Assembly: GCF_026013645.1 (NCBI RefSeq)
Contig: NZ_CP110224.1
Location: forward strand, 1,674,001 to 1,738,000
Direction of reading: 5' to 3'
Source: Virgibacillus natechei
GTDB lineage: Bacteria > Bacillota > Bacilli > Bacillales > Amphibacillaceae
DNA: 64,000 nucleotides
Made by a program: the position numbers and the translations under genes. Below are positions 1-64,000 of this stretch, piece after piece; position 1 is the first letter of the stretch; each line of letters begins with the position of its first letter. The notes under the pieces were generated by a model. That model saw nothing but the letters and a program-made list of their open reading frames with translations, was not told where the DNA came from and did not search any database.

Positions 1-1027
1 TATCTCCCTGTGTAACAAGGTGCATATGTGCTGTTAGGAGTTCCCCCATTTTTTGATGCTGCTTGGCGCCTTCAGCCTTTTTTATTGTTTGTTTATGCTT
101 TTTCATTTTTCTGTTGTTCTTATCTTTTTCATTTTTAATAAAACGGTATAAGTCTTTGGCTTGTTGTTTGACCCGGTCTCGTTCTGCTTTACCTGAATAA
201 AATTGATCCAACATCTTATTCGTTGCTGAAAAGGATTCTTTTTCCCCATCAAAAGAAGTAATCGGAAGTACGTGAAAGTCTTCTTTTTTATTACGGTAAA
301 TGGTAGGTGAGTAGTTATTCTTTTGTATTTGCTCCTGAACCTCCAAAAACTTCTCCATGTAGACTTGTGCTGTACCCAAATTCGCGCGACTGACGATCTC
401 TCTGGCGATAACTGGTGAAAAGCCGACCAATTCAGTGACCATTTGTGCATCTAATTTTCCTGCATTAAAATCAAGTCTTTTAATATATTTTTCTCCGCTG
501 ATTTCTAAAGGGTTTAGTTTCTCCTGCATAGGTGGCAGTTTATATTTCTGACCTGGCTGAATGATTCGATGTCGATTTTGCGCCAGAGAAACATGTTTCA
601 AACTATCGATAATATGTCCTTTATCCTTATCGATTAACATAACATTACTATGTTTTCCCATTAACTCTATAAGTAGTTCTTTATAGGCAATATCACCAAT
701 TTCATTTCTGGTTTTAATAGAAAATGTAATGATGCGTTCCATTCCATATTGTTCAATCTTTTCAATTGCTGCACCAGATAAATGCTTTCTTAGAACCATA
801 CAAAACATAGGTGGTTCCTTAGGGTTGGTATAGGAATCTTCTGTAACATGTATACGAGCATAGGTCGGATGGATGGAAAATAATAAAGTATGGTTTTTCC
901 CTTGGCTCCGAACAGTAAAAACAAGCTCTGTTTCTGTAGGTTGATAAATTTTTGTTATTTTTCCTGGAATTATTTCTTCTTTTAATTCTTCTGTTACTGC
1001 TCGAGTAACAATACCGTCAAATGGCAT
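1..1027 (-). CDS. rqcH: Rqc2 homolog RqcH / NFACT-family protein, N-terminal part (runs off window)
   Basis: RqcH (YloA/FbpA family) binds obstructed 50S subunits and recruits tRNA-Ala to add C-terminal alanine tails in ribosome-associated quality control. Reading the minus strand from ATG at 1027 gives about 342 uninterrupted codons with no stop before the window edge, so only the NFACT-N part and the start of the coiled coil are visible. Recognisable stretches are the MPFDG start, PPMFCMVLRKH (about residues 72-82), RNEIGDIAYK, GKHSNVMLIDKDKG and a Lys-rich coiled-coil start near codon 310. The tRNA-binding DR motif of B. subtilis (D97/R98) aligns with E97-R98 here. Ribosome binding site GGAGG lies 8 nt upstream of the ATG. 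The first 37 coding bases are one copy of a direct repeat whose other copy sits at 2505-2541, so the start region and its ribosome binding site appear to be supplied by an inserted element. Family assignment is firm. Confidence 0.93.
   Translation of the reverse strand, partial: MPFDGIVTRAVTEELKEEIIPGKITKIYQPTETELVFTVRSQGKNHTLLFSIHPTYARIHVTEDSYTNPKEPPMFCMVLRKHLSGAAIEKIEQYGMERIITFSIKTRNEIGDIAYKELLIELMGKHSNVMLIDKDKGHIIDSLKHVSLAQNRHRIIQPGQKYKLPPMQEKLNPLEISGEKYIKRLDFNAGKLDAQMVTELVGFSPVIAREIVSRANLGTAQVYMEKFLEVQEQIQKNNYSPTIYRNKKEDFHVLPITSFDGEKESFSATNKMLDQFYSGKAERDRVKQQAKDLYRFIKNEKDKNNRKMKKHKQTIKKAEGAKQHQKMGELLTAHMHLVTQGD
991..1027. repeat. Left att-like 37-bp direct repeat (rqcH codons 1-12)
   Basis: The string from CTGTTACTGC to ATGGCAT (plus strand) is identical to 2505-2541. 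In this copy it continues in frame into intact rqcH. Its last three bases are the start codon on the minus strand; beyond 1027 the two copies diverge completely. Confidence 0.8.
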
Positions 1028-1104
1028 ATGCTTTACCTCCCGCTTTAATAGGATTTGTCCATTTACACATTCGTTTACATTGGTCGAAATTCCTGGTCAT
1101 AATA

Positions 1105-1132
1105 CACACATAATATACAAGCAATACACAAA
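1105..1132. repeat. Arm-type direct repeat, left copy
   Basis: CACACATAATATAC followed by two variable bases and GCAATACACAAA. It matches 2445-2472 with two mismatches and lies 77 bp inside the left att-like core. Same orientation as the right copy, as expected of integrase arm-binding sites; the function is inferred. Confidence 0.55.
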
Positions 1133-1140
1133 CATGTATT

Positions 1141-1595
1141 CTATATTAAGTCAATCGCTTTTTTCAACTCATCGATATTTTTATGCGTATAAACTTTATC
1201 AGTAATCCCTTGCGAAGCATGTCCCATAATTTTCTTTATCGAAATTTTATTCGCGCCCGCATTATCCATCAAAGACGCAAATGTGTGCCTGCAATCATGA
1301 GGCTTATGATTCATTTCTAAATCTTCCATCAGCGGCTTCCACCTATCCCTGTTATAAGTTTCGTAACTCATTTGAGTACCAATGCTATTTGTTATCAAAT
1401 ATTTATTTTCTTTGTTCATCCTTCTTTTTATAAAAGGGAGGATTTTTTTATTGATGGGGACCACTCTATCTTTACCAGCTTCTGTTTTATTCCGCCGCGC
1501 ATTACCCTTTCGTTGATATCAATGTTAGCATTTTCTATTGTAACTAATTCGCCAGGTCGTAATCCAGTATAAATCATTATTAGAGCAGTATCTAT
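1141..1595 (-). pseudogene. Tyrosine recombinase (phage-type integrase), 5'-truncated and frameshifted
   Basis: The minus strand encodes the catalytic half of a phage/ICE-type tyrosine integrase. An upstream segment (about 1595-1489) reads DTALIMIYTGLRPGEL, containing the box-I arginine. After a frame change at an A run (T run 1485-1488 on the plus strand), the last 107 codons give HDCRHTFASL (box II H-x-x-R), a GHAS motif and the nucleophile context VYTHKN. Adding one A to the run would restore one frame, so a single-base deletion is the simplest explanation. The N-terminal domain is missing: upstream of about 1595 the sequence changes to unrelated plus-strand coding. All catalytic motifs survive, so decay looks fairly recent. 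A sequencing error in the homopolymer could explain the frameshift but not the missing N-terminus. Confidence 0.82.
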
Positions 1596-1604
1596 AATAC
1601 ACAA

Positions 1605-1778
1605 ATGTTTAAAAACGCAGAAAAAATAAGCAAAGCTATTGACATTTTGATGAAGGTAACGGAAGATTTAGAAGAATAAGAAAGGAAAGAACAGATGGTG
1701 AATGTGATACATGATCTGTCTGTTGCACACCAGGGTGTGTTAGGAGATTTGAAAACAAATAGGGGGTCTATTGGTTGA
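1605..1778 (+). pseudogene. Small broken ORF upstream of the lipoprotein gene
   Basis: From ATG 1605 a 24-codon frame (start MFKNAEKISKAIDIL) ends at TAA 1677. The same frame stays open to TGA at 1776-1778 (continuing ERKEQMVNVIHDL). Changing the TAA back to AAA or CAA would give a 57-residue protein with a smooth charged helix across the join, so a nonsense mutation in a small gene is likely. An internal restart at ATG 1695, with AAGGAAAG upstream, could still make a 27-residue peptide. Its stop overlaps the TTG start of the lipoprotein (TTGA), so the two may be translationally coupled. I do not recognise the family. Confidence 0.35.
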
Positions 1779-2383
1779 AGAAATTAATTTTACTAGTAAC
1801 AGCACTAATATTTTTAGTTGGGTGCAGTGAAGCAACTGCCGAAGTAGAAGGGGAAGCAGTGAATTACGAAAACTTGAAAAGCATGAACGAGGAAGCAAAG
1901 GAAGAATTGAGTGAGTTGGGTGAACAAATAGAGGGAGCGGAAAATGATTTATCTTCTATTCGATCAGAACTCAATAATGAAGAATCAGAATTTGAAGCCC
2001 TAATAAAATTAGCCGAAAATCAAGAAGAAGTAGAGGAAGAGGTTAGTGAAGCTGAGTCTACTCTTGAAAACCTGCAAGAAGACATTGAATCTGCTGAAGA
2101 TGAACTAGAAGAACTAGAAGGATCTGTTGTCGAAAAAAAAGAAGAACCAACTACGATAAGCGCTGGTCACTACATCGTGGGTGAAGATATTCCTGCAGGA
2201 AGGTATGTAGCAGAATCAAGCGGCGGTGGCGGTAATTTTTCCTCCCATAACACAAGCGATCGTTTAAACTTTAGCACGATTCTCGGTGATGGAGAAAGAA
2301 GGGAAAGCGAGTATGTGTTTTGGGCGGAGTCAGGAGATCAGCTAAAATTAGGAGTTTCTATAAATTTTACGGAGATTGAGTAA
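1775..2383 (+). CDS. Predicted lipoprotein with coiled coil and small C-terminal domain
   Basis: A 202-residue protein starting at TTG, with AGGGGG 8 nt upstream. Residues 1-17 are a lipoprotein signal peptide (KK, hydrophobic core, lipobox LVGC with Cys17), so it should be anchored on the outer face of the membrane. Residues about 30-118 are a very acidic coiled coil rich in Glu. Residues about 130-202 form a glycine/aromatic beta-type domain containing GHYIVGEDIPAGRY, a motif I associate with accessory Firmicutes lipoproteins. It lies inside the decayed integrative element and is the only intact gene there, so it is probable cargo. Function unknown; an immunity or superinfection-exclusion type role is possible but nothing in the sequence shows it. 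Confidence 0.75.
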   Translation: MKKLILLVTALIFLVGCSEATAEVEGEAVNYENLKSMNEEAKEELSELGEQIEGAENDLSSIRSELNNEESEFEALIKLAENQEEVEEEVSEAESTLENLQEDIESAEDELEELEGSVVEKKEEPTTISAGHYIVGEDIPAGRYVAESSGGGGNFSSHNTSDRLNFSTILGDGERRESEYVFWAESGDQLKLGVSINFTEIE

Positions 2384-2412
2384 AGAGAAGGGGAATAATC
2401 CCTTCTCTTTTT
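2384..2412 (+). terminator. Rho-independent terminator of the lipoprotein gene
   Basis: Nine-bp stem AGAGAAGGG/CCCTTCTCT with a 7-nt loop followed by a run of five T, directly after the stop codon at 2383. Confidence 0.8.
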
Positions 2413-2444
2413 GTTTGTACTTCTTTCAAATCGCTGTAAATAGT

Positions 2445-2472
2445 CACACATAATATACGTGCAATACACAAA
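2445..2472. repeat. Arm-type direct repeat, right copy
   Basis: Partner of 1105-1132 (26 of 28 positions identical, same orientation), 32 bp inside the right att-like core. Confidence 0.55.
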
Positions 2473-2504
2473 TGACCATTTAAAGCCTTGATATATGGGT
2501 GTTC

Positions 2505-2541
2505 CTGTTACTGCTCGAGTAACAATACCGTCAAATGGCAT
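2505..2541. repeat. Right att-like 37-bp direct repeat
   Basis: Identical to 991-1027. This copy adjoins the ancestral rqcH promoter side. Confidence 0.8.
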
Positions 2542-2559
2542 GCAATCACCTCATACGTA

Positions 2560-2588
2560 ATTATAGCATTTTTTGGGACAGGTCTGCA
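2560..2588 (-). promoter_or_regulatory. Ancestral rqcH promoter (sigma-A type)
   Basis: On the minus strand, TGCAGA (2588-2583), 17 bp, TATAAT (2565-2560), followed by the GAGGTGA ribosome binding site and ATG 2541. It now points into the inserted element instead of directly into intact rqcH. Confidence 0.5.
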
Positions 2589-2662
2589 TAGATATTCTTA
2601 AAGTGGTTGTAATTGATGTGATTAATCAAAAGCATGTCGGGGCAAATATGGAGGAGTGCAGG

Positions 2663-5317
2663 ATGAAATGGTATCAATTAGATGTAGACCGTGTCGAACA
2701 AAAGTTACACGTGACAGCGAATAGAGGACTTACTTCTAAACAAGTTGAACAACGTAGAAAACAGTACGGTGCTAATGTATTGGAAGGACAAAAAAATACA
2801 TCAAAGTGGCTGATATTTTTAAAGCAATTCCAGGATTTTATGGTGTTGGTATTGCTTGCAGCAACATTAATTGCCGGATTGCTAGGTGAATTTATTGATG
2901 CAACAGCCATTATGGTTATTGTACTGGTTAACGGTTTTATAGGGTACTTTCAAGAACAAAAAGCAGAAAAGTCGCTGGACAAGTTAAAGGAATTATCGGC
3001 CCCTGTGGCAAATGTACTTCGAAATGAAGAGTGGGGTAAAGTTAACTCGAGAGATATTGTTGTTGGCGATATCATAAAAATAAATAGTGGGGATCGCATC
3101 CCTGCAGATATTCGGATCGTTCAATCCAACAGTATGGAAACAGAAGAATCAGCATTAACTGGAGAATCACTTCCTGTTATGAAACATGCTACTGCTATTG
3201 TGAAAAACAGTTTAGAGGCACAGGACCAAGTTAACATGGGATTTATGGGTACAATGGTTACAAGAGGTTCTGGAATAGGTATTGTTGTCGGCACTGGTAT
3301 GGAATCGGTAATGGGACAAATTGCATCATTAATGGTTAATACGAAAAAAATAATTACGCCACTGGAACAAAGACTCGCTGAGTTGGGCAAAATTTTAATA
3401 ATTCTTTCTTTAGGGTTAACCGCATTAGTTGTTGGTCTAGGGGTCGTTCAAGGACAACCTGTGTATGATATGTTTTTAGCAGGGGTCTCTTTAGCAGTAG
3501 CTGCGATTCCTGAGGGATTGCCAGCTATCGTCACAGTCGCTCTCTCATTAGGTGTTCAGCGAATGATTAGGAAAAAAGCGATTGTGCGTAAGTTATCTGC
3601 AGTCGAGACACTAGGATCTGCCTCCGTTATTTGTTCAGATAAAACAGGAACCATGACAGAAAATCAAATGACAGTGAAGGAAGTTTACCTAAATGGTGAA
3701 CATATTTATGTCACAGGTGATGGATATGATATACGGGGAGAGTATTTTTTAAATAAAAATAAACTTGACGACGATTTTCCCAATTTAAAATCTATGCTTT
3801 TATATGGAATGCTTTGTAACAATGCATCTTTACAAGTGAAAAAAGGGAAATACAATGTTGATGGAGACCCTACCGATGGTGCGCTTTTAGTAGCTGCAAG
3901 AAAATTAGGTTTAACGGTAATGCTTGGCGAGAAATATAAGGTCATTAAAGAAATCCCTTTTGATTCAGACAGAAAGCGAATGAGTGTCATTATAGAAGAT
4001 GAAAAAGGCAGGCGTTTTTTAATAACAAAAGGAGCACCAGATATAATGCTACCTAGATCCACATTTTATGTAGATAAAACAGGTAAGCGTGTTATGACGA
4101 CGACCGATAAAAATAATATTGATTTATCGGTAGGTCAGATGGCAGAAAAAGCACTACGAACAATAGCGATAGGCGTAAAACCCCTATCTAAAGATGATTC
4201 GATAGATACAGCCTTTTTAGAAAAAGATCTTACATTTATCGGGTTATATGGAATGATTGACCCTCCTAGAAAAGAAGTGAAATCAGCAATTGAAGAATGT
4301 AGACAGGCTGGAATAAAAACAGTCATGATTACTGGTGATCATGTCAAAACAGCTCGCGCTATCGCACAGAATTTAAAGCTATTGCCAGAAGACGGAAAAG
4401 TATTAGAGGGCTACCAATTAAATCAAATGTCTGTAGACGATTTGGAAAGTGTAATTGATGATACGTATGTATTTGCAAGGGTGAGCCCTGAGCATAAATT
4501 GAAAATTGTTAAAGCATTCCAGAAAAAAGGGCATATCGTTGCCATGACTGGTGATGGAGTAAATGATGCTCCAGCAATAAAGGCCAGTAATATCGGAATC
4601 AGTATGGGCATAAATGGTACGGATGTAACAAAGGAAGCTTCTTCTTTGGTTTTAATGGATGATAATTTTGCCACAATAAAATCGGCTATTCAAGAAGGAA
4701 GAAACATTTATGAAAACATACGTAAATTTATTAGGTACTTGCTGGCATCAAACGTTGGTGAAATCTTGGTAATGTTATTTGCAATGCTGTTAGCACTACC
4801 ACTGCCGCTCGTACCCGTACAAATTCTCTGGATTAATTTAATAACAGACGGACTACCTGCCATGGCACTCGGTATGGATAAATCAGAATATGATGTGATG
4901 AAAAGAAATCCGAGAAATCCCCGGGAAGGTGTATTTGCTAGGGGGATGGGCTATAAAATTATTAGCCGGGGAATTATGATTGGTCTCGTAACGCTAATTG
5001 CCTTCATGCTGACCTATCAAAATAACCCTGATAACCTTATTTATGGACAAACAATCGCTTTTACAACATTAGTAGTCGCTCAATTGATACATGTATTCGA
5101 CTGTCGAAGTGAGAAGTCAGTATTTTCTAGAAACCCTTTTGAAAATATATATCTACTACTAGCAGTATTATCTTCATTGCTTTTGTTACTCGTTGTTATT
5201 TATTGGGAACCGCTTCAGCCCATTTTTCATACAACGGCTTTAAGCTTAAGAGATTGGATGTTTATCATTGGATTTGCTGCTATACCTACTGTTTTGTTTG
5301 GTTATACAAAAAAATAA
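2663..5317 (+). CDS. yloB: P-type Ca2+-transporting ATPase (SERCA-like, type IIA)
   Basis: Membrane cation pump that exports Ca2+ using ATP, with a phospho-aspartate intermediate. The 884-residue length fits YloB (about 890). Motifs in order: N-terminal cation-ATPase domain (WYQLDVDRVEQKL), actuator TGES near residue 166, PEGLPAIVT in transmembrane helix 4, phosphorylation site DKTGT near residue 326, KGAPD in the nucleotide domain, MITGDH, and TGDGVNDAPA near residue 629. The C-terminal helices include ILWINLITDGLPA and end near residue 884. ATG 2663 is preferred over the longer frame from 2573, because GGAGGA lies 7 nt upstream and the extra residues are not conserved-looking. It is a single gene closed by a terminator, as expected for yloB next to yloC. 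Confidence 0.93.
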   Translation: MKWYQLDVDRVEQKLHVTANRGLTSKQVEQRRKQYGANVLEGQKNTSKWLIFLKQFQDFMVLVLLAATLIAGLLGEFIDATAIMVIVLVNGFIGYFQEQKAEKSLDKLKELSAPVANVLRNEEWGKVNSRDIVVGDIIKINSGDRIPADIRIVQSNSMETEESALTGESLPVMKHATAIVKNSLEAQDQVNMGFMGTMVTRGSGIGIVVGTGMESVMGQIASLMVNTKKIITPLEQRLAELGKILIILSLGLTALVVGLGVVQGQPVYDMFLAGVSLAVAAIPEGLPAIVTVALSLGVQRMIRKKAIVRKLSAVETLGSASVICSDKTGTMTENQMTVKEVYLNGEHIYVTGDGYDIRGEYFLNKNKLDDDFPNLKSMLLYGMLCNNASLQVKKGKYNVDGDPTDGALLVAARKLGLTVMLGEKYKVIKEIPFDSDRKRMSVIIEDEKGRRFLITKGAPDIMLPRSTFYVDKTGKRVMTTTDKNNIDLSVGQMAEKALRTIAIGVKPLSKDDSIDTAFLEKDLTFIGLYGMIDPPRKEVKSAIEECRQAGIKTVMITGDHVKTARAIAQNLKLLPEDGKVLEGYQLNQMSVDDLESVIDDTYVFARVSPEHKLKIVKAFQKKGHIVAMTGDGVNDAPAIKASNIGISMGINGTDVTKEASSLVLMDDNFATIKSAIQEGRNIYENIRKFIRYLLASNVGEILVMLFAMLLALPLPLVPVQILWINLITDGLPAMALGMDKSEYDVMKRNPRNPREGVFARGMGYKIISRGIMIGLVTLIAFMLTYQNNPDNLIYGQTIAFTTLVVAQLIHVFDCRSEKSVFSRNPFENIYLLLAVLSSLLLLLVVIYWEPLQPIFHTTALSLRDWMFIIGFAAIPTVLFGYTKK

Positions 5318-5324
5318 TAAAAAC

Positions 5325-5371
5325 AACCCGAACTGATGGATTTATAAAAGAATTCTCGGTTCGGGTTTTCA
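5325..5371 (+). terminator. Rho-independent terminator after yloB
   Basis: Nine-bp inverted repeat AACCCGAAC / GTTCGGGTT separated by a long AT-rich loop and followed by TTTCATTTT. Confidence 0.7.
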
Positions 5372-5411
5372 TTTTAGCCAAATCAGCGTTATAATTATGA
5401 GGGATGTGGTA

Positions 5412-6296
5412 ATGATGACAATTAGTATGACTGGATATGGACGAAGTGTATTAAATGTAGAGGATAAAACAATAGTAGTTGAAATTAGAACAGTGAATCA
5501 TCGTTATTTAGATTTTACTGCAAAAATCCCTCGTACATTTCTGTTTTTGGAAGGTCAAATTAAAAAAATAATACAATCTTATTTTGGGCGTGGCAGAATA
5601 GAAGTGTTTGTTAGCATTGAAGGGGAAACCTTTCTTCAAAAGACGGTAAAGACTGATTGGGATTTAATGGATCAATATATGGATCAGCTTAGGATGGCGA
5701 AAAGCCGTTATGATTTAATAGGAGATATACCTGCAACGATTCTGACTTCTATTCCAGATCTAATAACCATTCAGGAGCCAGAGTATCAACCTGATGAATT
5801 ACAAGCATTTATTTTAGAGTGTACGGAGCAATCGTGTAAACGAGTGCTGAAAATGAGAGAGGAAGAGGGTATCTTTTTAGATCATGATTTGCGCGAAAGA
5901 ATACATATAGTTCGTACTATTATTTCGTCTTTGCAAACACATCGCGATCGAGTAAGTGAAGACTACAGAGAGCGAATTCAAGAACGCATCGAAAATCATC
6001 TTGATGATACGTTTAGTTTTGATCAGACTAGAATTCACCAGGAAATTGTCCTACTTGCAGAAAAGGGAGATATCACAGAAGAGATCGTACGTTTACTAAG
6101 TCATATAGAGCATTTTACGGATACTTTAAACCGTCCAGACCCGGTTGGAAGAACGTTGGATTTTATTACACAGGAAATGCATCGCGAAGCAAATACAATT
6201 GGTTCCAAATCTACAGATATTAAAATAAGTGAATTTACGGTATCATTAAAGAGAGAAATTGATAAAATGAAAGAACAACTGCAAAATATTGAATGA
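5412..6296 (+). CDS. yloC: YicC/YloC-family endoribonuclease
   Basis: Members of the YicC/YloC family are endoribonucleases involved in RNA turnover. The 294-residue protein begins MMTISMTGYGRS, the family signature, followed by EIRTVNHRYLD and GRGRIEVFV. The C-terminal DUF1732 part contains ERIENHLDDTF and GRTLDFITQEMHREANTIGSKS with its conserved His, Glu and Asn. GAGGGA ends 7 nt before ATG 5412, so this start is preferred over the upstream ATG 5397. It is followed at about 100 bp by remA, as in B. subtilis. Confidence 0.9.
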   Translation: MMTISMTGYGRSVLNVEDKTIVVEIRTVNHRYLDFTAKIPRTFLFLEGQIKKIIQSYFGRGRIEVFVSIEGETFLQKTVKTDWDLMDQYMDQLRMAKSRYDLIGDIPATILTSIPDLITIQEPEYQPDELQAFILECTEQSCKRVLKMREEEGIFLDHDLRERIHIVRTIISSLQTHRDRVSEDYRERIQERIENHLDDTFSFDQTRIHQEIVLLAEKGDITEEIVRLLSHIEHFTDTLNRPDPVGRTLDFITQEMHREANTIGSKSTDIKISEFTVSLKREIDKMKEQLQNIE

Positions 6297-6325
6297 ATAG
6301 AGGTTTTTGAACATGCACTAATAGT

Positions 6326-6355
6326 TTAGTTTTATCTATTCATAATAAATATGAT
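6326..6355 (+). promoter_or_regulatory. Candidate promoter for remA-gmk-rpoZ
   Basis: TTAGTT, 18 bp, TATGAT, about 40 bp upstream of the remA start. The -10 is good and the -35 weak. Confidence 0.35.
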
Positions 6356-6395
6356 AGAATGAGATAAATGTTTTGTTACTTAAGGGGGAGCAAAG

Positions 6396-6656
6396 TTGAG
6401 TTTACAATTGATTAACATTGGATTTGGTAATGTGGTGTCTGCGAATCGTGTCATATCGATTGTTTCACCAGAATCAGCACCAATTAAACGAATTGTTACG
6501 ATAGCTAGAGATAATAATAAATTAGTTGATGCAACTTATGGCAGACGCACACGTGCGGTAATTGTAACGGATAGTGATCATGTTGTATTGTCTGCTGTTC
6601 AGCCTGAAACTGTAGGGCAACGAGTGTTAAGCCATGATGAGGTTTCAGATGATTAA
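6396..6656 (+). CDS. remA: Extracellular matrix / regulatory protein RemA
   Basis: RemA is a small DNA-binding protein that activates biofilm matrix genes in B. subtilis. The 86-residue product matches the family along its length: [38 protein letters not shown] and [15 protein letters not shown]. It starts at TTG with GGGGGAG just upstream. It lies 27 bp before gmk, the conserved neighbour. Confidence 0.95.
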
Positions 6657-6683
6657 TTTTGACGGGCATTAGGAGGAAACGTT

Positions 6684-7304
6684 TTGACTGATGAGCAAGG
6701 AATTTTATTTATTCTTTCTGGACCATCTGGTGTTGGGAAAGGGACGGTACGAAAAGAGCTTTTTAATCAAATAACAGATTTGAAATATTCGATATCGATG
6801 ACAACGAGAGATAGACGTACTGGTGAAATAAATGGTGTTGATTATTTTTATAAAACGAAACAGGAATTTGAACATTTAATCGAACAAAATCAGCTTTTGG
6901 AATATGCTCAATATGTTAATAATTATTACGGGACGCCAAGGGCATATGTAGAAGAAACATTGGCAGCAGGGCATGATGTTTTCCTGGAAATAGAAGTTCA
7001 AGGAGCTTTACAGGTTAAGGAAAATTTTCCAGAAGGTGTTTTTATTTTTCTTTTCCCGCCCAGTTTGGAGGAGTTAAAGAATCGAATCGTTGATCGAGGT
7101 ACCGAATCAACCGATTTAGTATTAAATCGATTAAATGAAGCAAAGAATGAAATTAAACAAATGAACGCGTATGATTATGTTGTTGTCAATGATCAAGTGG
7201 ATGTTGCAGTAACCAAAATTCAATCCATCATTCAAAGTGAACATTTAAAACGAGAAAGAATTGAGCAGCAATATAAAAAATTCTTGGAGGATGAAATATC
7301 ATGA
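6684..7304 (+). CDS. gmk: Guanylate kinase
   Basis: Phosphorylates GMP to GDP with ATP in the cytoplasm, and also salvages dGMP. The 206-residue protein has the P-loop GPSGVGKGT near residue 12, the GMP-binding [19 protein letters not shown] region and [10 protein letters not shown]. Start is TTG 6684 with AGGAGGAAA upstream. It overlaps rpoZ by 4 bp, indicating translational coupling. Confidence 0.97.
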
Positions 7305-7501
7305 TGTTAGAACCCTCGATCGATGAACTACAAAAGAAAATTAATTCAAAGTATACACTGGTAACGTTGGCTGCAAGACGTGCAAGACAAATGAGTGAAA
7401 CGGGTGAATCATTAATTGAGAACCCAAAATCAAATCAATATGTTGGAATAGCTCTTGAAGAAATAATTGCAGAAGAACTAACTGTAAAAGAAGAAGAATA
7501 A
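7301..7501 (+). CDS. rpoZ: DNA-directed RNA polymerase omega subunit
   Basis: The omega subunit helps assemble and stabilise RNA polymerase by clamping beta-prime. The 66-residue protein shows [26 protein letters not shown] and VGIALEEI typical of the family. ATG 7301 overlaps the gmk stop (ATGA). A second ATG at 7304 is also possible and would give the family-typical MLEPS start. Confidence 0.95.
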
Positions 7502-7512
7502 AACCCAGATTA

Positions 7513-7545
7513 CCCTCGCTTATTTTATTTGCGGGGGCTTATTTT
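7513..7545 (+). terminator. Terminator after rpoZ
   Basis: Stem CCCTCGC / GCGGGGG (one G-T pair) with an 11-nt loop, followed by CTTATTTTT. Confidence 0.55.
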
Positions 7546-7670
7546 TAGCAAAGGCTCATTAAGTATTATTGCTTTTAAATCTTCGTAGTTGATATAAAAG
7601 ACGATGTAACAATGCTTTTGCAAACGCTGGTTGAGAGTAGGGATTCGCTACGGAAACACATTTCGCTTTC
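7545..7670. repeat. Intergenic repeat copy, degenerate
   Basis: Bases 7558-7606 match, in opposite orientation, the right end of the repeat at 18985-19415 (modules TAAGTATTATTGC, TTTAAATCTTCG, GTTGATATAA, AGACGA-GTAAC). The following CGCTACGGAAA and CGCTTTC match its left end. Noncoding; it fills the rpoZ-coaBC gap. Confidence 0.6.
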
Positions 7671-7774
7671 CACGGTGGTAGCCTAGTTTTTCTCAATAAA
7701 AGGCAGGAAAGGAAGTTTAGAGCTAAATATGTTATAAATAGGTTGAAACATGATATTTGAAAGGGGACTATAAT

Positions 7775-8980
7775 ATGCTATCCAATACAAACGTTCTTTT
7801 AGGAGTCTCTGGTGGAATTGCGGCATATAAGGCTGTAGCCTTAACAAGTAAGCTAACACAGCAAGGAGCAAATGTAAGAGTAATGATGACACCAAGTGCC
7901 ACTGAGTTTGTTTCCCCATTGACATTTCAAGCTATATCAAGAAGTTCTGTATACGTAGATACATTTGATGAGAAAGATCCGAAAAAAATTGCACATATTG
8001 ATGTTGCGGATTGGGCGGATATTGCAATTATTGCTCCTGCCACAGCAAATATTATTGGAAAAATAACAGCAGGAATTGCTGATGATATGCTGTCCACTAC
8101 ATTATTAGCTACTCAAGCTGATGTCTACATCGCTCCAGCTATGAATGTACATATGTACGGCCACCCTGCTGTAATTAGAAACCTGAAACAACTGGAGGAT
8201 TGGGGTTATCACTTTATTGAACCAGGTGATGGCTACTTGGCGTGTGGTTATGTAGGAAAAGGAAGACTAGAAGAACCAGAAACAATTATTAACGTTATTA
8301 ACGAGCATCAATCCGACAATAAATTACTTGCGAGCAGAAAAATATTAATCTCAGCAGGCCCTACTCGTGAACAAATAGATCCGGTTCGCTTTTTCACAAA
8401 CAGATCGTCTGGGAAAATGGGGTTTTCCTTGGCAGAAGCTGCGGCTAAACACGGGGCACACGTAACACTTGTAGCAGGTCCAACAGAGATAGAAGTTTCG
8501 CACCCTAATATTAACCGCGTCGATATTACAACTGCTGAAGAAATGTTTGAAGAGATGAATAGACATTTTCCGTATAGTGACATTGTTATTAAAGCTGCAG
8601 CCGTTGCGGATTATCGTCCGAAGCATACTTATGATGAAAAAATGAAAAAGCAAGAAGACGAATGGAATGTAGAAATGGAACGGACGAAAGACATTCTGCA
8701 AACACTTGGTGAGAAAAAAACGACTCAATATTTAGTAGGCTTTGCAGCTGAAACATCAGATCCCTTGAAAAACGGATTGAAGAAATTAGAGAAAAAGAAT
8801 TTGGATGCTATTGTTATTAATAATATTTCTACAGAAGGAGCCGGCTTTGGCGGGGATACGAATATAGCAACATACGTTAATAAACACCATAAGTCCGAGG
8901 AAATGACATTGGCCACAAAACAAGAAGTTTCCGAAAAGATCGTAAGCTTTATCGAACGTGATATGAAGGATGAAGTATAG
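7775..8980 (+). CDS. coaBC: Bifunctional phosphopantothenoylcysteine decarboxylase / synthetase
   Basis: Catalyses two successive steps of coenzyme A synthesis: CTP-dependent joining of cysteine to 4'-phosphopantothenate, then flavin-dependent decarboxylation. The 402-residue protein has an N-terminal flavoprotein CoaC domain (GVSGGIAAYKA; IAHIDVADWAD with the catalytic His; APAMN; and ACGYVGKGRLEEP with the active Cys). The C-terminal CoaB domain shows SAGPTREQIDPVRF, SSGKMGFSLAEAA and AAAVADYRP. ATG 7775 is chosen because AAAGGGGA lies 7 nt upstream; a TTG at 7757 would add six residues. It overlaps priA by one base. Confidence 0.95.
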   Translation: MLSNTNVLLGVSGGIAAYKAVALTSKLTQQGANVRVMMTPSATEFVSPLTFQAISRSSVYVDTFDEKDPKKIAHIDVADWADIAIIAPATANIIGKITAGIADDMLSTTLLATQADVYIAPAMNVHMYGHPAVIRNLKQLEDWGYHFIEPGDGYLACGYVGKGRLEEPETIINVINEHQSDNKLLASRKILISAGPTREQIDPVRFFTNRSSGKMGFSLAEAAAKHGAHVTLVAGPTEIEVSHPNINRVDITTAEEMFEEMNRHFPYSDIVIKAAAVADYRPKHTYDEKMKKQEDEWNVEMERTKDILQTLGEKKTTQYLVGFAAETSDPLKNGLKKLEKKNLDAIVINNISTEGAGFGGDTNIATYVNKHHKSEEMTLATKQEVSEKIVSFIERDMKDEV

Positions 8981-11388
8981 TGAATATAGCAAAAGTTATT
9001 GTAGATGTACCGGTCAGCTCTATTAACCAAACATTCGACTACCAGATTCCGGAAAGGTTTCAGGATATACTTACCAACGGGATGCGTGTAATTGTCCCAT
9101 TTGGTCCTAGAAAATTGATGGGTTTTGTTGTTGGGAAAGCAACCGAATCTTCTTTTGATAATTTAAAGGAAATTAGTGACGTACTTGATCTAACGCCTGC
9201 ATTAACGAATGAACTATTGGACCTTGGAAAATGGGTAGCAAATCAAACCATGAGTTTGTATATAACAGCATTACAGGCCATGTTGCCACAAGTGTTAAAA
9301 GCTCAATATAAAAAAGAAATTAAACGCATCACGGACGAAGCGCTGCCAGATCCTTTGGAGAACCTTTTTGCAGGAAGAGATGTAATTGCTTTTGAGGAAT
9401 TGGAAGCATCAACCATTCGTTATCCTCAACTTCAAAAGGCGGTGCAAGATGGAGAAATATCAATAGAATACCTTGTGAAATCTAAAATCACGAAAAAGTA
9501 TGTAACAATGATTGCCCCTGCTCGAGAATCCTACTTATTAGAAGAGGCTAAACAAGATCTATCTACAAGCGCGAAGAAACAACGGCAAATATTAATATAT
9601 TTTATTGAAAGTCCAGAAGCGATCGAAAAGCAACTTCTGCTTAAAAAGTTGAACACGACGAGTAGTACGTTAAAGGCATTACTTGATAAATCCCTTCTTG
9701 GATCCTATCGAACGGAAGTATACCGCAACCCATACGATGATGATACGATAACAAGAACGACAGCACTCGAGTTGACAGAAGAACAACAACTAGCAGTTCA
9801 ACCAATTCAAGAAAAAATAGCAAGCGGGGAGCATGATGTCTTTCTTTTGCATGGTGTTACTGGAAGTGGGAAGACGGAAGTATATCTACAAGCTATTCAG
9901 GAAGTTATTTATAAAGGGAAGGAAGCTATTGTATTAGTTCCTGAAATTTCACTAACCCCACAAATGGTTAAACGCTTTAAAGAAAGGTTCGGAACCAATG
10001 TTGCTGTGATGCATAGTGCGCTTTCAGCAGGTGAAAAATACGATGAATGGCGCCGCATCCAACGAAAAGAAGTTCAGGTTGTTGTTGGGGCCAGGTCAGC
10101 CATTTATGCCCCATTTGAAAATATCGGTATTATTATCATAGATGAAGAGCATGAAACTACTTATAAGCAAGAAGATCAACCGCGCTATCATGCACGTGAC
10201 GTGGCCATTTATCGTGCAGAAACGCATCAGTGTCCGGTTATATTAGGAAGTGCAACGCCAACATTGGAATCATTTGCCCGAGCACAAAAAGGGGTTTATA
10301 AATTAGGAACCTTAAGTAAACGAACAAATGAAAAGGACATGCCTGAAGTTAATATTGTGGATATGAGAGAAGAACTTCATGCCGGCAATCGATCCATGTT
10401 TTCCCGTAGTTTAAAGGAGAAAATTGAAGAACGTATTCAAAAAGGAGAACAAATCGTTTTACTCTTGAACAGGCGAGGTCATTCAACATTTGTTATGTGC
10501 CGGGATTGTGGACATGTCAAAGAGTGTCCGCATTGTGATATCGCGCTTACCTTTCATAAAAACAACAATCAACTGAAATGTCATTATTGTTCTCATGAAG
10601 AGGTAATGCCTCGGAATTGCCCAGAATGTGAAAGTGATTTAATTCGATACTTTGGTACTGGCACACAAAAAGTCGAAGAGTCTTTAACGAAACTCATTCC
10701 TGAAGCAAGCGTTATTCGTATGGATGTAGATACAACACGCAGAAAAGGATCACATGAAAAGTTACTCAATCAATTTGTAAATAAAGAAGCAAATATATTA
10801 CTGGGCACACAGATGATTGCGAAAGGGCTAGATTTTGAGAATGTTACGTTAGTAGGTGTATTGACAGCAGACTCCATGTTACATTTACCGGATTTTCGCT
10901 CTTCTGAAAAAACGTTCCAACTATTGACACAAGTCAGTGGGCGTGCCGGGAGACATGAACTAACGGGAGAAGTAATTGTTCAAACCTATACGCCAGATCA
11001 TTATAGCATTGAACTAGCAAGCAACTATGACTTTACTCAATTCTATAAAAAAGAAATGGGTATGAGAAAAACGTTTCAATATCCACCATATGTTTTTTTG
11101 GTATTGCTCACGGTCACACATCAAAATAAGGTAAAAGTAGCACAGGTAACACAAAGAATCGTTCAGCTGCTTCTAAAAAGTGTAAAAGATGAAACGACAG
11201 TGTTAGGACCTACACCATCTTCTATTCCGCGAATGAAAGATAGATATCGTTATCAATGCATGATAAAATACAGAAATGAACCACAATTACGTGACTATAT
11301 CAATAAAATACTCGATCAATACGCTGAAGAAATGCGAAAAGAGGATTTAGTGATTAAGGTAGACATGCAACCATACCATTTAATGTAA
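8980..11388 (+). CDS. priA: Primosomal protein N' (PriA helicase)
   Basis: PriA is a 3'-to-5' helicase that recognises stalled forks and D-loops and loads the replicative helicase for restart. Its 802 residues fit the family. In order: N-terminal DNA-binding domain (residues 1-110), Walker A GVTGSGKTEVYL near residue 290, DEEH Walker B, GSATPTLES, eight cysteines of the two zinc sites (CRDCGHVKECPHC and CHYC...CPEC, about residues 507-550), and the helicase C-terminal GRAGR motif. GTG start at 8980 overlaps the coaBC stop. B. subtilis has def downstream; here fmt follows after 21 bp. Confidence 0.97.
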   Translation: MNIAKVIVDVPVSSINQTFDYQIPERFQDILTNGMRVIVPFGPRKLMGFVVGKATESSFDNLKEISDVLDLTPALTNELLDLGKWVANQTMSLYITALQAMLPQVLKAQYKKEIKRITDEALPDPLENLFAGRDVIAFEELEASTIRYPQLQKAVQDGEISIEYLVKSKITKKYVTMIAPARESYLLEEAKQDLSTSAKKQRQILIYFIESPEAIEKQLLLKKLNTTSSTLKALLDKSLLGSYRTEVYRNPYDDDTITRTTALELTEEQQLAVQPIQEKIASGEHDVFLLHGVTGSGKTEVYLQAIQEVIYKGKEAIVLVPEISLTPQMVKRFKERFGTNVAVMHSALSAGEKYDEWRRIQRKEVQVVVGARSAIYAPFENIGIIIIDEEHETTYKQEDQPRYHARDVAIYRAETHQCPVILGSATPTLESFARAQKGVYKLGTLSKRTNEKDMPEVNIVDMREELHAGNRSMFSRSLKEKIEERIQKGEQIVLLLNRRGHSTFVMCRDCGHVKECPHCDIALTFHKNNNQLKCHYCSHEEVMPRNCPECESDLIRYFGTGTQKVEESLTKLIPEASVIRMDVDTTRRKGSHEKLLNQFVNKEANILLGTQMIAKGLDFENVTLVGVLTADSMLHLPDFRSSEKTFQLLTQVSGRAGRHELTGEVIVQTYTPDHYSIELASNYDFTQFYKKEMGMRKTFQYPPYVFLVLLTVTHQNKVKVAQVTQRIVQLLLKSVKDETTVLGPTPSSIPRMKDRYRYQCMIKYRNEPQLRDYINKILDQYAEEMRKEDLVIKVDMQPYHLM

Positions 11389-11409
11389 AAGAGAGAAGGT
11401 TTTTGTCAC

Positions 11410-12360
11410 ATGAAAAGAATCGTATTTATGGGTACGCCAGATTTTTCAGTACCTATTTTGCAAAAATTAGTGGAGTCGGAATATGATGTTGTGCTAGTTG
11501 TTACGCAACCGGATCGACCAAAAGGAAGAAAGCGAGTGATTACACCTTCACCGGTAAAATCAGAGGCAGAAAAACAGCATATACCTGTGTTCCAGCCAGA
11601 GAAACTACGAGAAGATTACGCTGAAATACTGGCCTATAAGCCCGATTTAATTGTCACAGCAGCTTATGGACAAATCCTGCCTAATGCGTTACTTGAGAAT
11701 CCTGAATATGGATGCATAAATGTTCATGCCTCCATACTACCGGAATTACGGGGTGGAGCACCCATTCATTACGCGATTATGCAAGGAAAACAGGAAACGG
11801 GTATCACAATTATGTATATGGATGAGAAACTCGACGCTGGCGATATTTTGACACAACGAACGGTGTCGATTGCTGAAAACGATCATGTTGGCACGTTGCA
11901 TAACAAACTTTCAGAAGCAGGTGCGGATTTATTAATTGAGACGATACCGAAATTAGCGGCATCCGAAATTGCACCTATCAAACAGGATGATACAAAAGCT
12001 ACCTTTGCAACCAACATAAAACGTGAACAGGAAAAGATAGATTGGGCGAAGAGTAACCTTGAAATCTATAATCATATAAGAGGTCTACACCCCTGGCCAG
12101 TCGCATTTACTACCTATCAAGGTAAAGGAATGAAAATTTGGTGGGCGGAAATAGACGATAGGGAATATGAGGGAACACCTGGAGAAATTGTGCAAAAAGA
12201 AACAAATGATGCGTTTATTGTTATTTGTGGCAACCAAAAGGGAGTAAGAATCACAGAAATACAACCCGCCGGAAAAAAAAGAATGCGTGTCAATGATTAT
12301 TTAAGAGGGGCAGATGATCGAATAAAAATAGGCGAAGTAATGGGTGGTTCTTATGAGTAA
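11410..12360 (+). CDS. fmt: Methionyl-tRNA formyltransferase
   Basis: Formylates initiator Met-tRNA using 10-formyl-tetrahydrofolate. The 316-residue protein carries [20 protein letters not shown], the folate/catalytic stretch [21 protein letters not shown] with the conserved Asn-His pair, and [16 protein letters not shown], then the C-terminal tRNA-binding domain (GLHPWPVAF). The usual partner def is not adjacent. It overlaps rsmB by 8 bp. Confidence 0.97.
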
Positions 12361-13702
12361 TTATCAATTAAGAAATACAATTGTAGATCTATTAATACGT
12401 GTAGAAAAAGATAATGGGTTTAGTCATCTACTAATTGACCATGAACTAAACTCCAAAAGAATAGATCCGCAAGATGAAGGACTCTTAACGGAGATTGTCT
12501 ATGGCACGATTCAACGAAAATATACCATCGATTATTATTTAGAAAGTTTTGTTGATCCAAAGAAAAAGCTTGAAACTTGGGTGAGAATACTTTTAAGAAT
12601 GTCCGTTTATCAAATGATTTATTTGGATAAAGTGCCAGATCACGCCATCATTCATGAGGCGGTAGAAATAGCAAAGAAACGAGGGCATAAAGGTATCGCA
12701 TCCTTTGTAAACGGCGTACTTCGAAGTATGCAACGAAAAGGAGTACCTGATACGGCTTCAATTGCAAATGACACCAAACGACTAGCTATTGAAACAAGTC
12801 ATCCAGAGTGGTTAATTGAACGGTGGATCTCCTTTTACGGCTTCGAAACAACGAAAGAAATGTGTGAAGAAAATATTTCACGAAAATATAGTTCTATTCG
12901 AGTTCAACCACTTAAGATATCACGCGATGAAGCCATTGATATTTTGAATAAACAAGGTTTTGAAACGAGACCATCGATTTTTTCAGACCAAGGTATTATT
13001 ATTGATAAGGGCAATATTTTAAAAACTGATTTATTTACAGAAGGGTATATTACGGTGCAGGATCAAAGTTCTATGCTAGTAGCTGAAATGCTTGATGTCA
13101 CACCAGGTATGCATGTATTGGATGCTTGCAGTGCTCCTGGAGGTAAAGCGACCCACATTGCTGAAAAGCTGCAAAACCAAGGAGAAGTTAATGCCTATGA
13201 TATCCAAGAGAAGAAGGTAAAACAAATCATTACAAAAGCATCCGACCTTGATTTATTAACGATCGATGCAAAAACAAGTGATGCAAGGCAACTGCAGGAA
13301 GAACATAACACGGAAAGCTTTGACAGAATTTTAATAGATGCACCATGTTCAGGCTTAGGGGTTATTAGGGGAAAACCTGAAATTAAATACGACAAAAAAG
13401 AGTCTGATATCAAACGATTGTCCTCCATTCAATTAGATATCCTGGAAAGTGTTGCTCCCTTATTGAAAGTAGATGGCTTATTAATTTATAGTACATGCAC
13501 AGTAGACATGGAAGAAAATGAACATGTAGTAAGAGAATTTCTAGAAAGGAATCCAAATTATATAATAGATAAGAACTTTTTCACTGAATTACCGGCACGT
13601 ATACAGGAGTCCAAAGGAATAACGGAGTATGGTCTCCAGTTATTTCCACAAACATTTCAAACAGATGGTTTTTTTATGACACGTTTAATTAGAAAAAGTT
13701 AA
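12353..13702 (+). CDS. rsmB: 16S rRNA (cytosine-967-C5)-methyltransferase
   Basis: Methylates C967 (E. coli numbering) of 16S rRNA with S-adenosylmethionine. The 449-residue protein has an N-terminal NusB-like RNA-binding domain (about residues 1-140) and a C-terminal methyltransferase domain with [35 protein letters not shown] and the catalytic-Cys motif YSTCTV. ATG 12353 is chosen because GGGTGG lies 6 nt upstream inside fmt; GTG 12344 would add three residues. The next gene in B. subtilis, rlmN, is absent here. Confidence 0.94.
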
Positions 13703-13722
13703 AAATTAGGTTCTTTTATCGC

Positions 13723-13751
13723 TTGATTTGTGTAATACTTTACAATATATA
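13723..13751 (+). promoter_or_regulatory. Candidate promoter for prpC-prkC
   Basis: TTGATT, 17 bp, TATATA (an alternative -10, TATACT, lies two bases on), about 30 bp upstream of the prpC start. Confidence 0.45.
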
Positions 13752-13781
13752 CTATTTTGTTCTTTTCAGAGGGGTGATAGG

Positions 13782-14543
13782 ATGCAGGGAGAATTTCTAA
13801 CGGACAGGGGAAAGGTAAGAAACTATAACGAGGATGCAGGAGGGTTATTTTATAATTTTCACGGGCAGTTATTAGCTATCGTTGCTGATGGGATGGGTGG
13901 TCATCAAGCGGGAGATGTAGCGAGCCAAATGGCGATATCCTTAATGGAAGAAAAGTGGCTGCAAAGTAATAAAGTAAATTCGATTGAAGAAGCAGAACAA
14001 TGGTTATCTAAAGCTATTGCAGAGGTAAATGAATCCATATATGCATATGCGATACAAAAACCAGAATACGAAGGAATGGGAACAACCGTAGTAGTAATCG
14101 TATGTACAGATGTATTCACTACTATTTCTCATATTGGAGATAGCCGTTGTTATGTATATGGTGAAAATGGATTTCAACAAATTACAGAAGATCATTCATT
14201 AGTTAATGAACTAGTTCGTTCCGGTCAGATATCCAAAGATGATGCGGAACATCATCCAAGAAAGAATGTACTTCTTAGAGCTTTGGGTACCGAGAAAACA
14301 GTCACTGCTGACATACAAACTATTGAAACTGAAACGGGTGACAAGCTGTTGCTTTGTTCTGATGGTTTAACAAACAAAGTTTCAGATGACGAACTAGCTG
14401 AATTTATTAAATCAAGCAGGGACGCAAAAGAAATAGGTCAAGATATGATAGATTTGGCGAATGAACGAGGGGGAGAAGATAATATCACGCTCCTTGTCGT
14501 ATATCACGACTCTACTTTGAAGGAAGGTGACAGTTCATGCTAA
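13782..14543 (+). CDS. prpC: PP2C-type Ser/Thr protein phosphatase PrpC
   Basis: Manganese-dependent phosphatase that reverses PrkC phosphorylation in the cytoplasm. The 253-residue protein has the PP2C metal-binding motifs: RNYNEDA, VADGMGGHQAGDVAS, HIGDSRCYVY, DHSLVNELV, LLCSDGLTN and GGEDNITLLVV. Start is ATG 13782 with GAGGGGTGAT 6 nt upstream; the upstream GTG-initiated extension in the same frame lacks conservation. It overlaps prkC by 7 bp, the standard coupled pair. Confidence 0.96.
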   Translation: MQGEFLTDRGKVRNYNEDAGGLFYNFHGQLLAIVADGMGGHQAGDVASQMAISLMEEKWLQSNKVNSIEEAEQWLSKAIAEVNESIYAYAIQKPEYEGMGTTVVVIVCTDVFTTISHIGDSRCYVYGENGFQQITEDHSLVNELVRSGQISKDDAEHHPRKNVLLRALGTEKTVTADIQTIETETGDKLLLCSDGLTNKVSDDELAEFIKSSRDAKEIGQDMIDLANERGGEDNITLLVVYHDSTLKEGDSSC

Positions 14544-16588
14544 ATGGCCACCTCTTAAATGATCGCTATCAAATTGAGAAAACAATTGGTGGAGGTGGCA
14601 TGGCCAATGTTTACCTAGCGAGAGACACGATATTACAACGGGATGTTGCAATAAAAGTCCTCAGGTTGGATTATGCAAATGATGAAGAATTTTTAGCTCG
14701 CTTCGATCGAGAAGCCCAATCCGCCACCAGCCTTTCACACCCTAATATTGTAAATATTTATGATATAGGCGAAGAAGACCAAATCTCCTATATGGTAATG
14801 GAGTATGTGGATGGGATGACGCTGAAGGAATACATACAAAATTATGGTCCCATTGAGGTTCAAGAAGCCTTGGATATTATGAAACAAATTACTGCAGCAA
14901 TCGCGCACGCACATGCAAATGATATTGTTCACCGAGATATTAAACCACAAAATATTTTAATTGATACATATGGGCAGGTTAAAGTAACTGATTTCGGTAT
15001 TGCAATTGCATTAAGCGCAACTTCGTTTACTCAGACAAATTCAATTTTAGGTTCTGTTCATTATTTGTCCCCAGAACAAGCAAGAGGTGGAATGGCTACA
15101 AAAAAGTCAGATATCTATTCAATTGGGATCGTTCTTTTTGAGCTTTTAACAGGGAGGCTTCCGTTTTCAGGCCAATCCCCAGTGTCCATCGCTCTAAAAC
15201 ATTTGCAAAGCGATACACCATCAGTTAAACGGTTTAACCCAAACGTCCCACAGAGTGTCGAAAATGTCGTTTTAAAGGCGACGGCAAAAGACCCTTTTCA
15301 CCGTTATGATACGGTTGATGATACGGAAGAAGCCATTGTAACGGCTTTGGATCCTAGCAATATAAACGAGGCGGTATACACACCTCCTGTTGAAGCTGGG
15401 GAAGAGACAAAGGCTATTCCCATCATTACAGATAATCAAATGGATCAAAATCCTGATCAGGATACGATGGTCCATCAATCAACAGATGGCACAAATCCAT
15501 CTCCAACTGATGAGCAAGCTATGGAGAAATCCAAAAAAGAATTAAAAAAGGAAAAGAAGAAATCAAAGAAGAAATCCAAAAAAAAGCGTAAGAAAAAATG
15601 GATACTTATAAGTGTTATATTATTTGTCTTACTTGCATCTGGATTGTTTGTATTCTTTCTGTTACAGCCTAGCGATGTAAGTGTTCCTGATGTTACAGAA
15701 ATGGAATATGAAGAAGCCGAAGAAGAATTGGAAAGTCTAAATTTAGATGTGGATATGGAATTAATTTATTCTGAAGATGTGGAAAGTGGACTCGTAGTTA
15801 GATCCAACCCGAGAGCTGGGAGAACAATAAAAGAAGGTTCTACGGTAACATTGTTTGTGAGTGAGGGAAGTGAGCCGGAGGTTTTTGATGATTATGTTGG
15901 AAGAGATTACAGTCAAGTAAAAATATTACTTGAGGAAGCAGGTTATGAAGTTAATAATTATGAACGACATTCAGATCGCCCAGTCGATGAGATTGTTAAC
16001 CAAATACAACCAAGCCCCGATAGTGAAGTGGTTCCGAGTGAAACGAGCGTTATATTTGAAACGAGTATGGGGCCAGAGTTAGTTCGTTTAAATAACCTTA
16101 GAGGTATGACAGAAGAAGATGCAAGAAATTATTTAGAAGATAACAACTTAACCATGAACACTATTGAGCAGAATTCTGACAACATTCCAGAAGGAGAAGT
16201 AGTTAGTCAGGACCCTGAGACAGATTCAGAATTAGAGGAGGGTTCTACGGTTGATGTGTATATTTCGATCGGACCAGAAGCACTACCCCCTGAATCGCAC
16301 ACAATAACCTATACGGTGCCATACAGCCCTGAGGAATCGGAAGACGAAGAAGATGCAGATGAAGAATCAGAAGATGCAGATGAGGAGCCACAAGAACAAA
16401 CGGTTCGAATTTATATCGATGACATGAATAATGACATATCTGAAGTATCTGAAGAAGAAACAATTACGGAAGATACAGAGTTTACGTTTACATTAACAAT
16501 TGCACCAAACAATGATGCAGAATACAGAATTATTCGTGACGATGATGAAATTACAAATCAGACAGTTTCCTATGAAGAAGGTGAATAA
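14537..16588 (+). CDS. prkC: Membrane Ser/Thr protein kinase with PASTA domains (PrkC)
   Basis: PrkC senses muropeptides or lipid II outside the cell and phosphorylates cytoplasmic targets, including germination and translation proteins. Cytoplasmic kinase residues 1-270: GGGGMANVY glycine loop, Lys40 in AIKVLR, HRDIKPQN with Asp134, DFGIA, SPEQARGG. A very Lys-rich juxtamembrane stretch (about 325-353) precedes one transmembrane helix (355-376). Outside are three PASTA repeats (about 378-580), each opening with a VPDVTEMEYEEAEEEL-like or LRGMTEEDARNYL-like helix. An acidic Glu/Asp linker (about 592-618) and a short beta-like tail follow. At 683 residues it is longer than B. subtilis PrkC (648), the extra length being mostly linker. 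It abuts rsgA directly. Confidence 0.96.
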   Translation: MLNGHLLNDRYQIEKTIGGGGMANVYLARDTILQRDVAIKVLRLDYANDEEFLARFDREAQSATSLSHPNIVNIYDIGEEDQISYMVMEYVDGMTLKEYIQNYGPIEVQEALDIMKQITAAIAHAHANDIVHRDIKPQNILIDTYGQVKVTDFGIAIALSATSFTQTNSILGSVHYLSPEQARGGMATKKSDIYSIGIVLFELLTGRLPFSGQSPVSIALKHLQSDTPSVKRFNPNVPQSVENVVLKATAKDPFHRYDTVDDTEEAIVTALDPSNINEAVYTPPVEAGEETKAIPIITDNQMDQNPDQDTMVHQSTDGTNPSPTDEQAMEKSKKELKKEKKKSKKKSKKKRKKKWILISVILFVLLASGLFVFFLLQPSDVSVPDVTEMEYEEAEEELESLNLDVDMELIYSEDVESGLVVRSNPRAGRTIKEGSTVTLFVSEGSEPEVFDDYVGRDYSQVKILLEEAGYEVNNYERHSDRPVDEIVNQIQPSPDSEVVPSETSVIFETSMGPELVRLNNLRGMTEEDARNYLEDNNLTMNTIEQNSDNIPEGEVVSQDPETDSELEEGSTVDVYISIGPEALPPESHTITYTVPYSPEESEDEEDADEESEDADEEPQEQTVRIYIDDMNNDISEVSEEETITEDTEFTFTLTIAPNNDAEYRIIRDDDEITNQTVSYEEGE

Positions 16589-17473
16589 ATGATCGACGGT
16601 CGAATAATAAAAGCCTTAAGCGGATTCTTTTATGTTGAGACAGAAGATGAGAATATCTATCAATGCAGAGGGCGAGGGGTTTTTCGCAATAAAAAGATAA
16701 GCCCCTTGGTAGGTGATTATGTTAGATTTGATAAAAGTAATCCAAATGAAGGATATATTATGGAAGTTAAAGAAAGAGAAAACGAACTAATACGCCCCCC
16801 TGTAGCAAATATTGATCAAGCAATTATTGTTAGCTCTGCAACGGAACCTGATTTAAATACAATACTGTTGGACCGCTTTCTCGTATTAATTGAGTCTAAG
16901 GATATTCAACCAGTAATTTTTATTACAAAGATGGATACCGTTTCAGATGGAGCGATAGAAAAGATTAATAACTACAAAAAGGATTATCAACAAATGGGTT
17001 ATGAAGTGGAGTTGCTTTCTTCAAAAGAGCCTAGCCAATTACCCGATTTGGGTCGTTACTTCACGAATAATGTAACTGTCATTGCGGGACAATCTGGTGT
17101 TGGGAAATCATCTCTCTTAAATGCACTTAACCCATCCCTTTTACTTAAAACTGCCGAGATTTCTAAAAGCCTAGGAAGGGGAAAGCATACGACTAGGCAT
17201 GTAGAACTCGTGCGTGTACATAGTGGATATGTAGCAGATACACCAGGGTTTAGTTCGTTGGATTTTAGTGAAATAGAATTAGAAGATTTAACAGACTGTT
17301 TTCCTGAGTTCAGAGAACGTAAAGAAGATTGTAAATTTCGAGGTTGTATGCATAACAAAGAACCAAAATGCGCGATTAAGCAGGCAGTAGATAAAGGGGA
17401 AATAGCATCCTATAGATATGAACATTATTTAAGTTTCTATGAAGAAATTCAAACAAGAAAGCCGAGGTATTAA
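16589..17473 (+). CDS. rsgA: Ribosome small subunit-dependent GTPase A
   Basis: RsgA (CpgA/YloQ) is a 30S-maturation GTPase. The 294-residue protein shows the circularly permuted GTPase order: ITKMD (G4) before GQSGVGKSSLLN (G1) and DTPGFSS (G3). The N-terminal OB fold covers residues 1-65 (CRGRGVFRNKK). The C-terminal zinc-binding domain is CKFRGCMHNKEPKC. ATG follows the prkC stop with no gap; GAAGGTGA inside prkC is the ribosome binding site. It is also a PrkC substrate in B. subtilis, consistent with its placement. Confidence 0.96.
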   Translation: MIDGRIIKALSGFFYVETEDENIYQCRGRGVFRNKKISPLVGDYVRFDKSNPNEGYIMEVKERENELIRPPVANIDQAIIVSSATEPDLNTILLDRFLVLIESKDIQPVIFITKMDTVSDGAIEKINNYKKDYQQMGYEVELLSSKEPSQLPDLGRYFTNNVTVIAGQSGVGKSSLLNALNPSLLLKTAEISKSLGRGKHTTRHVELVRVHSGYVADTPGFSSLDFSEIELEDLTDCFPEFRERKEDCKFRGCMHNKEPKCAIKQAVDKGEIASYRYEHYLSFYEEIQTRKPRY

Positions 17474-17475
17474 CA

Positions 17476-18135
17476 ATGGTTAAAGTCGCTCCGTCGATAT
17501 TATCAGCAAATTTCTCGATGCTGGGTCAAGAAATACAGGAAGTTGAAAAAGGAGGGGCAGATTATATTCATGTGGATGTAATGGATGGCCACTTTGTTCC
17601 GAATATCACCATTGGTCCTCTAGTGGTAGATGCGATAAAGCCAAACACATCCCTTCCACTGGATGTTCATTTAATGATAGAAAACCCGGATGACTATATC
17701 GCAATGTTTGCAGAAGCGGGAGCATCTATTATCAGTGTGCACCAAGAGGTAACCCCTCATTTACATCGCACCCTTCAATTGATTAAAGAAAACGATGTAA
17801 AAGCTGGAGTAGTTATTAATCCAGCAACACCAGTGGAATCCATTCTACCTATATTACCAGATGTGGATTTGATTTTAATAATGACTGTCAATCCAGGATT
17901 TGGTGGACAATCGTTTATTGATTCGACTTTGCAAAAAATAGATCAAGTTGCCAAATGGCGAAAAGATATGAATCTCTCCTTTGAAATAGAAGTGGATGGC
18001 GGTATAAATGTTCATACAGCCAAACAAGCTGTAGATGCTGGTGCTGATGTTTTAGTAGCAGGAAGTGCAGTCTTTAACCAAGCTAATAGACATAAAGCAA
18101 TGAGAGAAATCCGAGAAGCGGTAGAGGGAGAATAA
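17476..18135 (+). CDS. rpe: Ribulose-phosphate 3-epimerase
   Basis: Interconverts ribulose 5-phosphate and xylulose 5-phosphate in the pentose phosphate pathway. The 219-residue TIM barrel carries APSILSANF, HVDVMDGHFVPNITIGP with metal-binding His and Asp, HLMIENP, MTVNPGFGGQ and EVDGGI. Two bases separate it from rsgA. Confidence 0.97.
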   Translation: MVKVAPSILSANFSMLGQEIQEVEKGGADYIHVDVMDGHFVPNITIGPLVVDAIKPNTSLPLDVHLMIENPDDYIAMFAEAGASIISVHQEVTPHLHRTLQLIKENDVKAGVVINPATPVESILPILPDVDLILIMTVNPGFGGQSFIDSTLQKIDQVAKWRKDMNLSFEIEVDGGINVHTAKQAVDAGADVLVAGSAVFNQANRHKAMREIREAVEGE

Positions 18136-18141
18136 AGGAAA

Positions 18142-18798
18142 ATGGTGTCTGTGGCGATTGTTGGAAACGGACCAGTAGACCTTCATCCGGACTTTGATTC
18201 GTTTAAAGAAGAAATTGATATCTGGATAGGAGCAGATCGTGGAGCATTAACATTGGTTCTAAATGAGCTTCCAATGGATTATGCAGTAGGTGATTTTGAT
18301 TCCACTAACCATACAGAGAAAACATCCATTCAGGAAAATGCTACATTTTTTGAGGAATATCCTCCTGAAAAAGATGAAACTGATTTAGAAATAGCGCTTT
18401 TAAAGGCTTTGGAACTAAATCCAAATACTATATATATCGTTGGTGTTACCGGTGGGAGACTGGATCATGAATTGGTAAATATTCAGCTTCTCTATAAAAT
18501 TATAGCAGAAGGAATCCGTGGGATAATTATAGATAAGTCCAATCATTTAGAATTAACATTACCAGGACTGCATACTGTTAAACATAGTAATAATTATCCC
18601 ACTATCTCATTTATTCCTTTTACACAACATGTAAAAGGGCTAAATTTAGAAGGATTCAAATACCCATTACAGCAACAGGACATCTCATGGGGGTCAACAC
18701 TTTGTATTTCAAACAAGCTTCTTTTAAATAATGGTACTTTTTCTTATGATGAAGGCATACTATTATTAATAAAGAGTCGTGACACGATTCCAATGTAA
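18142..18798 (+). CDS. thiN: Thiamine pyrophosphokinase
   Basis: Transfers pyrophosphate from ATP to thiamine to form thiamine diphosphate. The 218-residue protein has IGADRGALTLV, AVGDFDST, EKDETDLEIALLKAL and GVTGGRLDHELVNIQLL, the conserved catalytic and Mg-binding segments. It lies 6 bp after rpe as in B. subtilis (yloS). Confidence 0.94.
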   Translation: MVSVAIVGNGPVDLHPDFDSFKEEIDIWIGADRGALTLVLNELPMDYAVGDFDSTNHTEKTSIQENATFFEEYPPEKDETDLEIALLKALELNPNTIYIVGVTGGRLDHELVNIQLLYKIIAEGIRGIIIDKSNHLELTLPGLHTVKHSNNYPTISFIPFTQHVKGLNLEGFKYPLQQQDISWGSTLCISNKLLLNNGTFSYDEGILLLIKSRDTIPM

Positions 18799-18829
18799 GC
18801 TTGGCTTGTAATTATAGGAGGGGGCACTC

Positions 18830-18913
18830 ATGAAATTTTATACGATTAAACTCCCAAGATTTATTGGTGGATTTGTAAGGGTATGTATTGGTGCTTTTAA
18901 GAAAGATAAATAG
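18830..18913 (+). CDS. spoVM: Stage V sporulation protein M (SpoVM)
   Basis: A 27-residue peptide beginning MKFYTIKLPRFIGGFVR and ending in GAFKKDK, nearly superimposable on the 26-residue B. subtilis SpoVM. SpoVM is an amphipathic helix that recognises positive curvature of the forespore membrane and anchors the coat protein SpoIVA. The key Pro9, the Ile-Gly-Gly segment and Arg17 are present. Strong ribosome binding site GGAGGGGG lies 6 nt before ATG. Position between thiN and rpmB matches B. subtilis. This identifies the organism as an endospore former. Confidence 0.95.
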   Translation: MKFYTIKLPRFIGGFVRVCIGAFKKDK

Positions 18914-18922
18914 GAAAAATTA

Positions 18923-18957
18923 GCTTTTGCCAAAATATTGGCAAGAGCTTGTTTTTT
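18923..18957 (+). terminator. Terminator after spoVM
   Basis: Ten-bp stem GCTTTTGCCA / TGGCAAGAGC (one G-T pair), 6-nt loop, then TTGTTTTTT. Confidence 0.85.
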
Positions 18958-18984
18958 GAATTCTTTTATATAATAGCTGTTTTT

Positions 18985-19415
18985 ATAGGTTGTTGATTTT
19001 GACATAAAATTTATAAAAGACGACGTAACATACCGCTACGGAAATAGACTACGCTTTCTGCTGGTTCCCCGTGAGCCTCTTCGAACTACGTTCTGCGGGG
19101 TTCTCACTCTGGCCACTGTTCCTGCGCCGAACAGGACGTTCAAGTGTCGGCGTTGGTCACAATGGTTTTCGGTGGGACGAGTAAGCGCAGTCCCAGCCCC
19201 AGCACGAGTCTAGACCTGAGCAGGACTTTCCTAAGGAAGGTCGACTAAAACCGTTCATTGCGAACAACGTCGACATACCCTTTGCCAGGGCAAAGCCGTG
19301 TCCTAAGGTGCGCGACTGTACGCAGCGGAAATCAACCTGGTAGTTACGTCGTCTGTTATATCAACCCCGAAGATTTAAAAGCAATAATACTTACGAAACT
19401 TACGTAAAGATCCTG
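18985..19415. repeat. Long intergenic repeat with inverted ends (MITE-like)
   Basis: The gap between spoVM and rpmB holds no gene. Its left part reads ATAAAAGACGACGTAAC and its right part GTTACGTCGTCTGTTAT, forming inverted ends about 310 bp apart. The interior is GC-richer than the flanks and has several hairpin-forming segments (for example CCCCGTGAG...CTCAC-type pairs, and CCTTTGCCAGGGCAAAG). The right end matches 7558-7606 in opposite orientation. The module GACGAGTAAGCGCAGTCCCA recurs at about 50598. No open frame of note; a nonautonomous mobile repeat is inferred. Confidence 0.65.
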
Positions 19416-19426
19416 TATGATAAACT

Positions 19427-19466
19427 AAAAAACACCCAGTATATAAGTATACATTGGGTGTTTTTT
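19427..19466. terminator. Bidirectional terminator downstream of rpmB
   Basis: AAAAAACACCCAGT and ATTGGGTGTTTTTT form a stem flanked by A and T runs, so it can end the minus-strand rpmB transcript and any plus-strand read-through. Confidence 0.8.
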
Positions 19467-19506
19467 GGTTATTAACTAATGTTAAGCTGCATTTTATTTC
19501 GGTGTA

Positions 19507-19695
19507 TTATACACGCTCTACTTTACCCGATTTAAGGGCACGAGCTGAAACATAAACACGTTTAGGCTTTCCATCTACCATAATACGTACTTTTTGCACA
19601 TTAGCCTTCCAATTACGCTTGTTGGAATTCATAGCGTGAGAACGGTGGTTTCCAGTGTTGGTTTTGCGTCCAGTAATAACACATTTTCTAGCCAT
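19507..19695 (-). CDS. rpmB: 50S ribosomal protein L28
   Basis: A 62-residue basic protein: [35 protein letters not shown] and [17 protein letters not shown] are the L28 signature. It has the two-cysteine-poor, C-minus type N-terminus. Start ATG 19695 is set by GGAGGGATTACC directly upstream; the upstream GTG-type extension of the frame is spurious. Opposite in strand to its neighbours, as in B. subtilis. Confidence 0.97.
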
Positions 19696-19739
19696 GGTAA
19701 TCCCTCCTACTCTAAACAAATGTCATTTATTACTTACTC

Positions 19740-19768
19740 AATTTATCATAAGTGATGATAGAATGCAA
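19740..19768 (-). promoter_or_regulatory. rpmB promoter
   Basis: Minus strand TTGCAT (19768-19763), 17 bp, TAAATT (19745-19740), about 45 bp upstream of rpmB. Confidence 0.5.
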
Positions 19769-19932
19769 TAAATACTTACAGAACAGCTATAAAGAAAAAC
19801 AGCTTGACAGAATAAACCAAATCGTCCATTGTAATAAAGGGTAAAAATTACAGGTGTTAGTATCTGCTTTTAAATTTGATCTGTATGTAGTAGAATAAGC
19901 TTATATTGAGCGGTTGGTTAAGGAGGATTAAT

Positions 19933-20295
19933 ATGTCTATAGAACTTAATACAAATGATGGTCACGTAACAATCACAAATGAAGTTATTGCTACAATCGC
20001 AGGTGGCGCAGCAGTAGAATGTTATGGTATTGTTGGTATGGCTTCAAGAAGTCAAATTAGAGACGGAATAGCAGAAATTCTTAAAAAGGAAAACTTTCTA
20101 AGAGGTGTTGTGGTACGTCAGGAAGAGAATCATTTGCATATTGATATGTACATCATTGTAAGCTATGGAACGAAAATTTCTGAAGTAGCGCACAATGTAC
20201 AATCTCAAGTTAAATATACATTACATCAATCATTGGGATTGTCAATAGACTCAGTAAATATATATATTCAAGGGGTTCGTGTAACAATGGACTAA
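19933..20295 (+). CDS. yloU: Asp23/Gls24-family envelope stress protein
   Basis: A 120-residue Asp23-family protein (IELNTNDGHVTITNEVI, GVVVRQEENHLHIDMYIIV, VSYGTKISEVAHNVQ, SVNIYIQGVRV). Family members associate with the membrane and cell envelope stress. In Firmicutes this gene is almost always just upstream of fakA, as here. ATG 19933 has AAGGAGGA 5-6 nt upstream. Confidence 0.92.
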   Translation: MSIELNTNDGHVTITNEVIATIAGGAAVECYGIVGMASRSQIRDGIAEILKKENFLRGVVVRQEENHLHIDMYIIVSYGTKISEVAHNVQSQVKYTLHQSLGLSIDSVNIYIQGVRVTMD

Positions 20296-20329
20296 GCCCT
20301 GCATATTCGTTTGTAGAGGAGGAAGAGTA

Positions 20330-21991
20330 GTGACGGTAGAAAAATTAGATGGTGTTACTTTTGCACAAATGGTACTCTCTGGAGCACACCATTTAACAAA
20401 CAATGCCAAAAGAATTGATGCATTGAATGTATTTCCAGTACCTGACGGTGATACGGGAACAAATATGAATTTATCGATGACTTCAGGTGCGAACGAAGTT
20501 AAGAAACTTAACAGTAATAATATATCCGAAGTGGCTGATGCGTTTGCTAAGGGATTGTTAATGGGAGCTAGAGGTAACTCTGGTGTTATTTTGTCGCAAA
20601 TTTTTCGAGGTTTCTCCAGAGGTATGGAGAAAAAGAGTACCCTAACAGCAAAAGGTTTAGCAAACGCAATTGACAGCGGAGTAGCATCCGCATATAAAGC
20701 TGTAATGAAGCCAGTAGAAGGTACGATATTAACAGTAGCAAAAGATGCAGCAAAAGAGGCTGTTGAAGTGGCACAAAAAGAAAACGATGTAATCGCTTTA
20801 ATGGAAGATGTGGTTAAAGAAGCGAAAGCATCTTTAAAACGAACACCTGATTTATTACCTGTTTTAAAAGAAGTAGGTGTAGTCGATTCTGGTGGGCAAG
20901 GCCTGGTCACTATTTATGAAGGTTTTCTAGCAGCGTTAAAGGGAGAAGCATTACCTGAAAGTAATGCGGATATCGATATGGAAGAGATGGTAAATGCAGA
21001 ACATCATAAAAGTGCGCATGATTTCATGGATACAGCTGATATTGAATTTGGGTATTGTACAGAATTCATGATTAAATTTGAAGCAGACAAACTTTCTAAA
21101 AACCCATTTAATGAGGAAGAATTTCGAAATGAATTGAGTGAGCACGGTGATTCATTGTTAGTCGTTTCTGATGATGATATTATTAAAGTTCATGTACATG
21201 CAGAGTATCCGGGGACATGTATGACACTTGGTCAGCGGTATGGAAGTTTAACGAATATGAAAATTGAAAATATGCGTGAACAGCATACAGCTCTAGTCGA
21301 TGAAGCTAATAACAGGAATGAACCTAAAGAAAAAACAGAGTATGCGATTGTAACAGTTGCAATGGGATCTGGATTAACAGAGTTATTTGAAAGCCTTGGG
21401 GCTTCGGTGGTCATTGAGGGTGGACAAACCATGAACCCTAGCACAAAGGACATTACAGATGCAATTAAACAAGCAAATGCGCAAAACGTTTTAATTTTAC
21501 CTAATAATAAAAATATTATTATGGCAGCGGACCAAGCTGCAGATCTTGCAGAAGAGAATGTGGAAGTTGTACCAACAAGTACCATTCCACAAGGGATAAG
21601 TGCACTGCTTGCATTTCATCCTCAAGCCGACATCGCGGCGAATAAAAAAACAATGGATGAAGCCGGAAAGCTGGTCAAAACCGGACAAGTTACATATGCA
21701 GTGCGAGATACACAGATTGATGGCCTAACTATTGAAAATGGAAACTTTATGGGGATAGCGGATGGTAAAATTAAAGCCTCCCATCAAGATAAATTAGAAG
21801 TAACAAAACTATTACTACAAGAAATGGTATCAGACGATGATGAAATTCTTACTGTTTTGCAAGGTGAGGATTCAGAAGATGAAGAAGTGAAAGCTCTGGT
21901 AACTTATATTGAAGATGTGTATGAAAATATAGAGATAGAAGTTCACAAAGGAAATCAGCCAGTATATTCCTATATTTTTTCTGTGGAGTAA
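20330..21991 (+). CDS. fakA: Fatty acid kinase catalytic subunit FakA (DAK2 domain)
   Basis: FakA phosphorylates fatty acids bound to FakB, allowing exogenous fatty acid incorporation into phospholipid. The 553-residue protein has an N-terminal DAK2/dihydroxyacetone-kinase-like domain with FPVPDGDTGTNMNLSM (metal/ATP-binding aspartates), GARGNSGVILSQIFRG and DSGGQGLVTIYEG. A central region and a C-terminal DegV-like domain follow. GTG start with GAGGAGGAAGAG upstream. It is the last gene before the repeat and permease that replace B. subtilis sdaAB-sdaAA. Confidence 0.94.
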   Translation: MTVEKLDGVTFAQMVLSGAHHLTNNAKRIDALNVFPVPDGDTGTNMNLSMTSGANEVKKLNSNNISEVADAFAKGLLMGARGNSGVILSQIFRGFSRGMEKKSTLTAKGLANAIDSGVASAYKAVMKPVEGTILTVAKDAAKEAVEVAQKENDVIALMEDVVKEAKASLKRTPDLLPVLKEVGVVDSGGQGLVTIYEGFLAALKGEALPESNADIDMEEMVNAEHHKSAHDFMDTADIEFGYCTEFMIKFEADKLSKNPFNEEEFRNELSEHGDSLLVVSDDDIIKVHVHAEYPGTCMTLGQRYGSLTNMKIENMREQHTALVDEANNRNEPKEKTEYAIVTVAMGSGLTELFESLGASVVIEGGQTMNPSTKDITDAIKQANAQNVLILPNNKNIIMAADQAADLAEENVEVVPTSTIPQGISALLAFHPQADIAANKKTMDEAGKLVKTGQVTYAVRDTQIDGLTIENGNFMGIADGKIKASHQDKLEVTKLLLQEMVSDDDEILTVLQGEDSEDEEVKALVTYIEDVYENIEIEVHKGNQPVYSYIFSVE

Positions 21992-21992
21992 A

Positions 21993-22265
21993 CACACGAA
22001 CAAAAGCGCAAGCGCCCGTTTAGCAACGTACAAACTGGAGCACTCCGCAATGAGATAAAGGAAACACGACGAACGAAGTAAGTCGATGTTGACTTTCACC
22101 ACAAGGGTATAAGTGCGACTTTACTTCTGCCTGCGCCTGCCGGCTTGGCAATCAGTAAGTCTTCTTTATCGTAGTGGAGGATTGTGAAGTTTGATAGTTG
22201 CTGGGCGCTGGAGCTGGACGTGGATATTTTTTGTAACTAAGTTATCCACAGCATTAAATTCTATA
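21993..22265. repeat. Intergenic repeat copy (plus orientation)
   Basis: Begins near GAACAAAAGCGCAAGCGCCC and GTTTAGCAACGTA and ends TTATCCACAGCATTAAATTC. Nearly the same ends and a long internal block (GTATAAGTGCGACTTTACTT, CTGCGCCTGCCGGCTTGGCA, ATCAGTAAGTCTTCTTTATC) occur in reverse complement at 50037-50575. It is GC-richer than its surroundings. No gene in the 335-bp gap between fakA and the permease gene. Confidence 0.75.
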
Positions 22266-22281
22266 GTTCCCTATGCACTAA

Positions 22282-22314
22282 AAAAGCCGCCTTTTAAAAT
22301 AAAAGGCGGCTTTT
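22282..22314. terminator. Bidirectional terminator between fakA and the permease gene
   Basis: Fourteen-bp perfect stem AAAAGCCGCCTTTT / AAAAGGCGGCTTTT with 5-nt loop. A and T runs on both sides suit the convergent genes. Confidence 0.88.
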
Positions 22315-22326
22315 GTTCGTAATACT

Positions 22327-23613
22327 TTATACTCCTGTAAATTTCATAATAAAATCAAATAGAAACAGAACTGAAATTATAATTAGGGTTACAGGTAATT
22401 CTTTTTGTTTACCTTGAGCTAATTTTACGAGCGGATATGCGATAAAACCAAATGCCATTCCTTCAGCAATACTATACGTAAATGGAATCATAACGACAAT
22501 TAATAAAGCAGGGATTGAATCTGCTAAATTTTCTAAAGGAAGTTGACGTATATTTTGAGCCATAAGCATACCAACAATGATTAAAATAGGGCTGATAGCA
22601 GTATCTGGAATCATTGTAATCCATGGAATGATAAGAATCGTTCCAAGGAATAGTACGGCCGCTATTATGGCTGCTTTACCAGTTCTCCCCTTCGATGCAA
22701 TTACTGCAGTGTTTTCGGCAGCTGAAACGGTAGGCGATGTACCGAAGAAAGCGCAAGTAAGTGTCGAAAATGCTGTCACTTGGTACGCTTTACTATAGCT
22801 TTCATTTCGTTTTAGCATATCAAGTTGTCCATTAATTAATCCCATATTTTCAAAGATAAGAATCATGGCTAGTGGAAATACTGCTAGCCAAAACGATAAA
22901 TCATCAACTGCTGAAAAAGAAGGGATAAAGATCAACTGATCCACATTTAAATCTACAGAGCTTCCTGCCGATGTATCGATAATCCCGAAGAAATAGGCAA
23001 TGAGAGTTCCGCCGACCATCGTGATCAAAAAATTAGCGGGGATATTTTTAACAAATAAGAATATCGCCAAGAATAATGTTGAAATCCCAACAATCACAGT
23101 AGGGGAAGTAAGGTCACCAATTGCAATTACGGAAGTATCGCCACTAACAACGAGTCCGCTCTTTTCCAAGCCAATCAAAATGAGAAAAAAACCTAACCCT
23201 ACCGTTATTCCGTGTTTGAGGGAATCAGGTACTGCTTCTTTTAAAATTAGCCCCAATTTCGTAAAAGCTGTTAGTAAAAAGATTAGTGCAGCTATTAATA
23301 CAACCGCTAAACCTTCCTGAAAAGTAAGAGCTGTTCCTCCCACGATCGAATATGCGAATAAGGCATTTATGCCCATTCCGGGAATAAGTATTAAGGGTAA
23401 TTTAGCAAATAATCCCATTAATAATGTACCCAAAAAGCTCGCCAAGATGGTGGCAATCATACCACTTTCTAAAGATATTCCAGCCTCACTAAGTATAGAT
23501 CCATTGATGATTACAATATATACTGTAGTAAGGTAGCCGGTTATTCCTGCGACCATTTCGGTGCGGAACTTTCCATCCTGTTGTAAATCTGACTTATGCT
23601 TGCTATAAGGCAT
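22327..23613 (-). CDS. Purine permease, AzgA/PbuG-like (NCS2 superfamily)
   Basis: A 428-residue integral membrane protein with about 12-14 hydrophobic helices. AzgA-branch motifs of guanine/hypoxanthine/adenine:H+ symporters are visible: TEMVAGITGYLTTVYIVIIN, PGMGINALFAYSIV, KHGITVGLGFFLILIGLEKS, FGTSPTVSAAENTAVIASKG and PFTYSIAEGMAFGF. It fits PbuG/PbuO in length (about 430-440). The exact substrate among purine bases cannot be read from sequence. Leader inspection shows no purine riboswitch core. Oriented against its neighbours and placed where B. subtilis has serine dehydratase genes, so it is a lineage-specific insertion or rearrangement. ATG 23613 is preceded by GAGGTGTTTAT. Confidence 0.9.
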   Translation of the reverse strand: MPYSKHKSDLQQDGKFRTEMVAGITGYLTTVYIVIINGSILSEAGISLESGMIATILASFLGTLLMGLFAKLPLILIPGMGINALFAYSIVGGTALTFQEGLAVVLIAALIFLLTAFTKLGLILKEAVPDSLKHGITVGLGFFLILIGLEKSGLVVSGDTSVIAIGDLTSPTVIVGISTLFLAIFLFVKNIPANFLITMVGGTLIAYFFGIIDTSAGSSVDLNVDQLIFIPSFSAVDDLSFWLAVFPLAMILIFENMGLINGQLDMLKRNESYSKAYQVTAFSTLTCAFFGTSPTVSAAENTAVIASKGRTGKAAIIAAVLFLGTILIIPWITMIPDTAISPILIIVGMLMAQNIRQLPLENLADSIPALLIVVMIPFTYSIAEGMAFGFIAYPLVKLAQGKQKELPVTLIIISVLFLFDFIMKFTGV

Positions 23614-23680
23614 ATAAACACCTCATAATTATGCTGTCCCTCTCCCGCCCGATTATAAGTGCTATAACCCACAAATGATT

Positions 23681-23709
23681 ATTATAGACGTTTTTGTTAT
23701 AATTTACAA
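23681..23709 (-). promoter_or_regulatory. Promoter of the purine permease gene
   Basis: Minus strand TTGTAA (23709-23704), 17 bp, TATAAT (23686-23681). It leaves a 60-nt leader with no recognisable riboswitch. Confidence 0.6.
23695..23703 (+). promoter_or_regulatory. Extended -10 promoter candidate for recG
   Basis: TGTTATAAT, a TG-n-TATAAT extended -10, 41 bp upstream of recG. It overlaps the spacer and -35 of the divergent permease promoter, so the two would compete for polymerase. Confidence 0.5.
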
Positions 23710-23743
23710 TTAAGACTAAATATACGAAATATGGAAGTAGAGA

Positions 23744-25789
23744 GTGATAAAAATCATGCTGAGTGATTCCATTACACAAGTCAAAGGTGTAGGTGAAAAG
23801 TTTGCTGAGGATTTAGCAACATTAAATGTACACACGATTGAGGACTTATTAGCTTATTTCCCCTATCGGTACGATGTATTTGAAATAAAACCTCTCGGTG
23901 AATTAATACATGAAGATAAAGTTACCATTGAGGGGAAAGTGGTTTATGATCCTTCCTTAACATTTTACGGCAAAAATAAGTCGAGACTTTCATTTACCGT
24001 AGAAGTGGAGAACGTGGCGATAAAGGCTGTTATGTTCAACCGGGCCTTTGCCAAAAAACAGATCAAATCTGGTGATACAATTACACTAACAGGGAAATGG
24101 GATGCTCATCGTCTGCAAATAACAGTTAGTATTTATAAGTTGGGCTCTGCTGACAATCAGGCTACAATACAACCAATGTATTCTGTTAAAGGGGACATAT
24201 CAACGGCTAAGTTGAAAAAAATGATACAAAATGCCATAAAAAATTATGCGCATGAAATTATAGAGCTTTTACCTACAAGTTATTTGGAAGCATATAAGCT
24301 TCCAGGTCGACAAGAAGCGATAAAGACAATGCACTTTCCGGCAAATAGGGTTTCTCTTAAACACGCTCGTCGTCGTTTTACATATGAAGAATTTTTATTG
24401 TTTCAACTTAAAATGCAACTTTTACGTAAAATGAAACGTGAAGCCACACAGGGAAATACACAACATTACAATCCAGATAAAATAAAGGATTTCATGAACT
24501 TACTTCCATTCGACTTAACAAATGCTCAACAAAAATCATTGAACCAGATACTGTCTGACATGAATTCACCGTATAGAATGAACAGGCTTCTGCAGGGTGA
24601 TGTAGGTTCAGGGAAAACGGCTGTGGCAGCTATCTGTTTATATGCAACGATTACTGCTGGAAAGCAAGGAGCGTTAATGGTTCCTACCGAAATTTTGGCA
24701 GAACAGCATTATCAATCATTAACTGACTTATTTGGCGAAAAGGCAAATATTGTATTATTAACAGGCTCTGTAAAGGGGAAGAAAAGAAAAGAATTGGATG
24801 CTTCCATTGAAAATCATGATGTAAATATAGTGGTTGGAACGCACGCATTAATCCAGGATGATGTTTTATTTGATGATCTGGGGTTTGTTATCGTAGATGA
24901 ACAGCATCGATTTGGTGTTAAGCAAAGGCGTAGATTACGGGATAAGGGGCTTAATCCGGATGTTTTGTTTATGACTGCAACCCCAATTCCGCGCACACTC
25001 GCTATAACGGCATTTGGAGATATGGATGTTTCGGTTATTGATGAGATGCCTAAAGGGCGGAAAGAAATTGAGACTTACTGGACAAAAGAGAATACATTTG
25101 AAAGAGTGCTTCGTTTTATTAAAAAACAAATATCATTTGGTGAACAGGCATATGTGATCTGCCCTCTTATCGAGGAGTCAGATAAACTGGATATCCAAGA
25201 TGCGGTTGATCTTTATAATCAATTACAGGAGTTTTACGCCGACGAAATAGAAATAGGGCTGATGCATGGAAGGCTTCCTACAGAAGAAAAAGAGAACGTT
25301 ATGAAACAATTTGCGGCCAATGACATTCAGGTGCTGGTTTCAACAACAGTGGTAGAGGTTGGTGTAGATGTTCCCAATGCGACGATTATGGTCATTTACG
25401 ATGCCGAGCGATTCGGTTTATCACAACTTCACCAGTTAAGAGGAAGAGTTGGCAGAGGGGATAAACAAAGCTATTGTATTCTAATTGCTGATCCCAAGGG
25501 GGAGGTAGGCAAGGAAAGGATGCGCATAATGACTGAAACGGCTAATGGGTTCGAACTTTCAGAGCAGGATTTAAAATTGAGAGGACCAGGAGATTTCTTT
25601 GGAAAAAAACAAAGCGGGATTCCTGAATTTAAAGTTGCCGATATGATTCATGATTACCGGGCATTAGAGACGGCACGCAACGATGCACAAGAAATTATTG
25701 AAAAAAATATGCTTGAGGAAAAAGAGGAGTTTTATCAGTTGCAACAGTACTTCGAAAACAATTCCTTTTTTACAGACAAATTAGATTAA
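23744..25789 (+). CDS. recG: ATP-dependent DNA helicase RecG
   Basis: RecG remodels stalled replication forks and branch-migrates Holliday junctions. The 681-residue protein has the N-terminal wedge/OB domain (ITQVKGVGEKFAEDL, LLAYFPYRYDVFE, LTFYGKNKSRLSF) and helicase motifs GDVGSGKTAVAA, DEQHRFGVKQR, TATPIPRTLA, STTVVEVGVDVPNAT and QLRGRVGRG, followed by GPGDFFGKKQSGIPEFKVAD. GTG 23744 or ATG 23756 could be the start; GGAAG 7 nt before GTG favours the former. It precedes fapR as in B. subtilis. Confidence 0.95.
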   Translation: MIKIMLSDSITQVKGVGEKFAEDLATLNVHTIEDLLAYFPYRYDVFEIKPLGELIHEDKVTIEGKVVYDPSLTFYGKNKSRLSFTVEVENVAIKAVMFNRAFAKKQIKSGDTITLTGKWDAHRLQITVSIYKLGSADNQATIQPMYSVKGDISTAKLKKMIQNAIKNYAHEIIELLPTSYLEAYKLPGRQEAIKTMHFPANRVSLKHARRRFTYEEFLLFQLKMQLLRKMKREATQGNTQHYNPDKIKDFMNLLPFDLTNAQQKSLNQILSDMNSPYRMNRLLQGDVGSGKTAVAAICLYATITAGKQGALMVPTEILAEQHYQSLTDLFGEKANIVLLTGSVKGKKRKELDASIENHDVNIVVGTHALIQDDVLFDDLGFVIVDEQHRFGVKQRRRLRDKGLNPDVLFMTATPIPRTLAITAFGDMDVSVIDEMPKGRKEIETYWTKENTFERVLRFIKKQISFGEQAYVICPLIEESDKLDIQDAVDLYNQLQEFYADEIEIGLMHGRLPTEEKENVMKQFAANDIQVLVSTTVVEVGVDVPNATIMVIYDAERFGLSQLHQLRGRVGRGDKQSYCILIADPKGEVGKERMRIMTETANGFELSEQDLKLRGPGDFFGKKQSGIPEFKVADMIHDYRALETARNDAQEIIEKNMLEEKEEFYQLQQYFENNSFFTDKLD

Positions 25790-25798
25790 AACACCTGC

Positions 25799-25827
25799 TT
25801 GCATAATTAATTGCAGTATTATATATT
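25799..25827 (+). promoter_or_regulatory. Promoter of fapR-plsX-fabD-fabG
   Basis: TTGCAT, 17 bp, TATATT, with the predicted start of transcription inside the FapR operator that follows. Confidence 0.65.
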
Positions 25828-25831
25828 ACTA

Positions 25832-25849
25832 TTAGTACCAAGTCATAAA
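25832..25849. promoter_or_regulatory. FapR operator
   Basis: TTAGTACCAAGTCATAA resembles the FapR inverted-repeat operator (TTAGTACC...TAA type) known from Bacillus. Its position just after the -10 fits repression released by malonyl-CoA. The assignment rests on resemblance plus its place upstream of fapR itself. Confidence 0.7.
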
Positions 25850-25884
25850 GTAAAAAATGTAAATTATGTTGGATGGTGCGATAC

Positions 25885-26448
25885 ATGAAAAGGTCGAAAG
25901 CTGAACGACAACGTTTATTGAACGATACAATGGAAGAGACACCTTTTATAAACGATGAACAACTTGCCACAATGTTTTCGGTTAGTATTCAAACGATACG
26001 TCTTGATCGCATGGAACTCTCGATTCCAGAACTTCGCGAACGTATAAAGTCTGTTGCGAATAACCATTGGGATGAGACGGTCAGAGCTTTACCAATGGAA
26101 GAGGTGATCGGGGAAGTTATCGACTTGGAATTGGATAAGCGAGCGATTTCCATTTTAAATATTAGATCCGAACATGTGTTTTCCCGAAATAAAATAGCTC
26201 GTGGACATCATTTATTTGCTCAAGCCAATTCACTTGCTGTTGCAGTTATAAATGATGAACTGGCACTCACTGCTAAATCAGAACTTAAATTTACCAGACA
26301 AGTAAAAGAAGGCGAAAGGGTTGTTGCAAAGGCAACCGTTGAAGGAAAAACGGATAAGGGGCTCAGAATTGTGCAAGTGAATAGTTTTGTAGGACAAGAG
26401 ATCGTACTTACTGGAAACTTTCACATGTATCAATCAAATGAAGAGTGA
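25885..26448 (+). CDS. fapR: Transcription factor FapR, repressor of fatty acid and phospholipid synthesis
   Basis: Malonyl-CoA-responsive repressor. The 187-residue protein combines an N-terminal DeoR-like helix-turn-helix ([22 protein letters not shown], residues about 22-43, followed by [13 protein letters not shown]) with a C-terminal hot-dog effector domain ([35 protein letters not shown]). ATG 25885 matches the MRRNKRERQ-like start of B. subtilis FapR; ATG 25873 would add four residues. An operator for itself lies at 25832-25849. It is followed after 16 bp by plsX in the classic operon. Confidence 0.96.
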
Positions 26449-26464
26449 AAAGGGGGCTTGCTAC

Positions 26465-27472
26465 ATGCGATTAGCAATGGACGCTATGGGTGGTGATCAT
26501 GCACCAAAGGAAATCGTATTAGGTGCTATGGACGCTATTTCACAAATAGAAGGTTTACACATAACTTTAATCGGTGATGAAGCTAAAATAAAAACCCATT
26601 TAACAACGAATAGGAATATTGATATTATACATACAGATGAAATGATAACGAGTGAAGACGAGCCGGTGCGCGCAGTAAGGCGTAAGAAGAATGCATCAAT
26701 CGTCTTGACGGCAAAAGAAGTAAAAGAAGGGAGAGCAGATGCTTGTATATCAGCAGGCAATACGGGGGCGTTAATGAGTGCAGGATTGTTTGTGGTTGGC
26801 AGAATTCCAGGTATTGATCGACCTGCATTAAGTCCAACATTGCCTACCATTGATGGGAAGGGCTTCCTACTCCTTGATGTTGGTGCAAACACAGATGCTA
26901 AGCCAGATCATCTCCTTCAATACGCGGTTATGGGATCTATTTATACAGAGAAAGTGCGATCGATTGAAAATCCTAAAGTAGGACTTTTGAATGTTGGAAC
27001 AGAAGAGGGTAAAGGTAATGACCTTACAAAAAAAACCTATGCATTATTACAAGATGCACCCGTTAACTTTATTGGAAATGTTGAAGCAAGGGATATATTA
27101 AATGGGGTGGCAGATGTTGTCGTTACAGATGGGTTTAGTGGTAATATTGCTTTAAAAACGATTGAAGGAACAGCTATGACTATGTTTTCGATGTTGAAGG
27201 AAACATTTATGTCGTCTACGAAAACAAAAATTGCAGCTGGTATGGTCAAGAATGACTTAAAAGGGTTGCAATCGAAGCTGGATTATTCGGAATACGGTGG
27301 AGCAGGTCTATTTGGCTTAGCCGCACCTGTCATAAAAGCGCATGGGTCATCAAATAAAAGGGCAGTATTTAGTGCTATTAAACAAGCTTGTCATATGGTT
27401 GACCACCATGTTACAGATACAATAAAAGAAACGATTGAGAAAAATGAGCTGGAGAAGGAGGGAACCGAATGA
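26465..27472 (+). CDS. plsX: Phosphate acyltransferase PlsX
   Basis: Makes acyl-phosphate from acyl-ACP, the first committed step towards phosphatidic acid in most Gram-positives; a peripheral membrane protein. The 335-residue protein shows [71 protein letters not shown] and [17 protein letters not shown] 26465 has AGGGGG 8 nt upstream; a longer frame from 26438 is spurious. The stop overlaps fabD by 4 bp. Confidence 0.97.
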
Positions 27473-28407
27473 AACGAGTAGCCGTTATGTTCCCTGGACA
27501 GGGTTCTCAAGCTGTTGGTATGGGCAAAGAGTTTTATGATCATTATTCGGAGGTGCAAGCCCTATATCAAGAAGCAAATAAAGCATTGGATAAAGACATA
27601 ACTCGTATCATGTTTGAAGGGCCTAAGGAAACATTAACAGAAACAGAAAACGCACAACCAGCATTGTTATTATCAAGTATCGCTGTACACACATTACTTT
27701 TGAAAGAGAAAATCCAGCCTGTTATGGCGATTGGCCATAGCTTGGGAGAATACAGTGCACTAGTAGCAGCCGGATCTGTACCTCTAGACGAAGCTTTACC
27801 GCTTGTTGCTACGCGTGGCAAGTTAATGGAGGAAGCATTCCCTAAAGGCCAAGGGACAATGGCTGCAGTGCTTGGTATGTCCGCTGAAGAGATAGAAAAA
27901 TCGTTACAGAAAGTGGAAAGTGAAGTAGTTGATATTGCTAATTTGAACTCCCCTGGGCAAATTGTTATTTCCGGATCGAAAGCAGGTATTGAGCAAGCGT
28001 CAACAATTTTGAAAGATAATGGAGCGAAACGTGTCCTACCATTAAATGTTAGTGGCCCTTTTCATTCTAGGCTAATGAAGTCTGCTAATAATGATTTTGC
28101 TTCTTATTTAAATAGTGTTGACATTAAAACTGCAAGCATCCCTGTATATGCGAATGTATCTGCAACACCGGTTACGGAAAGCGATGAGATAAAGGATCTG
28201 TTGATCAAGCAATTGTACTCCCCAGTTCGATTTGAAGAATCGATTCGTTACATGATCGACAGAGGAGTTGATGCTTTTGTGGAAGTGGGTAACGGAAAAG
28301 TGCTGAGTGGATTGGTAAAAAAAATAGATCGTAGTATCCCAACATTTGCAGTACAAGATATAGACTCCATGAATGATTTTATTTCATGGTACAGGGAGGG
28401 GTTATAA
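27469..28407 (+). CDS. fabD: Malonyl CoA-acyl carrier protein transacylase
   Basis: Transfers malonyl from CoA to ACP to feed fatty acid elongation. The 312-residue protein contains [27 protein letters not shown] with the nucleophile Ser, and GPFHSRLM with the catalytic His. ATG overlaps the plsX stop (ATGA) and its stop overlaps fabG by one base, so the operon is tightly coupled. Confidence 0.97.
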
Positions 28408-29147
28408 TGCTAAAAGGAAAGAATGCCTTAGTTACTGGCGCATCACGTGGGATTGGAAGAGCAATTGCTATTGAATTAGCCAATCAAGGGGCAAACGTTG
28501 CCGTGAACTATTCTGGAAGTGAAGCAAAGGCCCAAGCGGTGGTGGAAGAGCTTGAACAATTAGGTGTAAATGCTTTTAAGGTGCAAGCAGATGTAGCAAA
28601 TGAGTCAAATGTCAAAGAAATGGTTAAGGAAATAGTAAGCAAGTTTGGAAGTCTGGATATTTTAGTGAATAACGCTGGCATAACAAGAGATAATTTATTA
28701 ATGCGAATGAAAGAGGAGGAATTTGACGACGTTATAAATACGAACCTTAAAGGGGCATTTGTTTGTACAAAGGCAGTAACAAGACAAATGATGAAACAAA
28801 AAGCTGGCAGAATTATCAACGTAGCATCAATCGTTGGTGTTAGCGGTAATCCTGGACAAGCAAATTATGTAGCTGCTAAAGCAGGCGTCATCGGATTGAC
28901 TAAGACTACTGCAAAAGAATTAGCGACGCGTAATATACTTGTTAATGCAGTGGCTCCAGGATTTATATCAACAGATATGACCGATGAATTAACGGAAGAG
29001 CAAAAAGCGAGCATGCTGGCAATGATTCCCTTAGAGAAACTAGGAACATCACAGGACGTAGCGAACGTTGTACGATTTCTAGCTTCAGGAGACGCAAATT
29101 ACATTACAGGTCAAACCATTCATATAGATGGTGGCATGGTGATGTAA
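28407..29147 (+). CDS. fabG: 3-oxoacyl-ACP reductase FabG
   Basis: NADPH-dependent reduction of 3-ketoacyl-ACP. The 246-residue short-chain dehydrogenase has [12 protein letters not shown] (cofactor loop), NNAGI, the catalytic Ser in VASIVG and YVAAKAG (Tyr-x3-Lys), and the C-terminal [17 protein letters not shown] 28407 overlaps the fabD stop; GGGAGGGG lies 6 nt upstream. Confidence 0.97.
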
Positions 29148-29176
29148 TTGTAGAAATATAACATATAGCCTATACT
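29148..29176 (+). promoter_or_regulatory. Promoter of acpP
   Basis: TTGTAG, 17 bp, TATACT, in the fabG-acpP gap just after the fabG stop. It would give acpP its own transcript, which fits the high demand for ACP. Confidence 0.6.
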
Positions 29177-29197
29177 AACTGAAGGGAGGTGAAGCAA

Positions 29198-29434
29198 GTG
29201 GCAGACGTATTTGATCGAGTAAAAGCTATTATCGTTGATAACCTTGATGTAGAAGAGTCAAAAGTAACAATGGAAGCCTCATTTAAAGATAATCTTGAAG
29301 CAGATTCTTTAGACGTTGTGGAGCTCGTAATGGAGCTTGAAGATGAATTTGATATGGAGATTGCTGATGAGGAAGCTGAAAAAATAAATACTGTTGGTGA
29401 TGCTGTAAACTACATAAACAGTTTACAATCCTAA
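29198..29434 (+). CDS. acpP: Acyl carrier protein
   Basis: Carries growing acyl chains on a phosphopantetheine arm. The 78-residue, highly acidic protein has [19 protein letters not shown] with the modified Ser37. GTG 29198 (GGGAGGTGA 6 nt upstream) gives the family-typical MADVF start; an upstream GTG at 29189 would add three residues. Confidence 0.97.
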
Positions 29435-29443
29435 CCTTGAATA

Positions 29444-29468
29444 GAAAGTCTCGCAATGCGAGGCTTTC
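29444..29468 (+). other. Stem-loop between acpP and rnc
   Basis: GAAAG-T-CTCGC, loop AAT, GCGAG-G-CTTTC. The hairpin is strong but lacks a T run, so it may be a weak terminator, a processing site or an mRNA stabiliser. It is adjacent to the gene for RNase III, which in some bacteria is autoregulated by cleavage of such a hairpin. Confidence 0.5.
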
Positions 29469-29498
29469 GATATATCCTCAGATAAGGAGACACCCAGC

Positions 29499-30182
29499 AT
29501 GAATGTTACACAATTAGAAAAGAAACTGAACATTACATTCCGTAATCATGCTTTGTTAAAGCAAGCTTTTACACATTCATCTTATGTGAATGAGCATCGG
29601 AAAGAAACGTTTTCGGATAATGAACGATTGGAATTTTTAGGAGATGCTGTATTAGAACTAGGCGTTTCTCAGTATTTATATCGTGAAAATCAAACGATGC
29701 CTGAAGGAGAAATGACGAAATTACGTGCATCGATTGTCTGTGAACCATCCCTGGTAAACTTTGCTCGTGACCTTCAATTTGGTGATCATATTCTTCTGGG
29801 AAAAGGAGAAGAGCAAACGGGTGGGCGTGACCGCCCAGCCTTGTTAGCAGATGTATTTGAGGCATTTCTTGGAGCATTATATTTAGATCATGGATTTAAT
29901 ACTGCTCTAAAATTTTTAGAAGAACATGTTTTTCCGAAAATATCGACAGGTGCTTTTTCGCATGCGATGGATTATAAGAGCCAATTGCAGGAATTAGTTC
30001 AGCAATATAAAAATAAAAACATTGAATATCATATTGTGGAAGAAAAAGGACCATCTCATGATAAAGAATTTGTAACCCATGTGATCATTAAAGATGATGT
30101 TGCCGGGGTAGGGGTAGGTCGAACTAAAAAAGAAGCAGAACAACGGGCGGCGAAAACTGCTTTGGACAAGTTCAATGAATAA
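29499..30182 (+). CDS. rnc: Ribonuclease III
   Basis: Cleaves double-stranded RNA, including rRNA precursors. The 227-residue protein has [21 protein letters not shown] and [16 protein letters not shown] (metal-binding Glu/Asp) and a C-terminal double-stranded RNA-binding domain ([16 protein letters not shown] ... [13 protein letters not shown]). GATAAGGAGAC lies upstream of ATG. Confidence 0.97.
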
Positions 30183-30190
30183 AAAGAGCC

Positions 30191-30225
30191 AAAGGGCTGT
30201 AATTCAAGTGAATCACAGCCTTTTT
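30191..30225. terminator. Terminator between rnc and the convergent small gene
   Basis: AAAGGGCTGTAATTC / GAATCACAGCCTTTTT stem followed by T run. It serves rnc and probably the convergent minus-strand gene. Confidence 0.75.
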
Positions 30226-30229
30226 CCCT

Positions 30230-30454
30230 TTACTCTTTTCTTACGGAACGTAATTCCTCAATAAAAGCTTGTGTTTCAGCTGCACTTAGCTGCCCTTTTT
30301 GCATGATCATATCATACATAAGCTTTAGCTCATCATATTTATCTAGATCATAATCTTCCGGATCCATAAGCGCTCGATTAGCTACACCTACTTGATCAGC
30401 TATTTCGTCGAGTAAAATCTTTAAGTTTTCCTGAGTTGGATTCTCTAAAGTCAT
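30230..30454 (-). CDS. UPF0435 / DUF1128 family protein (YfkK-like)
   Basis: A 74-residue acidic protein. NLKILLDEIADQVGVANRALMDPEDYDLDKY and LKLMYDMIMQKGQLSAAETQAFIEELRSVRK follow the pattern of the DUF1128/YfkK family of Bacilli. No function is known. Ribosome binding site GGGGTGAT lies upstream of ATG 30454. It is an extra minus-strand gene between rnc and smc relative to B. subtilis, where yfkK lies elsewhere. Confidence 0.75.
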   Translation of the reverse strand: MTLENPTQENLKILLDEIADQVGVANRALMDPEDYDLDKYDELKLMYDMIMQKGQLSAAETQAFIEELRSVRKE

Positions 30455-30637
30455 GTTCTATCACCCCGTTAATTATTATAATTGTAGACAAACCAGATGT
30501 ATGTATCGATCCACCTCTTCTTTTGTTCCTTCCTTTATGATAAAATAAATGCGTTAAAAAGCCAAATTATTTTTGAGATTAAATTAAAAAGAGGACAGTA
30601 TTCAGCGTAAGTTCTTTTTAAATATAGGAGAATGTAT

Positions 30638-33600
30638 ATGTATCTAAAACGGCTGGAAAGTGTGGGCTTTAAATCATTTGCTGAAAGAATAAATGTTGAA
30701 TTTGTTCCAGGTGTAACAGCAGTTGTGGGCCCTAACGGCAGTGGTAAGAGTAATATAACCGATGCAATCCGTTGGGTACTCGGAGAACAGTCAGCAAGGT
30801 CTCTACGTGGCTCCGTAATGGAAGACATTATATTCCAGGGTAGTGATACAAGAAAACCGTTAAATGTAGCTGAAGTGACGCTAGTTCTTGATAACCAGGA
30901 CGATGCATTACCGCTTGATTATAAAGAGATAAGTGTAACAAGACGTGTATATCGTTCAGGAGATAGCGAGTTTTATATAAATAAACAAGCATGTAGATTA
31001 AAGGATATAGTAGATTTATTTATGGACTCTGGGCTTGGTCGGGAATCCTTTTCAATCATTAGCCAAGGGAAAGTGGAAGAAATTTTAAGCTCAAAAGCAG
31101 AAGAAAGACGTGCAATCTTTGAAGAAGCTGCTGGGGTTTTAAAATATAAACAACGGAAAAAGAAAGCAGAATATAAACTTGCAGAAACACAAGAAAATTT
31201 AAATAGAGTGGAAGATATTATCTATGAAATAGAGCAGCAAATTGATCCACTGGAACAGCAAGCAAAAACAGCCAAAAAATATATAGCACTTAAGGAACAA
31301 CTGAAGCAAAATGAAATAACACTTCTTGTTACAGAAATAGAAGGGCTTCACAAAGAATGGGAAGTACTTTTGAATGAATTAGAAAAAGAGAAGAAGGACG
31401 AAATTAAGCTTAAGACGTTTATTCAGCAAAAGGAAGCAGGTTTGGAAAAAGAACGTCAAGAAGTACATAATCTAGACGAATCAATTGAGAAATTACAAAC
31501 GAGCTTGTTAGCTACAACAGAAGAACTTGAACGATTTGAAGGTAAAAAACAGCTGCTTCATGAACGGACAAAACATTTTGCAGAAAACAAGCAAAAGCTT
31601 GAAACACAACGAAATGACACAATTGCTCAAATCGAAGCATTAAAAGATGAGCGTTCAAATGAGAAGCAGAAATTAACTGAATTACAGGCCATTAAACAGA
31701 AAACAAAACAGAATGTAGAGCAATTAGAAGAAAAACTTCTGATAGATAAAGAAAATATTGCTGAAAAGATTGAAGATAGGAAATCGGAATATATTGAATA
31801 CCTAAACAGCCAAGCAGCAAAGCGAAACGAAAAACAATCAATTCAACAACAATTACAGCAATTATCAGGTAAGAAAGGGAAACAAGAGGAGAAATTCCGT
31901 GATGTATTAGATTTGAGAAAAGAATTAAACGAAAATCTAGACAAAACGCAAGCTGATTTCATGTCAGAAGAAGAACATTATAGAAAAAAAAACATGTTAA
32001 TAAAACAGTTAAAAGAGGATTTGGAATATGAACGAAATCAATTCCAAGAATTACAAACGAAGCTATATCAAGGTTATCAGCATATTGAAAAGTTAAGATC
32101 CAGAAAAGAAATGCTTGAAGAAATGAAAGAGGATTTTCAAGGGTTTTTTCATGGTGTTAAAGCAGTGCTTAAAGCTCGGGAGGAAAACACGTTAACGCGA
32201 ATACATGGCGCCGTCATAGAATTAGTTGATGTTCCTCAAGATTATATTACTGCAATTGAAACAGCGTTGGGTGGTCAAGCCCAGCATATTGTGGTCAATG
32301 ACGATGAAGCAGGACGAAGGGCGATAACGTGGTTAAAGAAAACAAATAATGGGCGTGCGACATTTTTACCTTTAGGGTCGATTAAGGAAAGATTTATAAC
32401 GAAAGATGTTTTAAAACAAATTGAAAATCATGATGGCTTTGTTGGTATTGCTGCAAATCTTGTGAAAACAGATGCGACTTATCAAACAGCTGTTACACAT
32501 TTATTGGGTCATATCGTCATTGCAAATACATTAAAGGATGCAAATGAAATTGCAAAACTGGCCATGAGACGATATCGGATAGTTACACTCGATGGGGATG
32601 TTGTCAACCCGGGTGGAGCAATGTCCGGTGGGGCAAAAAAGAAAACAAATCAATCACTATTTACAAGGGAAAAAGATTTAGAAGACATATCGGAGAAATT
32701 AAATGAATTTGTGAGCCGGACTACAACTTTTGAGCAGAAAGTAGATAAACAAAAACAAAAAATCATCGACATAGAAAAAAACTTGGAAGCGGAAGAACGC
32801 TCTATTGTTTCCACACAGCATGCATTGGATGAAAAGCGCTCAGCATATAAGGAAGTGGAAATGAAGATTGCTTCATTTAATGATAATCTTGCGTTATATG
32901 ATCAGGAAACGAAGCAGTTTGGTCAAGATATTCAAGAATTAGAGTCCCGTGATGAGCTGTTGAATCAAGCGTTAGACGAAATAAAAAATAAATTAGTAAC
33001 GGTACAAGAAGAGATCAATATACTGACTAATCAAGAAGCTGCGTTTAAAGAAACGAAGGAGCAACTGCAAAGTGACTTACATGATAATCGAGTTACGCTG
33101 GCTGAGCAGGAAGAGCGGGAAAAAAATCAACGCGAAAAAACAAATGCAGTACAAAAGCAGTTAGTAGAGCAAGAGGAGAAATATGAAGCATACAGCTCTG
33201 ACCTGCATGCGCTAATTCAAACGAACGAAATGGAAGAAACAGAAGCAGAGATCGATCAAACAATTCATGCTAAAAAAAATGAAAAAGCAGAGTTGACAAA
33301 TTCGATTCAAGCTAAACGTTCAAACCGGTTAGAGCGCACAAAGTTAATCCAGGATCAAGAAAGAGAATTAAAAGAAGAAAGCAAGAAACACCAGGATTTT
33401 TTACAAGCTATTCAACAAAAGGAAGTAAAGGCAAATAGGTTTGATGTTGAATTGGAAAATCATTTGTCGCATTTACAAAATGAATATACGATTACCTTCG
33501 AAAAAGCAAAACAAACGTATAATAAATCAGATGATATGGGAGAAACAAAAAACATCGTTGAGCAATTGAAATATAGAATAGAGCAATTAGGAACAGTAAA

Positions 33601-34204
33601 TACTGGATCAATTGATGAATATGAGCGCATTTCAGAGCGCTATACATTCTTAGATGAACAGCGAAATGACCTAGTCGAAGCCAAACAAACGCTGTATGCT
33701 GTTATCGGAGAAATGGATGAAGAAATGAAAAAAAGATTTGAGGAGATTTTCACGCAAGTTAAGGGAGAATTTCAAGTTGTATTCCAGGAATTATTCGGGG
33801 GTGGACATGCCGATTTGAAGTTGACCGATCCAAATAACTTACTAGACACAGGTGTGGACATCGTGGCGCAGCCACCTGGGAAAAAACTTCAGCATTTAGG
33901 TTTATTATCAGGAGGGGAACGAGCATTAACGGCAATTGCATTGCTTTTTTCTATATTGCGTGTTCGTCCTGTTCCATTCTGTGTTCTGGACGAAGTTGAA
34001 TCAGCACTTGATGAAGCGAATGTTACTCGATTTGCGAAATATGTGAAAATGCATAGTAAAAACACACAATTCATTGTGATTACTCATCGAAAAGGTACAA
34101 TGGAAGAGACGGATGTTCTATATGGTGTAACCATGCAGGAATCGGGTGTGTCGCGGTTGGTATCTGTACGATTGGAAGAAACGAAAGAGTTAATCCAATC
34201 CTAA
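30638..34204 (+). CDS. smc: Chromosome segregation SMC ATPase
   Basis: Bacterial condensin subunit that extrudes DNA loops with ScpA/ScpB. The 1188-residue protein has the N-terminal head with Walker A GPNGSGKSNITDAIRW, long coiled coils (about 170-500 and 680-1000), a hinge (about 505-665; GFFHGVKAVLKAREE, NPGGAMSGGAKKKTNQS) and a C-terminal head with signature LLSGGERALTAIALLF and Walker B FCVLDEVESALDEAN. ATG 30638 has AGGAG 7 nt upstream; ATG 30632 is too close to it. Confidence 0.97.
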   Translation: MYLKRLESVGFKSFAERINVEFVPGVTAVVGPNGSGKSNITDAIRWVLGEQSARSLRGSVMEDIIFQGSDTRKPLNVAEVTLVLDNQDDALPLDYKEISVTRRVYRSGDSEFYINKQACRLKDIVDLFMDSGLGRESFSIISQGKVEEILSSKAEERRAIFEEAAGVLKYKQRKKKAEYKLAETQENLNRVEDIIYEIEQQIDPLEQQAKTAKKYIALKEQLKQNEITLLVTEIEGLHKEWEVLLNELEKEKKDEIKLKTFIQQKEAGLEKERQEVHNLDESIEKLQTSLLATTEELERFEGKKQLLHERTKHFAENKQKLETQRNDTIAQIEALKDERSNEKQKLTELQAIKQKTKQNVEQLEEKLLIDKENIAEKIEDRKSEYIEYLNSQAAKRNEKQSIQQQLQQLSGKKGKQEEKFRDVLDLRKELNENLDKTQADFMSEEEHYRKKNMLIKQLKEDLEYERNQFQELQTKLYQGYQHIEKLRSRKEMLEEMKEDFQGFFHGVKAVLKAREENTLTRIHGAVIELVDVPQDYITAIETALGGQAQHIVVNDDEAGRRAITWLKKTNNGRATFLPLGSIKERFITKDVLKQIENHDGFVGIAANLVKTDATYQTAVTHLLGHIVIANTLKDANEIAKLAMRRYRIVTLDGDVVNPGGAMSGGAKKKTNQSLFTREKDLEDISEKLNEFVSRTTTFEQKVDKQKQKIIDIEKNLEAEERSIVSTQHALDEKRSAYKEVEMKIASFNDNLALYDQETKQFGQDIQELESRDELLNQALDEIKNKLVTVQEEINILTNQEAAFKETKEQLQSDLHDNRVTLAEQEEREKNQREKTNAVQKQLVEQEEKYEAYSSDLHALIQTNEMEETEAEIDQTIHAKKNEKAELTNSIQAKRSNRLERTKLIQDQERELKEESKKHQDFLQAIQQKEVKANRFDVELENHLSHLQNEYTITFEKAKQTYNKSDDMGETKNIVEQLKYRIEQLGTVNTGSIDEYERISERYTFLDEQRNDLVEAKQTLYAVIGEMDEEMKKRFEEIFTQVKGEFQVVFQELFGGGHADLKLTDPNNLLDTGVDIVAQPPGKKLQHLGLLSGGERALTAIALLFSILRVRPVPFCVLDEVESALDEANVTRFAKYVKMHSKNTQFIVITHRKGTMEETDVLYGVTMQESGVSRLVSVRLEETKELIQS

Positions 34205-34222
34205 GAAGGGAGAAAATTAAAA

Positions 34223-35215
34223 ATGAGCTTCATGCAAAAATTAAAAAATAAATTTAAACAAGACGAGGAGACAGAAGAAGTTTCCACGAAATACAAGGAA
34301 GGTATGAAAAAAACACGACATTCATTTTCTGGTAAAATCAATGATCTAATTGCACGATATCGTAAAGTTGATGAGGACTTCTTTGAGGAACTTGAAGAAG
34401 TGCTGATATCCGCAGATGTTGGGGTTATGACCGTTATGGATCTAATTGATGAATTAAAAATGGAAGTTAAACGGCAAAATATTAAAGATACCAAAGAGGT
34501 TAAAGATGTTATTTCACAAAAGTTGGTAGATATATATTATGCGGACGATGATGAACAACTAGAGGCGTTAAATATTCAAGCAAATGAGTTGTCCGTTATA
34601 TTAGTTGTAGGTGTTAATGGTGCAGGGAAAACCACTTCCATCGGAAAATTAGCACATCAATTGAAGCAACAGGGAAAGAATGTTGTACTAGCAGCTGGTG
34701 ATACATTTCGCGCTGGGGCAATTGAACAATTGGAAATATGGGGCGAACGTGCTGATGTTGATGTTATTAAACAAAGTCCCGGAAGCGACCCTGCGGCAGT
34801 CATATATGATGGAATAAAGGCTGCTAAAGCACGTGATGCTGATGTTTTGATTTGTGATACGGCAGGTAGGCTTCAGAATAAAGTGAATTTAATGAATGAA
34901 CTTTCGAAAGTGAAACGAGTAATTGAAAGAGAAGTACCTGGTGCTCCGCACGAAGTCTTGCTCGTATTAGACGCGACAACAGGACAAAATGCATTAAGCC
35001 AAGCAAAAACTTTTTCTGAAGCGACGAATGTTTCTGGGATTGTTTTGACAAAATTAGATGGAACTGCCAAAGGTGGAATTGTTTTGGCCATACGTAATGA
35101 ATTAAAAGTCCCTGTTAAATTTGTAGGACTTGGTGAACAAGTTGATGATTTACAGAATTTTAATGCCCATGCCTTTGTTTATGGACTATTTGCTGACATT
35201 CTGGAAGAAGAATAA
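34223..35215 (+). CDS. ftsY: Signal recognition particle receptor FtsY
   Basis: GTPase receptor that docks SRP-bound ribosomes to the membrane translocon. The 330-residue protein has a short charged N-terminal A region, an N domain (about 30-110) and a G domain: GVNGAGKTTSIGKLAHQL, DTFRAGAIEQLE, DTAGRLQNK, TKLDGTAKGG and GLGEQVDDLQNF. It follows smc by 18 bp, and ylxM and ffh come next. Confidence 0.97.
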   Translation: MSFMQKLKNKFKQDEETEEVSTKYKEGMKKTRHSFSGKINDLIARYRKVDEDFFEELEEVLISADVGVMTVMDLIDELKMEVKRQNIKDTKEVKDVISQKLVDIYYADDDEQLEALNIQANELSVILVVGVNGAGKTTSIGKLAHQLKQQGKNVVLAAGDTFRAGAIEQLEIWGERADVDVIKQSPGSDPAAVIYDGIKAAKARDADVLICDTAGRLQNKVNLMNELSKVKRVIEREVPGAPHEVLLVLDATTGQNALSQAKTFSEATNVSGIVLTKLDGTAKGGIVLAIRNELKVPVKFVGLGEQVDDLQNFNAHAFVYGLFADILEEE

Positions 35216-35299
35216 CAGCGGAAATTCCCTTGACACTGGAATAGGTTATTCGTTATTATTAATTGTAAAGTAATTTCACTTAACAAGGAGTGGATGGGA

Positions 35300-35629
35300 T
35301 TGCTCGAGAAAACAACTCGTATGAATTATTTATTTGATTTTTATCAAGCATTGCTGACACTCAAACAGCGAAATTATATGGAAATGTATTTTATAGAGGA
35401 TTATTCACTGGGTGAAATTTCCGAATTGAATTTGGTTTCAAGACAAGCTGTGTATGATAATATTAAGAGAACCGAAACAATTCTTGAATCCTATGAACAG
35501 CATTTACATTTATATGATAAGTTCAAGAAACGTACCAGCCTTATAGATGAAATGGAGAAAACTGTTTCGACTAAGGGTGATAACGATGATTTGTTGAAAA
35601 TGATTAATCAACTAAAAGAATTAGATTAG
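35300..35629 (+). CDS. ylxM: SRP-associated helix-turn-helix protein YlxM
   Basis: YlxM is a small putative DNA/RNA-binding protein of the SRP locus; in streptococci it binds SRP and stimulates it. The protein of about 109 residues has a sigma-70 region 4-like helix-turn-helix ([27 protein letters not shown], shown in part) and a C-terminal helix. AAGGAG at 35285-35290 is 9 nt before TTG 35300, so this is preferred over ATG 35294. It lies 11 bp before ffh. Confidence 0.9.
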
Positions 35630-35640
35630 GGGGACCTTCC

Positions 35641-36984
35641 ATGGCATTTGAAGGACTGGCCGACCGCCTGCAAGGTACAATAAAAAAAATTACTGGCAAA
35701 GGCAAGGTGAGTGAGCAGGACGTAAAAGAAATGGCGCGTGAAGTTCGCCTTGCCCTTCTCGAAGCCGATGTTAATTTTAAAGTAGTAAAAGATTTAATTA
35801 ATCGAATTAAAGAACGTGCTGTTGGACAGGAAGTAATGGAAAGTCTAACACCAGGTCAACAGGTAATTAAGGTAGTTAGAGAAGAGCTAACCACGCTAAT
35901 GGGTGGTGAACAAAGCAAAATTGCTGTAGCCGATAGAGCACCAACCGTAATTATGATGGTTGGACTGCAAGGTGCAGGTAAAACGACAACGACAGGAAAA
36001 CTGGCTAATCACCTACGTAAAAAGCATAATCGTTCACCATTACTTGTAGCAGCTGATATTTACCGGCCAGCAGCGATTAATCAGTTGGAAACACTTGGAG
36101 AGCAACTGGATATGCCTGTATTTTCAATGGGAAATGATGTTAACCCAGTTGATATTGCTAAAAAGGCGATCGAGCAAGCTAAAGCAGAACATAATGACTA
36201 TGTAATCATTGATACTGCGGGTCGTTTGCATATTGATAATGAACTGATGGATGAATTACAACAAATTAAATCAAGTGTAAAGCCGGATGAGACATTTTTA
36301 GTTGTTGACTCTATGACAGGTCAGGATGCTATTAATGTTGCAGATAGCTTCAACGAACAACTTGATGTATCAGGTGTTGTGTTGACGAAGCTGGATGGTG
36401 ATACGCGAGGTGGTGCAGCTTTATCCATAAAAGCTGTCACAGATAAACCAATTAAATTTGCTGGTGTGGGTGAAAAAACAGATGACTTTGAAGCATTTCA
36501 TCCAGAGCGAATGGCATCGAGAATTCTTGGTATGGGAGATGTTTTGTCGTTAATTGAAAAAGCGGAGACAAACGTCGATGAGAAGCAAGCAAAAGAATTA
36601 GAAACGAAAATGCGTAATGCCTCATTTACCTTCGATGACTTTTTAGAGCAAATGGGACAGGTGAAAAATATGGGGCCATTAGATGATTTAATGGCGATGA
36701 TCCCTGGAGCAGGAAAAATGAAAGGTCTGAAAAATGCGCAATTGGATGAAAAGCAACTCGTACATGTTGAAGCCATTATCCAATCCATGACGAAGAAAGA
36801 GCGTCAGGAGCCAAGTATTATGAATGCTAGTCGTAAAAAACGTATCGCTAAAGGGTCAGGTACATCTGTTTCTCAAGTGAATCGATTGCTGAAGCAATTT
36901 GAAGAAATGAAGAAAATGATGAAGCAAATGACCGGCACTCAGAAAGGTAAGAAAGGCAAAGGTATGAATCTTCCATTCATGTAA
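35641..36984 (+). CDS. ffh: Signal recognition particle protein Ffh
   Basis: SRP54 GTPase that binds signal sequences and the SRP RNA. The 447-residue protein has an N domain (1-85), a G domain (GLQGAGKTTTTGKLANHL, DIYRPAAINQLE, DTAGRLH, TKLDGDTRGGAAL) and a Met-rich M domain (FLEQMGQVKNMGPLDDLMAMIPG, then MKKMMKQMTG). Its neighbours ylxM, rpsP and khpA are standard. Confidence 0.97.
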   Translation: MAFEGLADRLQGTIKKITGKGKVSEQDVKEMAREVRLALLEADVNFKVVKDLINRIKERAVGQEVMESLTPGQQVIKVVREELTTLMGGEQSKIAVADRAPTVIMMVGLQGAGKTTTTGKLANHLRKKHNRSPLLVAADIYRPAAINQLETLGEQLDMPVFSMGNDVNPVDIAKKAIEQAKAEHNDYVIIDTAGRLHIDNELMDELQQIKSSVKPDETFLVVDSMTGQDAINVADSFNEQLDVSGVVLTKLDGDTRGGAALSIKAVTDKPIKFAGVGEKTDDFEAFHPERMASRILGMGDVLSLIEKAETNVDEKQAKELETKMRNASFTFDDFLEQMGQVKNMGPLDDLMAMIPGAGKMKGLKNAQLDEKQLVHVEAIIQSMTKKERQEPSIMNASRKKRIAKGSGTSVSQVNRLLKQFEEMKKMMKQMTGTQKGKKGKGMNLPFM

Positions 36985-37031
36985 TAAACACGTATTTATA
37001 GTATGTTTTATTGCTTGTAATGGAAAAGTCC

Positions 37032-37060
37032 TTTACAGACTTCCAGGTATCTGTTAGAAT
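37032..37060 (+). promoter_or_regulatory. Promoter of rpsP
   Basis: TTTACA, 17 bp, TAGAAT, 41 bp upstream of the rpsP start. Near-consensus sigma-A site, in keeping with a ribosomal protein gene. Confidence 0.75.
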
Positions 37061-37101
37061 TTAAAATTGTGTAATACATTGTTATTGGAGGTGTAAGAAA
37101 A

Positions 37102-37371
37102 ATGGCAGTTAAAATTCGTCTAAAACGCATGGGATCTAAAAGGAATCCATTTTACCGTATTGTTGTAGCTGATTCACGTTCGCCACGTGATGGACGTGCT
37201 ATCGAACAAATTGGAACATATAACCCTGTAGTTAATCCAATTGAAATTAAACTAGATGAAGAAAAAGCGCTTGACTGGATGACAAAAGGCGCTAAACCAA
37301 GTGATACAGTACGAAACCTTTTCTCAAAAGAAGGCATCATGAAGAAATTTCACGACCAGAAAAACCAATAG
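37102..37371 (+). CDS. rpsP: 30S ribosomal protein S16
   Basis: An 89-residue basic protein: [37 protein letters not shown] and [14 protein letters not shown] are typical. TTGGAGGTGTAAG upstream of ATG. It is grouped with khpA, ylqD, rimM, trmD and rplS. Confidence 0.97.
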
Positions 37372-37388
37372 TAAAGTAGTGTGATATC

Positions 37389-37616
37389 ATGAAAGCCCTA
37401 ATTGAAACTATTGTTACATCCTTAGTTGATCATCCTGAAGACATCGTTGTGAGTGAATCAGAAGAAGATACAAAAATTGTTTATCATCTTACTGTGAACC
37501 AAGATGATGTCGGTAAGGTGATCGGCAAAAATGGACGTATTGCAAAGGCTATCCGAACAGTAGTTTACGCTTCTAAAACGGATGCTGAAAAGCGAATTTA
37601 TTTGGATATTATGTAA
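37389..37616 (+). CDS. khpA: KH-domain RNA-binding protein KhpA
   Basis: A 75-residue single KH domain (VGKVIGKNGRIAKAIRTVV with the GxxG loop GKNG) preceded by IVVSESEEDTKIVYHLTV. KhpA pairs with KhpB/Jag and affects cell-division and envelope mRNAs in Gram-positives. It lies 17 bp after rpsP and ends the transcript at a terminator. Confidence 0.95.
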   Translation: MKALIETIVTSLVDHPEDIVVSESEEDTKIVYHLTVNQDDVGKVIGKNGRIAKAIRTVVYASKTDAEKRIYLDIM

Positions 37617-37647
37617 AAGGGAAAGAGTCTTACCTCTTTCCCTTTTT
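37616..37647 (+). terminator. Terminator after khpA
   Basis: AAAGGGAAAGAG / CTCTTTCCC stem with 6-nt loop and TTTTT tail, overlapping the khpA stop. Confidence 0.85.
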
Positions 37648-37818
37648 ATCGCAGTTTAACAGGCAGGTTGACTAAATACGGGCACTTCATATGCCAATAT
37701 CGGTACCAGCATGTTTGATCGACGCATCCACTGAACGGAGTTTCACTTTAAGTGGCCACACTTTATACATCTCAGTAAGAACGAATTAAAAGATGTTTGT
37801 GAGAGTGAGGAATTAATA

Positions 37819-38208
37819 ATGAAAATAATAAAGAAAGTACTAATCAAACAAGTTATCACAGAGAAAAGCAAAGAGAAATTACAAAAAAATTTTAGTGAAT
37901 CAAAAATACGACTTGAACAAGAGTGTCAACGACTGCGATTTGAACAACGAAAGCTAGAAAATAAAGCAGAAGTATCCAAACAAGATATTGCGAAGCGTTT
38001 TCAGCGGGAAATAAATAAACGTAAAGAAAAAATGCAGCTTGCAGACTTTAAAATCGAGCAGTTAGACGTGCTTGAACTTGGTAGTGAAATAACGGAAAAA
38101 GAAGTTGAAGCTCTTGTTGAAGTGGGTATTGGATCACATTGGGATGAAATTATGGGGGAAAGAGCGATTGTAATCAAAGACGATTTTGTAATTCGAATAG
38201 ATAATTAG
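37819..38208 (+). CDS. ylqD: YlqD family protein
   Basis: A 129-residue protein with a charged helical, coiled-coil-like N-terminal two thirds (about 20-80; Lys/Glu/Arg-rich) and a C-terminal part with GIGSHWDEIMGERAIVIKDD. Matches YlqD in position (between ylqC/khpA and rimM) and size. Function unknown; linkage to RNA-binding and ribosome maturation genes suggests an RNA-related role. The 170 bp before it hold no gene, only GC-richer sequence. Confidence 0.85.
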   Translation: MKIIKKVLIKQVITEKSKEKLQKNFSESKIRLEQECQRLRFEQRKLENKAEVSKQDIAKRFQREINKRKEKMQLADFKIEQLDVLELGSEITEKEVEALVEVGIGSHWDEIMGERAIVIKDDFVIRIDN

Positions 38209-38220
38209 TAGGGTGATAAA

Positions 38221-38736
38221 ATGAATGAAAAAATGTTTAATATAGGAAAAATTATAAATACACATGGAGTACGTGGTGAAGTAAAAGTGCTGAGAATTAG
38301 TGATTTTGAGGAGCGCTTTGCAGTAGGAGAAACCGTATATGCAGTAAAAGAATCCGAAGAAGAGATTGAGTTAGTGATTGGTTCCCATCGTATCCATAAA
38401 GGTTTTGACTTACTTATATTTGAAGGATACGATAATATTAATGATGTTGAACATTTGAAAGGGTCGCAATTAAAAATAACGGAAGGTCAGCTTACGGCAT
38501 TAGATGAGGGCGAATTTTACTACCATGAAATAATTGGTTGTGAAGTATTTACAAATAATGAAGAACATCTAGGTATTATAAAGGAAATTCTATCGCCTGG
38601 TGCTAATGATATATGGGTGGTAAAACAAGCACAAGGCAATGATCTACTAATCCCTTATATAGAAGATGTTGTTAAGGAAATAGATATAGAAGCGCAGCGG
38701 ATTTTAATTGAACCAATGGAAGGACTGTTAGATTAA
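38221..38736 (+). CDS. rimM: 16S rRNA processing protein RimM
   Basis: 30S assembly factor that binds S19 and the 16S 3' domain. The 171-residue protein has an N-terminal barrel ([26 protein letters not shown], in part) and a PRC-barrel C-terminal domain ([28 protein letters not shown]). It overlaps trmD by one base (TAATG). Confidence 0.96.
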
Positions 38737-39485
38737 TGCATATCGACATATTAACCTTATTTCCTGAAATGGTGTCAGGTGTCTTAGACGCTTCTATTTT
38801 AAAAAAAGCACAAGATAAAGAAAAGTTTAGCTATAATTTGGTGAATTTTCGAGATTATACGGAAAACAAACATCAAAAAGTGGATGATTATCCATACGGG
38901 GGAGGGGCAGGTATGGTGTTAACACCACAACCTGTTTTTGATGCAGTTGAAGCTATTACAAAAGATAAAGGTACAAAAGCCCGTATTATTCTTATGAGTC
39001 CTCAAGGTGAGCCTTATACGCAACAAAAGGCAGAGGAACTGGCGAAGGAAGATAGTCTCGTGATTATTTGCGGTCATTATGAGGGCTATGACGAGAGGAT
39101 TAGAGAACATCTTGCAACAGATGAACTATCAATCGGTGATTATGTATTAACTGGTGGTGAGCTTGGTGCTATGGTTATTGCTGATAGTGTCGTTCGATTA
39201 CTTCCTGATGTCCTAGGTAATACGGAATCGGCATCGAAAGACTCATTTTCAACTGGATTATTAGAGCATCCACATTATACAAGGCCAGCAGATTTTCGTG
39301 GGATGACTGTCCCGGAAGTACTGTTATCCGGAAACCATGCGAGAATTGATGAATGGCGTATAAGTCAGTCATTAAAACGTACGTATGATCGACGGAAGGA
39401 TTTAATAAATAAGCTTTCCTTAACAGAAAAGCAACATAAACTCCTTAATGAGATTGAAGAAAACGAAAATTATAAGGCATACTAA
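38736..39485 (+). CDS. trmD: tRNA (guanine-37-N1)-methyltransferase
   Basis: Methylates G37 next to the anticodon to prevent +1 frameshifting. The 249-residue SPOUT enzyme has [29 protein letters not shown] and the trefoil-knot motif [16 protein letters not shown], then [10 protein letters not shown]. Confidence 0.97.
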
Positions 39486-39502
39486 CTTTATCTAAAATTT
39501 AG

Positions 39503-39531
39503 TTGAACTCTAGCTTTCATTATGGTATATT
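39503..39531 (+). promoter_or_regulatory. Promoter of rplS with structured leader
   Basis: TTGAAC, 17 bp, TATATT (also preceded by TG). It gives a leader of about 85 nt before rplS containing the small inverted repeat TTAAGT-AAT-ACTTAA. An L19 leader RNA is known in Bacillus at this position; I cannot confirm the fold by eye. Confidence 0.6.
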
Positions 39532-39624
39532 AATTGTTGTGTTTAAGTAATACTTAAGCTATATAAACGATGTTCCGCTGTTCTTAGAGAAATATGAGCA
39601 TTGGTTTGGAAGGAGTGAAACAGG

Positions 39625-39969
39625 ATGCAAAAACTAATTGCAGATGTAACAAAAGATCAACTACGTACTGATCGTCCTGAATTCCGCCCAGGTGATACGT
39701 TAAAAGTTCACGTGAAGGTTGTTGAAGGAAGTCGTGAGCGTATTCAGGTTTTCGAAGGTGTTGTAATTAAACGCCAAAATGGTGGAATAAGTGAAACATT
39801 TACAGTAAGAAAGCTTTCTTACGGTGTAGGTGTTGAGCGTACATTTCCATTACATTCGCCTCGTGTAGCGGAAATTGAAGTTTCCCGTCGTGGTATTGTA
39901 CGTCGTGCGAAACTATACTATCTTCGTAACCTACGTGGTAAAGCAGCGCGTATTAAAGAACGCAGATAA
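39625..39969 (+). CDS. rplS: 50S ribosomal protein L19
   Basis: A 114-residue protein at the 30S-50S interface: [53 protein letters not shown] and [21 protein letters not shown] upstream of ATG. Confidence 0.98.
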
Positions 39970-40064
39970 AGAAAAGGTGAAGTGGATTTATTGCAGTTAT
40001 AATAGGCAGGTCTACTTACTACGATACGTCAAGCCACAGATGGATAGAATAAAATTTTACTTTA

Positions 40065-40103
40065 AAAAAGGAGCTTTGCTTTTATGCACAAGCTTCTTTT
40101 TAT
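40065..40103 (+). terminator. Terminator after rplS
   Basis: AAAAAGGAGCTT / AAGCTTCTTTTT stem (one G-T pair) with 13-nt loop and T tail. The rest of the 306-bp gap before lepB holds only the lepB promoter and AT-rich sequence. Confidence 0.75.
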
Positions 40104-40215
40104 TTGTAGATAGGAATTAGTTATACTCAACTGCCTAACAAAGCAAAGAACGCTTTCTAAGAATCCCTTTAACGAATGCCAAGTTTACTAATATTTAACT
40201 CGTAATAATAAGGAA

Positions 40216-40224
40216 TGTTATAAT
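40216..40224 (+). promoter_or_regulatory. Extended -10 promoter of lepB
   Basis: TGTTATAAT (TG-n-TATAAT) 52 bp upstream of the lepB ATG, with no good -35; read-through from the rplS terminator would be low. Confidence 0.55.
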
Positions 40225-40275
40225 GAAGTTAGTTTAAAATAATACATAGATAGTGATGTTGTCGGAGGGGAATTC

Positions 40276-40830
40276 ATGGCAAAACAAAAAAGTGAGTGGT
40301 TTGACTGGATAAAGGCGTTGCTTATTGCTTTTGCATTGGCTTTTATAATTCGAATGTTCTTTTTTGCACCAATTGTTGTTGAGGGCCCATCAATGCTTCC
40401 GACATTGGAAGATGGGGACCAAATGATTGTAAATAAATTCATATATCAAATTACTGAACCAAAACGTTTCGATATAGTTGTGTTTCATGCTTCAGCACAA
40501 CAAGATTATATAAAGCGAATTATTGGTTTACCAGGTGAACATGTAGAATATGAAAATAACAGCTTATATATTGATGGTGCCCCAGTTGAAGACCCTTTTA
40601 CACGAACAGACCAAAATGCATTGTATGAACAAGGCACGAATGATTTTCTATTAGAAGATTTACCGGGAGGGTATGAGAGGATACCTGAAGGACAAATCCT
40701 TGTTTTAGGTGATAATCGAATGAATTCAACAGACAGCCGTATGTTAGGTGTTGTTCCCATGGATGAAATTGTTGGAAAAACAAATTTAATTTATTGGCCA
40801 TTTGATCGAATTCAATTAATAGGAGAGTAG
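40276..40830 (+). CDS. lepB: Type I signal peptidase
   Basis: Cleaves signal peptides at the outer membrane face. The 184-residue protein has one N-terminal transmembrane helix (about 11-30), the nucleophile motif VVEGPSMLPTL with Ser39, the general-base motif YIKRIIGLPGE with Lys80, and GDNRMNSTDSR. Single-helix Gram-positive type (SipS/SipT-like). It precedes rbgA by 7 bp, an arrangement not found in the B. subtilis ylqF region but seen in related Bacillaceae. Confidence 0.95.
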   Translation: MAKQKSEWFDWIKALLIAFALAFIIRMFFFAPIVVEGPSMLPTLEDGDQMIVNKFIYQITEPKRFDIVVFHASAQQDYIKRIIGLPGEHVEYENNSLYIDGAPVEDPFTRTDQNALYEQGTNDFLLEDLPGGYERIPEGQILVLGDNRMNSTDSRMLGVVPMDEIVGKTNLIYWPFDRIQLIGE

Positions 40831-40837
40831 GTTACAT

Positions 40838-41680
40838 ATGACAATACAATGGTTCCCAGGACATATGGCAAAAGCTAGGCGAGAAGTAGAAGAAAAGTTA
40901 AAGCTTGTCGATTTTGTAGTTGAATTGGTTGATGCAAGAGCGCCATTATCTTCACAAAATCCAATGTTACAACAGGTTCTACAAAATAAACCGAAGCTGA
41001 TTGTATTAATGAAAAAAGATTTAGCAGATAACAGAGAAACAGAAAAATGGATTAACCATTTTAAAGAAAATAATAGTAAAGCGATCGCTGTTAATGTAAA
41101 TGATAAAGCAGAAATAAAGCGTGTCATTCAATTAGGGAAGGAACTTGGTCAAGAGAAGATGGACAAACTCATGAAAAAAGGGATTCAACCACGGCCTGCT
41201 CGAGCCATGATTATTGGCATCCCGAATGTTGGTAAATCCACATTAATTAATCGACTTGCAGATAAAAAAATTGCAAAAACTGGAGATAAACCAGGTGTTA
41301 CAAAGCAGCAATTATGGATTAAAGTGAAGAAAGACTTTGAGTTGCTTGATACACCAGGTATTCTATGGCCAAAATTTGAAGATGAAATAGTAGGATTTCG
41401 ATTAGCAGCAATCGGAACAATAAAAGATCAATTACTTTCATTGCAAGATATTACAGCTTTTGTTATTCAGCACATGCAAGAACATTATCCAGAATTGCTT
41501 GAAGCTCGTTACGATATCGACCGTAGTATGGAAGACATGTGGGATATATTCGTTGCTATAGGGAAACAACGAGGAGCACTTGAAAGTGGTGGCAATGTAA
41601 ACTTTAAAAAGGTTTCAGATATAGTGTTGGGTGATCTTCGTACAGGAAGGTTAGGGATGATTACACTGGAAACACCATAA
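40838..41680 (+). CDS. rbgA: Ribosome biogenesis GTPase A (RbgA/YlqF)
   Basis: Late-stage 50S assembly GTPase. The 280-residue protein has the circularly permuted order: DARAPLSSQNP, MKKDLAD (G4), then GIPNVGKSTLINRLADKK (G1), PGVTK (G2) and DTPGILWPK (G3), with a C-terminal ANTAR-like helical domain. Starts MTIQWFPGHMAKAR, the family signature including the catalytic His. Confidence 0.96.
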   Translation: MTIQWFPGHMAKARREVEEKLKLVDFVVELVDARAPLSSQNPMLQQVLQNKPKLIVLMKKDLADNRETEKWINHFKENNSKAIAVNVNDKAEIKRVIQLGKELGQEKMDKLMKKGIQPRPARAMIIGIPNVGKSTLINRLADKKIAKTGDKPGVTKQQLWIKVKKDFELLDTPGILWPKFEDEIVGFRLAAIGTIKDQLLSLQDITAFVIQHMQEHYPELLEARYDIDRSMEDMWDIFVAIGKQRGALESGGNVNFKKVSDIVLGDLRTGRLGMITLETP

Positions 41681-41756
41681 TAATGATTGGCCGCCTAACT
41701 TGGTGCTAACAAAAATTGTGTATCAGCCGATATAAGATAGAGAGACAGGTGTCATA

Positions 41757-42530
41757 ATGGATAAACAGCCAATTACAGTACTAAAAAAGTTGTTTGAAGC
41801 AGGAGAGTTGAGTGAAGAATTAGTTACCTATTTAAGGGCTGATGACAGAAAAGGTGTACAAAAATTAATTAAAACCTATGAAAACCAGAAGAGAAAAGAA
41901 GAAATGCTTGAAAAAAACTTTATGGATATGTGCTATTATGAAGAACGTGGGTACGCTAGTGGCTGTGAATACATAGCAGGTATTGATGAGGCTGGTAGGG
42001 GGCCTTTAGCGGGTCCAGTTGTAGCAGCAGCGGTTATTTTACCAAGGAATTTTAAATTATTGGGCTTAAATGATTCAAAACAGCTAAATGAAGCAACGCG
42101 TACTAAATTTTTTAACATTATTAAGGAACAAGCGGTTAGCTATGGAATTTCTATTATTGGTAGTCAGAAAATTGATGAAATCAACATATTTGAAGCAACA
42201 AAACTAGCAATGCATGACGCAATCAATCAGCTAAATCTAAAACCGAACCATATATTAATTGATGCGGTAGAACTTCGTGGATTGTCTTGTAGCTCTGAGT
42301 CCATTACAAAAGGAGATGCTAAAAGCATTTCCATCGCTGCAGCAAGTATATTAGCGAAGGTAACTCGTGATGAAATGATGAAGGAATTACATAGTGAATA
42401 CCCTAATTACGGTTTCAATTCGAATGTGGGATATGGTACAAAGCATCACATAGATAGTTTAATGGAACATGGCGTGTCACCATACCACAGAAGGTCATTT
42501 GCGCCAGTGAGAAATGCAGTTCATTATTAA
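41757..42530 (+). CDS. rnhB: Ribonuclease HII
   Basis: Removes ribonucleotides from DNA and RNA primers. The 257-residue protein has a TBP-like N-terminal extension (1-70, typical of Bacillus enzymes), then IAGIDEAGRGPLAGPVVAAAV with catalytic Asp-Glu, and ILIDAVEL and SIAAASILAKVTRD. Separated from rbgA by 76 bp with no clear terminator. Confidence 0.96.
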   Translation: MDKQPITVLKKLFEAGELSEELVTYLRADDRKGVQKLIKTYENQKRKEEMLEKNFMDMCYYEERGYASGCEYIAGIDEAGRGPLAGPVVAAAVILPRNFKLLGLNDSKQLNEATRTKFFNIIKEQAVSYGISIIGSQKIDEINIFEATKLAMHDAINQLNLKPNHILIDAVELRGLSCSSESITKGDAKSISIAAASILAKVTRDEMMKELHSEYPNYGFNSNVGYGTKHHIDSLMEHGVSPYHRRSFAPVRNAVHY

Positions 42531-42546
42531 TTTGGGGGGTGTCTAG

Positions 42547-44334
42547 TTGAGTGTTTATCAAGTAAATGGAAAACGGTTAACCGCAATGAACCATTCACAA
42601 CTAACACTACGCCCCGGGCAAATTATCCAAGGGAAAATTTTAAAGCTCTATCCTGATAATAAAGCACAAATTCAACTGGGCTCTGAAAAAATGATAGCTC
42701 AATTAGAAGCATCATTAACAACTAGTGGAAAGTATCATTTTCAAGTACAAACAACGGATCAAATTATTCATTTAAAGGTGTTGGGGGAACAGTTAAAAAA
42801 TCAAGAAAGAGCAAACGTTACACACTTGATGCAACAACTGGGACTGAAAATAAATAAATCCAATACTGCTTTGATGCAGACACTTATTAATGAAAAGATC
42901 CCATTTGAGAAAAATCAGCTTGTACAAGCATTTCGCTTATTAGACGGGTCACAAAACAAGAAAGAGGCACAACAAGTTCTCAAGGATATGATTACGAATA
43001 AATTACCCATAACAGATTCGGTTTTTCAAGCCTTATCCATGAGAAGTTTTCACAGCTTATCAGAACAAATGAAGGCCTCATTAGAGCAATTAAAACAGCA
43101 TACAAACCATACACAACTGCTTGATCGTATGAGCCAAATGGTGGAACGGCCATTAGACACGAAGTCTGCTATTGTTAATCAAATTACTACAGAAATAAGG
43201 GCGAATAGTCAGCAATTTTTCAATATACTAAAGGCAGCAGGAGCCCTGGAACCACAAAAGGATTTTACATCTTGGAAATCGCAATGGGGATCTTTTATAA
43301 AGCAAATGAATGGTTCTACGCAACGAACTGCTACTGTGGAATTGCCTGTTCAACTGAACGACCTAAATCTGGTTAGAGCGTTAGAAAAATTGGCTACTAA
43401 TAAAGACGAATTGTTACGACACTCTCAGCAAATCCTGCACACGTGGAGTAATAAAATGACAGGATCATTTATAAATAATGTCTCCTTAGAAAGAGAGGAT
43501 TTCGCACAACTAAAACAGCAAATATCGGAGAACGTGCTGCCATTGTTGACGAATCACCAACAGCAGCAATACACGCATTTACTCCAGAATAATCCAGTTC
43601 AATTGCGACAGCTTCTATTCATGTTGCAGACAATCGCTACAGACCAAATATATGCGAAGACAGATCAGTTTTTGGGTACAATGAATCAGGATAAAGCATT
43701 CATGCTAGCAGCTCCTCGTGAGCAATTTTTGACACAGGTAAACCAAACGCTACTTTTTACAGGACTATCCTATGAAAACCAGCTGGCAAATGATAATATA
43801 CAGCAACAATCTGTAACGGTAAAAGGAATGCTTATGCAATTGTTTCAACAAAGTGAGAGTGCTTTGTCACATGATCGTTCGCAGCAACTCCTCCACTTTA
43901 TAAATGGTATGCAGTTGCAATCTGTAAATGAATCAGCTCATTTGTTACAAGCTAATCTGCAAATACCAGGTGAAAGGCTTGGTTTACCGAAGGATCTAGA
44001 ACTTAATTTTGAAGGTAGAAAAACGGAAAAAGGAGAGATAAATCCTGACCATTGTCGTATATTATTCTACTTGGATCTTACACACTTAAAAAAAACTGTC
44101 ATTGATATGAATGTACAAAAACGCGCAGTAGCTGTGACGATATTCAATGATTTCGAGTCAATAAAGGAGCAGTCCTTATTTTTAAAACCAATGTTAAAGA
44201 CAGGACTGGAAAACTTAAATTATCAACTAACTACTATTTCATTTAAACCATTACAACAATTAGATAAACCAAAGAAAACGACAGGACGTGATTCTTTTCG
44301 AGCGGACTATCAAGGAGTTGATTATCGAATATGA
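42547..44334 (+). CDS. ylqG: YlqG, large Gln-rich protein with FliK-like C-terminal domain
   Basis: A 595-residue protein with no signal peptide, rich in Gln, Leu and Asn and largely helical in composition. The N-terminal part has a small beta-like segment (LRPGQIIQGKILKLYPDNKAQIQL). The last 120 residues (LGLPKDLELNFEGR ... CRILFYLDLTHLKKTVIDMN ... AVTIFNDFESIKEQSLFLKP ... LENLNYQLTTISFKPL) resemble the flagellar hook-length (FliK C-terminal) domain. It overlaps ylqH by 4 bp and is the counterpart of B. subtilis ylqG. Function unknown. TTG start with GGGGGGTGT upstream. The FliK resemblance is my pattern judgement. Confidence 0.75.
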   Translation: MSVYQVNGKRLTAMNHSQLTLRPGQIIQGKILKLYPDNKAQIQLGSEKMIAQLEASLTTSGKYHFQVQTTDQIIHLKVLGEQLKNQERANVTHLMQQLGLKINKSNTALMQTLINEKIPFEKNQLVQAFRLLDGSQNKKEAQQVLKDMITNKLPITDSVFQALSMRSFHSLSEQMKASLEQLKQHTNHTQLLDRMSQMVERPLDTKSAIVNQITTEIRANSQQFFNILKAAGALEPQKDFTSWKSQWGSFIKQMNGSTQRTATVELPVQLNDLNLVRALEKLATNKDELLRHSQQILHTWSNKMTGSFINNVSLEREDFAQLKQQISENVLPLLTNHQQQQYTHLLQNNPVQLRQLLFMLQTIATDQIYAKTDQFLGTMNQDKAFMLAAPREQFLTQVNQTLLFTGLSYENQLANDNIQQQSVTVKGMLMQLFQQSESALSHDRSQQLLHFINGMQLQSVNESAHLLQANLQIPGERLGLPKDLELNFEGRKTEKGEINPDHCRILFYLDLTHLKKTVIDMNVQKRAVAVTIFNDFESIKEQSLFLKPMLKTGLENLNYQLTTISFKPLQQLDKPKKTTGRDSFRADYQGVDYRI

Positions 44335-44600
44335 CAAAAGGAAGAAAAAAGGCAGCAGCCCTTCGATATGATCAAAAGCACCAGAGCGCACCTATTATAG
44401 CGGCATCTGGTAAAGGACTAACAGCTGATGCTATTATTCATAAAGCTGAAGAAAACGATATTCCTATCCTTGAGGATTCTTCTTTAATTGAAATATTAGC
44501 CGAACTAAATATAAATGAAACGATTCCAGAAGAATTATATCAAGCTGTAGCAGAAGTATTTGCTTTTATTTATAGAGCAGACCAAAGCATGGAAAGGTAA
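44331..44600 (+). CDS. ylqH: YlqH, FlhB C-terminal-domain-like protein
   Basis: An 89-residue protein resembling the cytoplasmic tail of FlhB/EscU export gates: AAALRYDQKHQSAPIIAASGKGL, ADAIIHKAEENDIPILEDSSL and IPEELYQAVAEVFAFIYR correspond to the FlhB stretch after its self-cleavage site. The NPTH cleavage motif and membrane domain are absent; the protein starts where the FlhB tail would begin after cleavage. Coupled to ylqG (FliK-like). In flagella FliK and the FlhB tail interact to switch export specificity, so this pair may be a repurposed version. Function unknown. Confidence 0.85.
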   Translation: MTKGRKKAAALRYDQKHQSAPIIAASGKGLTADAIIHKAEENDIPILEDSSLIEILAELNINETIPEELYQAVAEVFAFIYRADQSMER

Positions 44601-44639
44601 TAAAAAGTTTGAAAGTAAATAGACAATATTCGCTTATTC

Positions 44640-44668
44640 TTGTGAATTATGTAGTTTTTTATTACAAT
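44640..44668 (+). promoter_or_regulatory. Promoter of sucCD
   Basis: TTGTGA, 17 bp, TACAAT, 33 bp upstream of sucC. Confidence 0.6.
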
Positions 44669-44701
44669 AGGAATGCAGTGATTTTGATGGGAGGATAAAA
44701 G

Positions 44702-45862
44702 ATGAACATTCATGAGTATCAAGGCAAAGATATGTTGCGCGAATTTGGCGTCGTTGTTCCTAATGGACGTGTTGCATATACAGTTGATGAAGCTGTTGAA
44801 GCTGCAGAAAAATTAGGAAGTGCTATTACCGTAGTAAAAGCTCAAATCCACGCTGGTGGTAGAGGTAAAGCCGGTGGCGTTAAGATTGCAAAAAACATAG
44901 AAGATGTGCGTACATATGCACATGAGATACTTGGTAAGACTTTAGTTACAGAACAAACAGGACCTGAAGGTAAAGAAGTTAAACGCTTACTTATTGAAGA
45001 AGGTAGTGATATTCAAAAAGAGTATTATGTAGGTGTGGTACTTGATCGCGTTACTTCACGTGTCATTTTAATGGCATCTGAAGAAGGCGGTACAGAAATA
45101 GAAGAGGTTGCTGAAACAAACCCTGAGAAGATCTTCCAGGAAGTAATTGACCCAGTTGTTGGATTATCTGGTTATCAAGCTCGTAGACTAGCATTCAACA
45201 TAAATATACCTCATGAACTAATGGGTAAAGCAGTTAAGTTTATGACAAGTCTTTATAATGTATTTATTGAAAAAGACTGCTCAACTGCAGAAATAAATCC
45301 ATTAGTCACTACTGGTGATGGCGAAGTATTAGCATTGGATGCGAAATTGAACTTTGATGATAATGCCATGTTCCGTCAAAAAGACGTACAGGAATTACGT
45401 GATTTAGATGAAGAAGACGAAAAAGAAATCGAAGCATCAAAACATGACTTAAGCTATATATCCCTTGATGGTAATATCGGGTGCATGGTAAATGGTGCGG
45501 GACTTGCTATGTCTACTATGGATATTATTAAGCATTACGGCGGTGACCCTGCAAACTTCCTTGATGTTGGGGGCGGTGCAACAGCTGAAAAAGTTACCGA
45601 AGCATTTAAGATCATTTTATCCGACCCGAATGTAAAGGGTATTTTTGTAAACATCTTTGGTGGAATTATGAAGTGTGATGTAATTGCAGATGGTGTAGTG
45701 GAAGCGACAAAACAAGTTGGATTAGAAATTCCGCTAGTTGTAAGGTTAGAAGGAACAAATGTTGAATTAGGGAAGAAAATTCTGGACGAGTCTGGATTGA
45801 ATATTACATCCGCCGGTTCCATGGCAGACGGTGCCGAAAAAATCGTTTCTATGGTCAGGTAA
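44702..45862 (+). CDS. sucC: Succinyl-CoA synthetase beta subunit
   Basis: TCA-cycle substrate-level phosphorylation with SucD. The 386-residue protein opens [17 protein letters not shown], with an ATP-grasp domain ([26 protein letters not shown]) and the CoA-ligase domain ([38 protein letters not shown]). GGGAGGATAAAAG before ATG. It is followed by sucD after 62 bp. Confidence 0.97.
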
Positions 45863-45924
45863 TAATTTGTTACTGACTGCTCTACTAAAAACTGTATAAG
45901 ATTATGAAGAAAGGGCGGACGAAA

Positions 45925-46827
45925 ATGAGTGTATATGTTGATAAAGATACAAAAGTAATTGTCCAGGGAATTACTGGTGGTACAGCTAAATTCCATACGA
46001 AACAAATGCTTGAATATGGAACAAAAATCGTTGGTGGTGTTACACCGAAAAAAGGTGGCACAGAGGTAGAAGGGGTTCCTGTATTCAATACAGTAAAGGA
46101 TGCAGTTGAAAAAACAGGAGCTAACGCATCTGTAATCTACGTACCGGCACCTTTTGCTGCAGATGCAATTATGGAAGCAGTGGATGCAGAGTTAGATCTT
46201 GCAATATGTATTACCGAGCATATCCCTGTTATGGATATGGTTAAAGTGAAGCGTTATATGGAAGGTAAGAAAACGCGTCTAATAGGGCCTAATTGCCCAG
46301 GGGTAATTACAGCAGATGAAAGTAAAATTGGTATCATGCCAGGATACATTCATAAGAAAGGTCATATTGGAGTTGTGTCCCGTTCAGGTACACTAACATA
46401 TGAAGCTGTCCATCAACTGTCAGAAGCTGGTTATGGGCAAACAACAGCTGTAGGAATCGGTGGAGACCCAGTTAATGGTACAGACTTTATTGATGTTCTA
46501 AACGACTTTAACGAAGACCCTGAAACAGAAGCCGTGGTTATGATTGGTGAAATCGGTGGAACAGCAGAAGAAGAAGCCGCTGAATGGGTGAAAGCTAACA
46601 TGACAAAACCTGTTGTTGGCTTTATTGGAGGAGCAACAGCCCCTCCTGGAAAACGAATGGGTCATGCTGGTGCTATTGTATCTGGTGGTAAAGGAACAGC
46701 GGACGAGAAAACTCGTGTCATGACTGAATCCGGTATTCGTGTTGCTGATACGCCAGCTGTTATTGGTGAAACAATGATAAATGTTCTAATGGAAAATAAT
46801 CTACAAGAAAAATGTAAAACACATTAA
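45925..46827 (+). CDS. sucD: Succinyl-CoA synthetase alpha subunit
   Basis: Carries the phosphohistidine intermediate and binds CoA. The 300-residue protein has [49 protein letters not shown] and [13 protein letters not shown] with the active His. ATG 45925 gives the standard 300-residue length; the upstream ATG 45904 adds seven non-conserved residues. Confidence 0.97.
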
Positions 46828-46834
46828 AAATAGT

Positions 46835-46868
46835 GGGTCCAAGAGTTTTAGCTCTTGGACCCTTATTA
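46835..46868 (+). terminator. Terminator after sucD
   Basis: Eleven-bp stem GGGTCCAAGAG / CTCTTGGACCC, 6-nt loop, TTATT tail. Confidence 0.85.
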
Positions 46869-46893
46869 ACAAATTGAATAAGGAAGTGTTGAA

Positions 46894-47790
46894 TTGCAGT
46901 CATTCCGCGATCGCTTAATTCACGTACATAGATGTAGAGGCAATACTAGGAGAATAATGCGAAAAATTCTACTCCATGATCCTACACTAAATCAAATTTA
47001 TTTAATATCCTCCAGCACGATTAGTCAGCTATATTCCCTTCCCATGAAAAATGCAGTAATATTTTATAAAGACCTTCATAATAATCATTTAATCCAGCAA
47101 ATAAAAAAAGATAATAACAGCTATACGATTATCACTATAGTTGACGAGAACTATCCAGGTGTGTTAAAAACAATAAAAGATCCGCCTATTGTCTTGTATG
47201 CTCTAGGCAATACGTCATTATTATGTCACACACCTGCTTTAAGTGTGATTGGGACAAGAAATCCATCCAATGAAGCAATGGCAAAAATAAACCACGTAGT
47301 TAAACCTTTACTAGATAATGATTGGTTAATCGTAAGTGGAATGGCTAAGGGTGTTGATCGTTATGCCCATGTGTTTGCTTTAAGGGGGAAGGGTAAAACC
47401 ATTGCCGTATTGGGAGGTGGATTCCATCATATTTATCCAAAACAAAACACATCTTTATTTCATCATATAGCTGAAAATGGATTAGTAATATCGGAATATC
47501 CTCCAGACACTCCCCCAAAAAAGCATCATTTCCCTGAAAGAAATAGGCTCATTAGTGGCTTATGTTTTGGAACATTAGTGATTGAAGCAACTGAAAAAAG
47601 TGGAACCTTAATTACAGTGGATCAGGCACTTGACCAAGGAAGGGAAGTATACGCATTGCCAGGCTCACCGTTGATTCCTCAATCACGGGGCTGCCATCGC
47701 ATGATTCAAGACGGTGCAAAGTTGGTTATGGATTCAAGCGATATACTGGAAGATTGGGAAACTATTGGAAAGCATTTATATAATTTATAA
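46894..47790 (+). CDS. dprA: DNA processing protein DprA (Smf)
   Basis: Loads RecA on incoming single-stranded DNA during natural transformation. The 298-residue protein has the extended Rossmann fold: SVIGTRNPS, WLIVSGMAKGVDRYAHVFAL, TIAVLGGGFHHIYPKQN, ERNRLISGL and EKSGTLITVDQAL. It lacks an obvious C-terminal winged-helix extension. TTG 46894 start with AAGGAAGTG upstream. It follows the sucD terminator. Confidence 0.94.
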   Translation: MQSFRDRLIHVHRCRGNTRRIMRKILLHDPTLNQIYLISSSTISQLYSLPMKNAVIFYKDLHNNHLIQQIKKDNNSYTIITIVDENYPGVLKTIKDPPIVLYALGNTSLLCHTPALSVIGTRNPSNEAMAKINHVVKPLLDNDWLIVSGMAKGVDRYAHVFALRGKGKTIAVLGGGFHHIYPKQNTSLFHHIAENGLVISEYPPDTPPKKHHFPERNRLISGLCFGTLVIEATEKSGTLITVDQALDQGREVYALPGSPLIPQSRGCHRMIQDGAKLVMDSSDILEDWETIGKHLYNL

Positions 47791-47818
47791 AAGAAGGAAA
47801 ACGCTTGCTAAAGGCAAG

Positions 47819-47846
47819 AACTTTGTCACGTATATTTGACAAAGTT
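47819..47846. promoter_or_regulatory. Ten-bp perfect inverted repeat over the topA -35
   Basis: AACTTTGTCA, 8-bp spacer, TGACAAAGTT. The right arm contains most of the -35 TTGACA of the topA promoter, so a dimeric regulator bound here would block it. Could instead be a weak dprA terminator, but there is no T run. Confidence 0.45.
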
Positions 47847-47864
47847 ATATGATGTATTTACTAT
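47836..47864 (+). promoter_or_regulatory. Promoter of topA
   Basis: TTGACA, 17 bp, TACTAT, about 50 bp upstream of topA. Perfect -35; topA promoters often respond to supercoiling. Confidence 0.7.
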
Positions 47865-47915
47865 TAATGAAGATTTGTAAAATAATTATTGTACCTCATT
47901 CTGGGAGGAAATTGA

Positions 47916-49994
47916 ATGTCAGAGTATCTAGTAATCGTAGAATCACCTGCAAAAGCGAAAACAATTGAACGTTATTTAGGAAAAAAATATAAAGTTAAGG
48001 CATCCATGGGTCATGTACGTGACTTACCGAAAAGTCAAATGGGTGTTTATACAGAAGATAATTTTAAACCAAAATACATTACAATCCGCGGAAAAGGTGA
48101 TGTATTAAAAGATCTACGAAAAGCCGCCAAAAAAGCAAAAAAAGTTTATCTTGCAGCCGACCCTGATAGAGAAGGGGAGGCTATAGCTTGGCATTTAGCA
48201 CACGCACTAAATGTAGATGAAAATTCAAAATGCCGTGTGGTTTTCAATGAAATTACAAAGGATGCAATTAAAGAATCATTTAAAAATCCGAGAACAATTG
48301 ATACCGATTTAGTCGATGCACAACAAGCCAGGCGAATTCTTGATCGATTAGTTGGATATAATATCAGTCCATTATTATGGAAAAAGGTTAAAAAAGGATT
48401 AAGTGCGGGCCGTGTACAATCGGTAGCATTAAAAATGATTACGGATCGTGAAAAAGAAATTGAAAACTTTAAACCGGAAGAATACTGGTCCATTGAAGGC
48501 CATTTTCAAAAGGACGAAGAAAGTTTTCAGGGCGCTTTCTATGGTCTAAATGGAAAAAAACAGGAATTAAAATCTGAAGACGATGTAAAAAAGGTTATAA
48601 ACTCACTAAACGAGAAGAAATTTTCGGTTGATAAAGTTAACAGGCGTGAACGAAAGCGAAATCCCGCTAAACCTTTTATTACATCTTCTATACAACAAGA
48701 GGCTGCTCGAAAGCTAAACTTCCGCGCAAAGAAAACAATGATGGTAGCACAACAACTTTATGAAGGTATAGATTTAGGGAAAAAAGCTGGGGGGATCACA
48801 GGTTTAATTACGTATATGCGTACAGATTCTACGCGAATATCCAATACAGCTAAAGAAGAAGCGGAAACGTATATTGAAGATAAATATGGTAAAGAATACC
48901 TGGGAACTAATAAACAAAGCAAGCAACAAGAGGGTTCACAGGACGCACACGAAGCAGTTCGTCCAACATCGACTTTAAGAGATCCCAAATCGTTAAAACC
49001 GATCCTCTCCAGAGATCAGTATCGTTTATACAAACTCATTTGGGAACGGTTCTTAGCTAGTCAAATGGCTCCGGCAGTGATGGATACCATGACCGTTCAT
49101 TTATTAAATAATGATGTGGAATTTCGCGCAACCGGTTCTAAAGTTAAGTTTAAAGGATTTATGAAGGTATATATAGAAGGAACGGATGATAGTAAAAAAG
49201 AGGAAGATAAGTTCTTACCTGATTTAAAGGAAGGGATGGAAGTTGAGGCGAAAGAAATTATACCAAATCAACATTTTACACAGCCACCTCCAAGATTTAC
49301 TGAGGCTAGACTGGTACGTACAATGGAGGAGTTGGGAATTGGGCGTCCATCTACTTATGCTCCTACGTTGGATACAATTCAGCGCAGAGGATATGCCAGT
49401 ATTGATAACAAACGATTTATACCAACAGAGCTTGGTACGATTGTGCACGAATTAGTAGAAGAGTTTTTCCCTGAAATTATTAATGTTGAATTTACAGTAA
49501 AAATGGAAAGTGATTTAGATTCCATTGAAGATGGTCAAATACAATGGGTAAAAATCATAGATGATTTTTACCAGGACTTTAGCAAACGGTTGGAAACAGC
49601 AGAAGAAGAAATGGAAAAAATTGAAATCAGAGATGAACCTGCCGGTATTACTTGTGAAAATTGTGAGCATGAGATGGTTTATAAAATGGGGCGTTATGGT
49701 AAGTTTTTAGCTTGTTCTAACTTTCCAGAGTGTCGAAATACAAAACCAATTCTAAAAGAAATTGGGGTTAAATGTCCAAAATGTGAAGAAGGTAATGTAG
49801 TAGAGAGAAAGTCCAAAAAAAGAAGAACTTTTTATGGATGCGATCGTTTTCCTGAATGTGATTTTGTATCATGGGATAAACCTATAGCGAGACCATGTCC
49901 GAAATGTGAGTCTTTGCTAGTTGAAAAGAAATCGAAGAAACAAACGCAAATTCAATGCACCAATTGCGATTATAAAGAAAAAACTCAAGATTAA
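47916..49994 (+). CDS. topA: DNA topoisomerase I
   Basis: Relaxes negative supercoils. The 692-residue type IA enzyme has the TOPRIM start [37 protein letters not shown], the active-site Tyr in [12 protein letters not shown] and [11 protein letters not shown]. Three C-terminal zinc-finger modules follow ([55 protein letters not shown]). GGGAGGAAATTGA before ATG. The usual next gene trmFO is missing. Confidence 0.97.
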
Positions 49995-50000
49995 AGAACC

Positions 50001-50034
50001 AGTTGCTCGTCTTGCGATGAGCAGCTTTATTTTT
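50001..50034 (+). terminator. Terminator after topA
   Basis: AGTTGCTCGTC / GATGAGCAGCT stem with 4-nt loop (two G-T pairs) and TTATTTTT tail. Confidence 0.75.
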
Positions 50035-50036
50035 AC

Positions 50037-50640
50037 ATAGCAAACTATAGAATTTAAATGCTGTGGATAACTTATATACTGGAATAGCCAGGTCCAGCTC
50101 CAGCGCTCAGCAACTGTCAAACTTCACACTCCTCCACTACGATAAAGAAGACTTACTGATTGCCAAGCCGGCAGGCGCAGGCAGAAGTAAAGTCGCACTT
50201 ATACCCTGTGGGTGAAAAGAAGACTTACTGATTGCCAAGCCGGCAGGCGCAGGCAGAAGTAAAGTCGCACTTATACCCTTGTGGTGAAAGCCGGCACCGA
50301 CTCCCTAGGCTTAAAGAAGGCCGTCTAAAACCAGGCTTACGCTCAGGCGTCGGCATACCCCTATGAAGGGGTATGTTTCTTTTTCGCTTTCCAAGCATAA
50401 GATTCACTTTGATTTTCGCCACTACTGGCGATAAGTCAAGTTCATCTCATCTCATTGCGGCAGTAGAAGTTCAACTAAAATCGCCACTTTGCGTGGCAAC
50501 GTTGAACCACCCGCGATGCGCTGAGCGCAGTTATACGTTGCTAAACGGGTGCTTGCGCTTTTGTTCTTATGTTTTGACTGTTTCCTAAAAGATTAGGACG
50601 AGTAAGCGCAGTCCCAATACTTACGAAAAGAGCCTATGTT
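50037..50640. repeat. Composite intergenic repeat (minus orientation relative to 21993-22265)
   Basis: The 692-bp gap between topA and the next gene contains no gene. Its left end (GAATTTAAATGCTGTGGATA) and the stretch to about 50290 match the right part of 21993-22265 in reverse complement. The segment ACGTTGCTAAACGGGTGCTT near 50537 matches its other end. Between them lies extra GC-rich material including CCCCTATGAAGGGG. Near 50598 is GACGAGTAAGCGCAGTCCCA, shared with the 19-kb repeat. It ends with AATACTTACGAAAAGAGCC. The region looks like a nested or mosaic set of repeat modules. Confidence 0.7.
50144..50287. repeat. 72-bp tandem duplication inside the repeat
   Basis: Two copies of a 72-bp unit beginning AAAGAAGACTTACTGATTGC (50144 and 50216) are identical for about 64 bp and differ only near the end (CCTGTGGGTG versus CCTTGTGGTG). 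The 22-kb copy has a single unit. Confidence 0.8.
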
Positions 50641-50686
50641 TTACAATTTTGACAGAGGGTACCGCCTTTAAGAAGGAGGTATTAAC

Positions 50687-51001
50687 ATGGAAAGACAGAA
50701 ATATTATTATGTAACAGTAGATACTGAAGAAATTCGTGAGATATCGATTCCGGATAATGATATTGAATATGAAATTACTGCAAACCAAAACCAGCTCGAG
50801 GAACTAAGAGAGCTATTTATGAAGAAAAGTAAAGATGGAAAAGATGCTGCGGAATATATAGGAAAACCATTTGATGAATGGGGAGCAGATGACAAGAGAG
50901 AAGAATATCAGCATCATTTGATAATGATCTATCGAAAATTATATGAATTAGGTACAGAAAAAACAAAATCAAAAATAAAAGAACTAGGAATAATTCATTA
51001 A
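50687..51001 (+). CDS. Hypothetical small acidic protein
   Basis: A 104-residue protein with a good ribosome binding site (AAGGAGGT 7 nt before ATG). It opens MERQKYYYVTVDTEEIREIS, followed by an Asp/Glu-rich stretch, EYIGKPFDEWGADDKREEYQ, and a helical end (YRKLYELGTEKTKSKIKELG). It looks like a genuine cytoplasmic protein, with no signal peptide or membrane segment. I do not recognise a family with a known role. It sits where trmFO is found in B. subtilis but is unrelated to it. Confidence 0.7.
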   Translation: MERQKYYYVTVDTEEIREISIPDNDIEYEITANQNQLEELRELFMKKSKDGKDAAEYIGKPFDEWGADDKREEYQHHLIMIYRKLYELGTEKTKSKIKELGIIH

Positions 51002-51088
51002 AAAGTTGGCAATACAAGTAACTAGCCTATTTTTATTCACAAAGTTTTCACAGTATCAACTTTTTTAAATTAATTGAATTGTTGTTTG

Positions 51089-51117
51089 TTGACTATCTTA
51101 TTTGAAAAAGTTATAAT
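51089..51117 (+). promoter_or_regulatory. Strong orphan promoter upstream of xerC
   Basis: TTGACT, 17 bp, TATAAT, nearly perfect sigma-A consensus, with no ORF for about 200 bp downstream. It would add a leader of about 195 nt to the xerC transcript or drive a small RNA. The 320-bp gap contains nothing else but AT-rich sequence and the closer promoter at 51266. Confidence 0.65.
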
Positions 51118-51265
51118 TATTCAGTGCTAAGGATAATTACTTTACAGCATCCGACCCAATTTTGAAGACTCTATTATTTACGTCATCTTTTAATGACAAA
51201 TTGAATCAGTGTGCATAATTAAAGTGAAGCCAATTCAGAATTTTAGTGCAATTTAGTTAAATTAA

Positions 51266-51294
51266 TTGCACTTGATTATTTTGTATGATATGAT
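51266..51294 (+). promoter_or_regulatory. Proximal promoter of xerC-hslVU-codY
   Basis: TTGCAC, 17 bp, TATGAT, 27 bp upstream of the xerC ATG. Confidence 0.65.
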
Positions 51295-51321
51295 TTATTT
51301 GCTGTGCTTTGGGGTGAAGGT

Positions 51322-52233
51322 ATGCATCAGTTTACGAATGATTGCGAGGCTTTTGTTGAGTATTTACAAATAGAAAAAAATGTTTCTCCATATACTGTGA
51401 AATATTATCTGAAAGATCTGGAAACATTCTTTGACTTCTTAGCAAAAGAGGGTATAAATGACTTGAGCGAAGTTGACCAACGAGTCGTGCGATTGTATTT
51501 GACATTGCTCTATGATAAACAGTTAAGCAGAAGGTCAGTATCGCGGAAGATTTCGACCTTGAGGAGCTTTTATAAGTTTTTGGAGCGAGAAGATCATGTT
51601 GCATCAAATCCAATTATGCATATTTCGTTACCAAAAACCAGTAAGCCAATACCTGGATTCCTCTATATGGAAGAGCTAGAAAAACTTTTCGATGTAAGTG
51701 ATTTAAACGATCCTGTCGGTCAACGTAATCAAGCTCTATTAGAAACACTTTATGCTACAGGTATGAGGGTTAGCGAGTGTCAAGGGCTTTCGTTGAGTGA
51801 TATTGATTTTTCAATTGGAACGGTGTTCGTTAAAGGGAAAGGAAGAAAAGAACGTTACATTCCGTTTGGGAGTTTTGCAGAAAGAGCCTTACGAGCTTAC
51901 ATAGATGAGGGTAGGAATAACTTATTGGAAAAAGCCAAAGTGGAATCTGGTTCTATCTTTTTAAATGCTCGAGGATCCCCATTAACGACTAGAGGTATGC
52001 GGCTCATTTTAAATAAAATGGTCGAAAAAGCAGCCTTAACTATTCATGTTCATCCGCATAAATTACGTCATACATTCGCTACACATATGCTGAATGAAGG
52101 CGCTGATCTACGTACAGTACAAGAATTACTAGGTCATGAGAGTTTAACCTCTACACAAATATATACACATGTAACGAAAGATCATCTACGTGACGTGTAT
52201 ATGAACAGTCATCCACGAGCCAATGATCCATAA
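51322..52233 (+). CDS. xerC: Tyrosine recombinase XerC (CodV)
   Basis: Acts with XerD at dif to resolve chromosome dimers. The 303-residue protein has an N-terminal core-binding domain (VEYLQIEKNVSPYTVKYYL, RSFYKFLERED) and the catalytic domain: ATGMRVSE (Arg), KGKGRKERYIPFG (Lys), HPHKLRHTFATH (His-x-x-Arg), GHESLTSTQIYTH (His, Tyr nucleophile). GGGGTGA ends about 5 nt before ATG 51322; the GTG at 51304 is less likely. Start of the xerC-hslV-hslU-codY operon. Confidence 0.95.
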   Translation: MHQFTNDCEAFVEYLQIEKNVSPYTVKYYLKDLETFFDFLAKEGINDLSEVDQRVVRLYLTLLYDKQLSRRSVSRKISTLRSFYKFLEREDHVASNPIMHISLPKTSKPIPGFLYMEELEKLFDVSDLNDPVGQRNQALLETLYATGMRVSECQGLSLSDIDFSIGTVFVKGKGRKERYIPFGSFAERALRAYIDEGRNNLLEKAKVESGSIFLNARGSPLTTRGMRLILNKMVEKAALTIHVHPHKLRHTFATHMLNEGADLRTVQELLGHESLTSTQIYTHVTKDHLRDVYMNSHPRANDP

Positions 52234-52260
52234 GCAGAAGAAAGTAAGAGGTGATGAAAA

Positions 52261-52806
52261 TTGGCAAATGAGATGCATGCCACAACTATTTTTGCTGTTA
52301 GACATAATGGTCAATGTGCAATGAGTGGTGATGGTCAAGTTACCTTAGGTAATGCGGTAGTTATGAAACATAAAGCCAAAAAAGTACGTACATTATTTCA
52401 CGGAAAAGTGCTAGCAGGGTTTGCAGGCTCTGTTGCAGATGCTTTTACATTATTTGAAAAATTTGAAGAAAAATTGGAAGCTTTTGATGGAAACTTATCG
52501 CGAGCTTCAGTTGATCTAGCAAAGGAATGGCGTAGTGATAAGGTGTTACGTAAACTGGAAGCAATGCTGATTGTGATGAATAAGGAAAAAATGTTATTGG
52601 TGTCAGGAACTGGAGAAGTCATTGAACCTGATGATGGATTGTTAGCTATTGGTTCAGGTGGGAACTATGCACTTAGTGCAGGGAGAGCGTTAATCAAACA
52701 TTCAGAGCAATTGTCTGCAAAAGAAATAGCGCTAACAGCACTAGAGGTTGCTGGAGAAATATGCATATATACAAATGATCATATAACTTTAGAGGTGCTC
52801 GAATAA
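52261..52806 (+). CDS. hslV: ATP-dependent protease subunit HslV (ClpQ/CodW)
   Basis: Proteolytic subunit of HslUV. The 181-residue protein shows [57 protein letters not shown] and [16 protein letters not shown]. The TTG start (AGAGGTGAT 6 nt upstream) gives N-terminus [10 protein letters not shown]. subtilis uses an N-terminal Ser after Met removal; here residue 2 is Ala and the classical catalytic Thr aligns with Thr8, so processing may differ. Confidence 0.95.
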
Positions 52807-52825
52807 GAAGGAGGCTATTTGAAGT

Positions 52826-54226
52826 ATGGGAATAGATTACACTCCAAAGCAAATCGTGGGTCAACTGGACAAGTATATAATAGGGCAACAAAGTGCCAAA
52901 AAATCTGTAGCTGTTGCATTGCGTAACCGCTATCGACGAATGTGGCTTGATGATTCTATAAAAGATGAAATTGTCCCTAAAAATATTTTAATGATTGGAC
53001 CTACAGGGGTAGGTAAAACAGAAATAGCAAGAAGGTTAGCAAAGCTAGTCGGTGCCCCTTTTATAAAAGTAGAAGCGACAAAGTACACGGAGGTCGGATA
53101 TGTTGGGCGCGATGTTGAGTCTATGGTCCGTGATCTTGTAGAAATGTCACTGCGAATGGTTAAAGAAGAAAAAATGAATGAAGTAATGGGAAAAGCTGAA
53201 GTCGAAGCTAATAAAATACTTGTCAAATTGCTAGTCCCTCAAACTAAAAAAAAGCAGGACAATATAAAAAATCCATTTGAAATGCTTTTTCCTGGTCAAG
53301 CAGATGATGACGATGATAGTGATAAAGAAGAAGAAAAAGATGAAGAAATAAGAAATAAACGAAAACGCACTGAACATAAGCTTGCTTTAGGTGAACTGGA
53401 AGATACCATGGTTACGGTTGAACTAGAAGAACAGCCGCCTTCAATGTTTGATATGATGCAAGGTTCGGGAATGGAACAAATGGGGATGAACATGCAGGAT
53501 GCCTTTGGGCAGTTTATGCCGAAAAAGAAAAAGACAAGAAATTTACCTGTTTCTGAAGCGAGAAAGATTTTAACAAACCAGGAAGCGGGCAAATTAGTAG
53601 ATATGGATGAGGCCGGTCAAGAAGCTATTCAACGAGCAGAACAATCTGGAATACTGTTTATTGACGAAATAGATAAAGTCGCTGTAAAACAGGAGAATTC
53701 GGCGAATGTATCTAGAGAAGGCGTCCAACGAGATATTCTACCTATTGTTGAAGGTTCAACAGTTGTTACGAAGCATGGCCCGGTAAAAACAGATCATATG
53801 CTTTTCATAGCCGCTGGAGCATTCCACATGGCAAAGCCTTCCGATTTAATACCTGAGCTACAAGGTAGATTCCCAATACGAGTTGAACTCGAAAAACTAA
53901 CTGTTGAAGATTTTAAACGAATCTTAAATGAGCCGTCAAATGCATTGTTAAAGCAATATCAGGCTTTATTAAATACAGAAGGTATAAATGTTATTTTTAC
54001 AGACGAAGCTATAACAAGGATTGCTGAAGTAGCGCATGAAGTGAATCAGGATACGGATAACATTGGTGCAAGAAGACTCCATACGATTTTGGAGAAACTC
54101 TTGGAAGATCTGTCCTATGAAGCAACAGATATCAATATGGAAAAAGTGGAGATTACCCCTACTTACGTTGATGAAAAACTAAGTACAATAGTGAAGAATA
54201 AAGATTTAAGTCAATTTATACTATAA
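52826..54226 (+). CDS. hslU: HslU ATPase (ClpY/CodX)
   Basis: AAA+ unfoldase that feeds HslV. The 466-residue protein has [21 protein letters not shown], Walker [18 protein letters not shown], pore loop [16 protein letters not shown], an acidic inserted I domain (about 150-240), Walker [10 protein letters not shown] and the sensor region GRFPIRVEL. 19 bp after hslV. Confidence 0.97.
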
Positions 54227-54255
54227 AATGAAAAATATTAAAACGGAGGATTATT

Positions 54256-55035
54256 ATGGAACTATTAAATCGCGCAAGAAAAATTAATGCAATGTTACAA
54301 AAATCAACTGGGAAGTCAGTCAATTTCAATGATATGTCTGCAACCCTAACGGATGTTATCAGAGGTAATGTGTTCATTTTGAGTAGAAGAGGAAAACTGT
54401 TAGGTTTTGCTATTAATCAAGAGATTGAGAACGAACGTATGAAAACTATGCTAGAAGAAAGGCAATTTCCGGAAGAATATACAGAAGGATTATTCGGTAT
54501 TCGTGAAACAACAGCGAATCTTGATATTGATCACCCACTTACTGTATTCCCAGTTGAAAATCGAGAGTTATTTAAAAGCGGTTTAACAACGATAGTACCT
54601 ATTATTGGTGGCGGCGATCGTCTCGGAACACTAATATTAGGAAGAGTAACCGACAGCTTCAACGATGATGATTTGCTACTAGGAGAATACGGGGCAACCG
54701 TTGTAGGTATGGAAATACTACAGGAAAAAACAGAAGAAATCGAAATAGAAGCCCGCAGCAAAGCTGTTGTACAAATGGCTATAAGCTCATTGTCATACAG
54801 TGAACTAGAAGCAATTGATCATATTTTTGAAGAATTAGATGGAAAAGAAGGTTTACTTGTAGCAAGTAAAATAGCCGATAGAGTAGGTATTACAAGGTCT
54901 GTTATTGTAAATGCATTAAGAAAACTTGAAAGTGCGGGAGTTATTGAATCACGCTCACTAGGAATGAAAGGAACATTTATTAAAGTATTGAATGATAAAT
55001 TCCTAGTAGAACTTGAAAAGCTTCGTTCGAAATAA
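54256..55035 (+). CDS. codY: GTP- and branched-chain amino acid-sensing repressor CodY
   Basis: Global regulator of stationary-phase and nutrient-limitation genes. The 259-residue protein has an N-terminal GAF domain binding Ile/Val (residues about 1-155; [40 protein letters not shown]) and a C-terminal winged helix ([36 protein letters not shown]). It precedes the fla/che operon, which CodY represses in B. subtilis. Confidence 0.98.
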
Positions 55036-55067
55036 AAAAAAGGCTAGAGCAATCTAGCCTTTTTTTA
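55034..55067 (+). terminator. Terminator after codY
   Basis: AAAAAAAGGCTAGA / TCTAGCCTTTTTT stem with 4-nt loop and T tail. Separates codY from the flagellar operon. Confidence 0.9.
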
Positions 55068-55077
55068 TGTCTTTTTA

Positions 55078-55270
55078 GAGGATGTTTAAAAAGTCCGGTA
55101 AAAATGACACATCGAAGGGGGACTTCTACTGAAACCGCCCATATCAATAGCCAACGCAAAAGCTACCACAACACGCGATAAGTCGCTACTCAAAGAGCTA
55201 CGCTGGATCAGACTTTCGACCCACAGGACGTCGCGACCCTAACCGGTGGACGCACATGACGCGATCCTTT
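55078..55270. repeat. GC-richer intergenic repeat-like segment
   Basis: The 515-bp codY-flgB gap holds a segment starting GATGTTTAAAAAGTCCGGTA and ending GACGCGATCC with palindromic pieces such as GGACGTCGCGACC. It is clearly GC-richer than its surroundings and has no open frame. I recall similar GATGTTTAAAAAGTCC repeats in halotolerant Bacillaceae, but only one copy lies in this window. 55271-55437 is AT-rich with one 10-bp palindrome (GGAAAAATTA / TAATTTTTCC at 55382-55407). Confidence 0.45.
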
Positions 55271-55437
55271 TTATCCAATCAAATACTGTTTACTTTAAAC
55301 CTAAAATAGATTTTATTTACTTTATTATTTCAATATAGCATGCAAATAGCAACTAGAAATTATAGTACGATTTATTATAAGGGAAAAATTATGTATGTAA
55401 TTTTTCCTGGATATTTATAACTATAAAAAGCTTGATA

Positions 55438-55466
55438 TTACAAAAAATGTCGAAAAATGGTAGACT
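55438..55466 (+). promoter_or_regulatory. Candidate fla/che operon promoter
   Basis: TTACAA, 17 bp, TAGACT, with TG-n before the -10 (ATGGTAGACT), about 85 bp upstream of flgB. The adjoining TGTCGAAAAATGGTAGAC context fits a sigma-A type flgB promoter; no sigma-D site was found by eye. Confidence 0.45.
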
Positions 55467-55550
55467 TTATACCGTATATAGCTTAAAATATATTCGTATG
55501 CCATTTGCGTTTATGACTGTTGGTTTAAAATGGGAAAAGGAGGAAATTAG

Positions 55551-55946
55551 ATGAACTTGTTTAATGGGGCAATTAGTACGCTGGAGAATTCACTTGATTT
55601 TGCTTCAGCAAAAAACAAAGTAATATCAAGCAATGTTTCAAATATCGACACACCTAATTATAAGGCTAAAGACATAGTTTTCAAAGATGTATTAGACAAT
55701 GCCTCATCACAATCGTTAGAAGCGAATCGTACAAATTCTAAACACCTACCATTTAATCAGGATTCAGAGTCCTCACATGAAATAATAACGAAAAATAATA
55801 CAAGGTATAACCATAATGGAAATAATGTAGATGTTGATAAAGAAATGGCTGAATTGGCTAAAAACCAAATCTACTATCAAGCATTAACAGATCGTATTAA
55901 CGGTAAGTTTGGTAGTCTTCAAACCGTTATTAGAGGAGGAAGCTAA
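55551..55946 (+). CDS. flgB: Flagellar basal-body rod protein FlgB
   Basis: Proximal rod component exported through the flagellar type III system. The 131-residue protein has LENSLDFASAKNKVISSNVSN and IDTPNYKAKDIVF (rod-protein motif), and a C-terminal helix KEMAELAKNQIYYQALTDRI. First gene of the flagellar operon; AAGGAGGAAA before ATG. flgC follows after 3 bp. Confidence 0.97.
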   Translation: MNLFNGAISTLENSLDFASAKNKVISSNVSNIDTPNYKAKDIVFKDVLDNASSQSLEANRTNSKHLPFNQDSESSHEIITKNNTRYNHNGNNVDVDKEMAELAKNQIYYQALTDRINGKFGSLQTVIRGGS

Positions 55947-55949
55947 TCG

Positions 55950-56399
55950 ATGTCAATATTCCATGCAATGAATAATAGTGCAAGTGCTTTAACAGCTCAG
56001 CGTCTTCGCATGGACGTTGTATCTTCCAATGTAGCAAATGCAGAAACAACGCGAGCAACAGTGAATGAAAACGGAGAATATGAACCTTATCGTAGAAAAA
56101 TGGTAGAAATGGCGCCGCAAGATAAAAGTTTTCGATCTTTTTTACATAAAGCACAAGGGACAGAATCGGCTTCAGGTGTAGAAGTGACGAATATTGTTGA
56201 AGATGAAGATCCTTTTAAAATGGAATATAACCCGAATCATCCAGATGCAAATGATGATGGTTATGTTGAACTACCGAATGTAGACCCATTAAAGGAAATG
56301 GTTGATCTAATGAGTACGACCAGGTCCTATGAAGCAAATGTAACCTCTTTAAATGCTAGCAAAGGTATGTTAATGAAGGCATTGGAAATAGGGAAATAA
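55950..56399 (+). CDS. flgC: Flagellar basal-body rod protein FlgC
   Basis: 149-residue proximal rod protein: AMNNSASALTAQRLRMDVVS, NVANAETTR, YVELPNVDPLKEMVDLMSTTR and SYEANVTSLNASKGML are typical. GAGGAGGAAGC lies upstream, overlapping the end of flgB. Confidence 0.97.
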   Translation: MSIFHAMNNSASALTAQRLRMDVVSSNVANAETTRATVNENGEYEPYRRKMVEMAPQDKSFRSFLHKAQGTESASGVEVTNIVEDEDPFKMEYNPNHPDANDDGYVELPNVDPLKEMVDLMSTTRSYEANVTSLNASKGMLMKALEIGK

Positions 56400-56420
56400 T
56401 CCACAGCAAGGAGTATGAAA

Positions 56421-56723
56421 ATGGATAGTCTATCAATAAATAATATACAACAACAAACATCATTACCTGAATCTGCAAATACAATTTCACCTGGAGATGC
56501 CCAGAATAATTTTGCTAATACACTAAAATCAGCAATTGATGGAGTGAATGAAGCACAAATTGCGTCTGATGAAAAGACAGAAGCACTGGCACAAGGTAAT
56601 ATAGATGATTTGCATGATGTGATGATTACTGCTCAAAAAGCTAGTCTTACATTGGAAACAACTGTACAGGTTCAAGGTAAGGCTATAGATGCTTATAACG
56701 AAATTATGCGTATGCAAGTCTAA
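56421..56723 (+). CDS. fliE: Flagellar hook-basal body protein FliE
   Basis: Adaptor between the MS ring and the rod. A 100-residue protein with the C-terminal motif DLHDVMITAQKASLTLETT and VQVQGKAIDAYNEIMRMQV. AAGGAG is 7 nt before ATG 56421; ATG 56415 would add two residues. Confidence 0.95.
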   Translation: MDSLSINNIQQQTSLPESANTISPGDAQNNFANTLKSAIDGVNEAQIASDEKTEALAQGNIDDLHDVMITAQKASLTLETTVQVQGKAIDAYNEIMRMQV

Positions 56724-56835
56724 TTTACCATGTTCGATATACATGGAGTAGAAATGGTATAACAGTTGATTTAGTACATGTTTGCAATTAACCAGAAATA
56801 ATTGTTATTTTTTTGGCGCTTTGGTGGGGGAATAT

Positions 56836-58446
56836 ATGAAAGAAAAAATGATGAAGTGGAAAGATACAGCGGCAACTGCTTGGACAAGCAGATCAAAAAG
56901 CCAAAAAGGCGTCTTTATAGGTTCAGCACTAATTATCATCATGCTAATCGCAGCTATAGCACTCGTTACATCAAGTTCTAATTTCGTCCCGTTGTATAAT
57001 AATTTAACTTTACAGGAATCGGGACAAATAAGTGAAGAATTAGATGCTAGGGGTATTCCTTATGAAATAGAGGATGGTGGTACGACAATTACTGTACCGG
57101 AGCCACAAGTAGATACCTTAATGGTAGATCTTGCAGGTCAAGGAATACCAAACAGCGGAAATATTGACTATTCTTTTTTTAGTGAAAACACCTCCTGGGG
57201 GATCACAGATAATGAATTTGACATTATGAAGCTTGATGCAATGCAAACAGAGCTAGGTAATCTAATGCAAGGTATTGATGGAATTGAAAGTGCTGAAGTG
57301 ATGATTGACATGCCTGAAGATCCAGTGTTTGCAAGTGAAACAACACAAGAATCCAGCGCTTCAATCGTGTTAAATACACAACCAGGGTATCAATTTGAAG
57401 GAAACCAAATCGAGTCTCTCTACCACCTGGTATCCAGTGCTATTCCAAATTTACCAGATGACAATGTGGTTATTATGAATCAGCATTTTGAGTATTTTGA
57501 TCGTGATTCACAAACTGCTCAAGGAAACCAGGATTCGCATTCATACCAACAGACTGTCAAGCAGGATGTGGAACGAGATATTCAAAGAAGGTTACAGCAA
57601 ATGCTTGGTACGATGGTTGGTGCAGATAATGTAATTGTTTCTGTAACAGCAGATATAGATTTCACACAGGAAAATCGGACTGAGGAGCTCATTGAGCCTG
57701 TAGACATTGAGAATATGGAAGGCGTTCCTGTCAGTATTGAATCCATCCAGGAATCATATTCCGGGAACCCTGGTGTTGGTGGAACTGGTGCAGGTGATGT
57801 GACTGGAACTGGGGAAGATGATATTCCTACTATGCAAGAGATAGAAGGTGACGACGGGGAATACGAATTAGATAGAGAAACAATCAACAATGAATATAAC
57901 CGTATCCGCAGAGACATTGTAGAAAGTCCTTATAAAGTTAGGGATTTAGGGGTTCAAGTTGCTGTTGATAGCGTAACGGATTCGGATGGAGATGATATTC
58001 AATATTTAACCCAACAAGAGGAAACAACGGTTGAAGCAGGAATATCTTCCATATTAGATTCTGTTATTGGTACTTCAATGAGTGAAGAGTTTGGTGAGGT
58101 TGTTCCAGAAGATAATTTTTCTATTGTATTTCAGGAGTTTAGTGGGACTACAGCAACGCCTGAAACGACAACACCAATTATTCCAACATGGCTTTATATA
58201 ACAGGTGCTATTTTATTGGCAATCATTATTTTATTAGCTTTCCTATTATTCCGTAATCGCAACGAAGATGAGGAAGAATTTGTAGAAGAAGATTATACAA
58301 CTGAAATTATGGAAGAGGTACCAGAAATAGAAGAACAACAACAGGACTCAGAATCAGTTACACGAAGAAAAGAACTGGAAAAAATAGCAAGAGATAAACC
58401 AGAAGATTTTGCGAAGCTTTTAAGAAGTTGGATCGGGGACGATTAG
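56836..58446 (+). CDS. fliF: Flagellar MS-ring protein FliF
   Basis: Membrane ring that nucleates basal body assembly. The 536-residue protein has two transmembrane helices (about 28-48 and 449-471) flanking the periplasm-facing ring-building domains (NFVPLYNNLTLQESGQISEE, YHLVSSAIPNLPDDNVVIMN). Its acidic cytoplasmic C-terminus binds FliG (KDKPEDFAKLLRSWI-like end). ATG 56836 follows GGTGGGGG; the frame upstream is not conserved. Length equals B. subtilis FliF. Confidence 0.96.
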   Translation: MKEKMMKWKDTAATAWTSRSKSQKGVFIGSALIIIMLIAAIALVTSSSNFVPLYNNLTLQESGQISEELDARGIPYEIEDGGTTITVPEPQVDTLMVDLAGQGIPNSGNIDYSFFSENTSWGITDNEFDIMKLDAMQTELGNLMQGIDGIESAEVMIDMPEDPVFASETTQESSASIVLNTQPGYQFEGNQIESLYHLVSSAIPNLPDDNVVIMNQHFEYFDRDSQTAQGNQDSHSYQQTVKQDVERDIQRRLQQMLGTMVGADNVIVSVTADIDFTQENRTEELIEPVDIENMEGVPVSIESIQESYSGNPGVGGTGAGDVTGTGEDDIPTMQEIEGDDGEYELDRETINNEYNRIRRDIVESPYKVRDLGVQVAVDSVTDSDGDDIQYLTQQEETTVEAGISSILDSVIGTSMSEEFGEVVPEDNFSIVFQEFSGTTATPETTTPIIPTWLYITGAILLAIIILLAFLLFRNRNEDEEEFVEEDYTTEIMEEVPEIEEQQQDSESVTRRKELEKIARDKPEDFAKLLRSWIGDD

Positions 58447-58458
58447 GGGGAATGAACG

Positions 58459-59466
58459 ATGGCAAAACAAACATTATCAGGAAAACAAAAAGCAGCGATT
58501 CTTTTAATCTCCTTAGGTCCAGATATATCAGCGCAGGTGTATAAACATTTATCAGAAGATGAAATTGAGAAATTAAGTTTAGAGATATCTTCTGTAAAAA
58601 AGGTTGACTCCCACATGAAAGAAGATGTACTGGAACAGTTTCATCAAATCGCTGTTGCTCAAGACTTTATTTCCCAAGGTGGTATTGGCTATGCCAAAAC
58701 AGTATTAGAAAAAGCATTTGGAACAGAGGAAGCATCGGGTATTATCAATCGCCTTACCTCATCATTACAAGTTAGACCTTTTGATTTTGCGAGAAAGGCC
58801 GACCCAAAGCAAGTATTAAATTTTATCCAAAGTGAACACCCTCAAACCATAGCTTTAGTCTTATCTTATCTTGATGCGGAGCAGTCTGGCCAAATATTAT
58901 CCGAATTGCCTCAGGAAATGCAAGCAGATATTGCAAAGCGTATTGCAACAATGGACTCTACGTCGCCAGAGATCATTGCTCAGGTGGAACAGGTTTTGGA
59001 ACGAAATATATCATCTTCTTTAACAGAAGATTATACACAAACTGGTGGTATTCAAGCTGTAGTCGAAGTGTTGAATGGTGTAGACCGAAGTACGGAGCGA
59101 ACGATTTTGGATTCCTTAGAAATACAAGATCCTAAGCTTGCTGAGGAAATAAAGAAACGTATGTTTGTTTTTGAAGATATAGTTGTATTGGACAGTCGTG
59201 CAATCCAGCGCGTCATAAGAGAAGTAGAAAATGAAGACCTACAATTGTCACTTAAAGTTTCTAGTGATGAAGTGAAGGATGTTGTCTTTAAAAATATGTC
59301 ACAAAGAATGGCTGATACCTTTATGGAAGAGATGGAGTACATGGGACCAGTTCGGCTACGAGATGTAGAAGATGCACAAACGAGGATTGTTAGCGTGATA
59401 CGCAGACTTGAAGAGATTGGTGAAATTATTATTGCCCGTGGCGGAGGAGACGATATTATTGTCTAG
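58459..59466 (+). CDS. fliG: Flagellar motor switch protein FliG
   Basis: C-ring protein that interacts with the stator. The 335-residue protein shows KQKAAILLISLGPDISAQVYKHL, SEHPQTIALVLSYL, MADTFMEEMEYMGPVRLRDVE with the charged torque helix, and the hinge region. It overlaps fliH by 8 bp. Confidence 0.97.
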   Translation: MAKQTLSGKQKAAILLISLGPDISAQVYKHLSEDEIEKLSLEISSVKKVDSHMKEDVLEQFHQIAVAQDFISQGGIGYAKTVLEKAFGTEEASGIINRLTSSLQVRPFDFARKADPKQVLNFIQSEHPQTIALVLSYLDAEQSGQILSELPQEMQADIAKRIATMDSTSPEIIAQVEQVLERNISSSLTEDYTQTGGIQAVVEVLNGVDRSTERTILDSLEIQDPKLAEEIKKRMFVFEDIVVLDSRAIQRVIREVENEDLQLSLKVSSDEVKDVVFKNMSQRMADTFMEEMEYMGPVRLRDVEDAQTRIVSVIRRLEEIGEIIIARGGGDDIIV

Positions 59467-60205
59467 TCATACGCAGAATCGCCAAAGCAAGGTTATTGAG
59501 CTTAAACCAATCGAGGTTACGAAAAAAGCGCCAAATCAAACGTTAGATTTAGAGGTTGAGGACAGTAAGGTGAAAGATGAAATTCAAAATGCTAGAGATG
59601 AACTGCAAAAAATAGAACAACAGAAGAAACAGCATATAGCTGATACAAAATCAGAAATTGAAAACGCAAGACAGAATTGGAAAAACGAAAAGAAACAATT
59701 TATCGAAGCGGCGAAAGAAGAAGGGTATAATGCAGGTTTCTCGCAAGGAAAAGAAGAGGGGATTCTAAATTATCAGCATTTAATCGATAAGGCCAATTCG
59801 ATAATGGAGGAAGCTATTAAAGATTTTCATTCCACAATTGAAAAAAGTGATGAAGCAATTCTTGGTCTAGCAATACATATAGCGGACACGATTATGAAAC
59901 AGAAGCTTACGGAAGATCCAAGGTCCTTTTTGTCGATCGTGAAAGCTGCAATTAAAGAATTGAAAGATCAATCTGTAATCACTATTTATTTACATCCTAA
60001 TAACTATGAGTATGTTATACAGCAAAAAGATGAATTAGAGCTTATTTTGGAAAGTGAAACAAACTTGTCTATTTATGTGGATGAATCGGTTAAAGAGAAT
60101 GGGTGTGTAATCGAACATCCATTTGGTCAAATTGATGCTGGTACTGATACACAGCTACAGCAGATACGTAAAGTTTTATATGAAATAGCAACGGAGAATA
60201 AATAA
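59459..60205 (+). CDS. fliH: Flagellar export ATPase regulator FliH
   Basis: Peripheral stalk of the export ATPase, homologous to F1 b/delta subunits. About 248 residues with a long charged coiled coil (about 25-95), GYNAGFSQGKEEGILNYQ, and a C-terminal domain (LSIVKAAIKELKD ... IEHPFGQIDAGTDTQLQQI). TTG 59459 is preferred, as GGAGGAG is 9 nt upstream within fliG; the same frame is open from TTG 59408. Confidence 0.9.
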   Translation: MSSHTQNRQSKVIELKPIEVTKKAPNQTLDLEVEDSKVKDEIQNARDELQKIEQQKKQHIADTKSEIENARQNWKNEKKQFIEAAKEEGYNAGFSQGKEEGILNYQHLIDKANSIMEEAIKDFHSTIEKSDEAILGLAIHIADTIMKQKLTEDPRSFLSIVKAAIKELKDQSVITIYLHPNNYEYVIQQKDELELILESETNLSIYVDESVKENGCVIEHPFGQIDAGTDTQLQQIRKVLYEIATENK

Positions 60206-61524
60206 TGAATACATTGGATTACTTTTCTGCAATTGATCAAACAGATACATACAAGCGTTATGGTAAGGTTTTGCGTGTGGTTGGGCTAATGATTGAATCA
60301 CAAGGGCCGGAAGCGAATATTGGAGAAGTCTGTTATATTCATGCTTCAACAAAAAATAAAGATCCAATACTTTCGGAGGTTGTTGGTTTTCATAATGAAA
60401 AGCTGATTCTTATGCCATATGCAGAAGTAGCCGAAATCGGGTCAGGGTGTTTAGTCGAATCGACTGGAAAAGCATTAACGGTCAAAGTAGGACGTGGGTT
60501 AATCGGTAAAGTTGTGGACTCACTAGGTATGAATCTTGACAATTCATTATTACCAAAAGGATTATCTAGCCGTTTAACGGAGCAATCGCCTCCTAATCCG
60601 ATGTTGCGTCCACCTATTTCTGAGCCCTTACAAGTTGGTGTGAAGGCAGTCGATTCTATGCTTACAGTCGGTAAAGGACAACGAATTGGAATTTTTGCAG
60701 GTAGTGGTGTTGGGAAAAGTACATTGCTTGGAATGATTGCTCGTAATAGTAATGCTGATATTAATATTATTGCGTTAATTGGAGAAAGAGGACGTGAAGT
60801 GAGGGAATTCATTGAAAATGACCTCGGGGAAGAAGGACTAAAAAAATCAATTGTTGTTGTCGCCACTTCTGATCAACCAGCTTTAATGCGTATAAAAGGT
60901 GCTTATACCGCTACAGCGATTAGTGAATACTTTCGTGATTTAGGTTATCAGGTAAATTTAATGATGGATTCGGTAACGAGGGTTGCAATGGCCCAGCGTG
61001 AAGTAGGACTTGCAACAGGTGAACCACCAACAACAAAAGGGTATACACCTTCTGTATTTGCAACGTTGCCAAAACTATTGGAACGAACGGGTACGAATGA
61101 ACATGGAAGCATCACAGCATTTTATACAGTTCTAGTCGATGGTGATGATATGAATGAGCCAATAGCAGATACGGTTCGGGGTATTTTAGACGGCCATTTT
61201 GTGATGGATCGTAAACTAGCAGAACGGGGGCAATTCCCTGCTATCAATATCTTGAAATCGATTAGCCGAGTAATGAATAAAGTAGTGGATAACAAGCATC
61301 AAGATTTTGCACAACAAATACGAACTTTTATGGCTACATATGAAGAAAACAGTGAGTTGATTAATATTGGTGCATATAAGCGTGGTACTGATAAAGAAAT
61401 AGACAACGCAATTTCCCATTATCCAAAAATACAAGCCTTTTTAAGGCAGGATGTTTTTGAATATCGAACACTTGATGAATCGATTGAATTGATGAAAGAC
61501 CTGCTTAATGGGGGTGTGAAATAA
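60205..61524 (+). CDS. fliI: Flagellum-specific export ATPase FliI
   Basis: Hexameric ATPase that unfolds and delivers export substrates. The 439-residue protein has Walker A GIFAGSGVGKSTLLGMIARN, IGERGREVREFIE, MDSVTRVAMAQREVGLATGE and RGILDGHFVMDRKLAERG. One-base overlaps with fliH and fliJ show tight coupling. Confidence 0.98.
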   Translation: MNTLDYFSAIDQTDTYKRYGKVLRVVGLMIESQGPEANIGEVCYIHASTKNKDPILSEVVGFHNEKLILMPYAEVAEIGSGCLVESTGKALTVKVGRGLIGKVVDSLGMNLDNSLLPKGLSSRLTEQSPPNPMLRPPISEPLQVGVKAVDSMLTVGKGQRIGIFAGSGVGKSTLLGMIARNSNADINIIALIGERGREVREFIENDLGEEGLKKSIVVVATSDQPALMRIKGAYTATAISEYFRDLGYQVNLMMDSVTRVAMAQREVGLATGEPPTTKGYTPSVFATLPKLLERTGTNEHGSITAFYTVLVDGDDMNEPIADTVRGILDGHFVMDRKLAERGQFPAINILKSISRVMNKVVDNKHQDFAQQIRTFMATYEENSELINIGAYKRGTDKEIDNAISHYPKIQAFLRQDVFEYRTLDESIELMKDLLNGGVK

Positions 61525-61970
61525 TGGCTGAAACAGCTACATTATCTAAACTATTACATATTCGAGAGAATGAAAAGAAAGAAGCAAAACAAGCATATCA
61601 TCAATCAATGGATTTCTTTGAAGGAATAGCTACACGACTATATACATTACTGAAAAGAAAAGAAAATGCGGAGGATTCCTATGATGATTGTTTAAGTGCT
61701 ACGTCGTCTGTTGAGATTATTAAAGAACAGGTCGCTTTTATTGAACTATTAAATAATCAAATTATGAATTTACAGCAACAAGTACAAATTGCTAGAGCTG
61801 ATATGGAGTCCAAGCAAATGAAGTTAAGTGATGCTTACGTTGAAGTGAAGAAATTCGAGAAAATAATAGACACCCGAAAAAAGTCAGAGGAAGAAATGGA
61901 AATAAAGCGGGAAAAAGCTTCGATGGATGAAGTATCCATTCAACAATACTTACGATATAAAAACAGGTGA
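61524..61970 (+). CDS. fliJ: Flagellar export chaperone FliJ
   Basis: 148-residue, fully helical protein, an F1-gamma-like stalk inside the FliI hexamer. Charged heptad pattern throughout (LLHIRENEKKEAKQAYHQSM at the N-terminus, ISSRQ-type turn missing, QYLRYKNR at the end). Identified by size, coiled-coil content and position between fliI and ylxF. Confidence 0.9.
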   Translation: MAETATLSKLLHIRENEKKEAKQAYHQSMDFFEGIATRLYTLLKRKENAEDSYDDCLSATSSVEIIKEQVAFIELLNNQIMNLQQQVQIARADMESKQMKLSDAYVEVKKFEKIIDTRKKSEEEMEIKREKASMDEVSIQQYLRYKNR

Positions 61971-61975
61971 AGCTA

Positions 61976-62524
61976 ATGGTAAAGCAACCAAAAACAAAAA
62001 AGAAAATGAATCCATTTCTGCGATTTCTTTTTGCCATTGTGATTCCAATCGTTGTACTCATTATAGTGGTGATCATTATATTTTCTGCTGCAGGCGTAAA
62101 TGTAATGGATTGGACAAAGGAAAAAGGGAGTAATATTCCAGTTGTGTCTACTTTTATTACAACAGCGGAAGAGGAGAGTCTTCAGCTTGAAGAGGAGCAA
62201 GTTCAGGCTGAAATAGAAAGTAAAGAGGCAGAAATACAGGAATTATATCAAGAGATAGATGGACTTGAGTTCGAAAATGAACAAATGGCGCAGGAAATAC
62301 TTAGGTTGGAAAACAATGATGAAAATCCAGAGGACGCAGCTGCTGGTTCATTTAAGGATATGGACAATGAGCAAGCAGCATTAATTATTGAAAACCTGGA
62401 AAACGAGACGGCTGTTGCTATTTTAGAAGAAGTATCAGATGAGGTACGTGGTGAGATCTTAGAGGCGATGGACCCCGAAACGGCAGCAACTTTAACACAA
62501 TTATTGATTAGTAGTGATGAATAA
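61976..62524 (+). CDS. ylxF: YlxF, MotE-like flagellar protein
   Basis: A 182-residue membrane protein with a short basic N-terminus, one transmembrane helix (about 15-37, FLFAIVIPIVVLIIVVIIIF), a coiled coil (about 65-110), and a C-terminal MgtE-N/MotE-like helical domain (DNEQAALIIENLENETAVAI, EAMDPETAATLTQLL). Related proteins stabilise the flagellar motor or stator. ATG 61976 follows AGGTGA overlapping the fliJ stop; a GTG at 61967 is an alternative. Confidence 0.88.
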   Translation: MVKQPKTKKKMNPFLRFLFAIVIPIVVLIIVVIIIFSAAGVNVMDWTKEKGSNIPVVSTFITTAEEESLQLEEEQVQAEIESKEAEIQELYQEIDGLEFENEQMAQEILRLENNDENPEDAAAGSFKDMDNEQAALIIENLENETAVAILEEVSDEVRGEILEAMDPETAATLTQLLISSDE

Positions 62525-62544
62525 AATGATTCACTTGAAAGGGG

Positions 62545-63975
62545 GTGAGAAAACTGAATGCGATAGGTATGCTTTTTCAACAAGGGCAATTGTCTTTGCC
62601 TTCGTCAGGTAATTTAAAGCAGACTAGTGGAGAAGAAGGTAATTCCTCATTATTTCAAATGCTATTAGATGGCGAACAAGCAACAGAACCACACATTACA
62701 AAAATGAAAGATTCTAGTTCTGATAATGAAGTGATGAATCTGGATAACACCCCAACAGAAATGAAAGAACACTTGTACAATATGTTAATGGATTCTGATA
62801 AATTTGGAGATAAAGCCATTTCTGAAGATGAAATGGGGGCTAAGTGGTTGAATTTGGATAGCGTGTCAACAGAGATAAAAGAACTATTAAATAACATGTT
62901 AATGGATTCTGATAACTTGGAAGGTATAACCATTACTGAAGAAGGAATTGCGAGTAAGTGGATTAATTTGGATCGTTTACCATCCGAGGTGACAGATAAA
63001 TTATTCAACATGATAAATGACTCTGATAATGGGGTGGTGAGCTTAGAGCAATTTTTCGAGTCAGGTATACTACCAACAATATCTGAAGAAGCCTTGATAG
63101 ATACATCTGCTATTCAGAAAGAGTTGGGTGGAATTATTGCAAAGGTTGAAACACTTTTATCCCAGATTGAAACGAAGCAGGATATTAAAAGAGCAGCACC
63201 CAAAATACTAGACTTGCTACAACAATGGACTTCCATGCAAAAGAAGTCAGGTAATAGCGAGTCAAATATTTTATCAACGATGAATAATAAAGAAGGAACG
63301 AAAGAACAGGGAATCTGGAGAGAACTCGTACAATCTTTTCAAAAAAGAGATCAATTAGCAGCAAAACAACACTATAATAGTGATGCTAAAGTTACAAGTT
63401 CAGATATAACGAAATGGATTGGCAACGCATTGGATAACCAGGCGCCTGCTGAGAGATTAGCTGGGCAACCGAATGTGACTAACATGCCAATTACGAGATT
63501 GGAACAACACGCTATCTATCTGAATCAAACGCAAGGTTCTCAGTCTGCTGAGAAGCAATTCATCGAACAATTTCAAAAAATAATGCAAGCGAGTAAATTT
63601 TCAACTATGCCGAATGGAACAAATCAATTATCCATTACAATGCGACCTGAAAATTTAGGTGAAATGATGGTTCGGCTAACACAAGTGAATGGGGAAATGA
63701 CAGTAAAAATTCTTGTTACATCTCAAGCATCAAAAGAAATGCTTGAATCAAACATGGGACAATTGAGAAATATTTTTTCACCACAACAAGTTGTTATTGA
63801 AAAACAGGAATTGACTGCTCAACAAGAACAGGATTTGCAGAAGGATAAGGAAGAGAAAGAAGAACAATTGAAAGACCAAAATAATTCTCACTATCAGGAC
63901 CAGGGCAATGATGAGAAAGACTTGGAAGATGATTTTGAAACACAATTCCAGGAATTATTAAATGAGAAAGTGTAG
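62545..63975 (+). CDS. fliK: Flagellar hook-length control protein FliK
   Basis: Secreted ruler that switches the export gate from hook to filament substrates. The 476-residue protein has a C-terminal Flg_hook domain (LSITMRPENLGEMMVRLTQV, NGEMTVKILVTSQASKEML, LRNIFSPQQVVIEKQE) and an acidic tail. Residues 65-176 are three 38-residue repeats, each with an EF-hand-like acidic loop; I do not expect these in FliK. Start is uncertain: GTG 62545 is listed, CTG 62554 has the best distance to AAAGGGGG, and ATG 62569 is further on. Confidence 0.9.
   Translation: MRKLNAIGMLFQQGQLSLPSSGNLKQTSGEEGNSSLFQMLLDGEQATEPHITKMKDSSSDNEVMNLDNTPTEMKEHLYNMLMDSDKFGDKAISEDEMGAKWLNLDSVSTEIKELLNNMLMDSDNLEGITITEEGIASKWINLDRLPSEVTDKLFNMINDSDNGVVSLEQFFESGILPTISEEALIDTSAIQKELGGIIAKVETLLSQIETKQDIKRAAPKILDLLQQWTSMQKKSGNSESNILSTMNNKEGTKEQGIWRELVQSFQKRDQLAAKQHYNSDAKVTSSDITKWIGNALDNQAPAERLAGQPNVTNMPITRLEQHAIYLNQTQGSQSAEKQFIEQFQKIMQASKFSTMPNGTNQLSITMRPENLGEMMVRLTQVNGEMTVKILVTSQASKEMLESNMGQLRNIFSPQQVVIEKQELTAQQEQDLQKDKEEKEEQLKDQNNSHYQDQGNDEKDLEDDFETQFQELLNEKV
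62737..63070. repeat. Three tandem 114-bp repeats within fliK
   Basis: Units start at 62737, 62851 and 62965, each opening with an Asn-Leu-Asp codon triplet (AATCTGGAT, AATTTGGAT, AATTTGGAT) and sharing ATGTTAATGGATTCTGATAA or a close variant. The first two units are the most similar, indicating intragenic duplication. Confidence 0.8.
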
Positions 63976-63984
63976 GTGCATGTA

Positions 63985-64000
63985 ATGACAACGATTGATC
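63985..64000 (+). CDS. flgD: Start of flgD (hook assembly scaffold), cut by window end
   Basis: ATG 63985 with AGGTG 6 nt upstream and five codons (MTTID) before the window ends. Identification rests on position: flgD (ylxG) follows fliK in Bacillus flagellar operons. Confidence 0.5.

Follow-up and report, generated by a model that had tools for sequence, protein, structure and literature searches.

Why does rqcH of Virgibacillus natechei carry its first codons twice, 1.5 kb apart? In the 64,000-bp stretch of DNA that we analysed (the window), the 5' part of rqcH (fbpA/yloA family) occupies 1..1027 on the minus strand, with its start codon at 1027-1025, and the 569-aa ORF extends past the window. 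NCBIfam matches to this ORF (fibro_bind_EfbA, E = 4e-179; RqcH_arch, E = 5e-55) are both under their cut-offs, and beyond them we take the protein to be RqcH. A 37-bp direct repeat, 100% identical between 991-1027 and 2505-2541 (spacing 1514), brackets 1.5 kb of insert DNA. It spans codons 1-12 of rqcH and ends precisely on the first base (A) of the start codon. Each copy encodes MPFDGIVTRAVT, and from the left one the rqcH frame stays open. Across the 3.87-Mb genome the 37-mer matches twice and has no further match at up to 3 mismatches, and its 19-bp centre, allowing up to 3 mismatches, matches two sites only in 64 kb (0.01 expected). Just inside the 37-bp copies is a second, arm-type repeat pair (1105-1132 and 2445-2472; 28 bp, 93% alike). 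The initial annotation had described both repeat pairs, perfect in the case of the longer one, and had read the segment as the scar of an integrative element that replaces the start of rqcH.

The insert contains an integrase relic (1141..1604, minus strand) and a pair of short ORF remnants. It also carries an intact lipoprotein-like ORF of 202 aa (1775..2383, plus strand), absent from the initial annotation, with a terminator-like hairpin behind it (2382..2410, plus strand). On its left side a GGAGG (1036..1040, minus strand) stands 8 nt ahead of the rqcH ATG and would be an element-supplied ribosome binding site. On its right side the right copy is backed by AGGTG, the ribosome binding site at 2546-2551, and by the extended −10 sequence TGCTATAAT at 2560-2568 (together 2546..2568, minus strand), and then by a divergent cation-transporting ATPase gene (2663..5317, plus strand), the ancestral neighbour of rqcH. 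The arrangement in the sequence is thus the one first described, with the original promoter, ribosome binding site and ATG stranded on the right and a GGAGG with the same ATG on the left. The left copy re-supplies rqcH with codons, ATG and ribosome binding site, so that its N-terminus is rebuilt in frame, a trait of 5'-end integrators of the dusA type.

Alignment with close relatives, the check that had been proposed, found the 1.5 kb absent and rqcH contiguous with its promoter. The site is uninterrupted in two congeners (G001 and G002) and in another member of the family (G021), where rqcH abuts the promoter region and the ATPase gene. A single copy of the repeat is found in G002 (1 mismatch) and G021 (3 mismatches), and the sequence now stranded in V. 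natechei, the ribosome binding site with TGCTATAAT, directly precedes rqcH in all three. A codon pattern for the rqcH start, with up to 2 mismatches, matched in 147 of 159 family genomes. We compared the window with 126 relatives (30 loci from the pattern search, 94 fetched, G002 and G021), leaving out matches plainly not rqcH, unlisted matches and a few listed ones. The rqcH start is present at 127/127 loci, and the divergent ATPase gene lies beside it in 107 of the 126 relatives (in the other 19 it was not found within the 1.5-3.3 kb inspected). The gap between the two genes is 1636 bp in the window, as compared to a median of 109 bp (n = 108 loci, window included). Nine integrase probes, four from the clade of the relic and the longest ORF at each of five other integrase loci of the genome, found a match in the window and in 0 of the 126 relatives. 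Because of this, and because the ATPase gene adjoins rqcH, the ancestral order of rqcH, promoter and ATPase is clear from the comparison, and the insert is, as far as the genomes examined indicate, local to the V. natechei genome.

Relatives free of the integrase do not carry the segment, contrary to what ancestral sequence would predict. A 37-bp repeat could by itself also arise if the start of rqcH had been duplicated locally around unrelated DNA, with no site-specific element involved, but directly inside the copies there are an integrase relic and arm-type repeats, and G001, G002 and G021 have the empty site. We rejected this explanation, to which we give almost no credence. The att repeats, the integrase relic and the empty sites together bear out the scar of a site-specific integrative element. 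Two long rqcH leaders in other genomes, L174 (571 bp) and L179 (968 bp), were considered as further scars and rejected, as neither has a second rqcH start; in L179 (G101) and L174 (G096) an extra 0.5-0.9 kb sits between the conserved TGCTATAAT and the rqcH ribosome binding site.

The presence of an integrase relic was confirmed by matches to PF00589 in two reading frames (E = 3.4e-15, above the family cut-off, and E = 0.0017, below it). Against a 343-aa relative the relic aligns to residues 194-343, its C-terminal 44%, with a change of frame near residue 229, so that more than half of the integrase length, including the N-terminal part, is missing and the remainder is frameshifted. In a search of the family, a 107-aa piece of the relic matched 22 other integrases at E < 1e-30 (53-73% identity), some of them truncated; these stand well apart from the next matches at E = 1e-8, with one degenerate match between. 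The highest identity of the relic to any integrase found is 73%.

The closest integrases (L015, L016 and L017) are at the 3' end of what we take to be an spmB-like gene, whose product has a Gate domain by Pfam, and a pseudouridine synthase gene lies on the other side of the element. Ten further integrase loci are at rpsI (30S ribosomal protein S9, confirmed for one). A total of 55 related integrase loci were confirmed in genome contigs, and 46 of them were sorted by motif into rpsI (n = 15), glutamate-dehydrogenase-like (n = 7, the family confirmed for one locus, L112), spmB-like (n = 3), contig end (n = 4) and other (n = 17). Arm repeats of the TTGTATATTA type also follow related integrases at the spmB-like and rpsI sites, and were not found at L029-L033. 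In a tree the relic falls beside an integrase of an spmB-like site with weak support (83/76). One integrase clade therefore serves several targets, namely the 3' ends of spmB-like, rpsI and glutamate dehydrogenase genes and the 5' end of rqcH. The distant members at the glutamate dehydrogenase 3' end (L110-L116, L121) are from Lachnospiraceae and other Eubacteriales. We also observed that integrase C-termini are identical across three genera at L098, L099 and L103 (V. salexigens, O. massiliensis and Gracilibacillus timonensis), with the same listed downstream ORFs at L098 and L099; this appears to be a recently spread element of the same clade that lacks arm-type repeats.

The core shape is similar at the spmB-like, rpsI and rqcH sites. 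It reads GTTAAC-ATATA-GTTAAC and GTTAAC-GTTAG-GTTAAC at spmB-like sites, GTTAAC-AAGAA-GTTAAC in G020, CTTAAC-GTTTT-GAGAAC at rpsI, and GTTACT-GCTCG-AGTAAC in codons 7-12 of rqcH (V-T-R-A-V-T). By this comparison the proposed cores are 993-1009 in the left att copy and 2507-2523 in the right att copy. The 37-bp identity comprises the core, flanked by two bases at one end and at the other by the stretch up to the A of the start codon. For a crossover, identity within the core should be enough; the 18 bp beyond it therefore resemble a spare N-terminus that was kept in the element by selection. Among integrases whose flanks can be read, those nearest to the relic are at the spmB-like gene, and a phage that normally uses this gene might have taken rqcH as a secondary site. 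In that case the identity should stay within the crossover region; in the window it extends 18 bp beyond the core, up to the ATG, which argues that the attP already held the rqcH N-terminus. We rejected the secondary site as very improbable.

Integration would have proceeded by a tyrosine-recombinase crossover within codons 7-12 of rqcH, between the chromosome and an attP that carried an exact copy from the core back to the start codon, preceded by its own ribosome binding site. Such an insertion would swap the promoter, the ribosome binding site and the first codons while the RqcH protein stays unchanged. We think it likely that the inserted element was a temperate phage and that the insert (1028-2541) is the fused ends of its genome, the middle having since been deleted. 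Att repeats with an adjoining integrase and an empty site in relatives, by which prophages are recognised, are all present. The 1.5 kb between the att copies holds no phage structural or packaging genes, and its status as a relic is read from its ends only.

The case for a phage draws on the relatives at the spmB-like gene. A 17-bp repeat bounds 41.4 kb at this gene in V. subterraneus (G101, NZ_FOEH01000002.1), and an 18-bp repeat bounds 41.3 kb in V. oceani (G179, NZ_BMFR01000001.1). Nine of the 10 G101 proteins scanned had PHROGs matches (integrase, metalloprotease, regulator, portal, head protease, major head, major tail, tape measure and holin); the tenth, a lipoprotein, had weak matches, the best to an Rz-like spanin. 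The G101 terminase was confirmed. Eight of 11 G101 phage probes matched in G179 and three in G020, and by their gene content the relatives in G101 and G179 are phage genomes. These prophages carry the integrases most similar to the relic (73% and 71% across the C-terminal part) and a core shape similar to that of rqcH; they differ in their 3'-end sites, their 17-18-bp repeats and the ~41 kb of phage genes that they retain. The G101 integrase gave 593 matches among 50,697 phage records, all below 60% identity, the best (41.5%) to Butyrivibrio phages.

The ends of the insert follow the order of the G101 prophage. The lipoprotein-like protein of the window (lipobox LVGC by eye, a coiled coil and a C-terminal domain) has two matches besides itself in a large protein database, and within the family some match in 34 of 158 other genomes, many to the coiled coil or the C-terminal domain only. 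Its second-best family match is a 42% homologue in G101 (470640-471194, plus strand), located ~150 bp inside the right att copy. In G101 the integrase gene is at the left att on the minus strand and the lipoprotein gene at the right att on the plus strand, in the order and on the strands of the window, so that the end genes are arranged as in an intact phage, of which G101 is the one example. In G138 a lipoprotein relative is preceded by DNA that aligns with window positions 1605-1752 from the same ATG. Because of the G101 order and the G138 alignment, we read the insert left of ~1593 as left-end DNA and right of ~1604 as right-end DNA, with the middle missing; 1605..1774 (plus strand), with its short ORFs, would be a right-end remnant 5' of the lipoprotein gene. 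The proposed deletion joint (1593..1604) falls in an arm-like ATACACAAA at 1597-1605. This motif has four occurrences in the 64 kb, one in each arm repeat, one at the joint and a distant one, which suggests that the deletion used an arm-type repeat, though the motif at the joint may be chance. An internal deletion of roughly 40 kb would have removed the integrase's N-terminal half together with the phage genes as far as the right-end lipoprotein gene, which is intact. The lipoprotein is a candidate lysogenic-conversion gene. It would resemble the Ltp superinfection-exclusion lipoproteins in being prophage-borne; in the excerpts of PMC3952083 available, ltp lies beside int in the lysogeny module, whereas the window ORF is at the opposite end. 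In G138 an integrase fragment of a different type, beside groEL (groEL by eye), is ~3 kb from the lipoprotein relative, and this locus (L074, 8244-12217) is likely another scar.

The initial annotation had likened the element to ICEs such as SXT in prfC. A site-specific element is upheld and an ICE is not, a temperate phage being likelier from the gene content of G101 and G179. No conjugation genes (relaxase, coupling protein, VirB4) are among the insert ORFs, the middle of the element being lost. Several observations weigh against the phage: the integrase relatives G117 and G100, the identity of 73% at most, the weak tree support and the occurrence of the lipoprotein family elsewhere. G117 and G100, which are at rpsI, matched only the integrase among the 11 G101 probes, and for that reason the integrase alone is no proof of a phage; its clade may also ride on non-phage elements. 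The G101 lipoprotein probe had no match in G179, G020, G117 or G100, and a direct repeat bounding the G100 element was looked for and not found. In G117, a 39-bp copy of the rpsI-side att region (C1:95594) lies 5.3 kb past the right att copy, which would fit another element or remnant in tandem. Integrases move between kinds of element, and integration in the 5' end of a gene is documented for ICEs in the accessible part of PMC4701971, so the lost element might have been an ICE, an IME or a phage satellite that shared its integrase and lipoprotein with phages. Both surviving parts, at the two ends and in the same orientation, were nevertheless found together in one relative only, which is a phage genome, and we regard a non-phage element as unlikely.

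If rqcH is an attachment site of a phage lineage, other genomes may hold it occupied. Full-length elements bounded by a repeat of the 37-bp type at rqcH, which the initial annotation had proposed to seek, were found neither in the family nor in the order, the viral contigs or the integrase loci. None of the 55 related integrase loci is at rqcH (52 had listed flanks, 7 of these with less than 500 bp downstream). Among the 147 family genomes with a matching start, only that of V. natechei (G000) has two close together, counting the listed matches and five unlisted ones. A search of 397 genomes of the order matched the start in 234, and again G000 is alone in having two on the same strand. In G044 and G211 the two matches are on different contigs. 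The two-start search would miss a second att copy with more mismatches. In viral contigs, 30 stretches matched a pattern in a comparison with the RqcH protein and none encodes a relative, and three codon patterns of the rqcH start gave 0 matches each in a search run without a positive control. Close same-strand pairs of a sequence that reads MKFDGI, matched by the rqcH-start pattern with 2 mismatches, were seen in G131:C34 and G133:C3, away from the rqcH of those genomes. Thus rqcH stands as an attachment site on one occupied case, and its repeated use does not, no second occupied rqcH having been found.

For expression, rqcH would now depend on element-derived signals or on read-through from the stranded promoter. 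The region has 9 promoter-like matches where 5.6 are expected (sd 2.5), not clearly above chance, and the best on the useful strand, TTGAAA-18-TAGAAT (1167-1138), is inside the integrase coding end and constitutes no promoter evidence. The native extended −10 is now 1.5 kb from rqcH and faces a 67-aa chimeric ORF (2338..2541, minus strand) in which codons 1-12 of rqcH continue into presumed phage DNA. Since the three terminator-like sites are all on the plus strand, transcription from the native promoter may also read through to rqcH. Re-wiring of rqcH expression by the element is plausible on this layout. Since its integrase is more than half missing and frameshifted, the scar cannot excise by that enzyme or act through it as a reversible switch of the SpyCI type. 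It is conceivable, and in our judgement rather improbable, that a phage lineage has rqcH as its dedicated attachment gene and so places ribosome rescue in the lysogen under phage control. If so, rqcH would lie downstream of the leftward int transcript in an intact lysogen and the RqcH level would follow the lysogenic state, which the collapse of the prophage would have frozen in this V. natechei strain.

Insertions of this kind are known at other genes. The ICE SXT integrates in the 5' end of prfC, another target gene, and re-supplies the gene start. The initial annotation knew of no described element using rqcH/yloA, and none is named in the open-access literature that we searched, to the extent of its accessible text; nothing was found there on spmB as a prophage attachment site either. 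The target thus seems new to that literature, and the locus is one good case of it, seen as a relic. It adds a central gene of bacterial ribosome quality control, rqcH, to the few genes listed as 5'-end integration sites, offers in V. natechei and its relatives a clean pair of occupied and empty sites, and suggests that such a scar can bring a conserved gene permanently under foreign control. Streptococcal ICEs use the 5' ends of ftsK, rbgA and ebfC and SpyCI uses that of mutL; as at rqcH, these are 5'-end sites with an unchanged N-terminus and sometimes a different upstream region (PMC4701971, in part). They are conjugative elements or, for SpyCI, a satellite prophage that can excise, which the rqcH scar cannot do by its own integrase. 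The dusA-specific islands, such as IMEVchUSA3, insert in the 5' end of their gene and supply a new N-terminus and upstream region, as at rqcH; in the excerpts consulted (PMC8409611) they are mobilizable Vibrio islands with shown promoter activity, whereas the rqcH insert is a broken, probable phage relic known from its sequence.
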